DNA of 64,000 nucleotides from Thiomonas sp. X19. Lineage in GTDB: Bacteria; Pseudomonadota; Gammaproteobacteria; Burkholderiales; Burkholderiaceae_C. The translations under genes and the position numbers were made by a program. The notes beneath the pieces are model-generated. The model made no database searches and was not told the DNA's origin. It saw nothing but the letters and a program-made list of their open reading frames with translations. Below, in pieces: positions 1 through 64,000 of this stretch. The stretch lies in contig NZ_LT605203.1 of the NCBI RefSeq assembly GCF_900089495.1, forward strand, positions 4,121,427 through 4,185,426, written 5' to 3'. How positions within the stretch are numbered: the stretch's first letter is position 1; every line of letters begins with the position of its first letter.

Positions 1-2
1 CA

Positions 3-785
3 TCAGCGGGCCGCGCCGGCGCGCTGCTCGAACTGGCCGACATTCACCTGGCATTCGGTGGCATCAAGGCGCTGCAGGGCGTGGGCTTCGATGTGCGGCG
101 CGGCGAGATTCGCGCCATCATCGGGCCCAACGGCGCGGGCAAGAGTTCGCTGCTCAATGTGGTCGGGGGCGTCTACCAGCCGCAGCGGGGGAGTGTGCGT
201 TTCGACGGCCGCAGCCCCGCCCGCATGCAGCCGGCGCTGGCCGCGCGCTTGGGCATCGCCCGCACCTTCCAGAACCTGGCGCTGTTTTCGGGCATGAGCG
301 TGCTCGACAACATCATGGCCGGGCGCAGCCTGCATATGCGCTGCGGACTGCTGGCGCAGGCGCTGCGCCTGGGGCCGGCGCTGCGTGAGGAAACCGCCCA
401 GCGCGAGGTGGTCGAGCGCCTGATCGACTTCCTCGAAATCCAGGCCTGGCGCAAGCAGCCGGTGGGGCGTCTGCCCTATGGCCTGCAAAAGCGTGTGGAC
501 CTGGGGCGGGCGCTGGCGATGCAACCCCAATTGCTGCTGCTCGACGAGCCCATGGCCGGCATGAACCTGGAGGAGAAGGAGGACATGTGCCGCTTCATCC
601 TCGACGTGCGCGAGGAGTTCGGCACCACCGTCGTGCTGATCGAGCATGACATGGGGGTGGTGATGGACCTGTCGGACCGCGTCGTCGTGCTGGACTACGG
701 CCGCCTCATCGCCGATGGCACGCCCGATGCCGTGCGCGCCGATCCCGAAGTCATTCGCGCCTATCTCGGCAGCGATGCCGCCTGA
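3..785 (+). CDS. livG: Branched-chain-type ABC transporter ATPase (LivG), 5' end outside window
   Basis: Cytoplasmic ATPase of a HAAT-family importer; it powers uptake through the LivH/LivM pair. The frame is open from the window edge, so the true start lies upstream; 260 residues are visible. Walker A (GPNGAGKS) is at visible residues 41-48, the signature-like LPYGLQ follows in the second half, then Walker B (LLLLDEP) and the H-loop (IEHD). The C-terminal ADGTPDAVRADPEVIRAYLG stretch is typical of LivG. It ends 24 bases before livH, so it belongs to the same operon. The substrate is not readable from the ATPase; the operon's terminal gene remnant hints at an aromatic or organic acid rather than an amino acid. 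Confidence 0.93.
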   Translation, partial: SAGRAGALLELADIHLAFGGIKALQGVGFDVRRGEIRAIIGPNGAGKSSLLNVVGGVYQPQRGSVRFDGRSPARMQPALAARLGIARTFQNLALFSGMSVLDNIMAGRSLHMRCGLLAQALRLGPALREETAQREVVERLIDFLEIQAWRKQPVGRLPYGLQKRVDLGRALAMQPQLLLLDEPMAGMNLEEKEDMCRFILDVREEFGTTVVLIEHDMGVVMDLSDRVVVLDYGRLIADGTPDAVRADPEVIRAYLGSDAA

Positions 786-809
786 TCCAAGACCCGACCG
801 GAGCCCACG

Positions 810-1706
810 ATGGGATTTTTGCTCGAAACCCTGATCGCCGGACTGATGGCCGGGGTGCTCTACGCCCTCATCGCCCTTGGCTTCGTGCTCATCTACAAAG
901 CCAGCGGCGTGTTCAATTTCGCCCAGGGCGCGATGGTGCTGTTCGCCGCGCTGGCCATGGCGCGGCTGCAGGAACACATGCCCTGGCCGCTGGCGTTTTT
1001 GCTGGCTTTCGGCGTGATGGTGGCGCTGGCCTGGCTGATCGAGCGCCTGGTGCTGCGCCATCTGGTGAACCAGGAAGGCGTGACCCTGCTGATGGCGACG
1101 CTGGGCATTGCCTACTTTCTCGAAGGCCTGGGGCAAATGGTGTGGGGCGGCGACATCTACCGCATCGACCTGGGCCTGCCCAAGCAGCCCACGGTGGTTC
1201 TGGGCGGGCTGATTCCAGGCGGCCTGCTGCTGAGCCGCGAAGACCTGATCGCCACGCTGGCAGCGGCCCTGCTGGTGGCGCTGCTGACCCTGTTCTTCCA
1301 GAAGTCCGACGTCGGCCGCGCGCTGCGGGCGGTGGCCGACGACCACCAGGCGGCGCAATCCATCGGCATTCCGCTGTCGCGCATGTGGGTCATCGTCTGG
1401 TCCATCGCCGGCTTGGTGGCCCTGGTCACGGGCATGATCTGGGGCTCCAAGCTGGGGGTGCAGTTCTCGCTCTCGCTCATCGCCCTCAAAGGCCTGCCGG
1501 TGGTCATCCTCGGCGGGCTCACCTCGGTGCCGGGCGCCATCGTCGGCGGGCTGATCGTCGGCGTCGGCGAGAAGCTGGCGGAGGTCTACCTCGGCCCGAT
1601 GCTGGGTGGCGGCATCGAGAGCTGGTTCGCCTATCTGCTGGCGCTGGGCTTCTTGCTGCTGCGGCCGCAGGGCCTGTTCGGCGAACGCATCATCGACCGC
1701 GTCTGA
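810..1706 (+). CDS. livH: Branched-chain-type ABC transporter permease LivH
   Basis: Inner-membrane permease of 298 residues, nearly all hydrophobic segments, with the family hallmark GVFNFAQGAMV near residues 33-43 and the cytoplasmic-loop motif RALRAVADDHQAAQSIGI that contacts the ATPase. It pairs with LivM to form the translocation channel. A GGAG ribosome binding site lies just before the ATG. It follows livG by 24 bases and precedes livM by 12. Length and motifs are normal for the family. Confidence 0.93.
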   Translation: MGFLLETLIAGLMAGVLYALIALGFVLIYKASGVFNFAQGAMVLFAALAMARLQEHMPWPLAFLLAFGVMVALAWLIERLVLRHLVNQEGVTLLMATLGIAYFLEGLGQMVWGGDIYRIDLGLPKQPTVVLGGLIPGGLLLSREDLIATLAAALLVALLTLFFQKSDVGRALRAVADDHQAAQSIGIPLSRMWVIVWSIAGLVALVTGMIWGSKLGVQFSLSLIALKGLPVVILGGLTSVPGAIVGGLIVGVGEKLAEVYLGPMLGGGIESWFAYLLALGFLLLRPQGLFGERIIDRV

Positions 1707-1718
1707 GGAAGGCAAACC

Positions 1719-2783
1719 ATGTTCTACCGCGAAAACGGCCAGTTCAAAACCAGCTACGCCGCCGATGCACAACTCTTCCCCATCCTGCAAGACCGGCTGT
1801 TCATCCGGGCCTTGCTGCTCGCGGCCTTCGTGCTGGTGCCGGCCTGGGGCTCGGACTATTTGCTGCGCGCCCTGCTCATCCCCTTTCTCATCCTGGCACT
1901 GGCCGCCCTGGGGCTGAACGTGCTGGCGGGCTATTGCGGCCAAATCTCGCTGGGCACCGGCGCTTTCATGGCGGTGGGCGCTTACGCCGCCTTCAACCTC
2001 ATGGCGCGCCTGCCCGGCATGCCCCTGCTGCTGGCGCTGCTGCTCGCCGGGCTGATCGCCGCCGCCGTGGGCATGGTGTTCGGTCTGCCCAGCCTGCGCA
2101 TCCGTGGCTTGTACCTGGCGGTGGCGACGCTGGCGGCACAGTTCCTGGCCGACTGGGTGTTCTCGCATGTGGCCTGGCTGACCCACGGCTCCGCCTCGGG
2201 TTCGGTCACGGCGCCACACCTTGACGTTTTCGGTTTGGCGATCGAGGGGCCGGTACGCAAATACCTGCTGTGCCTGACCCTGCTGTGCGTCGTCGCGCTG
2301 GCGGTGAAAAACCTGGTGCGCGGACGCAAGGGCCGCGAGTGGATGGCCACGCGCGACATGGACGTGGCTGCCAGCGTCATCGGCATTTCACCCGTGCGCG
2401 CCAAGCTCTCGGCCTTTGGCGTCAGCAGCTTCATCGCCGGCATCGCGGGCGTGCTGTGGGCCTTCGTCCACCTGGGCTCGTGGGAGCCGGCGGCGTTCAA
2501 CATCGACATGTCGTTCAAGCTGCTGTTCATGATCATCATCGGCGGCCTGGGCTCGGTCATGGGCAGTTTTTTCGGCGCTGCCTTCATCGTGCTGCTGCCC
2601 ATCGCCCTCAACCGCCTGCCGGCCATGGTCGGGCTGCAACTCTCGACCAGCCTGGTGTCGCACCTGGAACTGATGGTGTTCGGCGCGCTGATCGTGTTCT
2701 TTCTGATCGTCGAGCCGCATGGCCTGGCGCGGCTGTGGATCACGGCCAAGAACAAACTGCGCATCTGGCCCTTCCCGCATTGA
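1719..2783 (+). CDS. livM: Branched-chain-type ABC transporter permease LivM
   Basis: Second permease subunit, 354 residues, multiple membrane segments. The conserved GLNVLAGYCGQISLGTGAFM motif lies near residues 65-84, and the loop resembling GREWMATRDMDVAASVIGIS matches the ATPase-contact region of LivM. A strong GAGGAAGG ribosome binding site precedes the ATG. It sits between livH and the binding-protein gene, which is the usual HAAT order. Confidence 0.93.
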   Translation: MFYRENGQFKTSYAADAQLFPILQDRLFIRALLLAAFVLVPAWGSDYLLRALLIPFLILALAALGLNVLAGYCGQISLGTGAFMAVGAYAAFNLMARLPGMPLLLALLLAGLIAAAVGMVFGLPSLRIRGLYLAVATLAAQFLADWVFSHVAWLTHGSASGSVTAPHLDVFGLAIEGPVRKYLLCLTLLCVVALAVKNLVRGRKGREWMATRDMDVAASVIGISPVRAKLSAFGVSSFIAGIAGVLWAFVHLGSWEPAAFNIDMSFKLLFMIIIGGLGSVMGSFFGAAFIVLLPIALNRLPAMVGLQLSTSLVSHLELMVFGALIVFFLIVEPHGLARLWITAKNKLRIWPFPH

Positions 2784-2860
2784 GCGCGGGTTTGTCTGAC
2801 CCTTGCCCGACCTCTGCCCGACCCCATCGATTTTTTCACCCACACCACGAAGGAGACGCC

Positions 2861-4201
2861 ATGAAACCTCATCCATCCCTGCGGTATGCCGCCCTGGCCC
2901 TGGCTCTGTCCGGCGCGCTGCTCGCACCCGCCGCACAGGCAGCGCCAGCCGAGCAATTTTTCCCGGTGCTGGTCTACCGTTCCGGCCCTTACGGCCCGAA
3001 CGGCGTGCCCTGGGCCAACGGTTATGTGGATTACCTGAAGATGATCAACGCCCGCGATGGCGGCATCAACGGCGTGAAAATCACGTTCGAGGAGTGCGAA
3101 ACCGGCTACGCCACCGATCGCGGCGTGGAGTGCTACGAACGCCTCAAGGGCAAGGGCCCGACGGGCGCAGCCGTATTCCAGCCGCTGTCCACCGGCGTGA
3201 CGTTCGCCCTCACGGAAAAGGCACCGAAAGACAAGATTCCGCTGATCACCGCCGGCTACGGCCGCTCCGAATCGCAGGACGGCGCGGTGTTCAAGTGGAA
3301 CTTCCCGCTGCTGGGCAGTTACTGGACGGCGGCCGACATCATCATGCAGGACATCGTCAAGCGCGAAGGCGGCGCGGCCAAGCTCAAGGGCAAGAAAATC
3401 GCCCTCGTCTACCACGACTCGCCCTACGGCAAGGAGCCCATCGCGCTGCTGGAAGAGCGCGCCAAGATGCACGGCTTCACGCTGGACAAGTTGCCGGTGA
3501 CGGCGCCCGGGGTCGAGCAGAAATCCACCTGGCTGCAGGTGCGGCGCGACCGCCCCGACTATGTGCTGCTGTGGGGCTGGGGGGTGATGAACTCCACCGC
3601 CTTGAAGGAAGCCATCGCCACCGCCTACCCGCTCGACCACATGTACGGGGTGTGGTGGTCGGGGGCCGAGCCGGACGTGAAGGACGTGGGCGCCGACGCC
3701 AAGGGCTACCGCGCGCTGGCGATGCAATACGGCTCGGGCATCGGCCGGGTGCAGCAGGACATCCTCAAGCAGGTGTACGACAAGAACCAGGGCACCGGTC
3801 CGCGCGACATGGTGGGCCAGGTGCTCTACAACCGCGGCGTGTATTCGGCCATCCTGGCGGTGGAGGGCGTGCGCCGCGCGCAGGAGCAATACGGCAAGAA
3901 GCCCATGACCGGCGAGCAGGTGCGCTGGGGCCTGGAAAACCTCGACCTGAACGACGCCGCGCTCAAGCGCCTGGGCGTGGACGGCCAGTTGCGCACCCTG
4001 CGCACCACCTGCGAGAACCATCTGGGTTCGAGCTGGGCGCGGGTGCAGACCTGGGACGGCGCCAAGTGGGTGATGTCGCCCGAGTGGTTCGATGCCGACA
4101 TGCAGATCATCAAGCCCATGGTGCGGCAGGCAGCGGTCAAGTATGCCAAGGAGCGCGACATCGCGCCGCGCGACTGCGCCAAGGAAACCTCGGGCACCTG
4201 A
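2861..4201 (+). CDS. ABC transporter periplasmic substrate-binding protein (HAAT family)
   Basis: Periplasmic ligand-binding protein of 446 residues (type 1 periplasmic-binding fold). The start at 2861 is chosen because AAGGAGA lies just upstream and it opens a clean signal peptide of about 28 residues ending in AQA. The mature part reads EQFFPVLVYRSGPYGPNGVP and has the family's DGGINGVKI segment. This subgroup is often encoded beside acyl-CoA or phenylacetate-CoA ligases, and a decayed ligase gene lies at the operon end (5297-5781). Branched-chain amino acids are therefore not the safest guess for the ligand. An aromatic or short organic acid is an inference from context only. Confidence 0.9.
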   Translation: MKPHPSLRYAALALALSGALLAPAAQAAPAEQFFPVLVYRSGPYGPNGVPWANGYVDYLKMINARDGGINGVKITFEECETGYATDRGVECYERLKGKGPTGAAVFQPLSTGVTFALTEKAPKDKIPLITAGYGRSESQDGAVFKWNFPLLGSYWTAADIIMQDIVKREGGAAKLKGKKIALVYHDSPYGKEPIALLEERAKMHGFTLDKLPVTAPGVEQKSTWLQVRRDRPDYVLLWGWGVMNSTALKEAIATAYPLDHMYGVWWSGAEPDVKDVGADAKGYRALAMQYGSGIGRVQQDILKQVYDKNQGTGPRDMVGQVLYNRGVYSAILAVEGVRRAQEQYGKKPMTGEQVRWGLENLDLNDAALKRLGVDGQLRTLRTTCENHLGSSWARVQTWDGAKWVMSPEWFDADMQIIKPMVRQAAVKYAKERDIAPRDCAKETSGT

Positions 4202-4336
4202 AAACGCAAGCCCTGCCGGGTCTGAACAAGGCGCTTGCCGGCATCGCCCGGCAGGTGCCGCACCAGGCCTCGGCAGCCGTCGCCGCAGTGTCCGAAACGT
4301 TCATTCCCGCTGGCCTCCGCTCCTCTCCCCTCCGCC

Positions 4337-5182
4337 ATGACACCGACCCTCCCCAGCACGGCACAGTCCATGGCCACGCAGGCCGCCTTGTTGCACGTCA
4401 ACGGCATCGAAGTCATCTACAACCATGTCATCCTGGTGCTCAAAGGCGTGTCGCTGAGCGTGCCCGCCGGGCGCATCGTCGCCCTGCTGGGCGGCAACGG
4501 CGCGGGCAAGACCACCACCTTGCGCGCCATCTCCTGCCTGCTGCGCGCCGAGCGCGGCCAGGTCACCAAAGGCAGCATCCATTTCGACGGCCGGCGCATC
4601 GACCAGGACGACGCTCCGGCGCTGGTTCGGCGTGGCGTGGTGCAGGTGATGGAAGGCCGGCATTGCTTCGCCCATCTGAGCGTCGAGGACAACCTGCTGG
4701 CGGGCGCCTACAGCCGGCGCGACGGCCGGGCTGCAATCCAGAACTCGCTGGAGAAGGTCTACACCTTTTTCCCGCGGCTCAAAACCCGCAGGCGCACGCA
4801 GGCGGCCTACACCTCGGGCGGCGAACAACAAATGTGCGCCATCGGCCGTGCGCTGATGGCCAGCCCGAAACTCATCCTGCTGGACGAGCCTTCGATGGGC
4901 CTGGCGCCGCAAGTCGTGGACGAGGTTTTCGGCATCGTGCGTGAACTCAACCAGCGCGAAGGCACGACCTTCGTGCTGGCCGAGCAGAGCGCGCGCATGG
5001 CCTTGCGCTACGCCGACCATGGCTACATCCTGGAAAACGGGCGTGTCGTGCTCGATGGGGCGGCCTCGGCCCTGGCCGAGAACGACGACGTGCGCGAGTT
5101 CTACCTCGGCCTTTCCGGCAAGGAGCAGAAATCCTTCCGCGATGTCCGCAGCTACCGCCGGCGCAAGCGCTGGCTGAGCTGA
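4337..5182 (+). CDS. livF: Branched-chain-type ABC transporter ATPase LivF
   Basis: Second ATPase of the importer, 281 residues from the ATG at 4337. The ATG at 4370 is an equally possible start, since neither has a clear ribosome binding site and family homology begins around LLHVNGIEVIYN. Walker A is GGNGAGKT, the signature region is TSGGEQQMCAIGRAL, Walker B is LILLDEPSMGLAP, and EQSAR replaces the usual H-loop context. The C-terminal KEQKSFRDVRSYRRRKRW tail is typical of the LivF group found next to CoA ligases. It is the last intact gene of the operon. Confidence 0.92.
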   Translation: MTPTLPSTAQSMATQAALLHVNGIEVIYNHVILVLKGVSLSVPAGRIVALLGGNGAGKTTTLRAISCLLRAERGQVTKGSIHFDGRRIDQDDAPALVRRGVVQVMEGRHCFAHLSVEDNLLAGAYSRRDGRAAIQNSLEKVYTFFPRLKTRRRTQAAYTSGGEQQMCAIGRALMASPKLILLDEPSMGLAPQVVDEVFGIVRELNQREGTTFVLAEQSARMALRYADHGYILENGRVVLDGAASALAENDDVREFYLGLSGKEQKSFRDVRSYRRRKRWLS

Positions 5183-5296
5183 GCGACGCTCACGCTGCGG
5201 CGTCGTTGCGTCGCATCCGGCCATCTCGCCGAACGCTCTCGAACCCCTCGCCGCGCGACCGCATCCCCCACTCCACCTCATCGTCGTCCCATCGAC

Positions 5297-5781
5297 ATGG
5301 CCCATCCCGACGCCGGCTTCGACGCAATTCATGAAGCCCCCTACGACGCCCTGGAAACCCGCAGCCCGCAGTCGCGCACGGCGGACTTCTGGTCCGCGCT
5401 GCCACGCACACGCCGCGATCGGCTGGGGTACGGCACGGCCGCTGGGTTCCGCGGCCCCGCTGCGGGTGTTCTGTTCGCCCGGGCCGCTGTTCGAACCCCA
5501 AGGTGCGCGGGATTTTCGTCCATCCGCAACAGGTGCAAGATATTGTGAAACGACATGCGCAGATTCAGCGTGCGCGTTTGCAAATTTCGCAACACGCAGG
5601 CGAAGATCAAATGACCTTGCAATGCGAATGCGAGCAGCCAAGTCATGCACTGGAGCAGGCGCTTCGAAGCAGCGTGCGCGAATGCACAAAATTGCGCGCG
5701 CAAGTGCAATGGTTCACACCAGCAACGCTGCCCGATGACGGCAAACGCATCATCGATCAGCGCCCATCCATATCCGGCTGA
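5297..5781 (+). pseudogene. Remnant of a phenylacetate-CoA-ligase-like (AMP-forming) gene
   Basis: Three pieces in three frames resemble consecutive parts of one ligase of about 410-430 residues. The N-terminus (from ATG 5297) reads YDALETRSPQSRTADFWSALP. A shifted frame near 5437-5515 carries the ligase motif RVFCSPGPLFEPQGARDF. From about 5503 a third frame carries a typical C-terminal domain: RGIFVHPQQVQDIVKRH, then DQMTLQCECE, TKLRAQVQW and LPDDGKRIID, ending at TGA 5781. The whole central adenylation domain, including the AMP-binding P-loop region, is missing. The gene is thus inactive through at least one internal deletion plus frameshifts. The position directly after livF is where this ligase stands in intact operons of related bacteria (known context; the parallel here is inferred). 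Confidence 0.75.
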
Positions 5782-6238
5782 TCAGCGCCGCGCGCATTGG
5801 CGATCGTCGTATGAATCGTCGAGCGCAACCGCGCTCGAATGGAATTGGCGATACGGGTTGAATATCGCCGAGAATCAGTATCGATGCGGACGTGCCGACC
5901 GAAATCTCCGCACCATGCGAAAGTCCATGGCTGCTTACGCAGCACCGCCGCATTGCACGGCAAGGACCACTGAACTGAGCACCCCTGCTGTGGTATGTGC
6001 CTGCCTCCACCGGGGTCAAGGAATCTTGGGAACAAGCCTGCCTTTCCTTGCTGTGGGCTTGCTGTGGGCCCGCTTGCAACAGGCCTGCATATCCGTTCAT
6101 CGAGTGCCCCAGATCAACAAGCTCCGGGGCGCCGCCGCGCTGTTGCAGAGAGCAATAGCGCGGCGAAATAGCACGGTGATGCAGGCAGAAGCTAGAGCCG
6201 CAGCGGCAAAAGCTTGTCACCGCGCATCACCGCGGATC
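5782..6238 (+). other. Gene-free stretch with lower GC and one palindromic-repeat copy
   Basis: No reading frame here has recognisable protein character. Base composition is lower in GC than the flanking operons, like the pseudogene tail before it. At about 6010-6050 there is a diverged copy of the dispersed repeat (GGGGTCAAGGAATCTTGGG, then CTTTCCTTG) also seen at 18.4, 39.9, 53.2 and 55.8 kb. The stretch looks like decayed DNA between the ligase remnant and the H-NS gene. Confidence 0.5.
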
Positions 6239-6541
6239 TCAAGCGATGAGGAAATCTTCCTTGCGCCTGCCCATGCCCACTTCGGCTTGCAGCCATTTCG
6301 GCATCTTGCCGCGACCGGTCCAGGTGTCGCCAGTCTTGGGGTTGCGGTATTTGGCCGCAACCGTCGTGCCCTTGCTGCGCGAACCACGGCCGGTAGCGCC
6401 AAGATCCGACAGGCTGATACCGTATTCCTGCATTTTGCTGCGAATATCGGCGACGACATGGGAGATTTCCGACTTGCGCTGCGATTCAGCCTGCTGCTTG
6501 AGGGTTTCAATCTGGGAGAGCAAATCTTTATAGGACGACAT
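6239..6541 (-). CDS. H-NS family histone-like nucleoid protein
   Basis: DNA-binding nucleoid protein of 100 residues. The N-terminal half (about 1-45) is a charged oligomerization helix, SSYKDLLSQIETLKQQAESQ. The C-terminal half has the H-NS DNA-binding core YRNPKTGDTWTGRGKMPKWL, matching the betaproteobacterial BpH3/H-NS pattern. The start at 6541 is fixed by a near-perfect AAGGAGGT ribosome binding site. It is a stand-alone gene, convergent with the pseudogene region and upstream of the pnt terminator. Such proteins silence AT-rich acquired DNA, and this one sits next to a low-GC decayed segment. Confidence 0.9.
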   Translation of the reverse strand: MSSYKDLLSQIETLKQQAESQRKSEISHVVADIRSKMQEYGISLSDLGATGRGSRSKGTTVAAKYRNPKTGDTWTGRGKMPKWLQAEVGMGRRKEDFLIA

Positions 6542-6600
6542 CAGAACCTCCTTGGGTGTGGACAAAAAAACGAACAAGAATCTTCATACGCAATGTCCGC

Positions 6601-6629
6601 ATGATAATCGATATTCCAGAAAATGAAAA
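6601..6629 (-). promoter_or_regulatory. Possible promoter of the H-NS gene
   Basis: On the minus strand a TATCAT hexamer (6601-6606) lies 17 bases downstream of TTTTCA (6624-6629). It resembles a sigma-70 promoter 60 bases before the start codon, in an AT-rich patch. It overlaps the pnt terminator, so one role may dominate. Confidence 0.35.
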
Positions 6630-6647
6630 AGCCACCCGGAGGTGGCT
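6626..6647 (-). terminator. Intrinsic terminator of the pnt operon
   Basis: On the minus strand the stem AGCCACC / GGTGGCT closes a four-base loop and is followed by TTTTTC. It begins 24 bases after the pntB stop codon, so it fits as the end of the transhydrogenase transcript. Confidence 0.8.
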
Positions 6648-6670
6648 GGATACGGTGCACGACTGCGCGG

Positions 6671-8107
6671 CTATTCAATTGCCCGAGTAATGTCCTCGAT
6701 GATCTTTTTGGCGTCGCCGAAGACCATCATGGTTTTATCGAGGTAGAACAGGTCATTATCCAGGCCGGCATAGCCGGTGGCCATGGAGCGCTTGTTCACG
6801 ATCACCGTCTTGGCCTTGTAGGCCTCCAGGATGGGCATGCCGGCGATGGGGGAGTGCGGATCCGTCTTCGCCGCCGGGTTCACCACATCGTTGGCCCCCA
6901 GCACCACGGCCACATCGGCCTGGGCGAACTCGGGGTTGATGTCCTCCATCTCGAACACCTGGTCGTAGGGCACCTCGGCCTCGGCCAGCAGCACATTCAT
7001 ATGCCCCGGCATGCGCCCGGCCACCGGGTGGATGGCGTACTTCACGCTCACCCCCTTGGCCGTGAGCTTGGCCGCCAGTTCCTTCAAGGCATGCTGCGCC
7101 CGCGCCACCGCCAGGCCATAGCCGGGCACGATGATCACGCTCTCGGCATTGCCCAGCAGGAAGGCCGCATCGTCCGGGCTGCCCGACTTGGCCGTGCGCT
7201 GCGCCCCGCCCGCGGACGGCGCCTGGGCCTCGCCGCCGAAGCCGCCCAGGATCACGTTGAAGAACGAGCGGTTCATCGCCTTGCACATGATGTAGGAGAG
7301 AATCGCCCCGGACGACCCCACCAGCGAGCCGGCGATGATGAGCATGGGGTTCTCCAGCGAGAAGCCGATGCCCGCGGCCGCCCAGCCGGAGTAGCTGTTG
7401 AGCATGGACACCACCACCGGCATGTCGGCGCCGCCAATGGGGATGATGATGAGCACCCCGAGGACGAAGGCCAGCGCCAGCATGACGAGGAAGGGCGTCC
7501 AGGCCGCCGTGGCCCAGAACCCCAGGCCGAAGCCGATGGTGGCCAGGGCGATGCCCAGGTTGATCCAGTGCTGCGCGGCAAAGCGCACCGGCGCGCCCTG
7601 GAACAGGCGGAACTTGTACTGGCCCGAGAGCTTGCCGAAGGCGATGACGGAGCCGCTGAAGGTGATGGCGCCCACGATCGCGCCGATGAACAGCTCCACG
7701 CGGTTGCCGTAGGGCAGCGGGTCGCCCATGGCGGCGACGATGCCGAAGGCGTGCGGCTCGGCCACTTCGGCCACGGCGATGCACACCGCCGACAAGCCGA
7801 TCATGCTGTGCATGAAGGCCACCAGTTCGGGCATCTTCGTCATCTCCACGCGCCGCGCCATGGTGGCGCCGATGGCCCCGCCCACGACGATGGCGGCGAG
7901 CACATCGCCCAGGCCGGCGGCCCCGGCGTCACCGCCGAGCTTGAGGATGAGGGCCACGGTGGTGAGCACGGCGATGGCCATGCCGGTCATGCCGAAGACG
8001 TTGCCGCGGCGGCTCGAGGCCGGGTGCGACAGGCCCTTGAGGGCCTGGATGAAGAACACCGAGGCGATGAGGTACAGCAGGGTGACCAGGTTCATGCTGA
8101 GGGTCAT
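6671..8107 (-). CDS. pntB: NAD(P) transhydrogenase beta subunit PntB
   Basis: Membrane subunit (478 residues) of proton-translocating transhydrogenase, which moves hydride from NADH to NADP+ using the proton gradient. The N-terminal half is hydrophobic (membrane domain II). The C-terminal domain III has the NADP-binding fold: VIIVPGYGLAVARAQHAL, HPVAGRMPGHMNVLLAEA and VVLGANDVVNPAA. The start at 8107 is preferred over an upstream ATG because AAGGATTGG precedes it and homology begins at MTLSMNL. It is the last gene of the pntAA-pntAB-pntB operon, with a terminator just downstream. Confidence 0.95.
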   Translation of the reverse strand: MTLSMNLVTLLYLIASVFFIQALKGLSHPASSRRGNVFGMTGMAIAVLTTVALILKLGGDAGAAGLGDVLAAIVVGGAIGATMARRVEMTKMPELVAFMHSMIGLSAVCIAVAEVAEPHAFGIVAAMGDPLPYGNRVELFIGAIVGAITFSGSVIAFGKLSGQYKFRLFQGAPVRFAAQHWINLGIALATIGFGLGFWATAAWTPFLVMLALAFVLGVLIIIPIGGADMPVVVSMLNSYSGWAAAGIGFSLENPMLIIAGSLVGSSGAILSYIMCKAMNRSFFNVILGGFGGEAQAPSAGGAQRTAKSGSPDDAAFLLGNAESVIIVPGYGLAVARAQHALKELAAKLTAKGVSVKYAIHPVAGRMPGHMNVLLAEAEVPYDQVFEMEDINPEFAQADVAVVLGANDVVNPAAKTDPHSPIAGMPILEAYKAKTVIVNKRSMATGYAGLDNDLFYLDKTMMVFGDAKKIIEDITRAIE

Positions 8108-8159
8108 GACCAATCCTTGGATGGGTTCTGGGTTGTGGCGGGCATCATGGGGGCTGGCG

Positions 8160-8483
8160 TCATGGCTCAAGGCGCGCCTTGGGGGCGGGGGCGCGCTCTT
8201 TCTTCTTGAACATCTCCAGCATGCGCCGGGTGACGAGAAAGCCGCCGAACACGTTGACCGAGGCCATGGCCACGGCCAGCACGCCCATGACCTTGCCCAA
8301 GGGGGTGACGGTGAGGGCGGCGGCCAGCATGGCGCCGACGATGATGATGGCGGAGATGGCGTTGGTCACCGACATCAGCGGGGTGTGCAGCGCCGGCGTG
8401 ACGGTCCACACGACGTGGTAGCCGACATAGATGGCCAGCACGAAGATGGTGAGGTTGATGACGAAGGGGGCGATGTCATGCAT
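8160..8483 (-). CDS. pntAB: NAD(P) transhydrogenase alpha-2 membrane subunit
   Basis: Small membrane subunit of 107 residues with three or four hydrophobic helices ([20 protein letters not shown], then [10 protein letters not shown] and [22 protein letters not shown]). In many bacteria the alpha subunit is split; this piece carries the membrane part that E. coli PntA has at its C-terminus. It lies between the soluble alpha-1 gene (52-base gap) and pntB (52-base gap). Confidence 0.93.
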
Positions 8484-8535
8484 GGTGGGGGGTGTCCTTG
8501 GCGGAGGGGGGCGGGGCGTTGCGGGCGCCTATCCG

Positions 8536-9657
8536 TCAGGCGCTCTTGCGCCTGACCTCGCCGCCCTGGGTCATGAGGCAGGCGGCGACGATGTCGTCGT
8601 CCAGGTTGACCACCAGCCCGCGGTCCTTGTCGAGCACGAGCTTGAGGAAGTCGAGCACGTTGCGGGCGTAGAGCTGGGAGGCGTCGGCGGCGACTTGGGC
8701 GGGCAGGTTGGTGTCGCCCACGATCGTCACGCCGTGCCTGACCACGGTCTGGTCGGCTTCGGTGAGCGGGCAGTTGCCGCCTTGGGCGGCGGCCATGTCG
8801 ACAAGGACCGATCCGGGGCGCATGCCCTGGACCATGGCTTCGCTCACCAGCACCGGGGCGCGCCGCCCGGGGATGAGGGCGGTGGTGATGACGATGTTGG
8901 CTTGCTTGACGCGCTCGGCCACCAGGGCGGCCTGGCGCTCCAGCCAGGCCTTGGGCATGGGACGGGCGTAGCCGCCCACGCCCTGGGCGATCTGGCGTTC
9001 TTCGTCGGTCTCGAAGGGCACGTCGATGAACTTGGCGCCCAGCGACTCGACTTGCTCCTTGGCGGCGGGGCGCACGTCGGAGGCTTCCACCACCGCGCCT
9101 AAGCGCTTGGCGGTGGCGATGGCCTGCAGCCCGGCCACGCCGGCGCCGAGCACGACCAGGCGGGCGGCCTTGACGGTGCCGGCGGCGGTCATGAGCATGG
9201 GCATGAAGCGGGGGTAGAGGTTGGCCGCCAGGAGCACGGCTTTGTAGCCGGCGATGTTGGCCTGGCTGGAGAGCACGTCCAGGCCCTGGGCGCGGCTGGT
9301 GCGGGGGGCGGCCTCCAGGGCGAAGGCCGTCAGGCCCGCGCCAGCCAGGGCTTGCAGGCCTGCGGCGTCGAAGGGCTCGAGCATGCCCACCACGGCCGCG
9401 CCGGGCTGCATCTGCGCCAGCTCGTGCGGCTGCGGGCGGCGCACCTTGAGCACGAGCTCGGCCCCCAGCGCCGCCGCGGCGTCAACCATCTGGGCGCCGG
9501 CGCCCTGGTAGTCGGCGTCGGTGGCCCCGGCGCCCAGCCCCGCTCCGCTTTGCACCAGCAGGGTGTGGCCCTGGGCCACCAGCTTCTTCACGGTCTCGGG
9601 CGTGGCCGCCACCCGCCTCTCTCCTCCTAAGCTCTCAGCAACAACGCCGATGCGCAT
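8536..9657 (-). CDS. pntAA: NAD(P) transhydrogenase alpha-1 subunit (NAD-binding)
   Basis: Soluble NADH-binding domain I, 373 residues, related to alanine dehydrogenase. The opening MRIGVVAESLGGERRVAATPE is diagnostic. The nucleotide-binding glycine motif is VVLGAGVAGLQAIATAKRLGA near the middle, and the RQD-loop region is present as RRAPVLVSEAMVQGM. AAGGAGAAT precedes the ATG. First gene of the three-gene pnt operon; split alpha subunits are normal outside the enterobacteria. Confidence 0.95.
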   Translation of the reverse strand: MRIGVVAESLGGERRVAATPETVKKLVAQGHTLLVQSGAGLGAGATDADYQGAGAQMVDAAAALGAELVLKVRRPQPHELAQMQPGAAVVGMLEPFDAAGLQALAGAGLTAFALEAAPRTSRAQGLDVLSSQANIAGYKAVLLAANLYPRFMPMLMTAAGTVKAARLVVLGAGVAGLQAIATAKRLGAVVEASDVRPAAKEQVESLGAKFIDVPFETDEERQIAQGVGGYARPMPKAWLERQAALVAERVKQANIVITTALIPGRRAPVLVSEAMVQGMRPGSVLVDMAAAQGGNCPLTEADQTVVRHGVTIVGDTNLPAQVAADASQLYARNVLDFLKLVLDKDRGLVVNLDDDIVAACLMTQGGEVRRKSA

Positions 9658-9813
9658 CCAGGATTCTCCTTGTGGGTTGGGGATGTCTCATGCAATCCAG
9701 CCCGATATTCTTACCGAAGCGCGGCATTCGGGTGCAAGCGCAGCAAGCCAGCCCCCGGGTTCTCCCGGGGGTTTGATGAAACAATCGGTCACTTCGTCCT
9801 TGAAGGCCAACCC

Positions 9814-10308
9814 ATGCGCCAAGTCTGGAAACCCAGTGTCACCGTTGCCGCCATCATCGAGCAGGATGGCCGCTTTTTGCTGGTGGAGGAACACACCCAG
9901 GAAGGCCTGCGCCTGAACAACCCGGCTGGCCATCTCGAGCCGGGCGAGAGCCCGCTGCAGGGCGTGGCGCGTGAAGCGCTGGAGGAAACCACCCGCGACT
10001 TCACGCCCGACGGGTTGGTGGGCGTGTACCTGTCGCGCTTCCAGCGCCCGGGCGAAGATGTGACTTACCTGCGCTTCGCGTTTCGCGGCAGCGTGGGCGC
10101 AAGCGTGGCCGGGCGCGTGCTGGATCACGGCATCGTCCGCACCCTGTGGCTGACGCCCGAGGAAGTGCGCGCCAGCCAGTCGCGGCATCGCAGTCCGCTG
10201 GTGCTGCAGTGCGTGGAGGATCACCTCGCCGGCAAGTGTTATCCCCTCGACTTGGTGACGACCCATGCCAGCGTGCTGGCGCTGCAGGGCGGGGGCGGCG
10301 GCGCCTAA
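9814..10308 (+). CDS. NUDIX hydrolase (NudJ-like)
   Basis: Nucleotide-diphosphate hydrolase of 164 residues. The Nudix box is GHLEPGESPLQGVAREALEE at about residues 36-55, giving the G-x5-E-x7-R-E-x2-E-E arrangement of metal ligands. The start at 9814 follows GAAGG and opens with the beta strand VTVAAIIEQDGRFLLVEE. It sits nine bases upstream of mnmA, a pairing common in betaproteobacteria and similar to the NudJ-MnmA pairing of E. coli. The substrate is unknown from sequence; NudJ acts on thiamin pyrophosphates and nucleotides. Confidence 0.88.
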   Translation: MRQVWKPSVTVAAIIEQDGRFLLVEEHTQEGLRLNNPAGHLEPGESPLQGVAREALEETTRDFTPDGLVGVYLSRFQRPGEDVTYLRFAFRGSVGASVAGRVLDHGIVRTLWLTPEEVRASQSRHRSPLVLQCVEDHLAGKCYPLDLVTTHASVLALQGGGGGA

Positions 10309-10317
10309 AATTTGCGC

Positions 10318-11487
10318 ATGTTGCCCAGCCCCAAACCCCGCGTCGTCGTCGGCCTGTCCGGTGGCGTCGATTCATCCGTTTCCGCCTGGCTGCTCAAGCA
10401 GCAGGGCTACGACGTCGTCGGCCTGTTCATGAAGAACTGGGAAGACGACGATGACAGCGAATACTGCGCGTCGCGCCAGGACTGGCTGGATGCGGTGAGC
10501 GTGGCCGACCGCATCGGCATCGACATCGAAGCGGTGAATTTCGCCGCCGAATACAAAGACCGCGTGTTCGCCGAATTCCTGCGCGAATACGCCGCCGGAC
10601 GCACGCCCAACCCCGATGTGCTGTGCAACGCCGAAATCAAGTTCAAGGCTTTTCTCGACCATGCCATGCGCCTGGGCGCGGAGAAAATCGCCACCGGCCA
10701 TTACGCCCGGGTACGCGAAACGGCACCGGGATTCGAGCTGCTGCGCGGGCTCGATGCGTCCAAGGACCAGAGCTATTTCCTGCATCGGCTGAACCAGTCG
10801 CAGTTGTCGAAAACCTTGTTCCCGGTGGGTGCGCTGCACAAGACCGAGGTGCGCCGCATCGCTGCGGAAATCGGCCTGCACAATGCGCGCAAGAAGGACT
10901 CGACCGGAATCTGCTTCATCGGCGAGCGGCCGTTTCGCGAGTTTCTCAACCGTTACTTGCCGACCCGCCCCGGACCGATGAAAACGCCCGATGGGCGCCT
11001 GCTTGGCGAACATGTCGGCCTGGCGTTCTACACCCTGGGGCAGCGCAAGGGCATTGGTCTGGGCGGCAGCAAGGACGGCAGCGGCGAACCTTGGTTCGTG
11101 GCGCGCAAGGACATGGCCAGCAACACCCTCTATGTCGCGCAGGGTCACGACCATCCTTGGCTGCTGAGCCACAGCCTGCGAGCCAGCGATATGAGCTGGG
11201 TGGCGGGAGTCGCACCCAGCGCCGGCACGGTTCACGAGGACATGCAGGGCCGCTCCCGGGGGGCTCTCAGCGCCAAGACGCGCTACCGCCAGGCGGATAG
11301 CGCCTGCCGCATCGGCGAGCTGGATGACGGCGGCTTTTCGCTGGCGTTCGACACGCCGCAGTGGGCAGCGACGCCTGGCCAGTCGGCCGTGGTCTATGCG
11401 GGGGAGGTTTGTCTGGGAGGCGGCGTCATCACCAAAACGGACCGCCTCGTGGCCGAGGCGATGACGCCAGCAATCGCCCGCGCTTGA
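10318..11487 (+). CDS. mnmA: tRNA-specific 2-thiouridylase MnmA
   Basis: Forms 2-thiouridine at the wobble base of Lys, Glu and Gln tRNAs. 389 residues. The PP-loop GLSGGVDSS is near residues 12-20. The first catalytic cysteine is in [13 protein letters not shown], and the second in [17 protein letters not shown]. The C-terminal beta-barrel includes [10 protein letters not shown]. The gene starts nine bases after the NUDIX stop and is likely co-transcribed with it. It is convergent with the CsoR-family gene downstream. Confidence 0.96.
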
Positions 11488-11501
11488 GCGGGCGGGGCGG
11501 T

Positions 11502-11792
11502 TCAGGTCATGCGGCTCAACAGGGTTTCCATCTCCTCCATCATGGAATCGAGCTTGACCTTCTCGGTCGGGCCGCCGTCCATGCGGGAGTCGAGCTCCTG
11601 CTCGATGTAGCAAACGGTCATGCGCACGAAGGTGCTGTCCAGCGCCTTGCGCACCGCCGACAGTTGCTGCGCAACCTTGAGGCAGGGTTCGCCTTCGTCG
11701 ATCATGCGCTGCACACCGCGCAACTGACCCTCGGCGCGCTTGAGGCGGTTGAGGATGTCGGTACGCGAAGATTGATCGGTGAGAACAGTCAT
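11502..11792 (-). CDS. CsoR/FrmR-family (DUF156) transcriptional repressor with atypical ligand set
   Basis: Small all-helical regulator of 96 residues from ATG 11792, preceded by a GGAGAG ribosome binding site. The family helices are clear: ILNRLKRAEGQLRGVQRMI and CLKVAQQLSAVRKALDSTF. Cys37 aligns with the first ligand of CsoR (Cys36) and FrmR (Cys35). The canonical histidine position is Tyr62 and the second CsoR cysteine position is Glu66; a cysteine (Cys61) stands one residue before the His position. Classical copper binding is therefore unlikely. It follows the DUF2892 gene by 122 bases and may respond to reactive sulfur, an aldehyde or a metal; this is an inference. Confidence 0.85.
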   Translation of the reverse strand: MTVLTDQSSRTDILNRLKRAEGQLRGVQRMIDEGEPCLKVAQQLSAVRKALDSTFVRMTVCYIEQELDSRMDGGPTEKVKLDSMMEEMETLLSRMT

Positions 11793-11914
11793 GAAGGACT
11801 CTCCAGGGGGCTGGGTATGGGGAGGAGTGGAATGGCGCATCCGTTGCCTTTCATGATACTGAGGCGGTCGGCCTTGCGTTGCGGGCTCACCCATGCGAGC
11901 TGAGCCGAGGCGGT

Positions 11915-12139
11915 TCAGCTCCCGCAACTCAGCTTGGACTCAGGCACGCCCGCCTTTTTCAGGATGATGCCCAGCGGGCAAAAGTTGGTGAAGCCGAACT
12001 GCAGCAGGTTGGCACCCACGAAGGCGGTCAGCAGCAGGAACCATTCGGACACGAAAATCGGGCTTTCTCGTACACCCAGGGCGAGGGACAGCAGGATGAA
12101 GGTCCCGGCAAAAATACGGATGTAGCGTTCAACGGTCAT
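11915..12139 (-). CDS. DUF2892 (YgaP-like) membrane protein
   Basis: 74-residue protein with two transmembrane helices (IFAGTFILLSLALGV and WFLLLTAFVGANLLQFGF), followed by NFCPLGIILKKAG with a conserved cysteine and a second cysteine near the C-terminus. The fold matches the transmembrane part of YgaP-type rhodaneses, here without a rhodanese domain. GGAG lies just before the ATG. It stands upstream of and on the same strand as the DUF156 regulator, an arrangement seen with sulfur-handling genes. Confidence 0.8.
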   Translation of the reverse strand: MTVERYIRIFAGTFILLSLALGVRESPIFVSEWFLLLTAFVGANLLQFGFTNFCPLGIILKKAGVPESKLSCGS

Positions 12140-12174
12140 GGTCAGGCTCCAGCGGTTGGATGGGAATCAATGCA

Positions 12175-12215
12175 TCAAAAGTAATGCAAACCCACCCGGG
12201 TATCAAGCGGGTGGG
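12175..12215 (-). terminator. Likely terminator of the RND efflux operon
   Basis: On the minus strand CCCACCCG (12215-12208) pairs with CGGGTGGG (12198-12191) across a nine-base loop, and a U-rich stretch (TTTGCATTACTTTT) follows. It lies 36 bases past the pump gene's stop codon. Confidence 0.6.
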
Positions 12216-12250
12216 CGGCGGCGGGAATGACAAGTTGTAAAGGCGGCCCA

Positions 12251-15200
12251 TCATGCTTGCATCGGCGGTGGCGATTGGACACGAAGCTGCCAGATGTAAT
12301 ACAGCAGCGGAATCACGATGAGCGTGAGGATGGTCGACAGTAGGGTACCGAAGATCAGCGACACCGCCAGCCCGCCGAACACCGGGTCGGACACCATCAC
12401 GGCCGAGCCGAAGATGATGGCCAGCGCGGTGAGCAGAATGGGACGCAGACGCACGGCGCCGGCCTGCGCCACCGACTCCTGCAGGCTGTAGCCGCGGGCG
12501 CGGTAGTCGAGGATGAAGTCGATCAGCAGCAGTGAGTTGCGCACCACCACGCCCGCCAGGGCGATCACCCCGATCATCGACGTCGCGGTAAATGCCTGGT
12601 GCGTGATCCAGTGACCGGGAAACACACCGATGAGGGTGAGCGGAATCGCTCCCATGACGATGACCGGCAGCAGGAAGGACCTGTAGTACGCCACCAGCAG
12701 CAGGTAGATGAACACCAGCGCCACCATGAAGGCCGAGCCCAGGTCGCGGAATACGTCGAGCGTCAGGCGCATCTCGCCGCCCCACAGCAGCTGGTAGCCT
12801 TTGAGGTCGGATGCCGGGGTGTCGGTGAAGCCGAGGTTGCCGGTGGTGAAGGTGGTGCCGTTGGCCAGTTTTTTGCCGTCGAGCCTGGAGTTCAGGCTGA
12901 GCGTGGCATAGACCGGGCTGGAGTGGATCATCTCGCCGCCCACATAGACCACAGGATGCTGGTCGCGGGTGTAGATCGGCTTGGCCAAGCTGGTTTTCTC
13001 CACCGTGGCGATGCTGGCTAGCGGAACGATCTTGCCCTGCGCATTCTGGATCGGCACGTCGAGCAATTGCTGCGGGCTCTGGCGGTCGGCGCGTGGCACG
13101 CGCACGATGATGTTGATCGGCTCCAGCGAGGCGTTGTCGTGGATGGCACCCACCTTCATCCCGGACACATAGTTGTGCAGCAGTTGAATCACCTGCCCCG
13201 GAACGATGCCCGACATGGCCGCTTTCTGGCGGTCGATCTCGATGCGGTATTCGGCCGTGGTTGCCGTGACCGAATCGTCCTGGTTCATCAGGCCATAGGT
13301 CTTGTCGAAGTCGGCCAGCACGTTCTTGGCGGAGCTGCGCAGGGTGTCGTAGTTCGGGCCGTACAACTCGGCCATGACCTGCGCACGCACGGGCGGGCCG
13401 GGTGGAGTTTCGAACAGCTTGATGAAGCTGGACGGAAAGCGTGCACGCACCGCGGCGAGCCGCTCATCGAGCTGTTGCACGATGGCGTGCGACCCGATCG
13501 AGCGCTCGTTCTTGCCCACGAGATTGACGCGAATTTGCGCGAAGTTGTCGCCGCGCTTGAGCATGTCGCCACGCACCAGCGAGGCGAAGTCGATGGGCGC
13601 GGCTTCGCCGACGAAGGTCTGGAAATCGACCACATAGGGGTTGGTCGCCAGCACATCGCCAACCGCGCGTGCCACTTCGTCGGTGCGTTCCAGCGATGAG
13701 CCTGCCGGCGTATCCACCTGCACCAGGAAGGTGTTGGTGTTGTCGTTCGGCAGCATTTTCAGCTCCACGCCCAGCGGCGACAGCGGACCGTTCATGCCGG
13801 ACGGGCGGATGAACTGCCAAGCCGGCATCAACATCGCCGCAATCAACAACAACAGCACCGCGAGCAGCATCAGGTTGCGCCTGGTGCGGCTCTTGAGCAT
13901 GGGCTCGATGAGCTTGAGGTAGGCCGTGTGCAGTTTGTCGTCCTGGCGCGCGCCCTGCTCTTCCAGCGCCTCGCTGCGCGCCAGGGCTTCGCGCGCGGCC
14001 TTCTTGCTCAGCCACACGCGCGCTGCCCAGGGCACGACGATGTAGGCCAGCAGCAGCGAGGCGATCATCGCCACCGGCACGTTGATCGGGATGGGGCGCA
14101 TGAACGGACCCATCATGCCGCTGACGAAGGCCATCGGAATGAAGGCCAGGATCACAGCCAGCGTGGCCATATTGGTCGGGTTGCCGATCTCGTTGGTGGC
14201 CTCGATCACGGTGGAGATGAAGTCGCCCTTGGGCCCGCTGTGCAGATGGCGGTGGATGTTTTCGATCACCACGATCGCGCCATCCACCAGCAGGCCCAGC
14301 GACAAGATGAGCGCGAACAAGGTGATGCGGTTAATGCTCTGGCCGATGATGAGATCGACCGCGAGCACGGCGAACAGCGTCAGCGGCACCGTGAGGGTGA
14401 CGATGCCCGCCTCGCGCCAGCCGAGGAAAAACCACAGCAGCAGCGACACGCTGACGATGGCGATTCCCAAGTGTTCGACCAGGGTGTTCACCGCCTCGTT
14501 GGCCTTGTGGCCATCGTCACGCGTGACCGTGACATGCACACCCTGCGGCAGCGCGTAAGACTTGATGATGTCGAGCTTGGCCAGCACGTCATGCACCACC
14601 ACCACGGCATTGGTGCCGGACTTCTTGGCAATGGCCAGGGTGACGGCGCTCATCTCCTGCCCGTGCGGCTTGCCCTTGGCGGCCAGGCCCCAGGCGAAGT
14701 GCGACAGATCGTCCACATGCTCGGGGCCGTCCACCACGCGCGCCACGTCCTTCAGGTAGACCGGCTTGCCACCGGGCGCGCCGATCATGATGTCGCCCAC
14801 CTGCTGCGCGTTGCCGAGAAAGCTGTCCACGCGCACCGGCGTGACCTGGTTGTTGTCGACCACATTGCCGATGGGCGCGGCGGCGTTGCTGCCCTGCAGA
14901 ATCTTGTCGAGCTGCTCCAGCGGAATGCCGGCAGCGGCCAGCCTGGATGGCGAAATCCACACATTCACAGCCCGCGGCGCACCGCCCACCACCTCGGTGA
15001 ACGACACGCCCGGCACATTGCGCAAATGCGCCAGCACCTTCTCGCCGACGTCGCGCAACTGCACGCCGCCCATGCTGGCGGACGACAGCGTCAGGGTCAG
15101 AATCGGCACATCGTCCACGTTGATCGGCTTGATCACCGGCTGCATCGCCCCGGGGGGAATGCGGTCGAGGTTCTGCATCAGCTGGTTGTACATCTTGACC

Positions 15201-15523
15201 AGGCTTTTCTCCTGGTCCTCGCCCACTTTGAACTGCACCGTGACCACGCCGAAATCGTTCGTCGCGTAGCCGTAGGTGTGATCGACACCGGACATCGACG
15301 CCATGATCGCTTCCAGCGGCTTGACCACCAGGTTCTGGATTTCCTGCGGGCCGGCACCGGGCTTGGCGACGATGATGTTTGCCGCCGGCACCACGATCTG
15401 CGGGTTGTACTCGCGCGGCGTGACCAGCAGCGCCAGCACCCCGACCAGCGTGAGCGCCACCATGACGAGGGCGGTGATCTTGGAACTGATGAAGGCGCGG
15501 GCCAGCCTGCCCGCGCTGTTCAT
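12251..15523 (-). CDS. RND efflux pump, inner-membrane permease subunit
   Basis: Proton-driven multidrug or metal efflux pump of 1090 residues, the usual RND length, with 12 expected membrane helices and two large periplasmic loops. The N-terminus (ITALVMVALTLVGVLALLVTPREYNPQI) and the TM4 segment LILSLGLLVDGAIVVIENIH are clear. TM4 has one aspartate (VDGA) where AcrB has two (VDDA), so it is closer in this feature to CusA-like pumps, although the overall sequence looks like the acriflavin-resistance type. The start at 15523 follows GAAGG and is 10 bases after the adaptor stop; a GTG at 15541 is the alternative. Last gene of the tolC-adaptor-pump operon. Confidence 0.93.
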   Translation of the reverse strand: MNSAGRLARAFISSKITALVMVALTLVGVLALLVTPREYNPQIVVPAANIIVAKPGAGPQEIQNLVVKPLEAIMASMSGVDHTYGYATNDFGVVTVQFKVGEDQEKSLVKMYNQLMQNLDRIPPGAMQPVIKPINVDDVPILTLTLSSASMGGVQLRDVGEKVLAHLRNVPGVSFTEVVGGAPRAVNVWISPSRLAAAGIPLEQLDKILQGSNAAAPIGNVVDNNQVTPVRVDSFLGNAQQVGDIMIGAPGGKPVYLKDVARVVDGPEHVDDLSHFAWGLAAKGKPHGQEMSAVTLAIAKKSGTNAVVVVHDVLAKLDIIKSYALPQGVHVTVTRDDGHKANEAVNTLVEHLGIAIVSVSLLLWFFLGWREAGIVTLTVPLTLFAVLAVDLIIGQSINRITLFALILSLGLLVDGAIVVIENIHRHLHSGPKGDFISTVIEATNEIGNPTNMATLAVILAFIPMAFVSGMMGPFMRPIPINVPVAMIASLLLAYIVVPWAARVWLSKKAAREALARSEALEEQGARQDDKLHTAYLKLIEPMLKSRTRRNLMLLAVLLLLIAAMLMPAWQFIRPSGMNGPLSPLGVELKMLPNDNTNTFLVQVDTPAGSSLERTDEVARAVGDVLATNPYVVDFQTFVGEAAPIDFASLVRGDMLKRGDNFAQIRVNLVGKNERSIGSHAIVQQLDERLAAVRARFPSSFIKLFETPPGPPVRAQVMAELYGPNYDTLRSSAKNVLADFDKTYGLMNQDDSVTATTAEYRIEIDRQKAAMSGIVPGQVIQLLHNYVSGMKVGAIHDNASLEPINIIVRVPRADRQSPQQLLDVPIQNAQGKIVPLASIATVEKTSLAKPIYTRDQHPVVYVGGEMIHSSPVYATLSLNSRLDGKKLANGTTFTTGNLGFTDTPASDLKGYQLLWGGEMRLTLDVFRDLGSAFMVALVFIYLLLVAYYRSFLLPVIVMGAIPLTLIGVFPGHWITHQAFTATSMIGVIALAGVVVRNSLLLIDFILDYRARGYSLQESVAQAGAVRLRPILLTALAIIFGSAVMVSDPVFGGLAVSLIFGTLLSTILTLIVIPLLYYIWQLRVQSPPPMQA

Positions 15524-15533
15524 GGGGGCGCCT

Positions 15534-16688
15534 TCAGCCACGGTTGCCTCCGCCGATCTTCACGCCGTTTTCCACTGCGCCCAGGTTGCTGGTGACGATA
15601 GTGTCGTCCGCGCTCAAGCCCGCCTGAATTTCGACCTCGTCGCCGGTCTGCGCGCCCAGCCGGACCAGGCGGAAATGGGCGATGCCATCCCTGTCCACCA
15701 CGAACACCCCGGTCATCCCGGCGCGATCGACCACCGCGGCTTGTGGCACACGCAATTGCGGCGAGCTGCCGACCGGAAAGCCCACGCGCACGAAGCTGCC
15801 GCTGTCGAGCCCGGCGTTGGCGGGCAGATCGATCTTCACGGTGTGCGTGTGGCTCATCGGATCGGCCACCGGCACGGCCTGGGCAATGATGCCCTGCAGC
15901 GTTTTGCCATTCGCAAACATCTGCACCGTGTCGCCAATCCTGATCTTGCCGTAGACCTCGCCCGGCACTTGTGTTTGCACCTGCAGCTTGCCTTGGCCTT
16001 CGATCACCAGCACCGGGCGGCCCGGTGCCGCCAGATCACCCTGATTCGCCATTTTTTGCACCACCACGCCGGCAATCGGCGAAGTCACGGAGGCATAGCG
16101 CATTTGCGCCAATGCGGTGTTGAGCCCTGCCTGCGCCGCGGCCACCTGTTGCCGTGCCACCTGGTAGCGCAGTTGGGTCTGATCCCACTGCTGTTTCGGA
16201 ATGGCCTGATCTTTGTAGAGATTGCCAAAGCGCTCGTCATCCCCCTTGGCATTGGCGAAATTGGCCTGCGCCTGCGCAAGGCCTGCACGCGCCTGCGCCA
16301 CCTGACCCTCGATGTCGGTGGGGTCGACCTGGAACAGCAGTTCTCCCGCCTTCACCGTCTGACCTTCCTTCACCGTCAGGGTACGGATGTAGCCCATCAG
16401 GCGCGACGCCACCTGCACCTGATTGCTCGACACCACCGTGCCCGACAACAGGGTGAGATGCTGCAGATTGCTGGAGGCGAGCTTGAGGGTTCGCGCCGCG
16501 ACCAGGCGCGGGGCCGCCGCGGTGCTGGCCGTTTCGTCGGGACGGCCGCAGCCGGACAGCAACGCGGCCGCGAGCAGCAGGGCCAGCGGCGTGCGTTTCA
16601 GGCTGAGGCCGGGCAGGAAGCGCGATGGGGCATGGGGCATGATGTTCTCGACTGAATGGGGTGGGCGACCGGGTGTATCCGTGGTCAT
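15534..16688 (-). CDS. RND efflux periplasmic adaptor (membrane fusion) lipoprotein
   Basis: 384 residues. The signal peptide ends in the lipobox LLSGC, so the mature protein is anchored to the inner membrane. The first lipoyl/barrel half (VASRLMGYIRTLTVKEGQTVKAGELLFQVD) is followed by a helical hairpin rich in Gln and Ala that docks on the outer membrane channel. The second half-motif is ASVTSPIAGVVVQKMANQGDL. Its ATG at 16688 overlaps the outer membrane gene's stop as TGATG, suggesting coupled translation; an internal ATG at 16640 gives a more usual signal peptide and is a real alternative. Confidence 0.92.
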   Translation of the reverse strand: MTTDTPGRPPHSVENIMPHAPSRFLPGLSLKRTPLALLLAAALLSGCGRPDETASTAAAPRLVAARTLKLASSNLQHLTLLSGTVVSSNQVQVASRLMGYIRTLTVKEGQTVKAGELLFQVDPTDIEGQVAQARAGLAQAQANFANAKGDDERFGNLYKDQAIPKQQWDQTQLRYQVARQQVAAAQAGLNTALAQMRYASVTSPIAGVVVQKMANQGDLAAPGRPVLVIEGQGKLQVQTQVPGEVYGKIRIGDTVQMFANGKTLQGIIAQAVPVADPMSHTHTVKIDLPANAGLDSGSFVRVGFPVGSSPQLRVPQAAVVDRAGMTGVFVVDRDGIAHFRLVRLGAQTGDEVEIQAGLSADDTIVTSNLGAVENGVKIGGGNRG

Positions 16689-18154
16689 CAGGGTTGGGCC
16701 GAGGTTGAGGCCGGCTGCGCTTGCATGGCGGACGCAGCGACAGATGCCGTGGCGGACGCGACGACAGGTTGCAGGCCGTCGAGCGTGAGCTGGCCCAGGG
16801 CCAGGCGCAGTGCGGCGCGCTGCATATTGATCTGGTTGCGCGCCAGCACCAGGTCGGCGCGGGCCTTGTCGAGTTGGGCTTGCGCGCCCTGCACCTCCAC
16901 CAGCGTGCCGACGCCGTTGGCATAGCGCTTGCTCACGATGCGCGCGGCTTCTTCGGATTGCTGCACCGCGAGGGCGCGTGTCTTGAGCTGGTTCTGCGCG
17001 TCCAGCGCCTTGCGGTAGCTGTCCTGAATCTGCATGCCGAGCTGGTTCTCCGCCGACTGCAACTTGGCCTGCATCTCCATGCGCTGCGCCACGGCCTGAT
17101 CCACCCCCTGGCGGGCGACGCCGCCATCGAACACATTCCAGGTGAGCTGCGCGCCGATGGTGTAGCTGTGCGCGCTGAAGCCCACGCTCGGGTCGGCGGT
17201 GTCGACACGCGCCAAGGCGCCCACCTGCGGATACAACTCCGAGCGGGCCACTTCCACCTTGCCCGAAGCCGCTTGAATCTGCTGCCGCAGTGCCTGGATC
17301 TGTGGGTTGTTCTCCAACGCCTGGCCGATCCAGCTGTCCGGGCTGCCAGCGGGCAGGCTCACCTGCACCTCCGGCCCAAGCTCGATCTTCTCCGTCAGCG
17401 GCAGACCCAACGCCACATGCAGCGCATCCATCGCCTGCGCCTCCATGTCGCCAGCCTGCTCTTGCTGCAGCTTCACGTCTTCCAGCCGCACCTGGGCCGA
17501 AAGCAAATCGCTCTTGATCACCACGCCCTGCTTGAGCAGGCTGTCCACGGTTTTCACCTGGCTCTGCGCCGCCTCCAGCGCCTTGGCCGCCACGCCCTGG
17601 AAGGCGCGCGCGGTGTACACGCCGTCGTAAGCCTGCAGCGCACGGGCGATGATTTGCTGACGCGCCGCAACGTCGCCCGACTGCGCCGCCAGCAGCATGG
17701 AACGCGCCTGCTGCCGATAGCCCTGCAACTTGCCGCCGGTGTAAAGCGGCAACTGGGCTTCCAGCCGCGTGCTGAAATTGTTCACCCAGCCGGGATCGTT
17801 CAGGTTGTTGGGGGCGACGCCGAGAGACTCCGGGCCAGTGAACTGGTTGGCGCCGAAGTCGTTGAACGTGGCCTGGCGCTGCGACAGCTTCATGCCGAAG
17901 GCATTCAGCGCGTCATTGGTGCGGGTGGCGCCCACGGTGGCAGTGATCTTGGGCAGGCGCGCACCTTCGGCTTGCGACACGCCGGCCTGGGCCTGGGCAA
18001 TTTGCGCCTGGGCCGAAAGCAGGTCAGGGTTTTGACGCAAGGCCATGTCGATGGCCTGACGAAAATCCAGCGTCAATGCCTCTGCCCAAACAGGCCACGC
18101 GGCGACCAGCAGAACAACACCGACACCGATGCGGCGCATTGCGGAATCAGCCAT
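16688..18154 (-). CDS. TolC-family outer membrane efflux protein
   Basis: Outer membrane channel of 488 residues, with a signal peptide ending near VWAEA. Two OEP repeats begin at LDFRQAIDMALRQNPDLLSAQAQIAQAQAG and, in the second half, at NNPQIQALRQQIQAASGKVEVARSE, as expected for the internally duplicated family. It has no lipobox cysteine, so it is TolC-like rather than OprM-like. First gene of the efflux operon. A cluster of inverted half-sites lies 147 bases upstream. Confidence 0.92.
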   Translation of the reverse strand: MADSAMRRIGVGVVLLVAAWPVWAEALTLDFRQAIDMALRQNPDLLSAQAQIAQAQAGVSQAEGARLPKITATVGATRTNDALNAFGMKLSQRQATFNDFGANQFTGPESLGVAPNNLNDPGWVNNFSTRLEAQLPLYTGGKLQGYRQQARSMLLAAQSGDVAARQQIIARALQAYDGVYTARAFQGVAAKALEAAQSQVKTVDSLLKQGVVIKSDLLSAQVRLEDVKLQQEQAGDMEAQAMDALHVALGLPLTEKIELGPEVQVSLPAGSPDSWIGQALENNPQIQALRQQIQAASGKVEVARSELYPQVGALARVDTADPSVGFSAHSYTIGAQLTWNVFDGGVARQGVDQAVAQRMEMQAKLQSAENQLGMQIQDSYRKALDAQNQLKTRALAVQQSEEAARIVSKRYANGVGTLVEVQGAQAQLDKARADLVLARNQINMQRAALRLALGQLTLDGLQPVVASATASVAASAMQAQPASTSAQP

Positions 18155-18464
18155 TTGAAAACCCCCGGTTGAACGAAGCGGCTTTGGTCGTACTTGCAGC
18201 CTTGTGCAGCACCGAAACCGAAGACCGACACCTAGACTAATCCACCAGCGGAACGGCTGACAAGGACGAACCGCCCCACGGCGTGAAATCTTTGGATTTG
18301 ATACTGGCTACAGTATATCAATACTGCACAGGGTATGCAGCATTGCTGCATCGATCGCCCGGCTTGCCTGCGTTTGCGCACCAACGGTCAAGTCTTGTTC
18401 CCGCGCATCGCCGAGAGGGAGGAGGAAGCTTGGAAGCGGCCCGGCGCTTCCTTCGTGACGGCCC
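18155..18464. other. Regulatory gap before the efflux operon
   Basis: No gene in these 310 bases between the convergently placed thioredoxin-like gene end and the tolC start. It holds the ATACTG/CAGTAT half-site cluster (18301-18326) and the first of two adjacent palindromic-repeat copies (from 18423). The efflux operon promoter should lie here. Confidence 0.6.
18301..18326. promoter_or_regulatory. Three phased half-sites, likely operator for the efflux operon
   Basis: ATACTG (18301), CAGTAT (18311) and ATACTG (18321) alternate in orientation with start-to-start spacing of exactly 10 bases, giving two overlapping inverted repeats with four-base spacers. Helical phasing of this kind fits a dimeric repressor such as a TetR- or MarR-type protein. 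It lies 147 bases upstream of the tolC-family start. No regulator gene is adjacent. Confidence 0.5.
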
Positions 18465-18538
18465 CTAGGCCGCTGCCTTGCTGCGGCCGCCCCCCGAGGG
18501 GGTCAAGGAAGATTGGGAGCGGCCCGGCGCTTCCTTGT
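18423..18538 (+). repeat. Two tandem copies of the dispersed palindromic repeat
   Basis: Copy one at 18423-18453 (AGGAAGCTTGGAAGCGGCCC then GGCGCTTCCTT) and copy two at about 18488-18538 (CCCCCCGAGGGGGTCAAGG, then GGGAGCGGCCCGGCGCTTCC). Each has a GGAAGC/GCTTCC stem. Copy two lies inside the 3' end of the thioredoxin-like gene and encodes its last residues. Related copies are near 6.0, 37.3, 39.9, 53.2 and 55.8 kb. Confidence 0.75.
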
Positions 18539-19076
18539 TGGCACCAAGCAGCGCGGCGCCCTCCTTCAAGGCGCGGTCGACGAAGGCTTGGTAAAAGTCG
18601 GGCTGGCCTGCACCCGCCAGGCGGTCGGCCACTTCGCGCCCACCGGGGCCGAAAAACAGCACGGTGGGGGCCAGTTGCACGCCGTATTTTCGCGCCAGGG
18701 CCTTGCCGGTCGTGGGCTTGCCGTCAAAGCCCAGCAATCGGTAATCGGGCTCCATCTCCACCTGTTGCACCGCGTAGCCGTCTTTCACCAGCCATTGGTA
18801 GGTGCTCTTGCGCAAGCGCTCGCAATAGGTGCAGCCGGGGTAGCTGAACATCACCACCAGCGGTTGGTGCCGGCTCGCAGCCTGGACTGCGCTCGACTGC
18901 AGATCGCGCGCAGGTGGCAGTGGCGTGTCGGCCCGCGACAAGCCAGCGAGCGTGAATGACAGCCCCATGGCGATCAAGCCCGTCCAAAGCCAGGCGCGCA
19001 CATGGGCTTGGAGTCGCAGCGCAGACTTCGTCCAGACGGACGCAGTCGACTCGGGGAGTATCTGGTTGCGGTACAT
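18465..19076 (-). CDS. Exported thioredoxin-fold protein (SoxW/DsbC-like)
   Basis: 203 residues. A hydrophobic segment at about 28-47 should export or anchor it to the periplasm. The thioredoxin fold carries the redox pair Cys82-Thr-Tyr-Cys85 in VVMFSYPGCTYCERLRK and the cis-proline region QLAPTVLFFGPGG. It probably reduces or isomerizes periplasmic disulfides. A GGAG site precedes the ATG. The last 20 or so residues (KEAPGRSQ then SLTPSGGG) are encoded by a dispersed palindromic repeat and are not part of the thioredoxin fold. It is divergent from the lipoprotein gene at 19122. Confidence 0.85.
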   Translation of the reverse strand: MYRNQILPESTASVWTKSALRLQAHVRAWLWTGLIAMGLSFTLAGLSRADTPLPPARDLQSSAVQAASRHQPLVVMFSYPGCTYCERLRKSTYQWLVKDGYAVQQVEMEPDYRLLGFDGKPTTGKALARKYGVQLAPTVLFFGPGGREVADRLAGAGQPDFYQAFVDRALKEGAALLGANKEAPGRSQSSLTPSGGGRSKAAA

Positions 19077-19121
19077 GGGCTGAACTCCGTAGGCTGGAAA
19101 ACTTCACCGGATAATGCGCAT

Positions 19122-19697
19122 ATGCTAAATCTTCATCAACGCCCCTGTTCCCAGCGTGGCTGGTCATGGCCTGTCGCGCTGGCGGTTTCGGCGACGAGTC
19201 TGCTTGGCGCTTGCTCACCCACCCTGAACTGGCGGGAAACGCGCCCGAAGGACATCGACATCCTGCTGACCTTCCCCTGCAAGCCGCAGCAAATCGCGCA
19301 AACCGTGCAATTGGCCGGCAGCATGGTCAAGATGAGCATGACCGGGTGCGCCACAGACGACATGACCTTCGCCCTGGCCCACGCCGACATGAAGGACGCG
19401 ACGAAGGTGAGCGCGGCCCTGGCCGCGCTGCACCAGGCTGCGGTGCGCAACGTAGCCGGCATCGTGACCCAGAGCCAGCCCGCCGATGTTGCCCATGCGA
19501 CCCGTGGCCTGGCCGATGCGCTGGACCTGAAGATCGCCGGCAAATCCCCCACGGGTCAGCCGCTGCGCGAGCGGGTGGTTCTGTTTGCCCAGGGCACCCA
19601 GGTGTTCCAGGCGACGACCTTCGCCAGCAGTTCGCATTACAAGGACGAAGCGGCACAGACCTTTGCCAACTCGATCCGCCTGCCGGGCGGGGGTTGA
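19122..19697 (+). CDS. Lipoprotein of unknown function
   Basis: 191 residues with a lipoprotein signal (VALAVSATSLLGAC, Cys at about 33). The mature part starts SPTLNWRETRPKDIDILLTFPCKPQQ and has no family I recognise. A conserved-looking CATDDMTFALAHADM segment follows. The ribosome binding site is weak. It is divergently transcribed from the thioredoxin-like gene 45 bases away, which suggests a shared control region and possibly a shared envelope role. Confidence 0.75.
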   Translation: MLNLHQRPCSQRGWSWPVALAVSATSLLGACSPTLNWRETRPKDIDILLTFPCKPQQIAQTVQLAGSMVKMSMTGCATDDMTFALAHADMKDATKVSAALAALHQAAVRNVAGIVTQSQPADVAHATRGLADALDLKIAGKSPTGQPLRERVVLFAQGTQVFQATTFASSSHYKDEAAQTFANSIRLPGGG

Positions 19698-19828
19698 TTG
19701 GGTGATTGAACCCATCGGGTTTGCGCAATGTTGCGCCGCAGCTAAACTTGAATGCTCTGCGATATGGCCCTGGGTGACGCGAAGCTGCTGACACCCAGTT
19801 GCCCCATTCGCCCTCTGGAGTGCGCCGC

Positions 19829-20257
19829 ATGCCCGGCATCCTCATCATCGCCCACGCCCCGCTGGCCAGCGCCCTGCGCGACTGTGCAGCCCATGTCTAC
19901 GCCGGTTGCCCCAGCCAGTTGGAGGCGCTGGACGTGCCGCCCGACGCCTCGCCCGAAAGCATGCTGCCCCAGGCGCAAGCGGCGCTGCAGCGCGTCGCCG
20001 GAAACGATGGCGCCGCGCTGCTGTTGGTGGATGCTGCCGGCGCCACACCGTGCAATCTGGCCCAACGCCTGGCGCGCGCACCTGTGCCGGCAACCGCGGT
20101 GCGCGTGGTTTCGGGCGTCAACCTGCCCATGCTGCTGCGCACCCTGTGCTACCAGAATGAGCCACTGGACGCGCTCCTGGGCCGGGCCCTGGCCGGTGGC
20201 GCTCGTGGCATCGCCGAACTTCACAACGACGAGACCTCCGACCCTCCCCCATGTTGA
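19829..20257 (+). CDS. PTS EIIA component, mannose family (ManX-like)
   Basis: 142-residue cytoplasmic phosphocarrier. His9 in GILIIAHAPLASAL is the expected phosphorylation site; the IVSGVNLP-like segment (RVVSGVNLPMLLRTL) is the second conserved region. The start follows GGAG. There is no EIIB or EIIC gene here, so in betaproteobacteria this is usually a regulatory PTS that signals carbon or nitrogen state rather than a sugar transporter. Its end overlaps ptsH by seven bases. Confidence 0.92.
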   Translation: MPGILIIAHAPLASALRDCAAHVYAGCPSQLEALDVPPDASPESMLPQAQAALQRVAGNDGAALLLVDAAGATPCNLAQRLARAPVPATAVRVVSGVNLPMLLRTLCYQNEPLDALLGRALAGGARGIAELHNDETSDPPPC

Positions 20258-20520
20258 AACGCGAACTCCTCATCAGCAACAAACTCGGGCTGCACGCCCG
20301 TGCTTCGGCCAAGCTCACCAAACTGGCCTCGGAATTCGGCAGTGATATCTGGCTCTCCAAAGGCTCCCGCCGCGTCAACGCCAAAAGCATCATGGGCGTG
20401 ATGATGCTGGCCGCTGGCCAGGGTTCCCGCCTCGGCATCGAGGCCGATGGCGCGGATGCCCAGCAGGCGCTGGACCAACTCACCTTGCTGGTGGACGATA
20501 AATTCGGCGAAGGCGAATAA
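20251..20520 (+). CDS. ptsH: Phosphocarrier protein HPr
   Basis: 89 residues. His15 in LGLHARASA is the phosphoacceptor from enzyme I; Ser46 in AKSIMGVMML is the HPr-kinase-type regulatory site, which is conserved. The start codon overlaps the end of the EIIA gene, so translation is probably coupled. The usual next gene, ptsI, is displaced by 3.4 kb. Confidence 0.95.
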   Translation: MLKRELLISNKLGLHARASAKLTKLASEFGSDIWLSKGSRRVNAKSIMGVMMLAAGQGSRLGIEADGADAQQALDQLTLLVDDKFGEGE

Positions 20521-20521
20521 G

Positions 20522-20551
20522 CCGCGAGCCCGGCACGCTGCGGGCTCGCGG
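20522..20551 (+). terminator. GC-rich hairpin after ptsH
   Basis: CCGCGAGCCCG (20522-20532) and CGGGCTCGCGG (20541-20551) form an 11-bp perfect stem with an eight-base loop directly after the ptsH stop. There is no T tract, so it is a weak or Rho-assisted terminator or an RNA-stability element. It marks the boundary between manX-ptsH and the inserted cassette. Confidence 0.5.
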
Positions 20552-20713
20552 GCGACGACGTCGGGGCGCGCCGCCGGCGCCGCGCGGCGCAAGTGCCAGA
20601 CCGGCGGCCGGCCGCCCCCGCAACATTCCGACATCTGCGCGGCAAACGTTGGCAATGCTTAGAGCGCATCATGCAAGCATCGTCCCCACGCGGGACCATC
20701 CCGGAGATTCATC

Positions 20714-21337
20714 ATGTCGCTGCACACCACCGCCCGCCCCAGCCGCTTCCCGCAACACCTCTCGACCAAGGCCGTTCTCGGTGCGCTGGGCCTGAGCCTG
20801 AGCCTGATCGCCGGTTCAGCACTGGCACAGAGTGAACCTTCCCCGCCTCCCGCAACCCCCATGCAGCAAGGCGGCCCGATGGGTCAGGGCATGCAGCACG
20901 GCATGCCACATGGCCACGAAAAAGCTTGGAAGCATCACGGCATGGACCGCACGATGCAGCGCATGCTCGACCGCGTGCACGCCACGCCTGAGCAGCGCGA
21001 ACGCATCCGCGGGTTCCAGAAAAGCGCCATGGAGCACAACCGTCCGCTGATGGAACAGATGCACGACTTGACGCAGCAGCGCATGCAATTGCTGGCCGCA
21101 CCCAACATCGACTTCGGTGCGCTGGAAAACCTGCGCAGCAAACAGATGGCCGTGGCCGATCAGATCTCCAAGACCATAACCCAGACGCAATATGAAGTCG
21201 CCCTGGTCCTGACCCCGGCGCAGCGCCAGCAGATCGCGCACATGCTGCAGGAACGCATGCGCCACGGCGCGAAGCCGGGCGACCATGGGGACATGGGCCA
21301 CGGCCCGATGAACCACGGCATGGGTGGCGCGCAGTAA
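20714..21337 (+). CDS. Spy/CpxP-like periplasmic stress protein (LTxxQ type)
   Basis: 207 residues with a signal peptide ending ALAQ. The mature protein is rich in Met, His and Gln: an N-terminal MQQGGPMGQGMQHGMPHGH stretch and a C-terminal HGDMGHGPMNHGMGG tail flank a helical core with LTPAQRQQI, a match to the LTxxQ signature, and an earlier ATPEQRERI copy. Such proteins act as periplasmic chaperones or metal sensors; the Met/His-rich ends suggest metal (copper-like) binding. It precedes a two-component system and may feed signals to it, as CpxP does. Confidence 0.85.
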   Translation: MSLHTTARPSRFPQHLSTKAVLGALGLSLSLIAGSALAQSEPSPPPATPMQQGGPMGQGMQHGMPHGHEKAWKHHGMDRTMQRMLDRVHATPEQRERIRGFQKSAMEHNRPLMEQMHDLTQQRMQLLAAPNIDFGALENLRSKQMAVADQISKTITQTQYEVALVLTPAQRQQIAHMLQERMRHGAKPGDHGDMGHGPMNHGMGGAQ

Positions 21338-21398
21338 AGCAAGCCTGGCCGCTGGCGGCTCACAGGCTTTGGATTCGCACGAGACCGGGAGACTGCCC

Positions 21399-22121
21399 AT
21401 GAACCTTCGCCTGCTGCTGGTCGAAGATGATGCCCGCCTGGGGCAGATGGTGGACGACTACCTGACGACGGCTGGCTGGCAGGTGACGCGTGCCGTCAAC
21501 CTGGCCCAGTCTCACACCGCGCTGGGGCTGGACGAGGCCGTTGGCCACGGCCCGGGCTTCGACGCCGTGGTGCTGGACCTGATGCTGCCCGATGGCGACG
21601 GCCTGGACCTGTGCCGCCGGCTGCGCAGCACCGGCAGCGACCTGCCGGTGCTCATGCTCACGGCGCGGGGCGATCCGCTCGACCGCGTCATCGGCCTGGA
21701 ACTCGGCGCCGACGACTATCTGCCCAAGCCCTTCGAGCCGCGCGAGTTGCTGGCGCGGCTGCGCGCCATCGTCCGCCGCCGCCAGGGCGCGTCCGAGCCA
21801 ACCCAGGTTCTGCGATTCGGCCGTCTGGAAGTCGACCCCGCCGCGCGCCAGGTGCGGGTCGATGGCGAAGCGCGCCAACTCACCGGCTACCAGTTCGACC
21901 TGCTGCTGGCCCTGGCACGTCATCCCGGGCGGGTGTTGTCGCGCGACTTCCTGCTCGATGCGGTGAACAACACCGACGCGCCCGAGGTCTACGACCGCTC
22001 CATCGACGTTCACATCAGTCGCATCCGCGCCGTGCTCGAAGACGACCCGCGCCACCCGCGGCGCATCCTCACCCTGCGCGGCGCCGGCTACGTGTTTGCC
22101 CGCAGCCAGGACGTGGCATGA
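21399..22121 (+). CDS. OmpR-family response regulator
   Basis: 240 residues from ATG 21399, chosen because GGGAGA precedes it. The receiver domain has LLLVEDD, the phospho-Asp in VVLDLMLPDGDG, the switch residue in VLMLTARG and the Lys in ADDYLPKPFE. The winged-helix C-terminal domain has RQLTGYQFDLLLALARHPGR and the RGAGYVF end. It overlaps the kinase gene by ATGA. Together with the Spy-like gene it resembles Cpx-type envelope stress systems. Confidence 0.95.
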   Translation: MNLRLLLVEDDARLGQMVDDYLTTAGWQVTRAVNLAQSHTALGLDEAVGHGPGFDAVVLDLMLPDGDGLDLCRRLRSTGSDLPVLMLTARGDPLDRVIGLELGADDYLPKPFEPRELLARLRAIVRRRQGASEPTQVLRFGRLEVDPAARQVRVDGEARQLTGYQFDLLLALARHPGRVLSRDFLLDAVNNTDAPEVYDRSIDVHISRIRAVLEDDPRHPRRILTLRGAGYVFARSQDVA

Positions 22122-23329
22122 ACCGGCCCCAAGCCGCCATGGCTGCCGCGCCCAAGGCCGCCGCCCTGGCCCCATCTGCAGACGCTGCAATCGCGGCATC
22201 GGCGGCATCCCCGACAGCTCCGGCACCCGGCTCTGCTGCGGCCTTTGCCGTGCGCACCCCGCTGTGGGCGCGCATCGGCCTGGCGCTGGCCATCGCCTTG
22301 CTGGTGCAGGCCGTGGCCTCGGCTGTGTTCATCCACTGGCTGTTTTTCTCCAATCCGCAAGAAGTCGCGCTGCGGCACGCCATGTTCCGCGCCTTCATGC
22401 ATGTCTACGGCATCCAGCCCTCGCCGTGGCGGCGCCTGCTGCTGTCGCCACTGGCCACCACCGTGATCACGGCCTTGGTGGTTGGCGCTGTCACCTTCCC
22501 GTTGATGCGCCGACTCACGCGCCGCCTGCAACGCCTGCAACGCGGCGTGCAGGCGCTCGGTAATCTGAACCTGGGCGCACGCGTGGCCGTCGAGGGGCGC
22601 GACGAGGTGGCGGCGCTGGCCGTGGCGTTCAACCAGGCCGCCGGCCGTATCGAAACCCTGGTGAACAGCCACAAATCCTTGCTGGCCTATACCTCGCACG
22701 AACTGCGCACCCCCTTGGCACGCCTGCGCATGGCGCTGGAAACCCTGAGCCAGCCGCAACTGCCTGGCAGGACGCACGATGCCGCCATGACCGAGGCCAG
22801 GCGCGACCTGGCCGAGCTGGACGAGCTCATCGGCACCATCCTGCTGTTCAGCCGGCTGGATGCGGGCGGCACGCGTGTTCTGGATGTGCGCGAAGTTGAC
22901 CTGCTGGCCTTGGCCGCCGAGGAGGCGGCGCGCGATGACGTCGAAGTCCAGGGCGACTGGGTTCGTTTCTCGGGCGACGAGCGCCTGCTGCGCCACGCCA
23001 TTCGCAACCTGCTAGACAACGCGCGCAAACACGCCCCCGGCAGCCCGCCCGAACTCAGCGTGCAGCGCACGGCAGGCGGCGCGCGCATCAGCGTCTGCGA
23101 CCGCGGCCCGGGCGTACCCATTGCCGAAGCCGAGCGCATTTTCGAGCCGTTCGTCCGGCTGCAGGGGCGTGGCGACGGCAGCGGCCTGGGCCTGCCGCTG
23201 GTGCGACGCATCGCCCGGCTGCACGGCGGCGATGTGCGCTACGTCCCGAACCCCGGCGGGGGCGCCTGCTTCGTGCTGGACGTTGCCGCGCTCGACAACA
23301 CCACGGCGGCGACGCCCCGGCGCGCATGA
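22118..23329 (+). CDS. Sensor histidine kinase (CpxA-like)
   Basis: 403 residues. An Ala-rich N-terminal stretch precedes TM1 (ARIGLALAIALLVQAVASAVFI); a short periplasmic loop and TM2 (TTVITALVVGAVTFPLM) follow, then a HAMP-like region. The H-box is YTSHELRTPLARLRMALE, the N-box NLLDNARKHAPG, then DRGPGV, FEPFVR and GSGLGLPLVRR. The ATG overlaps the response regulator stop (ATGA). The small periplasmic loop suggests sensing through a partner, possibly the Spy-like protein. The stop codon lies within a long bidirectional terminator. Confidence 0.94.
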   Translation: MNRPQAAMAAAPKAAALAPSADAAIAASAASPTAPAPGSAAAFAVRTPLWARIGLALAIALLVQAVASAVFIHWLFFSNPQEVALRHAMFRAFMHVYGIQPSPWRRLLLSPLATTVITALVVGAVTFPLMRRLTRRLQRLQRGVQALGNLNLGARVAVEGRDEVAALAVAFNQAAGRIETLVNSHKSLLAYTSHELRTPLARLRMALETLSQPQLPGRTHDAAMTEARRDLAELDELIGTILLFSRLDAGGTRVLDVREVDLLALAAEEAARDDVEVQGDWVRFSGDERLLRHAIRNLLDNARKHAPGSPPELSVQRTAGGARISVCDRGPGVPIAEAERIFEPFVRLQGRGDGSGLGLPLVRRIARLHGGDVRYVPNPGGGACFVLDVAALDNTTAATPRRA

Positions 23330-23363
23330 AAAAGCCGGCTTCGAGCCGGCTTTTTCATGCGCG
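23321..23363. terminator. Bidirectional intrinsic terminator with a 20-bp perfect stem
   Basis: CGCGCATGAAAAAGCCGGCT (23321-23340) and its exact reverse complement (23344-23363) close a TCG loop. The AAAAA/TTTTT parts sit in the stem so that it terminates in both directions. It separates the convergent kinase gene and small secreted protein gene, and overlaps the kinase's stop codon. Confidence 0.85.
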
Positions 23364-23373
23364 GGAAAGCTGT

Positions 23374-23784
23374 TCACATGGACTTCTTGATGTCGCCGCA
23401 AGCCACGTATTTCTTGATGTCAGAGGCGCTTTCATGCACGTTGATCGCCATCGGCTCCTTGAGCACATCGTCCATGCTGACTTCGGGCAGCTTGGTCACC
23501 GACATGCCATCCACCACGTTTTCCAGCGGATACTTCGGCACCGGGTTCAAGCTCGCGCAAGTGCCCGGGTGGATATGGTCCGGCTGGGCCACGCCCTTGG
23601 GGCCGCCCTTGAGGTGGACGGTGACTTCGATGCCCTTGCCCATGGGCTTGATGATGGCGTAGCCGGTTTCGCCCGAATTGTTCTGCGCCGCGAGTTCGAC
23701 CTTGATCTCGTGATGCATGGCGAAGGCCGCAACCGGAGTGGCGAGCAGACCTGCCAGAGCCAGAGACATGACGATTTTGTTCAT
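23374..23784 (-). CDS. Small secreted protein, possibly CHRD- or SodC-like fold
   Basis: 136 residues with a signal peptide ending AFA; the mature protein starts MHHEIKVELAAQNNSGETG. The central DHIHPGTCASLNP resembles the HxHxG.C loop of Cu/Zn-superoxide-dismutase-like and CHRD domains, and a second cysteine (VACGDIKK) could form the disulfide. The full set of SOD metal ligands is not visible, so enzymatic activity is doubtful. GAGGT precedes the ATG. It is convergent with the kinase gene and lies in the cassette that splits the PTS genes. Confidence 0.75.
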   Translation of the reverse strand: MNKIVMSLALAGLLATPVAAFAMHHEIKVELAAQNNSGETGYAIIKPMGKGIEVTVHLKGGPKGVAQPDHIHPGTCASLNPVPKYPLENVVDGMSVTKLPEVSMDDVLKEPMAINVHESASDIKKYVACGDIKKSM

Positions 23785-23965
23785 GGATTCACCTCGTGAA
23801 GTGGAGCAAAGAAGAGGTGGATTTTGCGCCGCACACAGAAAAGTGCCAAGCCTCGCTGAATTCCGCGTAGAACTGTAAGGTTTGGAAACATCGCTGCGGC
23901 AGAACTGCGTTCGTTGTGCCTCACCGCAACGCCCCGGCGGCCGCGGCCGCCTCTAAGATGGAGTC

Positions 23966-25723
23966 ATGGCTCTGCAAATCTTCGGTATTCCGGTTTCTCG
24001 CGGTGTGGCTGTCGGGCGCGCCGTGCTCATGTCCTCGGCGCGGCTGGACGTGGCGCACTACTTCGTCGATCCCGGGCAGGAAGAGCAGGAGGTCGACCGC
24101 CTGCGCGCCGCGCGCCAAGCCGTGCGCGCCGAACTCGACGCGCTGCAGACTGAATTGCCGGAAGACGCCCCGGCCGAGCTCTCGGCCTTCATCGACGTTC
24201 ACAAGATGCTGCTGGACGACCCGCAGATCGGCCGCGAAACCGCGGTGTGGATCCGCCGGCGGCGTTACAACGCGGAGTGGGCACTCACCGCGCAGCTCGA
24301 AGTCATCGGCCGCAGCTTCGATGAAATGGACGACAGCTATCTGCGCGAGCGCAAAGCCGACGTCGAGCAGGTGGTGGAGCGCCTGCTGCGCGCCTTGCGC
24401 GGCACGGGCGGGCTGGCGCGCGGCATGAGCAGCGACGAAGACCTGGTGCTGGTGGCGCACGACATCTCGCCGGCCGACATGATGCAGTTCAAGCAGGGTG
24501 TGTTCCGCGGCTTCGCCACCGATGTCGGCGGCAAGACCTCGCACACCGCCATCGTCGCCCGCAGCCTGGACATTCCGGCGGTGGTGGGCGCGCGCGAAGC
24601 CAGCCGCCTGATCCGGCAGGACGACTGGGTCATCATCGACGGCGACGCCGGCCTGCTCATCGTCGATCCATCACCCATCATTCTCGAAGACTACCGCGTG
24701 CGCAAGCAGGAGTCCTCGCTCGCGCGCGAGCGCCTCAAACGCCTGAAAAACACCCCGGCGCGCACGCTCGACGGGCAAATGGTCGAGCTGCTGGCCAATA
24801 TCGAACTGCCCGACGACTGCGACGCCGCGCTGCAGTCCGGTGCCGCCGGCGTGGGGCTGTTCCGCACCGAGTTCCTGTTCATGAACCGCGCCCACGACCT
24901 GCCCGGCGAGGAGGAGCAGTTCGAGGCCTATCGGCGCGTGCTGCAGAGCATGCAGGGGCGCCCGGTCACCATCCGCACCATCGACATCGGCGCCGACAAA
25001 CCGCTGGGCACCGAGGCCTCTTACCGCGACGGCGATTTCACCCACCTCAACCCGGCGCTGGGGCTGCGCGCCATTCGCTACAGCCTGTCCGACCCCGCCA
25101 TGTTCCGGGTGCAGTTGCGCGCCCTGCTGCGTGCCGCGTCATTCGGGCCGCTGCGCATCCTCATCCCCATGCTGGCGCATGTCGGCGAAGTTCGCCAGAC
25201 CTTCGCCCTGCTCGACACGGCCCGCACCGAGCTTGCCGCTTCCGGCCAGGCCTATGGGCCGGTGGAGGTGGGAGCGATGATCGAGGTGCCCGGCGCCGTG
25301 CTCATGCTGCCGCTGTTCCTCAAGTACTTCGACTTCGTCTCGGTCGGCACCAACGACCTGGTGCAGTACACCCTGGCCATCGACCGTGCCGATGAAAGCG
25401 TGGCCGCGCTGTACGACCCGCTGCATCCGGCCGTGCTGCAGCTGCTGGGCCAGACCATCGCCCAGAGCCACGCCGCCGAGGCCTGGAAGGGCCGCGCCGT
25501 GCATGTGAGCGTCTGCGGCGAAATGGCCGGCGACCCCAGCCTCACCCGCCTGTTGCTGGGTATGGGCCTGCGCAGTTTCTCCATGCACCCGGCGCAAATC
25601 CTCAGCGTCAAGCAGGAAGTTCTGCGCGCCGACTGCGCCCGGCTCGCTCCCTTGGCCCAGGCCGTTCTGGCCGAGTTCGAGCCCGAGGGCCAGCAGCGCG
25701 CGCTGGCGGCGCTCACGGCCTGA
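23966..25723 (+). CDS. ptsI: PTS enzyme I (phosphoenolpyruvate-protein phosphotransferase)
   Basis: Transfers phosphate from PEP to HPr. 585 residues. The phosphohistidine is His193 in GGKTSHTAIVARSLDIPAVV. The PEP-binding C-terminal barrel has GVGLFRTEFLFM, RTIDIGADKPL, GTNDLVQYTLAIDR and the catalytic Cys in VSVCGEMAGD. It would complete the manX-ptsH-ptsI set but stands 3.4 kb downstream of ptsH, behind the stress cassette, and so needs its own promoter. Confidence 0.96.
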   Translation: MALQIFGIPVSRGVAVGRAVLMSSARLDVAHYFVDPGQEEQEVDRLRAARQAVRAELDALQTELPEDAPAELSAFIDVHKMLLDDPQIGRETAVWIRRRRYNAEWALTAQLEVIGRSFDEMDDSYLRERKADVEQVVERLLRALRGTGGLARGMSSDEDLVLVAHDISPADMMQFKQGVFRGFATDVGGKTSHTAIVARSLDIPAVVGAREASRLIRQDDWVIIDGDAGLLIVDPSPIILEDYRVRKQESSLARERLKRLKNTPARTLDGQMVELLANIELPDDCDAALQSGAAGVGLFRTEFLFMNRAHDLPGEEEQFEAYRRVLQSMQGRPVTIRTIDIGADKPLGTEASYRDGDFTHLNPALGLRAIRYSLSDPAMFRVQLRALLRAASFGPLRILIPMLAHVGEVRQTFALLDTARTELAASGQAYGPVEVGAMIEVPGAVLMLPLFLKYFDFVSVGTNDLVQYTLAIDRADESVAALYDPLHPAVLQLLGQTIAQSHAAEAWKGRAVHVSVCGEMAGDPSLTRLLLGMGLRSFSMHPAQILSVKQEVLRADCARLAPLAQAVLAEFEPEGQQRALAALTA

Positions 25724-25812
25724 GCGCGGGCCAGACGTCGGAGCTTTTTGCCCTTGTCCTTGTTCTACCTTGTTTCGCCATGCATTGCTTCTCCACTGCA
25801 CCGCTTTGAGCC

Positions 25813-27345
25813 ATGACTGATTTCACCGGCCGTCGCCAACTCCTGCGCTGTGGCCTGTGCGGGTTTTCGCTGCTGCTCGGGCTGCCCACCGCAAGCCATG
25901 CGGCGGAAAACGAGTCCATTGCCGGCCTGCCCGCGCTGGGCGATGCGGCGCAGGGTTTGCTGCCGCCGGCGGTGGAAACCCGGCTGGGCGAACGCATCAT
26001 GGGCGAAATGCGCCGCCAGCCCGAATACCTGCATGACGTGCTGCTGCGCGACTATTTGCAAGCCATCGTCCAGCGCCTGACCAAGGCGGCCGACGCGACT
26101 GCCGAGCCCGACGCGCCGCATCGCTTCGAGGTCTTCGTCTTGCGCGTCGCCAGCTTCAACGCCTTCTCCCTGCCGGGCGGCTATGTCGGCGTGCACACCG
26201 GCTTGGTGGTGGACGCGCGGGCCGAGGCGCAACTGGCTGCGGTGTTTGCGCACGAGCTGTCGCACATCACCCAGCGCCACATCGCCCAGCGCCTGGCCCA
26301 GGCCAGCACCAACAACATCCTGTCCATCGGCTCGCTGGTGCTGGCCATCCTCGCCGGCGCCACCGGCAGTGGTCAGGCCGCGGAGGGACTGGCGCTGGGC
26401 GGGCAGGCCGCTGCGGTGGACCGCGCACTGCGCTTTTCGCGCAACAACGAGCGCGACGCCGATCGCGTCGGCACTGGCATCCTGCGCGCCTCGGGCTATC
26501 CGCCCCAGGCCATGGCCAGCATGCTGGAGCGCTTGCAGAACATGTCGCGCCTGGACAATGCCGACGTCTATGCCTTCCTGCAGGATCACCCGCTGACCAG
26601 CGAACGCATCGCCGATGCCCAGGCGCGTGGCGGCAACCAGCCACTGCCGCCGGACCACAGCCTGCGCTTCTGGCTGATGAACGCCCGCGCCCGGGTGCTC
26701 ACCCAGGACCGCAGCGACGCCTGGCGCCGTCTGGCGGATGAGCTGGCCACCAAGCCTGCCGGCTTCCCCGCCCAGCGCGCGGCCTGGGCTTACGGCCAGG
26801 CGCTGGCGCTGCAAGCCATCAACCAGTTCGAGGCCGCAGCGCTTGCCTTGCAGCAGGCGCAAAACGACGCCAGCGCATTCAGCCCGGCCGAGCGCCTGCC
26901 GCTGGATCTGGCGCACGGCGACTGGCTGCTGTCCCAGCAGCAGGCCCAGCCCGCCCTGAGCCTTGCCCGCCAGTTGCTCCTGGTCGATCCGGCGTCGCGC
27001 GCCGCGCTGCACCTGCAGGCTCGTGCTCTGCTCGCGCTGCCCAACAAAAACGCCACGCGCGATTTCCTGCGCGAGCAAACCGTGCTGCATCCCCACGATA
27101 TCCAGCTGTGGAAATGGCTGGCCCAGGCTTACGCCGCGACCGGTGAATTCGCCGCCCAGCACCGCGCCACCGGCGAGGCCTATGCCCTGGAAGACAACCT
27201 CGAAGGCGCCGTGCTGCAACTCAAAATCGCCCAGCGCACACCGGGCGCCAACTACTTCGAGGCATCCATCATCGACGCCCGGCTGCAAGCCTTGCAAAAC
27301 CGGCTGCGGCAAGACCGACAGCTCGACAAGCTCCTACCCCAATGA
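25813..27345 (+). CDS. bepA: M48-family periplasmic metalloprotease with TPR domain (BepA-like)
   Basis: 510 residues with a Tat- or Sec-type signal (GRRQLLRCGLCGFSLLLG, ending ASHAAE). The zinc motif is HELSH in AAVFAHELSHITQRH, and the third ligand is the Glu in NNERDADRVG. The C-terminal half is helical and TPR-like. BepA degrades or helps fold outer membrane proteins such as LptD. The end overlaps the next gene by ATGA. The symbol is given on architecture. Confidence 0.88.
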   Translation: MTDFTGRRQLLRCGLCGFSLLLGLPTASHAAENESIAGLPALGDAAQGLLPPAVETRLGERIMGEMRRQPEYLHDVLLRDYLQAIVQRLTKAADATAEPDAPHRFEVFVLRVASFNAFSLPGGYVGVHTGLVVDARAEAQLAAVFAHELSHITQRHIAQRLAQASTNNILSIGSLVLAILAGATGSGQAAEGLALGGQAAAVDRALRFSRNNERDADRVGTGILRASGYPPQAMASMLERLQNMSRLDNADVYAFLQDHPLTSERIADAQARGGNQPLPPDHSLRFWLMNARARVLTQDRSDAWRRLADELATKPAGFPAQRAAWAYGQALALQAINQFEAAALALQQAQNDASAFSPAERLPLDLAHGDWLLSQQQAQPALSLARQLLLVDPASRAALHLQARALLALPNKNATRDFLREQTVLHPHDIQLWKWLAQAYAATGEFAAQHRATGEAYALEDNLEGAVLQLKIAQRTPGANYFEASIIDARLQALQNRLRQDRQLDKLLPQ

Positions 27346-29231
27346 CCGCCCCTGCGCACGCCCAAAGGCCCCGCATCGACGCCTCGGCCGTTCCAGCACC
27401 AGCCCATGCCGGCTCGCGTTACGCCCTGCCGGGGCAAGTCCTGCTCGTCCTGGCGCTGGCCTTGCCGTTCTTCTGGCCGTACGACCCCGGCCCCAGCGCC
27501 AAGACCGGCACCATGCTGCTTGCCGCCGGGCTCTGGAGCCTGACTCTTGTGGCCGCCGCCGCCGCCGGCTGGCTACCACGCCTGGGCACAGCGGTGTGGG
27601 GCTTCGTCGTGCTGGCCGCGGTGATTGCGGCGCAAACCCTCGCGGGACGCCTGGCTTACCCAGGGCAGGGCTGGATGGCGGTCTTGCTGCTGCTGGGCGC
27701 TGCCCTGGTGGCCGGATTGGGCCTTGGCCTGTCGCGCCAGACAGCCTGGTTGCGCCTGGCTTGCATCGCCCTGCTGGCGCAGGGTTTGGCGCAGGGTTTC
27801 ATCGGCCTGGTGCAATTCAGCCTGTGGCAAATGCCGGCGCTTGGGCAGTGGTTCAACGCGCACGCGGCCTGGTTTTATCAAATCATCAGCTTCCCCGGCG
27901 ATGGTCGCATCTACGGCAATCTGCGTCAGCCCAACCACTACGCCACGGCCGTGGCCATGGGCTTTGCCGGGCTGGCCGGACTGGCTCCGCGCCTGCGCCT
28001 GCGCACCGTCTGGACCTTCAGCGCCATGCTGGCCTGGGCGCTGGTCGTCAGCGGCTCGCGCACCGGCACCGTGCATGTGTTCGTGGTTGCCCTGCTGGTG
28101 GCGCTGGCCGTGCCGGGCGCCTGGCGCAACCGGCATTGGCAAGCCTTGCTGGCCGCGCCGCTGCTGTATGCGGCCTGGTGGCTGGTGCTGCGCGAGGCCG
28201 ACCATTTCGGCTGGATCAGCTATCTCGACGCCGTCACGCGCCAACTCGACCAGCCGGTCAACGCCCGTTCCATCATCTGGCGCAACGCCTGGCAAGTGTT
28301 CCAGATGCATCCCATCAGCGGCTGGGGCTGGGGCCAGATCGGCTGGGGCCTGGAGCAGACCACGCTGGCTGGCCACCTGCACCCACTGCCGCTGGACAAC
28401 ATCGACAACGCCCACGATCTGATCCTGCAACTGCTGGCCGAAACCGGGGTGGCGGGCACCTTGCCGGTGCTGGTCGCCGCGCTGGTGTGGCTGTGGCAGG
28501 TGGTGCAGCCCTGGCGTGTTGGGCTAGCGGGCGCGGCGCGGCGCATCGCCCTGCTACCGGGCTTGATGACCGCCAGTTTCATCGGTCTGCACAGCCTGGT
28601 GGAATACCCACTTTGGTATGCGTACTTCCTCCTGGCGTTTGCGTTCGCCCTGGGCTGGGCCGAGGGCGCGGCGGCGCCGGCGCAACGCGTGCCGGCTCAA
28701 TGGAAGCGACCCAACCTGGGGCCGTGGCGCAGCGTCGGCATCGCCGCCGGGGTGCTGGCGCTGCTGTTCACCTTCAAGGCGGCCATCGACTACACCCGCA
28801 CCGCCGAGGTCTACGGCGGCGACCCCCAGAGCAGCCTGGCTGCGCGCAGCACCGCCTTGCGTGACGACTGGTTCTTCCTGCCGCTGGCCCAGTTCACCGA
28901 GGCCGCTTCCGTGCTGCCCTCACCCGACGCCAGCCGGGGCGATTTGCTGGCCGATCTGGCGCTGCTCGATCGCTCCTCCCACGCCTGGGGCGATCCCGGG
29001 CTGCTGTCGCGCCGCATGATCGTGCTGCTGCGTCTGGGCGAAACACAAAAGGCACTGGACCTGGCGCGCTACACCGCGCACGCCTTCTGGCGCTATGCGC
29101 CGCAAACCGCCAGGAACTTCGGCGCCCTCGCCGCCGAGGCCGGGCTGCAGAACAATCCGAACGTCGCGCGCATCATGGATGTGCTGCACAAGGCGCCTGT
29201 GCTTCGCCGCATCGTCGTGCCACGGCAATAG
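27342..29231 (+). CDS. O-antigen ligase / PglL-type O-oligosaccharyltransferase
   Basis: 629-residue inner-membrane protein with many hydrophobic helices. The Wzy_C-type region spans about 160-420, with the large periplasmic loop containing SFPGDGRIYGNLRQPNHYAT and the conserved His region DNAHDLILQLLAETG. The C-terminal part (EVYGGDPQSSLAARSTAL onward) resembles the Wzy_C_2 domain of pilin glycosyltransferases. It could glycosylate a pilin or other exported protein, or ligate lipopolysaccharide. Its ATG overlaps the protease stop. No pilin gene is in this window. Confidence 0.85.
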   Translation: MTAPAHAQRPRIDASAVPAPAHAGSRYALPGQVLLVLALALPFFWPYDPGPSAKTGTMLLAAGLWSLTLVAAAAAGWLPRLGTAVWGFVVLAAVIAAQTLAGRLAYPGQGWMAVLLLLGAALVAGLGLGLSRQTAWLRLACIALLAQGLAQGFIGLVQFSLWQMPALGQWFNAHAAWFYQIISFPGDGRIYGNLRQPNHYATAVAMGFAGLAGLAPRLRLRTVWTFSAMLAWALVVSGSRTGTVHVFVVALLVALAVPGAWRNRHWQALLAAPLLYAAWWLVLREADHFGWISYLDAVTRQLDQPVNARSIIWRNAWQVFQMHPISGWGWGQIGWGLEQTTLAGHLHPLPLDNIDNAHDLILQLLAETGVAGTLPVLVAALVWLWQVVQPWRVGLAGAARRIALLPGLMTASFIGLHSLVEYPLWYAYFLLAFAFALGWAEGAAAPAQRVPAQWKRPNLGPWRSVGIAAGVLALLFTFKAAIDYTRTAEVYGGDPQSSLAARSTALRDDWFFLPLAQFTEAASVLPSPDASRGDLLADLALLDRSSHAWGDPGLLSRRMIVLLRLGETQKALDLARYTAHAFWRYAPQTARNFGALAAEAGLQNNPNVARIMDVLHKAPVLRRIVVPRQ

Positions 29232-29455
29232 CCCAAGCCGGTTCAGGCCCGTCAAGTGGCGTCGAGAAGCAGCCTTTGCCGGCCTGCGTGGCGTTGATGC
29301 GCCATGCAAAGCGCATGGCAGCACGATCATGCAGCTTCGGCTTGCAGGGGATTTTGCGGCGGCGCAGAATAAACCGGAATCGCCGCGGATTTGCATCCCT
29401 GGCGTGCTTCGGCCCGATCTGCCTCGGGCTGCATCAGATCCTTCGGAGACTGTTC

Positions 29456-30184
29456 TTGCTACCCCCCCGCTTGCGCCAATTGCTGGCTGACCCAGACTTT
29501 CGCGAAGGCTTTCGCGACATGCGTGCCGTCGGCCTGGGCATCAGCGCCTGGGGCCTGGTCACCGGCGTGGCCATGGTCAAGTCCGGCCTCAGCGTCTGGC
29601 TGGCGCTGGTCATCAGCCTCACGGTGTATGCCGGCAGCGCCCAACTCGCCGTCCTGCCCTTGATTGCCGCCGGGGCACCCCTGGCCCTGGTGCTGGGCGC
29701 GGCTTTTTGTGTGAACCTGCGCTTCGTCGTCTTCAGCGCGCAAATGCGCCCTTACCTGGAGCGCCTGTCGCTGTTCAAACGCGTGGCTTATGGCTACCTG
29801 ATCGGCGATGTGAACCTGGTGGTCATGCTGCGCCGCCATCCCGTGGCCCACGGCACCACCGAGCAGACGCGCTATTTCCTCGGCGGCGGCACGGTCAACT
29901 GGCTGTTCTGGCAGATACCGTCCATTGCCGGCATTTTCCTCGCCAACCTGTTTCCCGACTCCTGGGGCGTGGGTTTCGCCGGCACGCTGGCGTTGCTGGC
30001 CATCGTGCTCGGGCTGATGGCCAACCGCGCCGTGGCCGGGGTCATCGTCCTGGCTTCCGCCCTCAGCACCGCCCTGTTCTGGCTGCCACTCAAGCTCAAT
30101 CTCGTCCTCGCCATTGCGCTGGCACTGGTGGTCGGCATGAGCTGGGACGCGTGGAGCCAGCGCCGCACCGGCCTGGCGATGTAA
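29456..30184 (+). CDS. azlC: AzlC-family branched-chain amino acid exporter, large subunit
   Basis: 242-residue membrane protein. The TTG at 29456 is the chosen start because CGGAGAC lies seven bases upstream and no ATG precedes the first helix closely; ATG 29520 would cut the family's N-terminal segment (DFREGFRDMRAVGLGISAWGLVTG). The AzlC signature SLTVYAGSAQLAVLPL and VNLRFVVFSAQMRPYL are clear. With AzlD it exports branched-chain amino acids or related compounds. Confidence 0.88.
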   Translation: MLPPRLRQLLADPDFREGFRDMRAVGLGISAWGLVTGVAMVKSGLSVWLALVISLTVYAGSAQLAVLPLIAAGAPLALVLGAAFCVNLRFVVFSAQMRPYLERLSLFKRVAYGYLIGDVNLVVMLRRHPVAHGTTEQTRYFLGGGTVNWLFWQIPSIAGIFLANLFPDSWGVGFAGTLALLAIVLGLMANRAVAGVIVLASALSTALFWLPLKLNLVLAIALALVVGMSWDAWSQRRTGLAM

Positions 30185-30203
30185 GCCGCACAGCCTGAAC
30201 CCC

Positions 30204-30530
30204 ATGCAACTCGAAACCGAAATCGCCCTGGTGGCGGGCCTCACCGCCGTGACCATCGTCACGCGCGCCATGTTCCTGTTCCCACACAAGGCCTGGAATC
30301 TGCCCTCGCGCCTGCGGCTCGCCCTGCGCTACGCACCGGCTGCCGCCCTGGCTGCGGTGGTGGCGCCCGAGTTGCTGCTGGCGACCGATCTGGGACCCTC
30401 CTGGGTCAAGCTCGGCGCCGCGGTCGTTGCCAGCGGCTACTACCTGTGGCGCCGCGGCATCCTCGGCACCATCGTCAGCGGCATGGCGGCGTATTGGATC
30501 TTGATCGGACTGCGCGCCTGGCTGGGCTGA
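30204..30530 (+). CDS. azlD: AzlD-domain protein, small subunit of the exporter
   Basis: 108 residues, three or four hydrophobic helices. LVAGLTAVTIVTRAMFLFP and LRLALRYAPAAALAAVVAPELL match the AzlD family, and the end LIGLRAWLG is typical. It follows azlC by 19 bases. The two subunits act together in the inner membrane. Confidence 0.9.
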   Translation: MQLETEIALVAGLTAVTIVTRAMFLFPHKAWNLPSRLRLALRYAPAAALAAVVAPELLLATDLGPSWVKLGAAVVASGYYLWRRGILGTIVSGMAAYWILIGLRAWLG

Positions 30531-30568
30531 CCTTGACGCGGCGTCGGCGCCAGGTCGGCGCATCGCGT

Positions 30569-31894
30569 TCAGACGGCGGCAGACTTGCCTGGAAACTGCG
30601 TCTGTCCAGCATCCGGATTGGGGCAGATGACCCAACGGTTCTTGCCGCTGCGCTTGGCCGTGTACATGGCGTCGTCGGCACGCTGCAGCAACTCGAAGTT
30701 GTTGCGCGCGTGTTGCGGCACCATGGCCACACCGACGCTGGCGGTGACCTGCGTGCGTGGATGCAGGCCGAGGGACGCATCGCGCACGGCGCACACCAGT
30801 TTTTCGGCCAGCACGCCGGCATCGCGCTCGCTGCGCAGCAGCGCCACCACGACGAATTCATCGCCACCGAGGCGGCCGACGACGTCCTCGCCGCGAACGC
30901 TGGCGGCCAGGGCCTTGGCCACATGCATGAGCAGGCGGTCGCCCTCATGGTGGCCGAGGCTGTCGTTCACCGGCTTGAATCCGTCCAGGTCGATGAAGCA
31001 CACCGCCAACAGCTCGCCAGGCTGGCGCCGTTCCAGGGCGACGTCCAGCCGGCGCATGATGGCGCGGCGGCTGAGCACGCCGGTGAGCGCGTCGTGCTCG
31101 GCCTCGCGCTGCAGGAGCGCATGGCGGCGCACCTGGGCGGAGACATCGCGCACGAAGCACAGCAGCGAGACCATGCTGCCGGCGTCATTGCGCAGGGCTG
31201 ACAAGGTCCATTCGCTCCAGATCCGTTGCCCACCGGGCAAATGGTGCGGCCGCTGCACGACGGACGATTGCAACTCGCCCTGCCTGATGCGCCGCAGGGT
31301 GTCATGCCACTGCGGCAAGTTTTCAGGCGCCACGCCACGATCGAGGCAGTCCAGCCGCAAGCTCTCGCTGGCGGTGTAGCCGAGGATCTGTTCGGCCGCG
31401 CGCGACCAGCGCGTGACACGCAGAGCGCCATCGGTTTCCACCACGCCCCATGGCGCATTGAGCATGTGCTGCTCCAGCAGCCAGTTGGACCGACGCAGCG
31501 ATTCGGCCAGCACGACGTCGTTGTGGATATCGAACGCAACGGTATAGACGGCCGTCACCTCGCCCTGCGCGGTGAGTTCGGGAAACACCTGGACGCGGCC
31601 CCAGCGCGGCGGCTGCAGGTGGGTCAACAGGCGTTCGTACTCGGCTGGCTGGCCCTGGAAGGCCAGTGCAAAGGCGTTTTGGGCTCGCTCCCAGGCCTCG
31701 ACGCCGTAAAGCTCGGCCAGGGTTCTGCCGAGCAAGGCCTGCGCCGGCAACCGGGCCCAGCGCAAGTAGGGCGGATTGCAGAAGGTCAGGCGGGATTGCA
31801 CATCCCAGCGGCCGATGGGAAGGTCGACGGCCTCGAGCAGGCGGCGGACCGCGGCCGAGTCGGTGAGATCGTCAAGGGGAAAGGTCGTGGCCAT
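30569..31894 (-). CDS. Diguanylate cyclase with PAS sensory domains
   Basis: 441 residues, cytoplasmic (no membrane helix). Two PAS-like regions span about 20-130 and 140-265 (NWLLEQHMLNAPWGVVETDGALRVTRWS), followed by a GGDEF domain from about 275 (AEHDALTGVLSRRAIMRRLD). The active-site motif is GGDEF in GRLGGDEFVVVAL, and the inhibitory I-site RxxD (RGED) lies five residues before it, so the enzyme should make c-di-GMP and be product-inhibited. No EAL domain. Isolated gene, convergent with azlD. Confidence 0.92.
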   Translation of the reverse strand: MATTFPLDDLTDSAAVRRLLEAVDLPIGRWDVQSRLTFCNPPYLRWARLPAQALLGRTLAELYGVEAWERAQNAFALAFQGQPAEYERLLTHLQPPRWGRVQVFPELTAQGEVTAVYTVAFDIHNDVVLAESLRRSNWLLEQHMLNAPWGVVETDGALRVTRWSRAAEQILGYTASESLRLDCLDRGVAPENLPQWHDTLRRIRQGELQSSVVQRPHHLPGGQRIWSEWTLSALRNDAGSMVSLLCFVRDVSAQVRRHALLQREAEHDALTGVLSRRAIMRRLDVALERRQPGELLAVCFIDLDGFKPVNDSLGHHEGDRLLMHVAKALAASVRGEDVVGRLGGDEFVVVALLRSERDAGVLAEKLVCAVRDASLGLHPRTQVTASVGVAMVPQHARNNFELLQRADDAMYTAKRSGKNRWVICPNPDAGQTQFPGKSAAV

Positions 31895-32199
31895 GCCGGG
31901 CTCACAGGCGCGTGCGCCAGACCCCAGGTCCAGGAAGCTGCTGTTTGCGGCTCCGCCCCGGCGTGATCCATCTCAACCGCCCCATACCGCCCCCTTGGCC
32001 TCACATCGTCGCGCCGGGATGTCTTGGCCCAATGCGCGTGGTCAAAGCATACGTCCAGATTCAGACTGTTTTGTGCGGAACGACCCCGATCCAGGCCTAC
32101 ACTGCTGTTCAATTGTTCACGGTTTTGCAGTATTTTTTGTCTGTTGCCTTCCTGCTTGTCAGCCACGCCGCTTTCCACCGATCCCAACATTCCCATTCC
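31895..32199. other. Divergent control region between the cyclase and pyk
   Basis: These 305 bases hold no gene. The last 100 bases before pyk are AT-rich (TTGTTCACGGTTTTGCAG, then TATTTTTTGTC), a plausible promoter zone for pyk, but no pair of hexamers with good spacing is convincing. Confidence 0.4.
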
Positions 32200-33630
32200 A
32201 TGACCCGTGCAACCAAAATCGTGGCCACCATCGGCCCGGCCAGCGCCTCACCCGAAGTCCTCGAACGCATCATCCGCGCCGGGGTCGATGTGGTTCGGCT
32301 GAATTTCTCCCATGGCAACGCGCAAGACCATATCGACCGCGCTGTCCTGGTGCGCGACACGGCCAAGCGCTGCGGCCGCGAGGTCGCCATCATGGCCGAT
32401 CTGCAGGGGCCGAAAATCCGCGTCGGCAAATTCGCCGGCGGCAAGATCCTGCTGGAAAAGGGCAATCGCTTCACCCTGGACGCGGAGTGCGAACTGGGCA
32501 ATGCGGACATCGCCGGGCTGGACTACAAGGACCTGCCGAGCGACGTGAAACAGGGCGACCGGCTGCTGCTCAACGATGGCCTGATCGTGCTCGCGGTCGA
32601 TGCGGTGGAGGGCTCGAAGATCATCACCACGGTGGTCATCGGCGGCGAGCTGTCGAACAACAAAGGCATCAACAAGCAGGGCGGCGGCCTGTCGGCACCG
32701 GCCCTCGCGGCCAAGGACATGGAGGACATCCGCACCGCAATGGCTTTCCAGGCCGACTATCTGGCCGTGTCGTTCCCGAAGAGCGCCACCGATATGGAAC
32801 TGGCGCGGCAGTTGGCGAATGTGGCCGGCGCGGCCCATGGCCACAAGCCGGCGCTCATCGCCAAGATCGAGCGCGCCGAGGCCATTCCGGCGCTGGCGGA
32901 AATCCTGAAGGCGTCCGACGGCATCATGGTGGCACGCGGAGACCTGGCGGTTGAAGTCGGCAACGCCGCGGTACCGGCGCTGCAAAAACGCATGATCCGC
33001 ATGGCCCGCGACATGGACCGCGTGGTGATCACCGCGACGCAGATGATGGAGTCCATGATCACCAACGCCGTGCCCACCCGCGCCGAAGTGTCGGACGTGG
33101 CCAACGCCGTACTCGACGGCACCGACGCGGTCATGCTCTCGGCGGAAACAGCCGCCGGCAAATACCCGGTTGAAACGGTGGAAGCCATGGCCAGCATCTG
33201 CGTCGAAGCCGAGCGCTTCGAGGAAATGAAACTCGAGCGCGACTTCGTCGACAAGAGTTTCACGCGCATCGACCATTCCATCGCCATGGCGGCGCTGTTC
33301 ACGGCGCACCATCTGGACTGCAAGGCCATCGTGGCGCTCACTGAGTCAGGCTCCACCGCGCTGTGGATGAGCCGCCACCGTGTGCGCATGCCCATCTACG
33401 CGCTCTCGCCCAAGGTAAGCTCGGTGCGCCGCATGACGCTCTACCGCAATGTGCGTCCGGTGCACATGCAGTTTTCCAATGACCGCGACGAAGCGCTGAA
33501 GCAGGCCGAAATCCTGCTGGTGAAAAATCATGCGCTAGCCATTGGCGACAGCTACGCCATCACCTGCGGCGAGCCCATGGGCGCCCCGGGTGGCACGAAT
33601 ATGCTCAAACTCATGCGCGTGAATCGCTGA
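32200..33630 (+). CDS. pyk: Pyruvate kinase
   Basis: Last step of glycolysis: PEP + ADP to pyruvate + ATP. 476 residues. N-terminal TKIVATIGPASASPEVL, the RLNFSHG motif, the catalytic Lys region ALIAKIERAEAIPALAEIL and the MVARGDLAVEV segment are all present, as is the C-terminal allosteric domain (AIVALTESGSTALWMSRHRVRMPIYAL). The start at 32200 has no clear ribosome binding site but opens exactly at the family N-terminus. Confidence 0.96.
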   Translation: MTRATKIVATIGPASASPEVLERIIRAGVDVVRLNFSHGNAQDHIDRAVLVRDTAKRCGREVAIMADLQGPKIRVGKFAGGKILLEKGNRFTLDAECELGNADIAGLDYKDLPSDVKQGDRLLLNDGLIVLAVDAVEGSKIITTVVIGGELSNNKGINKQGGGLSAPALAAKDMEDIRTAMAFQADYLAVSFPKSATDMELARQLANVAGAAHGHKPALIAKIERAEAIPALAEILKASDGIMVARGDLAVEVGNAAVPALQKRMIRMARDMDRVVITATQMMESMITNAVPTRAEVSDVANAVLDGTDAVMLSAETAAGKYPVETVEAMASICVEAERFEEMKLERDFVDKSFTRIDHSIAMAALFTAHHLDCKAIVALTESGSTALWMSRHRVRMPIYALSPKVSSVRRMTLYRNVRPVHMQFSNDRDEALKQAEILLVKNHALAIGDSYAITCGEPMGAPGGTNMLKLMRVNR

Positions 33631-33643
33631 GTCCGTGCGGCTC

Positions 33644-33665
33644 CGAACAGCCCTGCGGCTGTTTG
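33644..33665 (+). terminator. Likely terminator of pyk
   Basis: CCGAACAGCC and GGCTGTTTGG flank a CTGC loop, 13 bases after the pyk stop. The stem is strong and the T tract is short (TTT). Confidence 0.55.
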
Positions 33666-33711
33666 GGCGCGGGCGAACGACTCGCAGTCATCCTTGCCCG
33701 AAGCCTAGGCC

Positions 33712-33742
33712 CCAAACAGAAACAAGCCGCGTGGCAGCGGCT
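33712..33742 (-). terminator. Terminator of the terC-PP2C-FHA operon
   Basis: On the minus strand AGCCGC (33742-33737) pairs with GCGGCT (33730-33725) across a six-base loop, followed by the T-rich run TGTTTCTGTTT. It begins 14 bases past the FHA gene. Confidence 0.65.
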
Positions 33743-33755
33743 CAAGCACCGGCCT

Positions 33756-34463
33756 TCAGGCTGGCAGAATTTGCAAGCGCGTGCCGCCAGCCAGTTCGAC
33801 CACATCGCCTGAAGTCAGCACCGCAGGTACCAGGCCGAGCGCGGCGCCGTTGATGCGCACACGCTGCTCGCCCTCGACTTGGGACAACTCGTAGCCACGT
33901 GGATTGCGCTGAATCGACACGACCATGACACCATGTTGGCCGAAGGTGGTTTGCGGCTTGCTGAGCACTAGCTCGGTGCCCGCTGCGGCACCGCTGACCA
34001 CGCGGATCTTGAACGCCGGCAAGCCGCCATCCTGATGTTGCGTCGGGCTGTAACTGGAGGTGGTCACCCCACTGCGCGAATTGCGAAAGCTGGTTCCAGT
34101 CCCGCCCGAATTGGTGAAGCCTGTGGGGCCGAAGCGAGAGTTGCCGAACCGCGAGCCGGCAAAGGCGGATTGCTTCGAGTCCGACAGCAGGCGCAGGGTG
34201 TATTTGCCGATGTCCAGCGAGTCGCCCTCGTTGAAGGCGGCACGCTTGATCGGCTTGCCGTTGATGTAGGACCCGTTGGTGCTGCCCAGGTCCTGCACCA
34301 CATAGCCATCGCCTTCGCGCAGCAACACGGCATGCTCGCCGCTCACGGCCAGGTTGTCGATCACCACATCGTTGTGCGGGCGCCGCCCCAGGGTGACGCG
34401 GTCCTTGTTGAGAACCACTTCCTTGAGCACTTTGTCGTCGAGAAAGATGACCAGTTTGGCCAT
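33756..34463 (-). CDS. FHA-domain signalling protein
   Basis: 235 residues. An FHA phosphothreonine-binding domain spans about 20-95: VTLGRRPHNDVVIDNLAVSGEHAVL and GYVVQDLGSTNGSYINGKPI carry the GR, SxxH and TNG signature residues. A Ser/Gly/Arg-rich linker (about 98-145) leads to a second beta-rich region (FKIRVVSGAAAGTELVLSKPQTTFG to the end) that looks like a degenerate second FHA fold. It is the last gene of an operon with the PP2C phosphatase. It probably reads Ser/Thr phosphorylation set by a kinase located elsewhere. Confidence 0.88.
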   Translation of the reverse strand: MAKLVIFLDDKVLKEVVLNKDRVTLGRRPHNDVVIDNLAVSGEHAVLLREGDGYVVQDLGSTNGSYINGKPIKRAAFNEGDSLDIGKYTLRLLSDSKQSAFAGSRFGNSRFGPTGFTNSGGTGTSFRNSRSGVTTSSYSPTQHQDGGLPAFKIRVVSGAAAGTELVLSKPQTTFGQHGVMVVSIQRNPRGYELSQVEGEQRVRINGAALGLVPAVLTSGDVVELAGGTRLQILPA

Positions 34464-34549
34464 GGCGATCTACCTTGTGTGTTGGAGTTGAGGGCACGGG
34501 AACATCGGGCGTCGCATTGGGCAGGGAGGAAGCTTGCGTCTTTGTACGA

Positions 34550-35335
34550 TCAAACGCATGCACCTTGGTGCAGCGTCACGATGATGACGGAAATATTATC
34601 GCGCCCGCCGGCCAAATTGGCCTCCTGCACGAGGCGAAGGGCAGCAGCTTCAGCGGCATCTTCATAATCGTTCAGGATGGTCTGGATGCTGTTGTCGGAC
34701 AACATGTCGCTCAGGCCGTCGGAGCACAGCAGGATCCGATCCCCCGGCAACACTGGGGTCATGCCGAGCTCCGGCTCCAGGGACAAATCCACACCCAAAG
34801 CCCGCGTCACCAGATTCTTCACGGCTTTCGCTCCGGCGTCACCCACCCGAACGAGGCCCATGTCGATCTGCTCCTGCAGCAGCGAATGATCCTTGGTGAT
34901 CTGCGTCAGGCGCTGCTGGCGCAGCAAGTAGGCACGCGAATCGCCCGCGTGGCCAAGCACCGCCACATTGCCGGTAAAGGCCACGGCAACCAGTGTCGTG
35001 CCCATGCCGGAGTAACGCAGATCTTGCTTGGCGGAGCGGTAGATCTGGGTATTCACGCGCCGGATGGATTCGCGCATGGCATTCGACAAGTCAACGGCGC
35101 TGATGCGCGGGTACTCGGCCTTGAGGCGCGACAGGTCGGCATTGATCTGCGCCGCAGCCACGCCGCTGGCAACTTCGCCGGCCGCATAGCCCCCCATGCC
35201 GTCGGCCAGCACCGCAATGCCAGCGACCGCGTCGCAGGCGATGGCGTCTTCGTTGTGCTCGCGCACCCGGCCCATATCGGTGCAACTGGCCATCTCCAAT
35301 TGCAGGGCGCGCGGCTTGTCGGCAAGGCTTGGCAT
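34550..35335 (-). CDS. PP2C-family serine/threonine protein phosphatase
   Basis: 261 residues. Metal-binding and catalytic motifs are complete: RVREHNEDA, VLADGMGGYAAGEVAS, GHAGDSRAYLL, LCSDGLSDML and GGRDNISVI. It removes phosphate from Ser/Thr residues in a Mn/Mg-dependent reaction. It stands between the TerC gene (36-base gap) and the FHA gene (86-base gap) and is likely co-transcribed with both. The partner kinase is not in this window. Confidence 0.93.
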   Translation of the reverse strand: MPSLADKPRALQLEMASCTDMGRVREHNEDAIACDAVAGIAVLADGMGGYAAGEVASGVAAAQINADLSRLKAEYPRISAVDLSNAMRESIRRVNTQIYRSAKQDLRYSGMGTTLVAVAFTGNVAVLGHAGDSRAYLLRQQRLTQITKDHSLLQEQIDMGLVRVGDAGAKAVKNLVTRALGVDLSLEPELGMTPVLPGDRILLCSDGLSDMLSDNSIQTILNDYEDAAEAAALRLVQEANLAGGRDNISVIIVTLHQGACV

Positions 35336-35371
35336 AGGGATCGGGGTCTGGATGAGTTGTTTGGGCGATGG

Positions 35372-36097
35372 TCAGGAACCGTGAGCAGTCATGGTGTTCC
35401 GACGACGCTGCCAGTGTCCGGCACCCCAGACGATGGCAGCGCCGACAGCACCGGCCAGGGCCGTTGCCTGCTTGGCCCAGGGCTGTTGCTGCACCCAGGA
35501 CTCGGTCGCCGGATCGGTCACCACCAGGCCACCGGCGATCCAACCTAACAGTATGGCACCGAGCGTGATGATGATAGGGAACCGCGTCATCAGCGTGATG
35601 ACCAGTTGGCTGCCCCAGACGATGATGGGCACGCTGAGCACCAGGCCGAACACCACCAGAACCATGCTGTGGTCGGAACCGGCGTTCTGCGCCGCGCCGG
35701 AAATGGCGATGACGTTGTCCAGGCTCATGACAAAGTCGGCGATGATGACCGTCTTGACGGCGGCCCATAATCTGTCGGGCGACCGCACGTCGCCGTGAGC
35801 GCCCTCGTCATCCTCGGGCTGCATCAGCTTGACGCCAATCCAGAGCAACAGCAAGGCGCCGACAATTTTGAGGAACGGCAGCTTGAGCAAGGTGAGGGCG
35901 AAAAAAATCAGCACCACACGCAAGCCGATGGCGCCCGCGGTGCCCCACACGATGGCTTTGCGCCGCTGCGGCAACGGCAGCTTGCGGCTGGCCAGGGCGA
36001 TGACCACGGCGTTATCCCCGCCGAGCAGAATGTCGATCAGGACAATCTGGCCCAGAGCGGCCCAGAACACGGGGGTGAGAAAGGACTCCAGGGTCAA
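35372..36097 (-). CDS. TerC-family integral membrane protein
   Basis: 241 residues from a TTG at 36097, which has GGAG seven bases upstream and opens with MTLESFLTPVFWAALGQ; in-frame ATG codons at 36130 and 36136 lack a binding site. Core motifs IVLIDILLGGDNAVVIALA and IIADFVMSLDNVIAISGAA carry the two Asp-Asn pairs of the family. TerC proteins are linked to metal (Mn) export or metallation of exported proteins. It follows sucD on the same strand by about 200 bases, as in other Burkholderiales. Confidence 0.88.
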   Translation of the reverse strand: MTLESFLTPVFWAALGQIVLIDILLGGDNAVVIALASRKLPLPQRRKAIVWGTAGAIGLRVVLIFFALTLLKLPFLKIVGALLLLWIGVKLMQPEDDEGAHGDVRSPDRLWAAVKTVIIADFVMSLDNVIAISGAAQNAGSDHSMVLVVFGLVLSVPIIVWGSQLVITLMTRFPIIITLGAILLGWIAGGLVVTDPATESWVQQQPWAKQATALAGAVGAAIVWGAGHWQRRRNTMTAHGS

Positions 36098-36304
36098 GGC
36101 AAAGCTCCGAACGAATGCTGGGGACACCATGCGCATTCAAGCGCATCACGCTGCAGCATAGCGGGAGAGTGCCCTGGCAAGTGACTCAGGGCTGCGTCGC
36201 GGCCAGCGCTGGCCAGGCTTGTGGCGCGATTCAGACGTCGGCCCAGCCAAGCGGCTGTCGCACCGACACCGCGCACCTCGCCAGGGACGCGCGTCAAACC
36301 CCAA

Positions 36305-37201
36305 TCAGCCCAGCCGTTTCTGGATGAGTTGGCCCATTTCCGACGGGTTGCGGGTGACGGTGAAGCCGCAGGCGTGCATCACGTCCAGCTTGGCTTCGGC
36401 GGTGTCGGCGCCGCCGGCGATGAGCGCGCCGGCATGGCCCATGCGCTTGCCCGCAGGCGCGGTGACGCCGGCGATGAAACCGACGATGGGCTTGGTCATG
36501 TGCTGCTTGGCCCAGAGCGCGGCCTCGGCCTCGTCGGGGCCGCCGATCTCGCCGATCATGATGACGCCATCGGTGTCGGGGTCGTCGTTGAACAGCTTGA
36601 GCACGTCGATGTGCTTCAGACCGTTGATGGGGTCGCCGCCGATGCCCACCGCGCTGCTCTGCCCCAGCCCCAGCTCGGTGACCTGCCCCACCGCCTCGTA
36701 GGTCAGCGTGCCCGAGCGCGACACCACGCCGATGCGCCCCTTGCGGTGGATGTGCCCGGGCATGATGCCGATCTTGATTGCATCCGGCGTGATCAGCCCC
36801 GGGCAGTTCGGCCCCAGCAGCAGGGTGCGCTTGCCGCCGCCGGCCTCCTTGGCGCGCATCCTGGCGCGTACTTCCATCATGTCGCGCACCGGAATGCCCT
36901 CGGTGATGCAGATGACCAGATCGAGGTCGGCCTCGACGGCTTCCCAGATCGCCGCGGCCGCGCCGGGGGGCGGCACGTAGATGACGGAGACGGTGGCTCC
37001 GGTGGCCGCGCGGGCCTCGGCCACGCTGGCGTGGATGGGAATGCCCTCGAAGTCCTCCCCGGCCTTCTTCGGGTTGACCCCGGCGACGAAGGCGGCGCGG
37101 CCGTGGGCGTAGTCGCGGCACATGCGGGTGTGGAACTGGCCGGTCTTGCCGGTGATGCCTTGGGTGATGACTTTGGTGTTCTTGTCGATGAGGATGGACA
37201 T
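36305..37201 (-). CDS. sucD: Succinyl-CoA synthetase alpha subunit
   Basis: TCA cycle enzyme subunit of 298 residues. [16 protein letters not shown] is the CoA/nucleotide-binding start, and [10 protein letters not shown] contains the active-site phosphohistidine. The [10 protein letters not shown] and [16 protein letters not shown] segments are conserved. It follows sucC, but an unusually long 145-base spacer filled with inverted repeats lies between them. Confidence 0.96.
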
Positions 37202-37215
37202 ACAAGCCTCCGAGC

Positions 37216-37304
37216 GGGGCCAAGTTTCGGTCGCTGCGCTCCCGCGATACTTGGCCCCGGATTGAATGGGCGTCCAAAGCTTGGGGCGGCCCTGCGCTTT
37301 GGAC
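37216..37304 (+). repeat. Palindromic elements in the sucC-sucD spacer
   Basis: GGGGCCAAGT (37216-37225) and ACTTGGCCCC (37249-37258) form a perfect 10-bp stem. Next to it GCGTCCAAAGC and GCGCTTTGGACG (37270-37305) flank TTGGGGCGGCCCT, the core of the dispersed repeat family also found at 18.4, 39.9 and 55.8 kb. Both lie between the two synthetase genes and could set their relative mRNA stability. Confidence 0.65.
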
Positions 37305-37346
37305 GTGCAGAAAGGATGGAGAAAGGCTCCGGAAAGGGGTGTGGGC

Positions 37347-38507
37347 TCAGGCCGCCGCGGCGACGACCTTCTGGGCGGCTTCGGCCAGGGTTTCGGCGCT
37401 GATGATGGGCAGGCCGGACTCGGCCAGCATCTGCTTGCCGATGTCCTCGTTGGTGCCCTTCATGCGCACCACCAGCGGCACCTTGAGCGCCACGGCCTGG
37501 CTGGCGGCAATCAGCCCTTCGGCGATGGTGTCGCAGCGCATGATGCCGCCGAAGATGTTCACCAGGATGGCTTTGACATGCGGGTTGTGCAGCATGATCT
37601 TGAACGCGGCGGTGACTTTCTCGGCCGTGGCGCCGCCGCCGACGTCGAGGAAGTTGGCCGGCTCGCCGCCGAACAGCTTGATGGTGTCCATGGTGGCCAT
37701 GGCCAGGCCGGCGCCGTTGACCAGGCAGGCGATGTTGCCGTCGAGCTGGATGTAGGACAACTCGTGCTTGGAGGCTTCGATCTCTGCGGGGTCTTCTTCG
37801 TCGAGGTCGCGCAGGGCTTGCAGCTCGGGGTGGCGGAACAGGGCGTTGTCGTCGATGTTGAACTTGGCGTCCAGGGCCTTGACGCTGCCGTCGCCTTGCA
37901 CGATGAGGGGGTTGATCTCGGCCAGCGAGGCGTCGTTGTCCCAGAAGGCGCGGTACAGCCCTTGCAGGGCGGCGGCGCCTTGGGCCCGGCTGGCTTCGGG
38001 CAGGCCGATCTTGGCGCACAGGGCCAGCGCGTCGGCGTCTTGCAGGCCGGTGAGCGGATCGACCCACACCTTGTGGATCTTCTCGGGGCTGTGGGCGGCG
38101 ACGTCTTCGACGTCCATGCCGCCCTCGCTGGAGGCCATCACCACCACGCATTGCGCCGCGCGGTCGATCACCAGCCCGGCGTAGTACTCCTGGCGGATGT
38201 CGGCGCCTTCTTCGATCAGCAGCCGCCGCACGGTCTGGCCCGCAGGCCCGGTCTGGTGGGTGATGAGTTGCATGCCAAGCATCTGCCCGGCCAGGGTGCG
38301 CACCTCCTCCACCGAGCGCGCCAGCTTCACGCCCCCGCCCTTGCCGCGCCCGCCGGCGTGGATCTGCGCCTTGACCACCCACACCGGCCCGCCGAGTTGC
38401 TGCGCCGCATGCACGGCCTCATCCACCGTGTACGCGGGCGCGCCGCGTGGCACGGACACCCCGCATTCGCGCAAGATCTGTTTGCCCTGGTATTCGTGAA
38501 TCTTCAT
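37347..38507 (-). CDS. sucC: Succinyl-CoA synthetase beta subunit
   Basis: 386 residues, normal length. It starts [22 protein letters not shown]; the ATP-grasp domain has [21 protein letters not shown], and the C-terminal CoA-ligase half has [19 protein letters not shown]. With SucD it makes ATP or GTP from succinyl-CoA. First gene of sucCD, downstream of the recA-recX-DUF2889 group. Confidence 0.96.
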
Positions 38508-38575
38508 GTTCGGAGGCCTCTGGCAGGTTAGGGTGGAGTTGAACAGGCGCTTCAGGTGGATTGGAATGCGTGTCG

Positions 38576-39235
38576 TCAGCCGGATCGCGAAGCACCGCCG
38601 GCGCTCACGCTGCTGTCGGAATTGTGCGCCGCAGGCCTGGCCCAGCGGGGGTAATAGCGCAGCACGGCGGGGCCGTCCAGGCGGAGCGCGTGACAGCGGT
38701 CGAGTTGGAAGGGCTGCTTGCCCTCGCTGGCTTCCGGGCGCACCACTTCGCCGGCAAACGCCTGGATGGCGGCCGTGGGCAGGACGCGGGTGAGTTCGGT
38801 GATGTGGGTGCAGCCCAGAGCCCCGTGCAAGCGTTGCCTGACCGCAGGCGAGAAGCCATGCATCAGGTTCAGGCCGATGAGACTGCGGTAGGCGTCGCCA
38901 TAGTCTTCGCAGTAGCCGGGATAGGGCGCGGCCAAGGTATGCGCGTCGGCGTCGACGATGTGAAACGCGATGTCGATGGTCAAGGTCAGCCGCATGTGGT
39001 GAATGGGCTGCCCGGCGCGGCGCAGGCCGGCAGTCAGCTCGAAATCGCGCGTTTTGGTGTCGATCAACTCGGCCTCGATGTCCCACAGACCATCGTCACG
39101 GGCATAAACCTGCAGGCTGATGGACCGCGTTTGCACCAGGCGGCGGGAGGTCGAGCGTGCGACATGCGCGAGGCCCTCAGCGGGAGCTGACGTGGCTAGA
39201 GGCGGCGCTTTGTTCTGGTTTTCGGTCGGTGACAC
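38576..39235 (-). CDS. DUF2889-domain protein
   Basis: 219 residues from a GTG at 39235. This start is preferred because the open frame upstream runs into recX out of frame; the ribosome binding site is not obvious. Conserved parts are [44 protein letters not shown] and [22 protein letters not shown], with a histidine- and cysteine-containing core. The function is unknown; the gene is a constant neighbour of recX and sucC in Burkholderiales. Confidence 0.82.
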
Positions 39236-39296
39236 GGGAATTGATGCAGCGCAAAAATTTAAGTTTAGCAGTGCATACGGCGGGGATGCCGCCCAT

Positions 39297-39952
39297 TCAA
39301 TCGGCAGCGTCGGGCGGTGGAGTGTCGTCAGGATGCTCCTGCGGGTCTTCATGCGGGTCAGAGTCCGGGGCGTCGTCCATGGCGCCCTTTCGGTGCGTCG
39401 CGGCATGCAGCTTCATCGCCTGCCGTATCACATCGTGCGGGAAGCCACGCGCAGCCAGGAAACGCTGCTGCCGCGCATGCTCCTGGGGGCTGCTCACAGG
39501 CTCGGGATGGCGCTTGCGCAGAATGCGCAACGCCCGCGCCAGATCGTCCTGCAAGGGCGCGTTGAGCGCGTCAAGCGCGCCGCTCACAGTGCCCTCGTCC
39601 AACCCGTGCATGCGCAGTTCCTGGCCGATGCGCTGGCTGCCGTACTTGACCGATCGCCTGCGCACCAGGGATTCGGCGAAACGCTGCTCGTCGAGCAGGC
39701 CAAGCGTCTGTAGCTCATCCAGCATGGCAGCGAGCTCCGCCCGATCGGGCGGAAGGTCGCCCGCCTTGCGGGTGCGCGAGAGTTTGCGTTCAAGCTCGGC
39801 ACGGCTGTGCTCGCGCATGGTCAGCAGTCTCAAGGCCCGCGCCTTGAGACTGCTGGTTCCCCCAGGGGGTTCGTCTTGCGCCACCCCGCACCCCGACGGG
39901 GATCGCGAACCTTGGGACGACCCGGCGGTTTGCTTGGGGACGTGCCTGCCGC

Positions 39953-39956
<4 letters not shown>
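39297..39956 (-). CDS. recX: RecA regulator RecX, with a repeat-derived N-terminal extension
   Basis: 219 residues; inhibits RecA filaments. The RecX body starts near residue 37 ([24 protein letters not shown]) and has three helical repeats ([28 protein letters not shown] and further). The GTG at 39956 overlaps the recA stop as GTGA, so translation is coupled. Residues 8-35 ([17 protein letters not shown] and PPGG) come from a dispersed palindromic repeat inserted in frame. The C-terminal tail is rich in Asp and Pro. Confidence 0.9.
39890..39939 (+). repeat. Dispersed palindromic repeat inside recX
   Basis: CCCCGACGGGGATCGCGAAC followed by CTTGGGACGACCCGGCGGTTTG matches the repeat seen in the thioredoxin-like gene and pyrF. 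It is in the same orientation and frame relative to the gene, adding about 25 residues to the RecX N-terminus. An adjacent CCCCCAGGGGG palindrome (39859-39869) may be part of it. Confidence 0.7.
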
Positions 39957-40999
<1,043 letters not shown>

Positions 41000-41044
41000 T
41001 TGTCCTGCCCCGATTGTTTCACGATGGATCAGAATTTATCACAC

Positions 41045-41060
41045 CTGTATATAAAAACAG
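41045..41060 (-). promoter_or_regulatory. LexA (SOS) box upstream of recA
   Basis: CTGTTTTTATATACAG on the minus strand matches the CTG-N10-CAG LexA consensus. A TGATAAAT stretch just downstream may be the -10 element, so LexA would overlap the promoter. Confidence 0.85.
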
Positions 41061-41083
41061 CCGAACACACGCACCGAGCCCAA

Positions 41084-41108
41084 GAAAAAAGGGGCTTGCG
41101 CCCCTTTT
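41084..41108 (-). terminator. Intrinsic terminator after the OmpW-family gene
   Basis: On the minus strand GGGGC and GCCCC pair around a four-base loop, flanked by AAAA/TTTT and followed by TTTTTTC. It lies 24 bases after the stop codon. Confidence 0.8.
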
Positions 41109-41131
41109 GAACAGGCACCTGCACAACTGAC

Positions 41132-41872
41132 TCAGAAGCTGTAGCCCACTGCCACGGTGTAGACGATGGGATGGAAGTTGATGTGCGTCTTGGCCTGCGA
41201 GGTGATGAGACTGGGATTGATCGGCGAATAGGACGTGGACGTCAGATCGCTCTGCACATCGGCGACGGCCACTGTTCCGACCACCGACCAGCGCGGGTCG
41301 ATGTGATAGATCAGCCCGACATGCGCTGCTGCGCCCCAGGAGTCCGACAGACTGATCTGGGTGGGGCCGAGATGGTCGGTGAGCGAACTGAGCGCCTTGG
41401 TGTTGGTGAAGCGCGTGTAGTTGATGCCCAGACCGACGAAGGGATCCCACTTCGATTGCTTGCCGAGGATGTGGTAGTTGATGAAGGCCGTGGGCGAGAT
41501 GACGTCGACATCGGTGATGCCCACTCCGGGTTTGACGCCGACCTTGGCCCAGTTGGCGCCCATGGCGTCGGTTCGCACCCGGGGCGGATAGCCCAGCACC
41601 AACTCGAAGCTCCAGGGCCCCGGCAGGTCGCGGACAAAGGTCAAGCCGAGCGTCGTGGCATTGCCAACGTTCAGGTTCAAGCCGGGCGGCGTGTTGTAGC
41701 CGCTCAAGTCCGCCGAGCTGGAATGATTTTGCAGATAGGCCAGGCCGACGAACACGGTATTGGGCGTGGCCGAATCCGCATGGGCGCTGGGTGCGGCAAA
41801 AACCGCGGCCAGCGTCAGAGCGGCCGCAACCGGAGCCAGCGACCAGGATGATTGACGCAGAAAAGTTGTCAT
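41132..41872 (-). CDS. OmpW-family outer membrane protein
   Basis: 246 residues with a signal peptide ending AHAD. The mature part is beta-rich: NTVFVGLAYLQNHSSS, WSFELVLGYPPRVRTDAMG, PTAFINYHILGKQSKWDPFVGLGINYTRF, and a terminal aromatic VAVGYSF, as in outer membrane barrels. OmpW proteins form eight-stranded pores for small hydrophobic molecules. Downstream of the GDSL lipoprotein gene by 22 bases; the two may be co-transcribed. Confidence 0.88.
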   Translation of the reverse strand: MTTFLRQSSWSLAPVAAALTLAAVFAAPSAHADSATPNTVFVGLAYLQNHSSSADLSGYNTPPGLNLNVGNATTLGLTFVRDLPGPWSFELVLGYPPRVRTDAMGANWAKVGVKPGVGITDVDVISPTAFINYHILGKQSKWDPFVGLGINYTRFTNTKALSSLTDHLGPTQISLSDSWGAAAHVGLIYHIDPRWSVVGTVAVADVQSDLTSTSYSPINPSLITSQAKTHINFHPIVYTVAVGYSF

Positions 41873-41894
41873 GTGAGATCTCCTTGTCGTGTGG

Positions 41895-43217
41895 TCATTG
41901 CGCCCAGCCGAAACCCTTCATCGCCTGCAAAGTTGCGTTGGCGATGACCTGATAACCGGCGGGTGTGGGGTGAACCGAATCGGCGAATAGCCAAGTACTC
42001 AGATTGGCGCTGGTGGCGCCGGCGGCAGTGAAGGGTGTGTTCACGTTGCACAACAGGGAACTGGTGGTCGCCGGATTGCACCAGGGCGTGGTGGTGTTGG
42101 TGAAGCCAAACTGGGAAGGATCGGCCATTTCCTGATTCAGCAAGGCGAAGCCATCGAGCATCTTCACCGGCTGGCCCTGCAAGTCATTCGTCAAGCGCTG
42201 GTTGAACACCTGCACGAGGTTGGACAACAAATAGCAGGGCTGGGTTGGGTCCTGGTTGTTGCACACATAGCCGGCGGGGGGAGCGGCGGGTGGTGATGCG
42301 CCGGTGTAAGGCAGGCCGCGGCCGAATGGTGTGACGGAGGAATCGGGCAAGGTGTAGACCAAGACGTACTGCCCGCCCTTGGCGATGATGTTTTGCACCA
42401 CGCCAGCCAGTTGATCGGCTGCCGCACCCACGGTGGCTTGTGCCACCGCCACAGCTTGCGAAGTCGCCTGCTGCTGCACTGTGGCGATCTGGGCCGGTGT
42501 CAGCGGAGTACCGGCCTGCGCCGCCTGGGTCGCGGCTTGCGTCACAGCCTGGGTCACCTGCGTGCTCACATTGCCCAGCGCGGTGAAAATGTCGTTGTTG
42601 CCGGCAAGCACGGTAATGAGTTGGCCACTGGTGAACGTACTGAACTGGGTGAGATAGTTCTGCACCTGCTGGGTCACGGGAATGGTGAGCGCGCCGGTGC
42701 TATGGCCGATGCCATTCGGGTTGCTGACCATGGAGCCGCCCTGGGCGAAATTGGTACACGACCCTTGGACCGAAAATGCGCAAAATGGCGGCGTAGCGCC
42801 GGGCGATGTCGGGCCCTGCAAAGTGAGATAGACCGGGCCTTGCGCCGTACCGTAGCCGATGAGATTCGGGGTCAAACCAAGGCCCATGCTCTTGGCCAAG
42901 ACATTGGTCCAGTTTCCAGTGGCAGCGCCATTGATCGTGAACTGACCGCCTGCTGGATACGGCAGCCCCGTAAACGACACTTGAGCCCCGTAGGTACTGA
43001 CTGCCGCAAGGGTATATGCCCCATCGTCAGACAAGCTGTCGCCAAACGCCACGACGGCCTTGAACCCACCCGCAGGCGCCGCTGTCGGAGCCTTGCTCGA
43101 CGCGTTGACGCTGCTGACGGTCGATAAGGTCGGGGCGCTGGAGCTGCCGCCTCCACCGCAACCTGCAAGAGCCAATGCGCTGGCCAATGCCAGCGCAGTC
43201 CAAATGGGATAACGCAT
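41895..43217 (-). CDS. SGNH/GDSL-family lipolytic lipoprotein
   Basis: 440 residues. Lipobox ALAGC at about 15-20 followed by a GGGGSSS linker. Block I AVVAFGDSLSDDGAY contains the catalytic Ser; GNW/GNNDIF supply the oxyanion Asn; block V LFADSVHPTPAGYQ supplies Asp and His. It is likely an esterase or lipase on the cell surface. An Ala/Gln-rich helical insert (about 220-265) and Pro-rich segments suggest an elaborate loop. Upstream of the OmpW gene. Confidence 0.88.
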   Translation of the reverse strand: MRYPIWTALALASALALAGCGGGGSSSAPTLSTVSSVNASSKAPTAAPAGGFKAVVAFGDSLSDDGAYTLAAVSTYGAQVSFTGLPYPAGGQFTINGAATGNWTNVLAKSMGLGLTPNLIGYGTAQGPVYLTLQGPTSPGATPPFCAFSVQGSCTNFAQGGSMVSNPNGIGHSTGALTIPVTQQVQNYLTQFSTFTSGQLITVLAGNNDIFTALGNVSTQVTQAVTQAATQAAQAGTPLTPAQIATVQQQATSQAVAVAQATVGAAADQLAGVVQNIIAKGGQYVLVYTLPDSSVTPFGRGLPYTGASPPAAPPAGYVCNNQDPTQPCYLLSNLVQVFNQRLTNDLQGQPVKMLDGFALLNQEMADPSQFGFTNTTTPWCNPATTSSLLCNVNTPFTAAGATSANLSTWLFADSVHPTPAGYQVIANATLQAMKGFGWAQ

Positions 43218-43599
43218 GCCGATGTCTCCAGAATGTTGTGGTCAATCGGCTGCAGCTCAAGTTCCGCCTGCAGCCCTGTCACGGTAAAAGCACGACCGTT
43301 CGTTTAGATTAAGCGAAGTGGCGAAGGGTGGCAAGTGAGAAAACCCCGGGTTGCGAAAATCCGCCAGTTGTGTAACAAATTGGCACAAGCGTGGAAATCT
43401 GCTGGCTTGCGCCCCTGGGCGAGATATTGGGCCGGCCCAATGCTTCACGGCCATGGATGAGCAAGTTGGCTGGTAAGGAAACAGACGGCCAGCCGCGGGG
43501 CGATGGCGACGGCTGCGCATCGACTGAGGCGTCGCTCGCCTGCTGGGCCGGATGGAGCGTGCGCGATGCTGAAAAACGCCGTTGCGTCGCGCGAAATCC
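43218..43599. other. Gene-free gap before tsaC/sua5
   Basis: No gene is supported in these 382 bases. The part near 43260-43330 (AGCACGACCGTTCGTTTAG) is AT-richer and probably carries the GDSL gene promoter, read on the minus strand. No clear terminator for the purine-tRNA operon was seen. Confidence 0.4.
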
Positions 43600-44709
43600 T
43601 CAGCGCTTGTCGGCTGCGGCCCGTTGCAGGCGGTCGCGCACCGCGTCCCAACCGGCATCGGCAGGCAGTGTCTGCGCCCAGATGGCCTTGAGCCCGGCGG
43701 CGTCCAGTTCCCGCAGTGCCGCGTAAAGCGCCTGGGCGTAAGCCTGGGCATCGGCCGGCATGGCCAGCCAGCGTGATTGGGGATTGGCGCCCGGTGCGCT
43801 CCGCGGCGCCAGCACCCCAATGCGCTGCGCACTCGGCCAGGCGGTGTCGAGCGCATCGGCTTGCAACAAGCGCAAGGGGGTGGCCGGGGCGTAGTGCGAA
43901 GCCAGGGCGCCGGGCACGCGCGGGGCCTCCGGCGCTGCGTCCGTTGCGTGCATAGCCATACCCGGCGCCATCCCCGCGCGCTGGGGTTGCAGTCGGGCGT
44001 CGAGGTGCGGGTCGGGCAACGCCAACAGGCTTTGCTCTGTGCAGCCCAGCACGGCCGCGATGGCCTGCGCCTCCACGCCGCCAGGCCGCAGGATGCGTGG
44101 CAAGCCGTCCATGGCTTGCAGGCGCGTGCAGTCGACGATGGTGCTTTCGATGCCCACGGCACAGGGGCCGCCGTCGAGCACCAGGGCCACGGCCGCGCCC
44201 AATTCGGCACGCACATGGGCCGCGGTCGTGGGGCTGATGCGGCCGAAACGGTTGGCCGAAGGCGCGGCCAAGCCACCCTGCCCGCCCTGGAACAAAGCCA
44301 GCACGGCCTGAGCCACGGGGTGGTCGGGGCAGCGCAGGGCAATGGTGTCTTGGCCGCCGGCGCAGGCCTCGGCGACGCCTGCGCGGCGCGGCAGGACCAG
44401 CGTCAGCGGGCCGGGCCAGAAGGCGGCGATGAGATTGCGCGCCGCATCGGGCAGTTCGGCCGCCCAGCGCAAGGGGTCGGCGTCGCGGTGCAGGTGGACG
44501 ATGACCGGATGATTCGCCGGTCGGCCCTTGGCGGCGTAGATCTTCGCCACGGCCTGCGGGTTGGCGGCGTCTGCGGCCAGGCCGTACACCGTCTCGGTGG
44601 GCAGGCCGACGAGTTCTCCGGCTTCGAGCAAGCGTGCGGCCTGGACGATCTCGCGGGAATGAACGGTGGCCTCCGTGACCCGCCGTGGCCCACGGCCTTC
44701 GGCTTGCAT
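43600..44709 (-). CDS. tsaC: L-threonylcarbamoyladenylate synthase (Sua5 type)
   Basis: Makes the first intermediate for t6A at position 37 of ANN-decoding tRNAs; the later enzyme complex includes TsaB, encoded at 58.7 kb. 369 residues, the long Sua5 form with an extra C-terminal domain. Motifs GLPTETVYGLAADA, KGRPANHPVIVHL and APSANRFGRISPTTA are clear. Its ATG overlaps the purK stop by one base (TGATG). Confidence 0.93.
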   Translation of the reverse strand: MQAEGRGPRRVTEATVHSREIVQAARLLEAGELVGLPTETVYGLAADAANPQAVAKIYAAKGRPANHPVIVHLHRDADPLRWAAELPDAARNLIAAFWPGPLTLVLPRRAGVAEACAGGQDTIALRCPDHPVAQAVLALFQGGQGGLAAPSANRFGRISPTTAAHVRAELGAAVALVLDGGPCAVGIESTIVDCTRLQAMDGLPRILRPGGVEAQAIAAVLGCTEQSLLALPDPHLDARLQPQRAGMAPGMAMHATDAAPEAPRVPGALASHYAPATPLRLLQADALDTAWPSAQRIGVLAPRSAPGANPQSRWLAMPADAQAYAQALYAALRELDAAGLKAIWAQTLPADAGWDAVRDRLQRAAADKR

Positions 44710-45884
44710 CAGAAGGGCTCCAGCCCGAGCACGCTGCAAGCCTGCAGTGCGGCCTGGGCGGCTTGTGCCGTTGTGGCTGCGGTGAAGGTGAGGTGGCCCA
44801 TCTTGCGTGCGCGGCGCGGCTCGCGTTTGCCATAGAGATGCAGGTGCGCGCCGGGCAGGGCCAGCACACCGGCCCAGTCGGGCTCGCGCTGCTGGCCGGA
44901 GGGGTCGAACCAAACATCGCCCAGCAAGTTGAGCATGACGGCGGGGCTGTGCTGGCGCGGCGCGACCAATGGGGCGCCGACGAGGGCGCGCACTTGCAGG
45001 TCGAATTGCGAGACGTCGCAAGAGTCCAGCGTGTGATGGCCGGAGTTGTGCGGGCGCGGCGCCATTTCGTTGGCCACCAGGCTGCCGTCGTCGAGCACGA
45101 AAAATTCCACGCACAACACGCCCACGTAGTCCAGCCCCCGGGCGATGGCCTGGGCGGCCTGCACCGCGCGCTGCGCCAGGGCGGGTTCCAAGGCGGAAGG
45201 CGGCGCGAAGCTGGCGAACAGAATGCCGTCGCGGTGCAGGTTCTGCTGCGGCGGCAGGTGGACGATCTGGCCATCCCGCCCACGGGCCAGGATGACGGAC
45301 AGCTCCTGGCGCAGGTCGAGCTTGCGCTCCAGCACGCAAGTCACGCCGCCGAGGGCACGCCAGGCGGCAGGCAAATCGGCAGCGCTGGCCACCGTCATCT
45401 GGCCCTTGCCGTCATAGCCCAGGCGCGCGGTTTTCAAAATGCCGGGCAGCAGCGATTCGATGTGCGCGGTGCGCGCATCGGCCTCGCTGGCGATGACCGC
45501 ATGCGGCGCGCAGGCCACGCCCAGGCGCGTGAACAGAGCCTTCTCGGCGCTGCGGTCCTGGCACACGGCCACGGCAGGCGCGTGCGGCGCGAGTTGCACA
45601 TGCGCGTCCAGCCAGTCGAGCGTCGCGGCCGGAACGTTCTCGAACTCGATGGTCACGGCCGCCGTGATGCGCGCGAGTTGGTGCAAGGCGTCGGCATCGT
45701 CGTATGACGCGCGGACATGGTTCGGCGTGACCTGGGCGGCCGGCGCGTGCGCGTCGGGTTCCAGCACCGCCACGGTGTAACCAGCGGCTTGCGCCGCCTG
45801 CGCGAACATGCGTCCGAGCTGGCCACCGCCGAGCACGCCCAGGGTCGCGCCGGGGGCGATGAAGTCTGTGGGATGGGCTGTCAT
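44709..45884 (-). CDS. purK: N5-carboxyaminoimidazole ribonucleotide synthase PurK
   Basis: ATP-grasp enzyme of purine synthesis, 391 residues from ATG 45884. The N-terminal LGVLGGGQLGRMFAQAAQAAGY and ATP-grasp segments KTARLGYDGKGQ, VGVLCVEFFVL and NEMAPRPHNSGHHTLD are conserved. It converts AIR, bicarbonate and ATP to N5-CAIR for PurE. It follows purE by 129 bases on the same strand. Confidence 0.96.
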   Translation of the reverse strand: MTAHPTDFIAPGATLGVLGGGQLGRMFAQAAQAAGYTVAVLEPDAHAPAAQVTPNHVRASYDDADALHQLARITAAVTIEFENVPAATLDWLDAHVQLAPHAPAVAVCQDRSAEKALFTRLGVACAPHAVIASEADARTAHIESLLPGILKTARLGYDGKGQMTVASAADLPAAWRALGGVTCVLERKLDLRQELSVILARGRDGQIVHLPPQQNLHRDGILFASFAPPSALEPALAQRAVQAAQAIARGLDYVGVLCVEFFVLDDGSLVANEMAPRPHNSGHHTLDSCDVSQFDLQVRALVGAPLVAPRQHSPAVMLNLLGDVWFDPSGQQREPDWAGVLALPGAHLHLYGKREPRRARKMGHLTFTAATTAQAAQAALQACSVLGLEPF

Positions 45885-46013
45885 GCGGGCATCAGCGCAA
45901 AAATGGTGTGAGAAAAGCTGGCGCGTACGCTCTGGCAAAGCGCACGCGGGGCTTGGCGCGGAACAACGCCGAACAAGCCAACGAGACCGCCGGCACAGCA
46001 GGCGCTGGCGCCA

Positions 46014-46496
46014 TCAAAGCCCGACACGCATGGCCTCGGCCTGTGCGGTTTGCCCGGCGCGAAAGGCGTCGAGCCGGGCCTGCAGCGCCGCGTCGTGCGC
46101 CGCCAGCATGGCCAGCGCGAACAGCGCGGCATTGGCCGCCCCGGCCTCGCCGATGGCGAAGGTTGCCACCGGAATGCCCTTGGGCATCTGCACGATGGAC
46201 AGGAGCGAGTCTTCACCGCGCAAATACTTGCTGGGCACGGGCACGCCCAGCACCGGCACGGTGGTCTTGGCCGCCAGCATGCCGGGCAAATGGGCCGCGC
46301 CGCCGGCGCCGGCGATGATGGCCGCCAGGCCGCGGCCGCGTGCGGCCTCGGCGTAGGCGAACAAGGCGTCGGGCATGCGGTGGGCCGAGACCACGCGGGC
46401 CTCGTGCGCCACGTCGAAGCGTGCCAGCATCTCGGCCGCATGCCGCATCACGTCCCAGTCGGAACTCGAACCCATCACCACACCGATCAAGGCCAT
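46014..46496 (-). CDS. purE: N5-CAIR mutase PurE
   Basis: 160 residues. The opening [13 protein letters not shown], the SAHRMPD motif and [23 protein letters not shown] are the class I PurE signature, with the catalytic His in SAHR. It works with PurK in the two-step bacterial route to CAIR. First gene of purE-purK-tsaC, divergent from cnoX. Confidence 0.97.
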
Positions 46497-46686
46497 GCCG
46501 TTTTCTTTCGTGTTGCTTGTTGATGCGGAGCTGTTCCGGCTTGCTCCGAAATCCGCCCATTTTACGGGGGCCGGTATGCTTGCGGCTGACGCTCAGGCCC
46601 GCCCTGCAAGCCCCCACGCCCTGCCCTGCGGTGCGCCCTGGAAATCGGCCGTGGCGCCCCCATCTATGCGTTTTGGAGAACTCATC

Positions 46687-47574
46687 ATGATCGACGCAAA
46701 CCTAGCCAATTTCGAAACCGAGGTGGTCGAAACCTCGAAGACCATGCCCGTTCTGGTGGACCTGTGGGCGCCGTGGTGCGGCCCTTGCCGCAGCCTGGGT
46801 CCGGTGCTGGAAAAGCTGGAAACCAGTTACGGCGGCCGCTTCAAACTGGTGAAGGTCAACACCGAGGAAGAGCAGGAACTCGCCAAGGCTTTCGGCGTGC
46901 GCAGCATTCCGATGGTGGTGCTGATGAAGGACGGCCAGCCGGTGGACGGCTTTGTCGGCGCTCTGCCCGAAGGGCAGATTCGTGAGTTCCTCGACAAGCA
47001 TGTGCCTGCCTCCACGGACCAGGATGACGCTCACGAGGCGCCGGATGCCATGGCAGACGCCGCGCCCGTCTCCGAGTTGGAGCAACTGCAACAAGCGCTG
47101 GCCACCAACCCCGCGAACGATGCGGCGCGCGGCGAGTATGTCAAGCTGCTGCTGCAGGAGGGCCGCCTGGACGACGCGCGCCGCGCCTTCGAGCCGCTGG
47201 CCGGCAAGGTGGCCCTCGACCGCCTGGCGAGTGCGCTGAAGCACTGGCTGGACGCCATCGACGCCGCGGCAGCGGCTGCCGACATCGCCACGCTGCAAGC
47301 GGCAATCGCCACGAACAAGCGCGACTTCGCCGCCCGCTTCGCCCTGGCCCAACACCACATGGCGGGGCAGCGCTGGACCGAGGCGATGGACGAACTGCTC
47401 GACATCCTGATGCGCGACAAGAGCTGGAACGAGGATGCCGCACGCAAGGCTTATGTCGCCATCCTCGAACTGATCGCGCCGCCGGTGGTCAAGCCCGCGG
47501 AAGGCCAGGCGCCCGCCACCGACCCCACGGTGGAAAGCTACCGCCGCCGCCTGAGCATGGTGGTCTTGAGCTGA
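46687..47574 (+). CDS. cnoX: Thioredoxin-TPR chaperone (CnoX/YbbN-like)
   Basis: 295 residues from ATG 46687, chosen because of a GGAG site. The N-terminal thioredoxin domain has WAPWCGPCRS (Cys31, Cys34), which keeps a redox-active pair, and the cis-Pro RSIPMVVLMKDG. An acidic linker (about 110-125) leads to a TPR-like helical domain. Family members hold unfolded proteins for DnaK or GroEL under oxidative or chlorine stress. Convergent with purC across a strong terminator. Confidence 0.9.
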   Translation: MIDANLANFETEVVETSKTMPVLVDLWAPWCGPCRSLGPVLEKLETSYGGRFKLVKVNTEEEQELAKAFGVRSIPMVVLMKDGQPVDGFVGALPEGQIREFLDKHVPASTDQDDAHEAPDAMADAAPVSELEQLQQALATNPANDAARGEYVKLLLQEGRLDDARRAFEPLAGKVALDRLASALKHWLDAIDAAAAAADIATLQAAIATNKRDFAARFALAQHHMAGQRWTEAMDELLDILMRDKSWNEDAARKAYVAILELIAPPVVKPAEGQAPATDPTVESYRRRLSMVVLS

Positions 47575-47590
47575 GGCGCGAGCCAGAAAC

Positions 47591-47633
47591 CCGAAAGCCG
47601 AGGGCCCGCTGCGTGCGGGTCCTCGGCTTTCGG
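47591..47633. terminator. Bidirectional hairpin between cnoX and purC
   Basis: CCGAAAGCCGAGG (47591-47603) and CCTCGGCTTTCGG (47621-47633) are exact complements, extended by GCCCGC/GCGGGT to a 19-bp stem with a five-base loop. It separates convergent genes; no long T tract. Confidence 0.7.
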
Positions 47634-47656
47634 AACATGGTGCCTGAACCGACGGC

Positions 47657-48547
47657 TCAAGCCGGCCCGGTGATGCGCTCCAGCGCCTCGCGGTATTTGG
47701 CCGCGGTGCCGTCCAGCACCTCGGACGGCAGGGTGGGCGGGGGCGGCTGCTTGGTCCAGCCGGGCACGGTTTCCAGCCAGTCGCGCAGGAATTGCTTGTC
47801 GAAGCTCGGCGGCGAGATGCCCTCGCGCCACTGGTCGGCTGGCCAGAAGCGGGAGGAGTCGGGCGTGAGCGCTTCGTCCATCCACACCAGGCGGCCCTGC
47901 TTGTCCAGGCCGAACTCGAACTTGGTGTCGGCCAAAATGATGCCGCGCGCCTTGGCGTGGGCCGCCGCGCGGCTGTAAATCTCCAGGCTGACGTCGCGCA
48001 CCTGGCCGGCGAGTTCCACACCGATGAGTCGCACCATCTGGCCGAAGGCGATGTTCTCGTCGTGTTCGCCGAGCGCGGCCTTGGTGGCGGGCGTGAAAAT
48101 GGGGTGCGGCAAGCGGGCTGCCTGCTGCAGGCCATCGGGCAAATCCACCCCGCAAACCTTGCCGCTGGCCTGGTAGTCCTTCCAACCCGAGCCGGCCAGG
48201 TAACCACGTACCACGGCCTCGACCGGCAGTGGCTTGAGACGCCTGACGACCAGGCCGCGCCCCCGCACCTGCTCACGCTCGTGCTCGGCCACCACGCTTT
48301 CGGGGTCGATGCCGGTGAGATGGTTGGGCACCACATCTTCCAGCAGTTCGAACCAGAAGCAGGAAATGCGCGTGAGCATTTCCCCTTTGCCCGGAATGCC
48401 CTGGTCCATCACCACGTCGAAGGCCGAGATGCGGTCGCTTGCCACCATCAGCATGAGGTCGTCGCCCACGGCGTAGTTGTCGCGCACCTTGCCACGCGAG
48501 AGCAAGGGCAGAGAAGTGATGGAGGTCGTGAGCAGGGCGTGAGTCAT
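47657..48547 (-). CDS. purC: SAICAR synthase PurC
   Basis: 296 residues. [31 protein letters not shown] is the ATP-binding start; FVVRRL-like [22 protein letters not shown] and [11 protein letters not shown] are conserved. It joins aspartate to CAIR in purine synthesis. It lies close to purE-purK but as a separate unit. Confidence 0.96.
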
Positions 48548-48637
48548 GCGGCTGGGGGGCAGGCTTGGGAACGCCCGGAATTGTAGGCGTCGCCAGCGGC
48601 CGCTTGAGGCTTGCGGCGCACGTCATGCGGCACCCCA

Positions 48638-48991
48638 TCACGCGGTGACGGCCGTCGCGGGCAGATGCCCGACCTTCACCAGGATGGTGCAGCCTTCGCG
48701 GCTGAAGGGCTGATGCTGGCTCAGGTGCGGGCTGCGCAACCAGGAGCCGGCGGGATAGTGGCCATGCTCGTCGGGGAACATGCCGCTCAGGACCAAGAAC
48801 TCTTCGCCCATGGGATGAGCGTGCGTGGCAAACGATGCGCCCGGCACATAGCGCACCGCGCGGCCGCTTTCGCGCTGCTCGCGCTCCAGCGGCTTGCGCC
48901 AGACGCCAGCAGCCGGTGAAGGCGTCCACGGCATTGCCGCGGTCAGAGCGCTGGCCTGATGTGCGAAGTTCAACTTCAGCGTCGCGTTCAT
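48638..48991 (-). CDS. ChrR-like cupin-domain protein
   Basis: 117 residues, single cupin barrel. GASFATHAHPMGEEFLVLSGMF supplies the His-His-Glu metal ligands of cupin motif 1; the second motif region is HLSQHQPFSREGCTILVKV. It resembles the anti-sigma ChrR C-terminal cupin without the zinc-binding anti-sigma part. Role unknown; perhaps a dioxygenase or stress-related sensor. Confidence 0.8.
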   Translation of the reverse strand: MNATLKLNFAHQASALTAAMPWTPSPAAGVWRKPLEREQRESGRAVRYVPGASFATHAHPMGEEFLVLSGMFPDEHGHYPAGSWLRSPHLSQHQPFSREGCTILVKVGHLPATAVTA

Positions 48992-49409
48992 GCAGAGGAA
49001 TGTAAAAGGGGGGATGCGTACCTTGCGGCCCTAGGGTTATGCCGCTCCGCATAAACACCGAGGCCAGGTGAAACGCTTGGACACAGTCGATACAAGGTGG
49101 CTACATTTACTCGGTACAGTATCTACTAGATTGCAGGACAGCCATGAATCGCTCTCCTCGTTGACATGGTCAGGCGCGACAACTGCCCAGCAGCTTCTTG
49201 TCGTGCCGCCCCGAATCCAGTGGTGGCCGGCCGCAGTTCACACCCCGATGAGCGGCGGGGCAAGCCAGGCGCCATGAACCGCTTCACGTGGCCTGCCGAG
49301 GCGAAGCGCCGCGGGAAAAAGAGGTCGGCAAGGATGCTAGACACGAGCCGACGCATGAATCTGCAAATTTGGATGCAGTCTGATCGATTTAAACCGAGGA
49401 GGAGTTGAC
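48992..49409. other. Leader region of the rhodanese gene
   Basis: These 418 bases have no supported gene. An AT-richer patch at about 49090-49140 (CTACATTTACTCGG, then TACAGTATCTACTAG) is the likeliest promoter zone. The rest reads as a long untranslated leader for the rhodanese gene, and AGGAGGAG lies directly before its ATG. Confidence 0.4.
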
Positions 49410-50387
49410 ATGAAAATGAAATATCTGATGAGCGCCACCGTTCTGGGTCTGGGCATGGCCGCCGCACAAGGCGCCATGGCCATGGATGTGCCCGGTCCGC
49501 TGGTGACACCGCAATGGCTCAAGGCGCATCTGAACGATGTGACGGTGGTGGACATTCGTGGTGGCGGCAGTCTCAAGTCGTTCGACGAACAGCCCGTGAT
49601 GGCCAACCACATGGTCAAGAAATCCGGCGGCCACATTGCTGGCGCCGTGCTGGTGAACTTCAACGACATCCGTGAAACCCGCACGGTGGACGGCGTCAAG
49701 CTCAAGGCCATGATGCCCACCGCCGAGTACTTCACCAAGGTGATGGACGACGCCGGCGTGAACAGCGGCAAGCCCTTCGTCATCGTGCCCACCGGCAATG
49801 CCGTGTTCGCGATGGACCGTGGCACCCGCCTGTACTTCCAAATGCGCTATTTCGGCGTGCCGCACGGCCAGATCGCCATCCTCAACGGCGGCACCAACGC
49901 CTGGCTGAACGCCGGCCTCCCGGTGAGCACCAAGCCTGCCCCGACCGCCAAGGGCGACTGGAAAGCAATGGGTGAAGACAAAGCGCTACTGGCCACGACG
50001 GCAGAAGTCAAGGAAGGCCTGAGGAGCGGCGCCGAGCAGTACATCGACGCCCGCCCGACCGCGCAATTCCTCGGCATCGCCAAGAAGCCGATCAACAAGA
50101 CCGCCGGCCACCTCCCTGGTGCCAAGTCCTTCCCGATCGATGCCATCGTGAAGGATGATCATGGCGCCACCATGTTCCTGAGCGCCGCCGACTACAAGAA
50201 AATTTTCCACGACACCAACATCAGCGACAACGCGCCCACCACCACCTACTGCAACACCGGGCACCTGGCTTCGGGCGCCTGGTTCGTGGTGCACGAAATC
50301 ATGGGCAACAAGAACTCGAAGCTCTACGCGGGCTCGATGAACGAGTGGACCAATCTGGGCAACCCCACGGTCGGCCTGCCGGGCTGA
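49410..50387 (+). CDS. Secreted tandem-rhodanese sulfurtransferase
   Basis: 325 residues with a signal peptide ending AMAMD, so periplasmic. Two rhodanese domains span about 30-175 and 195-325. The first lacks the catalytic Cys (loop VIVPTGNAVF); the second has Cys281 in TTTYCNTGHLASG. It likely transfers sulfane sulfur from thiosulfate or a persulfide to an acceptor. Exported rhodaneses are abundant in acidophilic and neutrophilic sulfur oxidizers. AGGAGGAG precedes the start; an intrinsic terminator follows, so it is monocistronic. Confidence 0.9.
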   Translation: MKMKYLMSATVLGLGMAAAQGAMAMDVPGPLVTPQWLKAHLNDVTVVDIRGGGSLKSFDEQPVMANHMVKKSGGHIAGAVLVNFNDIRETRTVDGVKLKAMMPTAEYFTKVMDDAGVNSGKPFVIVPTGNAVFAMDRGTRLYFQMRYFGVPHGQIAILNGGTNAWLNAGLPVSTKPAPTAKGDWKAMGEDKALLATTAEVKEGLRSGAEQYIDARPTAQFLGIAKKPINKTAGHLPGAKSFPIDAIVKDDHGATMFLSAADYKKIFHDTNISDNAPTTTYCNTGHLASGAWFVVHEIMGNKNSKLYAGSMNEWTNLGNPTVGLPG

Positions 50388-50447
50388 AGATCTGCACAAG
50401 ACGGGCCTCGGGTCCGTCGACCTCAGCTTTCCGAGTGAAGATCTTCA

Positions 50448-50470
50448 CCCCGCCTCGTGCGGGGTTTTTT
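50448..50470 (+). terminator. Intrinsic terminator of the rhodanese gene
   Basis: CCCCGC and GCGGGG pair around CTCGT, followed by TTTTTT. A 14-base palindrome (GTGAAGATCTTCAC, 50435-50448) abuts it on the 5' side. Confidence 0.88.
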
Positions 50471-50501
50471 ACGGGCTGCGCTGGGACAATTTCGCGGTGA
50501 T

Positions 50502-50720
50502 TCAGGCAGCGATGCGATTCACCAGCACGATCAGCAGGGTGACGATGACCACCGCGACGATGACGCCGGCCACCACCACATGCTGCAGCTTCAGCGCGGC
50601 GAAGTCGCGCTCCCGGTCCTGCCGCCGTCGCAAACCCAACATCGCAGTGGCCACCGCGCCCAGCGCCCGCAAGGTGCCGCGCCGGAAGGATGCCGCTGGC
50701 TTTGGGGCCTTGGGTTCCAT
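50502..50720 (-). CDS. DUF2970 small membrane protein
   Basis: 72 residues from ATG 50720. A basic N-terminus with SFRRGTLRALGAVATAMLGLRRRQDRERDFAALK matches the DUF2970 pattern, followed by one transmembrane helix (HVVVAGVIVAVVIVTLLIVLVNR). Function unknown. It lies 37 bases downstream of the DAHP synthase gene on the same strand, so it may be its operon partner. Confidence 0.8.
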   Translation of the reverse strand: MEPKAPKPAASFRRGTLRALGAVATAMLGLRRRQDRERDFAALKLQHVVVAGVIVAVVIVTLLIVLVNRIAA

Positions 50721-50757
50721 CGCGCCGACTTGAACACGCATTCGCACTGAAGTGCGC

Positions 50758-51885
50758 TTACTTGTGCTTGCGCCGGGCCTTGACGCCAGCGGCCAAGGTG
50801 CTCATGAGTTGCACCGATTCGTCCCACGGCAGGCAACCGTCGGTGATGCTCTGGCCGTAGGTCAGGCTGCTGGCCTCGTCCTTGCCGGGAGTGAATTTCT
50901 GGGCCCCGCCGACCAGATGGCTTTCGGCCATGACGCCGAAAACGCAGCGCTCGCCAGCCGCAAGTTGCGCGGCGATGTTCTGCGCCACATCAAGCTGGCG
51001 CTCGGGTTTCTTGTCGCTGTTGGCGTGCGAGCAATCGATCATCAAACGGCATTCCACCTTCGCCGCCTCCAGTTGCTCGCAGGCTTCGCGCACGCTGGCG
51101 GCGTCGTAGTTCGGCGTCTTGCCGCCCCGCAGGATGACGTGGGTGTCCTTGTTGCCGCGGGTTTGAACGATGGCCACCTGGCCGCTCTTGTGCACCGAGA
51201 GAAACGAATGCGGCCGGCGTGCAGCCTGAATGGCATCGATGGCGATGCGCAGATTGCCGTCGGTGCCGTTCTTGAAACCGATGGGCGCCGACAGCCCCGA
51301 GGCCAGTTCGCGGTGCACCTGGCTTTCGGTGGTGCGTGCGCCAATGGCGCCCCAGGAGATGAGGTCGCCGATGTATTGCGGCGAGATCACGTCGAGAAAT
51401 TCGCTGCCGGCCGGCACGCCCATGCGGTTGATGTCGATGAGCAGTTCTCGCGCCATGCGCAAGCCTTCGTCGATGCGGAAACTCTGGTCCAGGTAGGGGT
51501 CGTTGATCAGCCCCTTCCAGCCCACCGTGGTGCGCGGCTTCTCGAAATACACCCGCATGACGATTTCGAGCTCACCCGCATGGCGGCGGCGCTCATGCGC
51601 CAGGCGTTCGGCGTATTCGCGCGCGGCCCTGGGGTCGTGGATGGAGCAGGGGCCGATGATGAGCAGCAAGCGGTCATCGTCGCCCTGCACGATGCGATGC
51701 ACCGCCTTGCGCGTGTCCTGAATCAGCCGCTCGACCGGCGTGCCGGCAATCGGGAAAAAGCGGATGAGATGTTCGGGCGGTGGCAGCGGCATGACATCCT
51801 TGATGCGTTCATCGTCGGTGGCTGAGGTCTTCTCGGACGGAGCGGCGCGCCACTCGGGCATCGGGGCTGTCGACTTCGGGGGCAT
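50758..51885 (-). CDS. aroG: 3-deoxy-7-phosphoheptulonate (DAHP) synthase, class I
   Basis: First enzyme of the shikimate pathway: PEP + erythrose 4-phosphate to DAHP. 375 residues from ATG 51885, which has GGAG at good spacing. Class I motifs: LLIIGPCSIHDPRAAREYA (metal Cys), VYFEKPRTTVGWKGLINDP, ISWGAIGARTTESQVHRELASG, IGFKNGTDGN, ILRGG and MIDCSHANSDKK. The AroF/G/H subtype is unsure. An aromatic-rich leader peptide and terminator lie upstream, so transcription is probably attenuated by charged Phe, Tyr and Trp tRNAs. Confidence 0.95.
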   Translation of the reverse strand: MPPKSTAPMPEWRAAPSEKTSATDDERIKDVMPLPPPEHLIRFFPIAGTPVERLIQDTRKAVHRIVQGDDDRLLLIIGPCSIHDPRAAREYAERLAHERRRHAGELEIVMRVYFEKPRTTVGWKGLINDPYLDQSFRIDEGLRMARELLIDINRMGVPAGSEFLDVISPQYIGDLISWGAIGARTTESQVHRELASGLSAPIGFKNGTDGNLRIAIDAIQAARRPHSFLSVHKSGQVAIVQTRGNKDTHVILRGGKTPNYDAASVREACEQLEAAKVECRLMIDCSHANSDKKPERQLDVAQNIAAQLAAGERCVFGVMAESHLVGGAQKFTPGKDEASSLTYGQSITDGCLPWDESVQLMSTLAAGVKARRKHK

Positions 51886-51991
51886 GGAGCTTTCTCCTGG
51901 CTGAGTGGAATGCTTGGGCTGCTGCGTCTGCTGCAGGATGGGGGAATTGGAGCGGTCGTCGAACATGGCTGGGTTCCTTGCCGGCCCGGCG

Positions 51992-52118
51992 AAAAAAAAC
52001 CGCCGGGTTGAGCCGGCGGTTTTTGGGGGATTTGATCGATTCAGGCTGAACGCTGCCCTCTCCCTCCGCCGGCACGGTGCGAGAACCAGAAATAAAAGTA
52101 AAAACCGGAATTGAACAT
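51992..52118 (-). promoter_or_regulatory. Aromatic amino acid attenuator of the DAHP synthase gene
   Basis: Read on the minus strand: leader peptide (52118-52041), then a terminator made of CCGCCGG (52019-52013), loop CTCAAC, CCGGCGG (52006-52000) and eight T (51999-51992). A second CCGGCGG (52072-52066) lies inside the leader, right after the aromatic codons, and is identical to the terminator's 3' arm; it can therefore pair with the terminator's 5' arm as an antiterminator. Ribosome stalling on the aromatic run leaves it free (read-through); completed translation covers it (termination). Confidence 0.85.
52041..52118 (-). CDS. Leader peptide for attenuation of DAHP synthase
   Basis: 25 codons: Met-Phe-Asn-Ser-Gly, then a run Phe-Tyr-Phe-Tyr-Phe-Trp-Phe (codons 6-12), then a Gly/Arg-rich tail ending at TGA 52043-52041. 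Eight of the first 12 residues are aromatic (five Phe, two Tyr, one Trp). The stop codon is 17 bases before the terminator stem. The ribosome binding site is weak. No biochemical function is expected for the peptide itself. Confidence 0.85.
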   Translation of the reverse strand: MFNSGFYFYFWFSHRAGGGRGQRSA

Positions 52119-52144
52119 GGCAGGTCGGAGCAATCAGTGCATTG

Positions 52145-52174
52145 AGTGTAGCCGCGTTCGCGCCGTGGCTGCAA
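52145..52174 (-). promoter_or_regulatory. Candidate promoter for the aroG leader
   Basis: On the minus strand TTGCAG (52174-52169) and TACACT (52150-52145) are separated by 18 bases, placing a start near 52138, about 20 bases before the leader ATG. Confidence 0.45.
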
Positions 52175-52298
52175 GCCGGGGCTTGGCTGAATTGCAACGC
52201 GGGCGCGGCGGCATCCTCTGGCAGATGCAAAGCAATGCGCCCCACAGCGCCACCGTGGCGCACCTACCATTCATGCACAACGGCAGGAAAGAACCAGG

Positions 52299-53129
52299 AT
52301 GAGCCAACTCAAAGAGATGAAAGAGATGAAAGATCTCGGCTTTGCCGCGGGTGATGCGCCCAAACTGGACAAGCGCGACACCGCCATCGACCTGCCGGAA
52401 TACAGCGGCAAGAACGGCGTCGAGGCAGAACTCGCGCAGCTGCGCAACCACATTGGCGAACTGCAAGACCGCATGTTCACCCGCAAGGACCGCGCGCTGC
52501 TGGTGGTGCTTCAAGGCATGGACTCGGCCGGCAAGGACAGCACGACCAAGGCCGTGTTCACGGGCGTCAACCCGCTGGGCATGCGCGCGGCGTCATTCAG
52601 TTTTCCCACGCCGCTCGAACAGCGGCACGACTATCTCTGGCGGGTGCACGCGCAGGTGCCGCCGCGTGGCTGCATCGGCGTGTTCAACCGCAGCCATTAC
52701 GAAGACCCGGTGATCAATCTGGTGCACGAGCAAATCGACGCCACCGAATTCGATCGGCGCCTGGCGCAGATTGCCGACTTCGAGCGCATGCTGGCGGAGA
52801 ACGGCACGACCATCGTCAAGTGCTTCCTGCACATCGGCCACGAGGAACAACGCGAACGCCTGCAGGAACGCATCGACAACCCGGCCAAGCACTGGAAGTT
52901 CGACCCTTCCGACCTCTCCGAGCGCAAATTGTGGCGCCGTTACCAGGACGCCTACGAGGCCGCTTTGCGACGCAGCAACGCCCGGCATGCCCCCTGGTTC
53001 ATCGTCCCGGCAGACCGCAAACCCATCCGCAACCTGCTGGTGGCGCGGCTGGTGGTGCAAGCGCTCGAGGCCATGGACATCCGCGAACCCGACCCGAAAC
53101 CGGAACTCAAGGGCTTGAAGGTGGTGTGA
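52299..53129 (+). CDS. ppk2: Polyphosphate kinase 2 family protein
   Basis: 276 residues. Walker A GMDSAGKDS at 73-81, Walker B-like CIGVFNRSHYEDPVI and lid region KHWKFDPSDLSERKLWRRYQDAYE match PPK2 class I/III proteins. It transfers phosphate between polyphosphate and nucleoside mono- or diphosphates. The direction and the exact substrate are not fixed by sequence. Divergent from the aroG transcript. Confidence 0.92.
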   Translation: MSQLKEMKEMKDLGFAAGDAPKLDKRDTAIDLPEYSGKNGVEAELAQLRNHIGELQDRMFTRKDRALLVVLQGMDSAGKDSTTKAVFTGVNPLGMRAASFSFPTPLEQRHDYLWRVHAQVPPRGCIGVFNRSHYEDPVINLVHEQIDATEFDRRLAQIADFERMLAENGTTIVKCFLHIGHEEQRERLQERIDNPAKHWKFDPSDLSERKLWRRYQDAYEAALRRSNARHAPWFIVPADRKPIRNLLVARLVVQALEAMDIREPDPKPELKGLKVV

Positions 53130-53193
53130 ACCCTGGCGCACGCCGGCCTGGTTCACACATCCACGGACGCGGTCACAAGCAAACGCCAGACTG

Positions 53194-53222
53194 TCCCCAA
53201 GTTTCCTTGCCCCTCGGGGGGA
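53194..53222 (-). repeat. Partial copy of the dispersed palindromic repeat
   Basis: On the minus strand CCCCCGAGGGGCAAGGAAAC, then TTGGGG, matches the 5' half of the copies at 18.5 and 55.8 kb. It lies in the intergenic gap after ppk2, in the opposite orientation to the others. Confidence 0.6.
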
Positions 53223-53306
53223 GTCCGCTTGCGGACTTCTGGGGGCCCACAGCCAGTCGCAGGTCCTGCCATGCCCGCACGGGCGCGGCGCCTTGGCAGC
53301 GGCGTC

Positions 53307-54773
53307 TCAGCCCGTGCCGCCCACCGTCATGCCGTCGATACGCAGTGTGGGTTGGCCAACGCCGACGGGCACGCTCTGGCCTTCCTTGCCGCAGGTGCCG
53401 ACGCCGGGGTCGAGGCGCAGGTCGGAGCCGATGAGACTGACGCGGCTGAGCGCGTCGGGGCCGTTGCCGATCAGCGTCGCCCCCTTCACCGGGTATTGCA
53501 GCTTGCCGTTTTCCACCCACCAGGCTTCGTTGGCGGAGAACACGAACTTGCCGCTGGTGATGTCGACCTGGCCGCCGCCAAAGTTCACCGCGTACAGGCC
53601 ACGGTCGAGGCTGGCCACAATCTCCTCGGGAGATTTGTCGCCGGCCAGCATATAGGTGTTGGTCATGCGCGGCATCGGCACATGCGCGTAGCTCTCGCGC
53701 CGCGCATTGCCGGTGGGCTGGCGCTTCATCAGGCGGGCGTTGAGGCTGTCTTGCATGTAGTTCACCAGCACGCCGTCTTCGATCAACACGGTGCGCTGGG
53801 TCGGGTTGCCTTCGTCGTCCATGTTCAGCGAGCCGCGGCGGTTGTCCAGGGTGCCGTCGTCCAGCACCGTCACGCCCCTGGCCGCCACTTGCTTGCCGAG
53901 CTGGCCGGCGAAGGCGCTGGAACCCTTGCGGTTGAAGTCGCCTTCCAGCCCGTGGCCGATGGCCTCGTGCAACAAGATGCCGGGCCAGCCGCTGCCCAGC
54001 ACCACGCTCATCTCGCCCGCCGGGGCCGGGCGCGATTCGAGGTTGAGCAGGGCCTGGCGCACGGCTTCGTCGACATGCTCCTGCACCTTGGCTTCGGTGA
54101 ATTCGCTGAGCGGAAAACGTCCGCCGCCCCCAGCCGAGCCGGTTTCGCGCCGGCCATTCTGCTCGGCGATGACCGAGAGGTTGAAACGCACCAGCGGGCG
54201 CACGTCGGCGGCCAGCATGCCGTCGGAGCGCAGCACCATGACCACATCGTACTCGCCGGCCAGACTGGCCATGACCTGCGCCACGCGCGGGTCCTTGGCG
54301 CGAGCCATGGCGTCGGCGCGCTGCAGCAGCGCCACCTTGGCGGCGGAATCGAGCGCCGCCAGCGGGTCGACGGCGCCGTACAGCGACTGCCCACCTGTCG
54401 CCGGACGCGCCGCGCCGCCGAGCTTGACGCGGCCGCGACCCTGGCGGGCGATGGCGCGCACGGTGCCTGCGGCTTCCATCAATCGCGCTTCGGAAATATC
54501 GTCGGAATAGGCGAAGGCGGTCTTGTCGCCCTCCACGGCGCGAATGCCGAAGCCCTGTTCGATGCCGAAGCTGCCGCTCTTGACCAGCCCCTCTTCCAGG
54601 CTCCAGCCCTCCGAGCGGGTGTACTGCAGATAGATGTCGGCGTAGTCGAGCTTGTGCTCGAAAGCGCGCGCCAGCGTGCGCTGCAGGGTGGATTCGTCGA
54701 TGCCGTATGGCGCCAGCAACAGGCGGCGGGCTTCGTCCAGGCGCAACAAGGTGGGGTCGGTCAAGGTGTTCAT
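53307..54773 (-). CDS. tldD: Metalloprotease TldD
   Basis: 488 residues. The zinc motif HEAIGHGLEGD, unique to TldD, is present in GILLHEAIGHGLEGDFNRKG, along with MTNTYMLAGDKSPEEIVASLDRGLY and the C-terminal LRIDGMTVGGTG. With TldE (PmbA) it forms a peptidase that matures small peptides and modified peptides. No tldE in this window. Downstream of moaC by 153 bases. Confidence 0.95.
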   Translation of the reverse strand: MNTLTDPTLLRLDEARRLLLAPYGIDESTLQRTLARAFEHKLDYADIYLQYTRSEGWSLEEGLVKSGSFGIEQGFGIRAVEGDKTAFAYSDDISEARLMEAAGTVRAIARQGRGRVKLGGAARPATGGQSLYGAVDPLAALDSAAKVALLQRADAMARAKDPRVAQVMASLAGEYDVVMVLRSDGMLAADVRPLVRFNLSVIAEQNGRRETGSAGGGGRFPLSEFTEAKVQEHVDEAVRQALLNLESRPAPAGEMSVVLGSGWPGILLHEAIGHGLEGDFNRKGSSAFAGQLGKQVAARGVTVLDDGTLDNRRGSLNMDDEGNPTQRTVLIEDGVLVNYMQDSLNARLMKRQPTGNARRESYAHVPMPRMTNTYMLAGDKSPEEIVASLDRGLYAVNFGGGQVDITSGKFVFSANEAWWVENGKLQYPVKGATLIGNGPDALSRVSLIGSDLRLDPGVGTCGKEGQSVPVGVGQPTLRIDGMTVGGTG

Positions 54774-54926
54774 GCTCCCGATTGTAGAAAGCGGCGCATG
54801 CCCCCGGGGTGCATATGGGCAGCGGGGAGCGCACCGGCCGCCCTACACCGCCCTGCCATACCCTGACCTGCCGCGGAATGCAGCCATGCGCGGCCGCCGA
54901 GGTGCAAGCCGCGCACGGCGCCGGCG

Positions 54927-55433
54927 TCAACCCCGCGCGGCGTCAGCCTGCCAATGCCCGCTCTTGCCGCCAAGCTTTTCCAGCAGACGCACATCGGTCA
55001 TCACCATGCCACGGTCGGCCGCCTTGCACATGTCGTAAATGGTGAGCAAGCCGATCTGCACGGCGGTCAGGGCTTCCATCTCCACCCCGGTGCGGCCCTG
55101 GGTTTCGGCGCGGGCGGTGCAGTGCACGGCGCTGGCAGCGGCGTCCACCTCGAACTCCACGGTGACGCGCGTGAGGGCGATGGGATGGCACAGCGGAATG
55201 AGGTCGGCGGTGCGTTTGGACGCCATGATGGCGGCGATGCGCGCGACGCCGAGCACGTCGCCCTTTTTCGCGCTGCCGGACTGAATCAGCGCCAGCGTGG
55301 CCGGCTGCATGCGGATGGTGCCGCGGGCCACGGCGACGCGCGCGGTCTCAAGCTTGGCGCCGACGTCCACCATTTGGGCCTGGCCGGTGGCGTCGAAATG
55401 GGTGAGGGGCGAAGAGCCGGGGCTGGATGACAT
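54927..55433 (-). CDS. moaC: Cyclic pyranopterin monophosphate synthase MoaC
   Basis: Molybdenum cofactor synthesis, second step. 168 residues from ATG 55433. [37 protein letters not shown] and [29 protein letters not shown] are diagnostic. It begins 13 bases after pyrF and is likely co-transcribed with it. Confidence 0.96.
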
Positions 55434-55446
55434 GGCGTTTGGCGGC

Positions 55447-56364
55447 TCAGGCCGCCATCGCTGCAGCGATGGCGGCGCGCAATTGGACGGCTTCGGCACG
55501 CGCTGCCGTGGCGAAGTCAGGGCCGCTGCTGGCGTAGAGCACACTGCGCGAAGCGTTGATCAGGAAGCGGTGGCGCGCGGCGCGCACCGTGGCGAGCAGA
55601 TCTCCACCCTGCGCGCCAATGCCGGGAATGAGCAGCGGCGCGTCAGGCGCGATGGCGCGGATGCGGGCGATGTCGTCGGGCCGGGTGGCGCCGGTGACGA
55701 GGCCGATCTGACCGTTGCGGTTCCACGACCCGGTGGCCAGGCGTGCAACGCGCTCGAAAACCCGCTCCAAATGCCCCCAGGAATCGGCTTCGCCGCTTCC
55801 GCCCCCCGACGGGGCCAAGGAAACTTGGGGCGCCCCGGCATTTCCTTGGGTCGCCAGATGCGGATGCAGACCCTCGGCCGCGAGTTGCAGTGCCTGCAAA
55901 TCTTCGCCTCCGGGGTTGGAGGTGCGGCAGAGCACGAACAGGCCGCGCTCCGGGTAGTGGTCGATATAGGGGTCGAGCGAGTCCGCGCCCATGAAGGGCG
56001 AGACGGTGAGCGCGTCGGCGCCGTAGCGCTCAAAAGCTTCGCGGGCGTAATGCCGTGCGGTGGAGCCGATGTCGCCGCGCTTGGCGTCGAGGATCACCGG
56101 CACGCCAGGGGCGTTGCGGTGGATGTGATTGATGAGTTTTTCAAGCTGCGTCTCGGCCCCGACCGCCGCGAAATGCGCGATCTGCGGCTTGTAGGCACAG
56201 ACCAGGTCGGCCGTGGCGTCGACGATGGCGGCGCAGAAATCGAACAGCCGCGTGGTGTCGTGGGTCCACGGCGCGGGCAGGCGCTCGGGCTCCGGGTCCA
56301 GGCCCACGCACAGGCTGCTGGTGTTGCGCTGGCTGGCGGTTTGCCACTGGTCGATGAAGGTCAT
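55447..56364 (-). CDS. pyrF: Orotidine 5'-phosphate decarboxylase with an in-frame repeat insertion
   Basis: Final step of UMP synthesis. 305 residues, about 30 longer than usual type 2 enzymes. [31 protein letters not shown] (catalytic Asp-x-Lys region), [14 protein letters not shown] and the phosphate-binding [12 protein letters not shown] are intact. The extra residues (QGNAGAPQ then SLAPSGGG) are encoded by a dispersed palindromic repeat at 55802-55850, in a loop between LHPHLA and SWGHLERVF. It probably does not harm the fold. Downstream of the uracil-DNA glycosylase gene by 26 bases. Confidence 0.95.
55802..55850 (+). repeat. Dispersed palindromic repeat inside pyrF
   Basis: CCCCCCGACGGGGCCAAGG, then AAACTTGGGG, CGCCCCGG and CATTTCCTTG. 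It matches the copies in the thioredoxin-like gene and recX and is read in the same frame and direction in all three. Confidence 0.75.
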
Positions 56365-56390
56365 GCGCGGCATTCTAGGAAGCTGCCATG

Positions 56391-57356
56391 TCAAGCCGCC
56401 GCGCCGCCCGTTTGCAAAGCCAGCGCGAGCTGGTCCTGCGCGAAACACAGGTCGGCCCAGGCCTTGGCCTTGTCCAGCGGGGTGCGCAGCAAATAAGCGG
56501 GGTGGTAGCTCACCACCACGGGTATGCCCTGGTGGTGAAACAGCCGCTGGCGCAGGCGGCCGATGGGCTCGGCGCTGCCGGTGAGCTGCTGCGCGGCGAA
56601 GCGGCCCAGCGCCAGCAGCAGGCGTGGGCGCACGAGCGTGATCTGGCGCTCCAGAATGGGCTCGCATTGCGCGATTTCATCCGCCTCCGGATTGCGGTTT
56701 CCCGGCGGCCGACACTTGATGATGTTGGCGATGAACACGGTACGCGCCGGGTCGTCGCCGCTGCGCGCCAGGCCCACCGCGCGCAGCATGTTGTCGAGCA
56801 GCTTGCCGGCGGCGCCGACGAAGGGCTCGCCCTGGCGGTCCTCCTCGGCCCCGGGCGCCTCGCCCACCACCATCACCTGAGCCCGGGCGTGGCCCACGCC
56901 GAACACGGTCTGGTGGCGCAGCCCGCCGAGCTTGCAGGCGCGGCAGTCACGGGTGAAGGCGGCAAGCGCGGCCTGGTCGAGCGTGGCGATCTGCTGCAGG
57001 CGGGCCGGCGACGCCAGAGGCGCACGGACCGGCGCCTCTGGTGGCCGCATTGCGACGGTAGGGGCTGACGCGCCGGATGGCGGCGCGGCGCGCTCCGCAT
57101 GCTCCGCGCCATGCGCTCGTCCGCCGGTCTTCTCCTGCGCCGACGGATGCGGCGTTGCCTGCTCGGTGCGCTGCGCGGCGGGGGTGACTGGCCTGGCTTG
57201 CAGTTGTTGCGAACCTCCTGGGCGCTCACCCGGCAGCCGGGGCAGCAGCGCCGCGACCTCGGCCTCGCTCAGCAGGCTGCGGCGGACGAAGGCTGCGGGC
57301 AAGCCCAGGGCTTGCAACGCGGCGCGCCGATTCGGATCGAGCAGAGGATGGGTCAC
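56391..57356 (-). CDS. Family 4 (iron-sulfur) uracil-DNA glycosylase
   Basis: 321 residues from a GTG at 57356 (GGGG upstream, 10 bases after rimI). Residues about 50-130 form a Pro/Ala/Arg-rich disordered linker; the catalytic domain starts at DQAALAAFTRDCRACKLGG. Motif A is GEAPGAEEDRQG, motif B is VSYHPAYLLR. Four cysteines (CRAC, IIKC, AQC) fit the [4Fe-4S] cluster of this family. It removes uracil from DNA. Part of the tsaB-rimI-udg-pyrF-moaC group. Confidence 0.9.
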   Translation of the reverse strand: MTHPLLDPNRRAALQALGLPAAFVRRSLLSEAEVAALLPRLPGERPGGSQQLQARPVTPAAQRTEQATPHPSAQEKTGGRAHGAEHAERAAPPSGASAPTVAMRPPEAPVRAPLASPARLQQIATLDQAALAAFTRDCRACKLGGLRHQTVFGVGHARAQVMVVGEAPGAEEDRQGEPFVGAAGKLLDNMLRAVGLARSGDDPARTVFIANIIKCRPPGNRNPEADEIAQCEPILERQITLVRPRLLLALGRFAAQQLTGSAEPIGRLRQRLFHHQGIPVVVSYHPAYLLRTPLDKAKAWADLCFAQDQLALALQTGGAAA

Positions 57357-57366
57357 GGCGCGCCCC

Positions 57367-57885
57367 TCATGCCAGGTCACGGCGACGGCGCAGCACGTCC
57401 ACCTGGGCCGACATCACCAGCGCGTCTTCCTTGCACGGCTGGCCGTAGACGTCGAGCGCGGGGTAATAGTTGCGGCGCTTGGCCACGGCATGGAAACCGT
57501 AGCGCTCATACAGGCGAATGGCGCGGTGATTGCTCGGGCGCACCTCCAGCCATAGCAAGAGCGCACCCTGCATGGCCGCGGCCACCAACACCGCGTCGAG
57601 CAGGTGCCGGCCCAGCCCCAAGCCGTGCAGCGCGGGATCCACGGTGAGATTGAGCAGGTGCATTTCCTCCACCCCCGGCATGGCGACGAAATAGCCCAGC
57701 ACCACGCCATCCGGCCGCGCCAGAACCTGCACCACATAGCGCGGGTTGAGCGAGTCGGCAAAGTTGCCGCGGCTCCAGGGGAACTCGTAAGCGCGCCGCT
57801 CGATGGACATGACCGCGTGCAAGTCCGTTTCGGTCATGGCGCGCAGTTCAGCCTCAGGCTGCGGCGCGTTGAACTGGGCACTCAT
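57367..57885 (-). CDS. rimI: Ribosomal-protein-S18-alanine N-acetyltransferase RimI
   Basis: GNAT acetyltransferase of 172 residues. The acetyl-CoA motif is DPALHGLGLGRHLLDAVL; conserved LEVRPSNHRAIRLYERYGFHAVAKRRNYYP follows. It acetylates N-termini such as that of S18. Its ATG overlaps the TGA of a 25-codon mini-ORF (ATGA at 57885-57882), the last of a tandem series of ten. Translation may therefore be driven by re-initiation rather than by its own site. Confidence 0.93.
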   Translation of the reverse strand: MSAQFNAPQPEAELRAMTETDLHAVMSIERRAYEFPWSRGNFADSLNPRYVVQVLARPDGVVLGYFVAMPGVEEMHLLNLTVDPALHGLGLGRHLLDAVLVAAAMQGALLLWLEVRPSNHRAIRLYERYGFHAVAKRRNYYPALDVYGQPCKEDALVMSAQVDVLRRRRDLA

Positions 57886-58627
57886 GGTTGAGTCCCCTCG
57901 ACGCTGCGCGTCGTCCCTCCGGGAGGGCATTCACCCTTGAGACGGCTCTGCGGGCTCATGGATGGGCTCCCTCGACGCTGCGCGTCGTCCCTCCGGGAGG
58001 GCATTCGCCCTTGAGACGGCTCTGCGGGCTCATGGATGGGCTCCCTCGACGCTGCGCGTCGTCCCTCCGGGAGGGCATTCGCCCTTGAGACGGCTCTGCG
58101 GGCTCATGGATGGGCTCCCTCGACGCTGCGCGTCGTCCCTCCGGGAGGGCATTCGCCCTTGAGACGGCTCTGCGGGCTCATGGATGGGCTCCCTCGACGC
58201 TGCGCGTCGTCCCTCCGGGAGGGCATTCGCCCTTGAGACGGCTCTGCGGGCTCATGGATGGGCTCCCTCGACGCTGCGCGTCGTCCCTCCGGGAGGGCAT
58301 TCGCCCTTGAGACGGCTCTGCGGGCTCATGGATGGGCTCCCTCGACGCTGCGCGTCGTCCCTCCGGGAGGGCATTCGCCCTTGAGACGGCTCTGCGGGCT
58401 CATGGATGGGCTCCCTCGACGCTGCGCGTCGTCCCTCCGGGAGGGCATTCGCCCTTGAGACGGCTCTGCGGGCTCATGGATGGGCTCCCTCGACGCTGCG
58501 CGTCGTCCCTCCGGGAGGGCATTCGCCCTTGAGACGGCTCTGCGGGCTCATGGATGGGCTCCCTCGACGCTGCGCGTCGTCCCTCCGGGAGGGCATTCGC
58601 CCTTGAGACGGCTCTGCGGGCTCATGG
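57881..58627 (-). repeat. Ten-copy 74-bp tandem array between tsaB and rimI
   Basis: Ten units of 74 bases; nine are essentially identical and the one next to rimI has a few changes. Each unit, read on the minus strand, contains GAGGGA about eight bases before an ATG, the self-complementary pair CCCTCC/GGAGGG and a CGACG/CGTCG hairpin. No spacers or variable parts exist, so it is not CRISPR. Each unit encodes one overlapping mini-ORF. High identity indicates recent expansion or homogenisation. Confidence 0.95.
57882..57959 (-). CDS. rimI-proximal 25-codon mini-ORF; nine more follow upstream at 74-base steps
   Basis: Starts at ATG 57959 and stops at TGA 57884-57882, four bases into rimI (ATGA). 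The same 78-base frame repeats with starts at 58033, 58107, 58181, 58255, 58329, 58403, 58477, 58551 and 58625. Because the unit is 74 and the frame 78 bases, each stop overlaps the next start by ATGA. The encoded peptide (Met-Ser-Pro-Gln-Ser-Arg-Leu-Lys, then CPPGGTTRSVEG) has no known family. Whether it is translated is inferred, not shown. Confidence 0.6.
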   Translation of the reverse strand: MSPQSRLKGECPPGGTTRSVEGTQP

Positions 58628-58727
58628 CAATCTCTCGTTTTGACGGCCGCCCAAGCAGCGCGGGCGAACGCCACAACCCGGGCAGACCCGCAAATATTGC
58701 CGCGCATGATCGTTTGCCGGCAATGCT

Positions 58728-59492
58728 TCATGCCGCCTCGACCCGGCGGGCGCGCTCGCGTTCTTCCGTGGTCAGCGCCACCTTGTTGCGCACATAAATG
58801 GGCAGGGCCTGCGCGGCGGCGACGCTCTCCCCACGCACATGCGCGGCGCGCGCCAGCCGGGCGACCGCGGCGGCTGTGGGCGCCACGGTCTGGGCCGCAC
58901 CCAGCTGTTTCTGCCAGGCCGCCGGCAGAGCCGCAGCCAGCGCCGCGCCATGTTCGGCCCAGGCATGGCCCAGCAGTTGCAAGCCCGCTGGCGGCACTTC
59001 GCCCAAGGCTTGCACCCAGGCCAGCGCAGCGGCTTGCGGCGATGCGACTTGCGCCGGGGCGGCCAGGCGCAAGCCGCCGTCTGCACCCTGCTGCGCCAGC
59101 GCCCAATACAGTTCGCCCATGCGGGCATCGTTCGCCACCAAAAGGGTGGGCGCCTGCGCGGCCGAGCCTTCGGCCGATGCCGCCACGGCGAGCAGGGTGT
59201 GAACGGGTACGACCGGAATGTCCAGCCCGAACGCCAGGCCTTGCGCGGCGGCGCAGGCGGCGCGCAAGCCGGTGAAGGCCCCGGGGCCGGCGCCAAAACC
59301 AATCAGCCCGATGTCGCGCAACCGGATGCCGGCCTCGGCCAGCAATTCCTGCACCAGCGGCAAGAGACGCTGCGAGGCGCGCGCGCCGCCGGGCTCGGTG
59401 CTGGCGAGCACTGCGCCGTCGCCCAGTTGAAGCGCGACCGACAGCCACTCGGTGCTGGAGTCGAAAGCGAGCACATGCAGGGCTGAAGACAT
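58728..59492 (-). CDS. tsaB: tRNA t6A synthesis protein TsaB
   Basis: 254 residues from ATG 59492. ASKH-fold protein: VLAFDSSTEWLSVAL, IGFGAGPGAFTGLRAACAAAQGLAFGLDIPVV and PTLLVANDARMGELYWA match the YeaZ family. It joins TsaD and TsaE to make t6A in tRNA using the product of TsaC/Sua5 (43.6 kb). tsaB-rimI is a common neighbour pair; here 842 bases with the repeat array separate them. Confidence 0.94.
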   Translation of the reverse strand: MSSALHVLAFDSSTEWLSVALQLGDGAVLASTEPGGARASQRLLPLVQELLAEAGIRLRDIGLIGFGAGPGAFTGLRAACAAAQGLAFGLDIPVVPVHTLLAVAASAEGSAAQAPTLLVANDARMGELYWALAQQGADGGLRLAAPAQVASPQAAALAWVQALGEVPPAGLQLLGHAWAEHGAALAAALPAAWQKQLGAAQTVAPTAAAVARLARAAHVRGESVAAAQALPIYVRNKVALTTEERERARRVEAA

Positions 59493-59882
59493 GCGGGGGA
59501 TGAATCGGGCAGGAATGTGGGCGGCGGTTGGACGAAAGCGGTGCAGGCTTGGCGCCCGTTCGCGTGTTGCCACGCGCCTAGCCCCCGCCTGCAGCCAAGT
59601 TTAGTCGTCGGCCAGAACCTGTTCACCACCACCGGCCAACACCTGCCCAAAGGCTTGCTGCTGCCTGCCGATACGATGATGCTGATTCTGGCGTTGATTC
59701 GGTGGCAAGCCGCAAGTCGAATGGTGCGGAGCATGGAAGGCGCCGGCCGCCTCCTGCTGGGGGCCGACCTGGCCGCTTCGAAGCCCTCGCAACATTTCAG
59801 AATTCAAAATCGAGCATGACTTCGCCGCACAAGGCCACCAGTGGCCTTGTGCGGCGAAGTCATGGTTTCAAAGTGGGATCAG
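59493..59882. other. Gap with a large palindrome
   Basis: No convincing gene in 390 bases. Short open frames exist on both strands, but none has family character. The main content is the 50-bp palindrome at 59815-59864, just downstream of the small secreted protein gene. Confidence 0.5.
59815..59864. repeat. 50-bp palindrome, 24-bp perfect arms with a two-base loop
   Basis: CATGACTTCGCCGCACAAGG plus CCAC (59815-59838) is exactly reverse-complemented at 59841-59864 around CA. It lies 18 bases beyond the end of the PsiF-like gene on that gene's strand and may act as its terminator, though no T tract adjoins (only GATTTTG further on). Confidence 0.85.
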
Positions 59883-60128
59883 TTAGCCGCCGTGCATGCA
59901 CTGCTCGACGAAGGTCTTGGCTTGGTTGCCGCCAAGGCCCTGGGCCTTGGCCTCCTGCTCACATGTGGCTTTTGAGGGTGCCCCCCCAGCCTGGCCCTGC
60001 GCAGCCGAACCCGCTGGCGGCGCTCCAGCGGTCTGGGCATGCGCGGGCACGGCTCCCAGGGAAGCCAGAAGTGCGGCGGCGGCAAGTGTTTGAATCCATT
60101 GACTTCGAATGAGTGTGGCTGATTGCAT
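59883..60128 (-). CDS. Small secreted protein with a PsiF-like repeat
   Basis: 81 residues from ATG 60128. A signal peptide ends at AHAQ; a Gly/Ala/Pro-rich spacer leads to ATCEQEAKAQGLGGNQAKTFVEQCMHG, which has the Cys-x-x-x-Ala...Leu-x-Gly...Phe-x-x-x-Cys spacing of PsiF repeats. PsiF is a phosphate-starvation-inducible periplasmic protein of unknown role. Single gene, followed by the long palindrome. Confidence 0.7.
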   Translation of the reverse strand: MQSATLIRSQWIQTLAAAALLASLGAVPAHAQTAGAPPAGSAAQGQAGGAPSKATCEQEAKAQGLGGNQAKTFVEQCMHGG

Positions 60129-60506
60129 TGGAATGTCCTTGATGAGTGAACGATGTTGCGCAGGATTGAACTGACGCATGGAGCGACTGAGCAATCGCGA
60201 TGCCAGCACCTGTTTTTTTCTTCAGAATCAAAGCTTTAATCGCTGACCATGGATCAAAAACCGGGGTGTCCGGGCGAAAACCGGGGATCCGACGCCAAAA
60301 ATGTCCCGCTGAGACGACATGTTTTCCATCATTCGGATAAACCGCTGATTTTTTGACTCATTTTTGTCCCGAACTCACGACAACCTCATTTCCGCACCGT
60401 CATTGCCGCGCTGGGGCTGTTCGCCACCCCGCCAACCGCTGGCCGCGTTGCTGGCATGGTTGTCGCGCACCAACGACGCATTTCCCCCGACCTGCTGCTG
60501 CCGCCG
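60129..60506. other. Control region with direct repeats
   Basis: 378 bases without a gene between divergent PsiF-like and dacB genes. At 60255-60290 AAAACCGGGG occurs twice about 21 bases apart (AAAACCGGGGTGTCCGG, GAAAACCGGGGATCC), followed by GCCAAAAATGTCCCGC. It may be the relict end of an insertion sequence, or an operator; neither can be shown here. Confidence 0.4.
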
Positions 60507-61955
60507 ATGAATCGAACCCGCCGTCTTTTGTGCTCCAGCCTGGCCATGGCCGCCGTTCCTGTGGGGCTCGCGCCCCGTGCCCAGGCACGGGTGCTCACGC
60601 GGGAGCGGCTGCCCGCGGCAGTTGCCCAGGCTCTGGCCCAGGCCCGCATTCCCGCCTCGGCCTGCAGCTTCATCGTGCAGCCGCTGGGGCATGCCGAGCC
60701 CCGGCTCGCTTTCAACACGACGCAGCCGATGAACCCGGCTTCGCTGATGAAGCTGGTGCCCACCTATGTCGCGCTCAACCTGCTGGGGCCCGCCTACCGC
60801 TGGAAGACGCCGGTGTACACCATGGGGCCGTTGCAAGGCGGCGTGCTCTCGGGCGACCTGGCCTTTGTCGGCAGCGGCGACCCGCATCTGATGGCCGACA
60901 ACCTGTGGAGCCTGGCACAGCGCCTGCGCGACCTGGGGCTGCGCCGCATCGACGGCAATGTGCTGATCGACCGCAGCGCTTTCGACCTGCCACCGCACGA
61001 CCGCGCCGCCTTCGACGGCGACACCCTGGCGCCTTACAACGTCGGCCCCAACGCCTTCCTGCTGAACTTCGGAGCCATGCGCCTGAGCTTCCAACCCGAG
61101 CCGCAGCGCGGCCAGGTGGGCATTGCGGTGGAGCCGCCGCTGGCCGGCTTTCATGTGGCGCAGCGCCCGCGGCTCGATGGCGTGGCCTGCGGCGCGTGGA
61201 AAGACCGCCTGCGCGCCAACTTCGAGCAGCCGCTGGCCCCCGCCTTCACAGGGCAGTATTCGCCGCAATGCGGGGAGCAGACCTGGAACATTGCCGCGCT
61301 CATGCCGGCCGACGCTTTCGTCCAGGGCATCCTCGCCGCCTTGTTCGCGCAGGTGGGCATTGCCTGGAACGGGCAGGTGGTGTCGGGCCGGCTGCCGCCG
61401 ACCGCCGCCCTGCTCACGGCCTGGGAGTCCGAGCCGCTGGCGGTGATCGTGCGCGACATCAACAAGTACAGCAACAACGTCATGGCGCAGCAGGTGTTCC
61501 TCACGCTGGCGCTGCAAACCTATGGGCCGCCAGCCGACTTCGCCAAGGCCGCGCAAGCCGCCAATCAGTGGCTGGATGCGCATCAGCTCGCCATGCCCGG
61601 CCTGGTCCTGGACAACGGTTGCGGGCTGTCGCGCATCGCCCGCATTTCCGCCGACGACATCAACCGCCTGCTGCGCGCCGCCTGGGCTTCCGCGGTGATG
61701 CCGGAGTTCATCGCCTCGCTGCCGCTGGCGGGCGAGGACGGCACGCTCAAGCGTCGCTACGACGGCCGCCCCGAAGCCGGCCTGATCCACGCCAAGACCG
61801 GCAGCCTGCGCAATGTGTTGAGCTTGGCCGGCTACGTGCAATCGCCGACCACCGGCCGTCGCTCCACCGTGGTGGCGCTGATCAACGACCCGCGCGCGGC
61901 CGGCGGCTGGGGTACGATCGAAGCGCTGCTGGACGAAGCTCTGCGCAGCGCCTGA
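60507..61955 (+). CDS. dacB: D-alanyl-D-alanine carboxypeptidase/endopeptidase (PBP4)
   Basis: 482 residues from ATG 60507 with a signal peptide ending AQA. Penicillin-binding motifs: SLMK (NPASLMKLVPTYVAL), SNN (NKYSNNVMAQQ) and KTG (IHAKTGSLRNVL). The large insertion between the first two motifs fits class C PBP4. It trims or cleaves peptidoglycan cross-links. An in-frame ATG at 60456 is possible but would spoil the signal peptide. A truncated copy of its 3' end lies at 62254. Confidence 0.93.
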   Translation: MNRTRRLLCSSLAMAAVPVGLAPRAQARVLTRERLPAAVAQALAQARIPASACSFIVQPLGHAEPRLAFNTTQPMNPASLMKLVPTYVALNLLGPAYRWKTPVYTMGPLQGGVLSGDLAFVGSGDPHLMADNLWSLAQRLRDLGLRRIDGNVLIDRSAFDLPPHDRAAFDGDTLAPYNVGPNAFLLNFGAMRLSFQPEPQRGQVGIAVEPPLAGFHVAQRPRLDGVACGAWKDRLRANFEQPLAPAFTGQYSPQCGEQTWNIAALMPADAFVQGILAALFAQVGIAWNGQVVSGRLPPTAALLTAWESEPLAVIVRDINKYSNNVMAQQVFLTLALQTYGPPADFAKAAQAANQWLDAHQLAMPGLVLDNGCGLSRIARISADDINRLLRAAWASAVMPEFIASLPLAGEDGTLKRRYDGRPEAGLIHAKTGSLRNVLSLAGYVQSPTTGRRSTVVALINDPRAAGGWGTIEALLDEALRSA

Positions 61956-61977
61956 GTCCGGTTCCGTCAGCCTCATC

Positions 61978-62247
61978 ATGCAAATATCCGACTGGTCGGG
62001 CTTTACTGCCGCAGCCTTGACCACAGCCTCCTTCGTCCCGCAGGTCTGGCTGACCCTGCGCACGCGCGACGTTTCCGGCATTTCAATCGGCATGTATGCG
62101 GCGTTCACGACTGGTGTGTTCCTCTGGCTGATCTACGGCATCGCCGAAGGTTCCTGGCCACTCATCGCAGCCAATGCCATCACCTTGAGTCTTGCCTCCT
62201 GTGTGCTGCTGCTGCGCCTACGCTACGGGCACATCCCGCGCGAGTAG
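61978..62247 (+). CDS. SemiSWEET sugar transporter
   Basis: 89 residues, three transmembrane helices (one MtN3/PQ-loop unit). SGFTAAALTTASFVPQVWLTLRTRDVSGISIGMYAAFTTGVFLWLIYGI has the PQ motif in FVPQV. Dimers transport sugars such as sucrose or glucose down their gradient. It starts 22 bases after dacB and is flanked on its other side by a fragment of dacB, suggesting an insertion or duplication event. Confidence 0.9.
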   Translation: MQISDWSGFTAAALTTASFVPQVWLTLRTRDVSGISIGMYAAFTTGVFLWLIYGIAEGSWPLIAANAITLSLASCVLLLRLRYGHIPRE

Positions 62248-62253
62248 TCGTCG

Positions 62254-62343
62254 ATGAGGCCGGAGTTCCTCGCCTGGGCGCCGCTCGCAGGTGAGGACGG
62301 CGAGTTCGAGGCGCTGCTGAACGAAGCCTTGCGCAACGCCTGA
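62254..62343 (+). pseudogene. Truncated second copy of the dacB 3' end
   Basis: From ATG 62254 the frame reads RPEFLAWAPLAGEDG, then FEALLNEALRNA and stop. It matches PEFIASLPLAGEDG and IEALLDEALRSA of dacB (61701-61955), but the roughly 70 codons between, including the KTG motif, are deleted. It therefore cannot be active. The SemiSWEET gene lies between the intact and broken copies. Confidence 0.8.
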
Positions 62344-62913
62344 GCAGTCAAGCCGATCCCAAAGCCGCCCCCCCCGAACCGGCCCCGCCGCGATGCCAGC
62401 CCATGAGCTGCCGCGCATGCATGAGCCCGGATGGGACTGAAGGCTGCGTGCCTCCACCACCGCTTGTTGCGACGCAGCAGTCTCAACGCCCCCTCAGGCC
62501 GCGCGACGGGCAGATGCTCACGGTATCCCCTCAAATTCCATCACACTCCCAGGGTAAAGGCTTTAATTTAGAGTTTTATCGGTTTATTCATCATGAAAAT
62601 TGCTTTAGAATTCTAATAACTAGAGTTTCTCAGAACGAGTCTCTAGAGACCATCCGTGTGCGCACTCGTTGCGCACGTTCATGTCCTGATCCGCGCCGCC
62701 CTCGGGCGGCAGCCGGGCCTCGCCTGGTGCGATCGACGGGCGTTTCGCCACCCTGCGAATCGGCTCCTCATGCATGGCTCCATGCGCGACCGATTCCTGC
62801 CTTGATCCCGCCGCCAGCGCGTGCGGGGGATCGCCAAGTCGCCATGGCCGGTGCTGCACCGGCCATCCTTTCCTCGGATGCGCCAGCCGGCCATCCACGA
62901 CTTTGGAGCCGCG
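62344..62913. other. Large gap before gpsA with an AT-rich island and a hairpin
   Basis: 570 bases without a supported gene. Bases 62555-62650 are strongly AT-rich for this window (TTTAATTTAGAGTTTTATCG and more). ATGGCCGGTG (62844-62853) and CACCGGCCAT (62857-62866) form a perfect 10-bp hairpin followed by CCTTTCCT. A short RNA between the AT-rich patch and the hairpin is possible but unproven. The usual upstream neighbour secB is absent. Confidence 0.4.
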
Positions 62914-64000
62914 ATGGACGCTGTTTGCGCCACTCCCCCCATGCCGCAAGGCATGAACGAGGCCCGCTCGGGCCCATCACAACCCATCGCCGTGCTCGGC
63001 GCCGGGGCCTGGGGAACGGCCCTGGCCGCTGCGCTGCAACGCAGCGGCAGCCAGGTCACGCTCTGGGCCAGGCGGCCGGACTTGGTCCACGCGCTGCGGA
63101 CCCAGCGCAGCAACCCCGGGCATTTGCCCGGCATCACGCTGCCACCGGGCCTGCGCGCCACCACGGAGCTCGCTGAAGCCCTTGCCGGCGCGCGGCTGGT
63201 GGTGCTGGCACTGCCTTCGGCGGCGCTGCGCGAAACCGCGCAGCGCGCCGCGCCCCTGCTCGCGCCCGACGCCGTGGTGCTGGCCGCCTGCAAGGGCTTC
63301 GAGCGCCAATGCGGTGCGCTGCCCACCGAAGTCTTGCGCGACTGCTGTGACGATCACGCGTTGCTGGGGGTGCTCAGCGGCCCGAGCTTTGCCGACGAAG
63401 TGGCGCGCGGCCTGCCCACCCGGCTCACCTTGGCGCTGCCCGCGCTGCTGCCGAGTCATGCGCAAGCGCAGCGCGCCCACGCCTTCGCGCTCGGCCTGCG
63501 GCAGCAGCTGGCGCGAGCCGCCATCATGCTGGAGCTGACCGACGACGCGGTTGCGGCGCAAGTCGGCGGGGCGCTGAAGAACCTCGTCGCCATTGCCAGC
63601 GGCATGGCCATGGCGCAGGGCTTGGGCGAGAACGCGCGCGCCGCCATCGTCACCCTGGGCCTGGACGATATGCGCCGGCTCACCCTGGCGCTGGGCGGCC
63701 GCAGCCAAACCCTGCTGGGCAGCTGCGGCGTGGGCGACTTGTTTCTGACCGCGGCTTCGGCCCACTCGCGTAACACCCGGCTCGGGCTGCGGCTGGGGCG
63801 TGGCGATGGCCTGGACGCATCCGCTGCATCGGGCGAGTTGGCCGAGGGCGCCATCGCCGCGCTCTCGGTGCAAGCGCTGGAGCGTCGCCTCGGCCTGCGC
63901 CTGCGTGTGGCCGCCTGCGTGCGCGAGGTCCTGCTCCAGCACGCTAGCGCGCCGCAGGCGTTGACGCGTTTGCTGCACGACAGCCCGGCGCCAGTCCTGC
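62914..64000 (+). CDS. gpsA: Glycerol-3-phosphate dehydrogenase [NAD(P)+], 3' end outside window
   Basis: Makes sn-glycerol-3-phosphate for phospholipids. The frame is open to the window end (362 codons visible, about full length). From ATG 62914 (GGAG six bases upstream) 26 residues precede the core. NAD-binding motif IAVLGAGAWGTALAAAL; LSGPSFADEVARGLPT; catalytic Lys in GGALKNLVAIASGMA; GVGDLFLTAASAHSRN. ATG codons at 62941 and 62953 are alternative starts that would remove the unusual leader. Confidence 0.95.
   Translation, partial: MDAVCATPPMPQGMNEARSGPSQPIAVLGAGAWGTALAAALQRSGSQVTLWARRPDLVHALRTQRSNPGHLPGITLPPGLRATTELAEALAGARLVVLALPSAALRETAQRAAPLLAPDAVVLAACKGFERQCGALPTEVLRDCCDDHALLGVLSGPSFADEVARGLPTRLTLALPALLPSHAQAQRAHAFALGLRQQLARAAIMLELTDDAVAAQVGGALKNLVAIASGMAMAQGLGENARAAIVTLGLDDMRRLTLALGGRSQTLLGSCGVGDLFLTAASAHSRNTRLGLRLGRGDGLDASAASGELAEGAIAALSVQALERRLGLRLRVAACVREVLLQHASAPQALTRLLHDSPAPVL

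Follow-up and report, generated by a model that had tools for sequence, protein, structure and literature searches.

A probable MIRU-like element outside mycobacteria: a ten-unit array between tsaB and rimI in Thiomonas sp. X19

The ten 74-bp units lying between tsaB and rimI in the window (the whole 64-kb stretch of Thiomonas DNA that was analysed) are very probably a tandemly expanded MIRU-like element, one that settled in an NTGA stop/start overlap and whose mini-ORF would relay the ribosome to rimI. "NTGA" in this context is a 4-nt overlap in which the stop codon of one gene shares bases with the start codon of the next. We infer that a short, hairpin-rich repeat, apparently mobile, settles in such overlaps, and that its insertion duplicates the overlap while bringing in a Shine–Dalgarno (SD) sequence and a mini-ORF as long as the unit plus 4 nt. 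Since the mini-ORF has this length, the ribosome could be passed on: having ended the upstream gene it would start again on the mini-ORF, stop at the following overlap and then begin the downstream gene. Here, the element would have entered the tsaB–rimI junction (relatives have a bare NTGA there) and then been amplified to ten units, with coupling to rimI presumably kept through the entire relay. The features that bear on this reading can be seen in the sequences: the position of the elements, the empty sites in relatives, a frame rule, the SD and the paired hairpins. The main "function" of the element would then be harmless persistence in operons, with any tuning of rimI a possible side effect.

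Tandem Repeats Finder places the array at 57881–58627 (period 74, 10.1 copies, 99% matches, score 1459), and our script resolves it into ten minus-strand units (57882–58625) whose ATG codons start, from unit 1 to unit 10, at 58625, 58551, 58477, 58403, 58329, 58255, 58181, 58107, 58033 and 57959. Each unit holds a frame of 25 codons beginning with ATG and closed by TGA, 78 bases in all, i.e., unit + 4. Within each ATGA, the TGA of one unit shares bases with the ATG of the unit that follows, and the TGA of unit 10 does so with the rimI ATG (57885). A first-pass annotation, made from the sequence alone, had described both the ten units with their 25-codon frames and the ATGA linkage running onto rimI; Tandem Repeats Finder and the script recover the former, and the script bears out the latter. 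Its GAGGGA start sites apply to units 2–10, where GAGGGA stands 8 nt 5′ of the ATG, while the SD position has GAGAGA before unit 1 (within unrelated sequence) and GAGGGG before rimI.

Units 1–9 are identical, and unit 10 on the rimI side (57882–57959, minus strand), with five base differences, is the sole diverged copy. Because only this rimI-proximal unit has diverged, new units were probably added by tandem duplication on the upstream side. The assembly could have miscounted the nine identical copies. Unit 9 (57956–58033, minus strand) serves as an example of the architecture, as it comprises one element plus the ATGA shared with the next unit: it has hairpins CCCTC-CCG-GAGGG and CGACGC-GCA-GCGTCG, the SD GAGGGA and the ORF MSPQSRLKGECPPGGTTRSVEGAHP. 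Rfam, at gathering thresholds, gave no match anywhere in the 64-kb window.

The array overlaps the start of rimI (57367–57885, minus strand), which encodes ribosomal protein S18-alanine N-acetyltransferase (TIGR01575, E 7e-31). On its other side lies tsaB (58728–59492, minus strand; TIGR03725, E 2e-49), and both matches exceed the curated cut-offs; the tsaB start codon was picked by eye, and the matched protein was translated from 59489. The tsaB stop is also in an ATGA (58731–58728), 106 bp ahead of unit 1, so tsaB has no direct junction to the array. The spacer between them (58626–58727, minus strand) is open in the relay frame. Traced by script, a path starting at the tsaB ATGA would first take an ORF of 85 codons that spans the spacer, crosses unit 1 out of frame with that unit's own ORF and joins the ORF of unit 2; eight 25-codon ORFs (units 3–10) and finally rimI follow, a chain that is gapless on paper. 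A search of 31 genomes found no whole copy of the spacer and three short partial matches. A consensus scan of 57700–59100, spacer included, found no sigma-70-like promoter, and the one terminator-like site in that range is on the plus strand within tsaB.

Far from being a lone curiosity, the window array belongs to a family of elements dispersed among genomes. The first-pass annotation had suggested looking for the unit elsewhere in the genome, and BLAST found it at two further loci with 84–90% identity, as well as in two of 59 other genomes, both Thiomonas. We then used two covariance models: R1, which describes whole elements including their ATGA ends, and R2, a core model without those ends that was itself built from R1 finds. 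Counting the genome of the window, R1 matches occur in 22 of 28 Thiomonas genomes and R2 matches in 25. The related Thiomonas elements are 72–81 bp long and occur singly or in tandem; we examined 48 arrays of 2–10 units, and the ten copies at tsaB–rimI make the largest of them. Some copies are interrupted or composite: one element (L011/L019, G000:C3:749810) is split by a repeat-like stretch with the motif GGGGCGACCCTGCGTTTCCTTGA, a similar stretch occurs in L018, and L086 and L109 are composites in which a longer hairpin segment (e.g., GGGAAGGCTGGGGCCGGAGGCCCCAGG in L086) splits or trails the element.

Across the order, R2 matched 7 of 250 genomes under stricter filters, the genome of the window included, and in a second genus (g76, family f44) it matched 15 of 23. 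One genome of this second genus (G123, and partly G164) has eight distinct loci with elements in inverse orientation, all of which start with ATGA; at their 3′ ends, five have ATGA, two have another ATG and one has neither. The inverse elements of L179–L204 (G123, G164), with ATGA at the 5′ end, have spacings of 80–82 bp. The window array had no match in the plasmid collection, a second element type had none in the phage and plasmid collections, and neither of two patterns matched the viral contigs. A looser SD pattern did pick out 17 viral-contig stretches, which we judged by eye to be unrelated gene starts.

In many cases the elements sit precisely at stop/start overlaps. We assessed position in 96 deduplicated clusters with flanks, drawn from the best-scoring matches, leaving out those with a flank under 150 bp, with runs of N in a flank or with an upstream flank that matched a previously counted one at 85% identity or more. 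The 5′ end of the element lies on the TGA closing the upstream frame in 67 of the 96 clusters, the 3′ end lies at the start of the downstream frame in 72, and both ends fit in 56, compared with 0.10% of 17,280 random positions at the same loci; since elements and arrays are mutually related and come from best-scoring matches, these counts are neither independent nor random samples. The core model, which contains no ATGA ends, gave a list of 38 clusters, of which 29 were kept (seven were too short, one had N and one was a duplicate), and both ends fit in 16 of these 29. Two of the 29 (L319 and L320) are loci that R1 also gave. Element ends are mostly ATGA, with GTGA and TTGA too and some CTGA. 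The remaining 40 of the 96 clusters include CTGA or altered ends, rearranged flanks and one element inside a gene (L062). At the locus that reads as hisD–hisC (L061), the stop lies before the ATGA rather than within it, and the script nonetheless counted the upstream frame. The in-gene case, L062 (1093–1242; G000:C3:1141092-1141242), consists of two tandem units in frame inside what appears by eye to be a BMP-family ABC substrate-binding protein, an arrangement that resembles Rickettsia palindromic elements (RPEs).

Relatives provide sites where the element is missing. Of the 38 rimI loci obtained, we examined those in which RimI was 60% identical or more, 16 in all, including ones at 94% and 91%. 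The array is absent from tsaB–rimI in all 16, and in 14 of them the tsaB stop overlaps the in-frame rimI start as NTGA, with a gap of about 25 bp in the other two. The first-pass annotation had proposed comparing copy number and ATGA phase at this junction among related genomes; the comparison gave the overlap in 14 of 16 and an array in none. We presume the bare NTGA of these 14 relatives to be the empty, pre-insertion site. R2 found no full element at the 16 junctions. In T. delicata (L140, 2947–2996), however, the 3′ end of tsaB runs into a weak R2 match (22 bits, E 0.044), so this species perhaps has no clean empty site, and the stretch may be what is left of an earlier insertion there. 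L145 carries an array about 2.4 kb from its tsaB–rimI junction.

Two other junctions were compared in the same way, with elements recognised by eye. At nirB–nirD, none of 11 relatives has the element; five have NTGA at the site, and six have TGA, a short gap (about ten bases) and then ATG. At ribH–nusB, none of 25 relatives has it, and the nearest ones have a short gap and no overlap, so at this locus an overlap is not proved as the pre-insertion state.

Lengths and spacings of 1 mod 3 are scarce. Among single elements with both ends, 28 of 31 have a length of 2 mod 3, and the sole one with 1 mod 3 (L078) becomes 77 if another ATGA is chosen. In the 48 arrays, counted with no removal of similar flanks, 30 of the distinct spacings are 0 mod 3, 24 are 2 mod 3 and a single one (L066) is 1 mod 3. 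The naive binomial probability of this scarcity is 6e-9, a figure that serves only as a guide, since the arrays are related. By eye, the L066 spacing, which is in a diverged first unit, and a 1 mod 3 spacing at L067 from a separate count are both anchor offsets. NTGA is present at 39 of 41 junctions with 2 mod 3 spacing vs 14 of 45 with 0 mod 3. We read the 2 mod 3 class as the one that would use re-initiation and the 0 mod 3 class as probable read-through, in which the frame runs on into the next unit or gene.

A simulated ribosome path is consistent with this. From 93 clusters, we removed 25 with no qualifying 5′ stop/start and eight with no qualifying gene start, and in 59 of the remaining 60 the path gets to the downstream gene (54 by re-initiation, five in frame). 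When a random single-base indel was introduced, the path stayed intact in 651 of 1200 trials, compared with the 59 of 60 for unaltered clusters. The element between modB and modC (names given by eye) provides another example: in three species its copies are just 66–69% identical where the flanks are 84–95% identical, and they stay 74 or 77 bp long (2 mod 3) with an open frame. Because the relay layout recurs in dozens of insertions and the frame is conserved, translation through the element appears to be constrained, which implies selection for it. Thus the relay proposed in the first-pass annotation stands as an architecture, and its supposed uniqueness does not, given that MIRUs are known.

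An SD core is supplied by 45 of 46 elements, compared with 10% of random positions, and the median SD duplex energy is −12.3 kcal/mol in elements vs −3.8 kcal/mol at random positions. Across 32 elements, most of which belong to the 77-bp class, 92% of cells in hairpins 1 and 2 are paired, and 41 cells are changed on both sides vs 15 in shuffles. Counted by pair, two-sided change occurs in five of 14 vs 3.7 in shuffles, 59 of 500 of which reach five, so there is no clear excess.

Short repeats with some of these properties are known, and the closest are the mycobacterial interspersed repetitive units (MIRUs). MIRUs are apparently mobile and insert at start codons; the ORF inside them is coupled to the gene at −4 nt, an arrangement that likely softens the effect of insertion (PMC12548453). 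They occur in many mycobacteria (PMC12548453); PMC4213456 names M. leprae and the Mtb complex and places tandem units of 77 and 53 bp between senX3 and regX3. The Thiomonas elements are alike in that they lie at the downstream start in 72 of 96 clusters with an ORF overlapping by 4 nt, are dispersed (25 of 28 genomes) with element-free relatives at three loci, and have tandem copies at some loci. The MIRU target is reportedly DTGA (Supply et al. 1997); the ATGA, GTGA and TTGA ends of the Thiomonas elements agree with this, and those with CTGA deviate. The claim that no system of this form had been described is therefore contradicted.

To compare the two directly, we sought a MIRU motif in 397 Mycobacteriales genomes and found it in five. 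Of 11 loci tested, five run from NTGA to ATGA over 50 or 53 bp, i.e., 2 mod 3, and so share the length rule, although one of them (L357) has an upstream frame of just 47 codons; the other six comprise two arrays whose ends the script misplaced and four that failed the end search. In plasmids and phages, the motif gave weak or partial matches alone. The differences are that the Thiomonas element is in another phylum (Betaproteobacteria: Thiomonas and a second genus of its order), that its consensus is unlike that of MIRUs save that one subfamily shares GAGCGCAGCGA, adjacent to the SD, and that it has a GC-rich hairpin body, with ten near-identical copies in the window array. Against mycobacterial loci preselected for the shared motif, the best R1 match had E 0.013, and R2 gave E 0.32–2.1. 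Judged by architecture and frame rule, both of which match MIRUs, we classify the window element as MIRU-like and outside mycobacteria. No title or abstract opening in our literature search, which did not reach most subscription papers, dealt with such an element from Thiomonas or Burkholderiales.

Other systems resemble it less. RPEs are palindromic and likewise leave the reading frame open (PMC10969869), but they are about 150 bp long and lie in frame inside genes; L062 is the exception among the Thiomonas elements, and such insertion is not the rule, as 56 of 96 clusters are intergenic and fit at both ends. REP/BIME, ERIC, BOX and Correia elements are short, hairpin-forming repeats, some in operons, but frame-locked insertion at stop/start overlaps is absent from their descriptions in the accessible part of PMC3049150. 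Termination–reinitiation at ATGA overlaps, the coupling step that we assume for each junction, is described for pairs of genes (PMC6728339), whereas here mini-ORFs are chained within a repeat.

We considered whether the element could be an ordinary REP/BIME-type palindromic repeat moved by a RAYT-like Y1 transposase, its coding property being a by-product of high G+C content and few stops. A short GC-rich repeat with paired hairpins, tandem arrays and a tetranucleotide-like target would fit, and the element-rich genomes G000, G011 and G014 have one Y1_Tnp (PF01797) match each. However, only 10 of 28 Thiomonas genomes have such a match, and it is missing from seven of the ten element-richest, i.e., those with at least 18 R2 matches (G005, G010, G017, G018, G019, G026 and G027), while the genome with the most Y1_Tnp matches (G021, with nine) has one element. 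We rejected this transposase as the mobiliser since its distribution fits the element poorly, and the Y1/RAYT link is thus unsupported. A by-product would also leave the scarcity of 1 mod 3 and the precise NTGA position unexplained, and we regard this explanation as very unlikely. Even less credible is that the mini-ORF encodes a 25-residue peptide with a function, multiplied to raise its dosage: the frame is open in every array unit, but the peptides diverge widely across insertions and, at one locus, across species, although length class and ends persist; where the spacing is 0 mod 3, the frame runs into the next unit or gene.

The element could instead be a dedicated regulator of rimI, selected here because copy number or switching between hairpin and SD sets dosage. 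The size of the array, largest of the 48, is in keeping with this, as is the ability of CCCTC to pair with GGAGGG or with the SD, on which the first-pass annotation had based a switch. Hairpin 2 is indeed well paired, but the switch is weakly supported, with two-sided change in one of the five pairs of hairpin 2 and at a single pair of the alternative between hairpin 2 and the SD. Folding is similarly divided: relative to shuffles, a stretch of 322 nt is more stably folded (z −3.4), but a single unit is not (z −0.3). Moreover, elements precede many unrelated genes (livG, nirD, nusB, hisC and modC among others, named by eye), and none of the 16 relatives has an array at tsaB–rimI. We therefore consider a dedicated rimI regulator unlikely, and favour the MIRU-like element with its putative relay.

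A MIRU-like identity would mean that Betaproteobacteria, cultured type strains among them, also carry a kind of element known from mycobacteria. With values of 2 or 0 mod 3 and hardly ever 1, the frame rule offers natural evidence of ribosomes crossing inserts, and the chain of ten units amounts to a natural experiment on how many serial re-initiations one mRNA tolerates. Such elements may also account for short ORFs and N-terminal extensions in the annotations of these genomes. More speculatively, and with low confidence, MIRU-like relays might be a general mobile class that includes Betaproteobacteria and Actinomycetota at the least among its hosts and is moved by a dedicated mechanism recognising stop/start overlaps; the GAGCGCAGCGA–SD segment would then reflect common descent or cross-phylum exchange, and copy number would tune the downstream gene.

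Elsewhere in the window, at about 37200–37260, a palindrome (GGGGCCAAG...CTTGGCCCC) lies just 5′ of the start of a minus-strand gene and possibly belongs to another repeat family.
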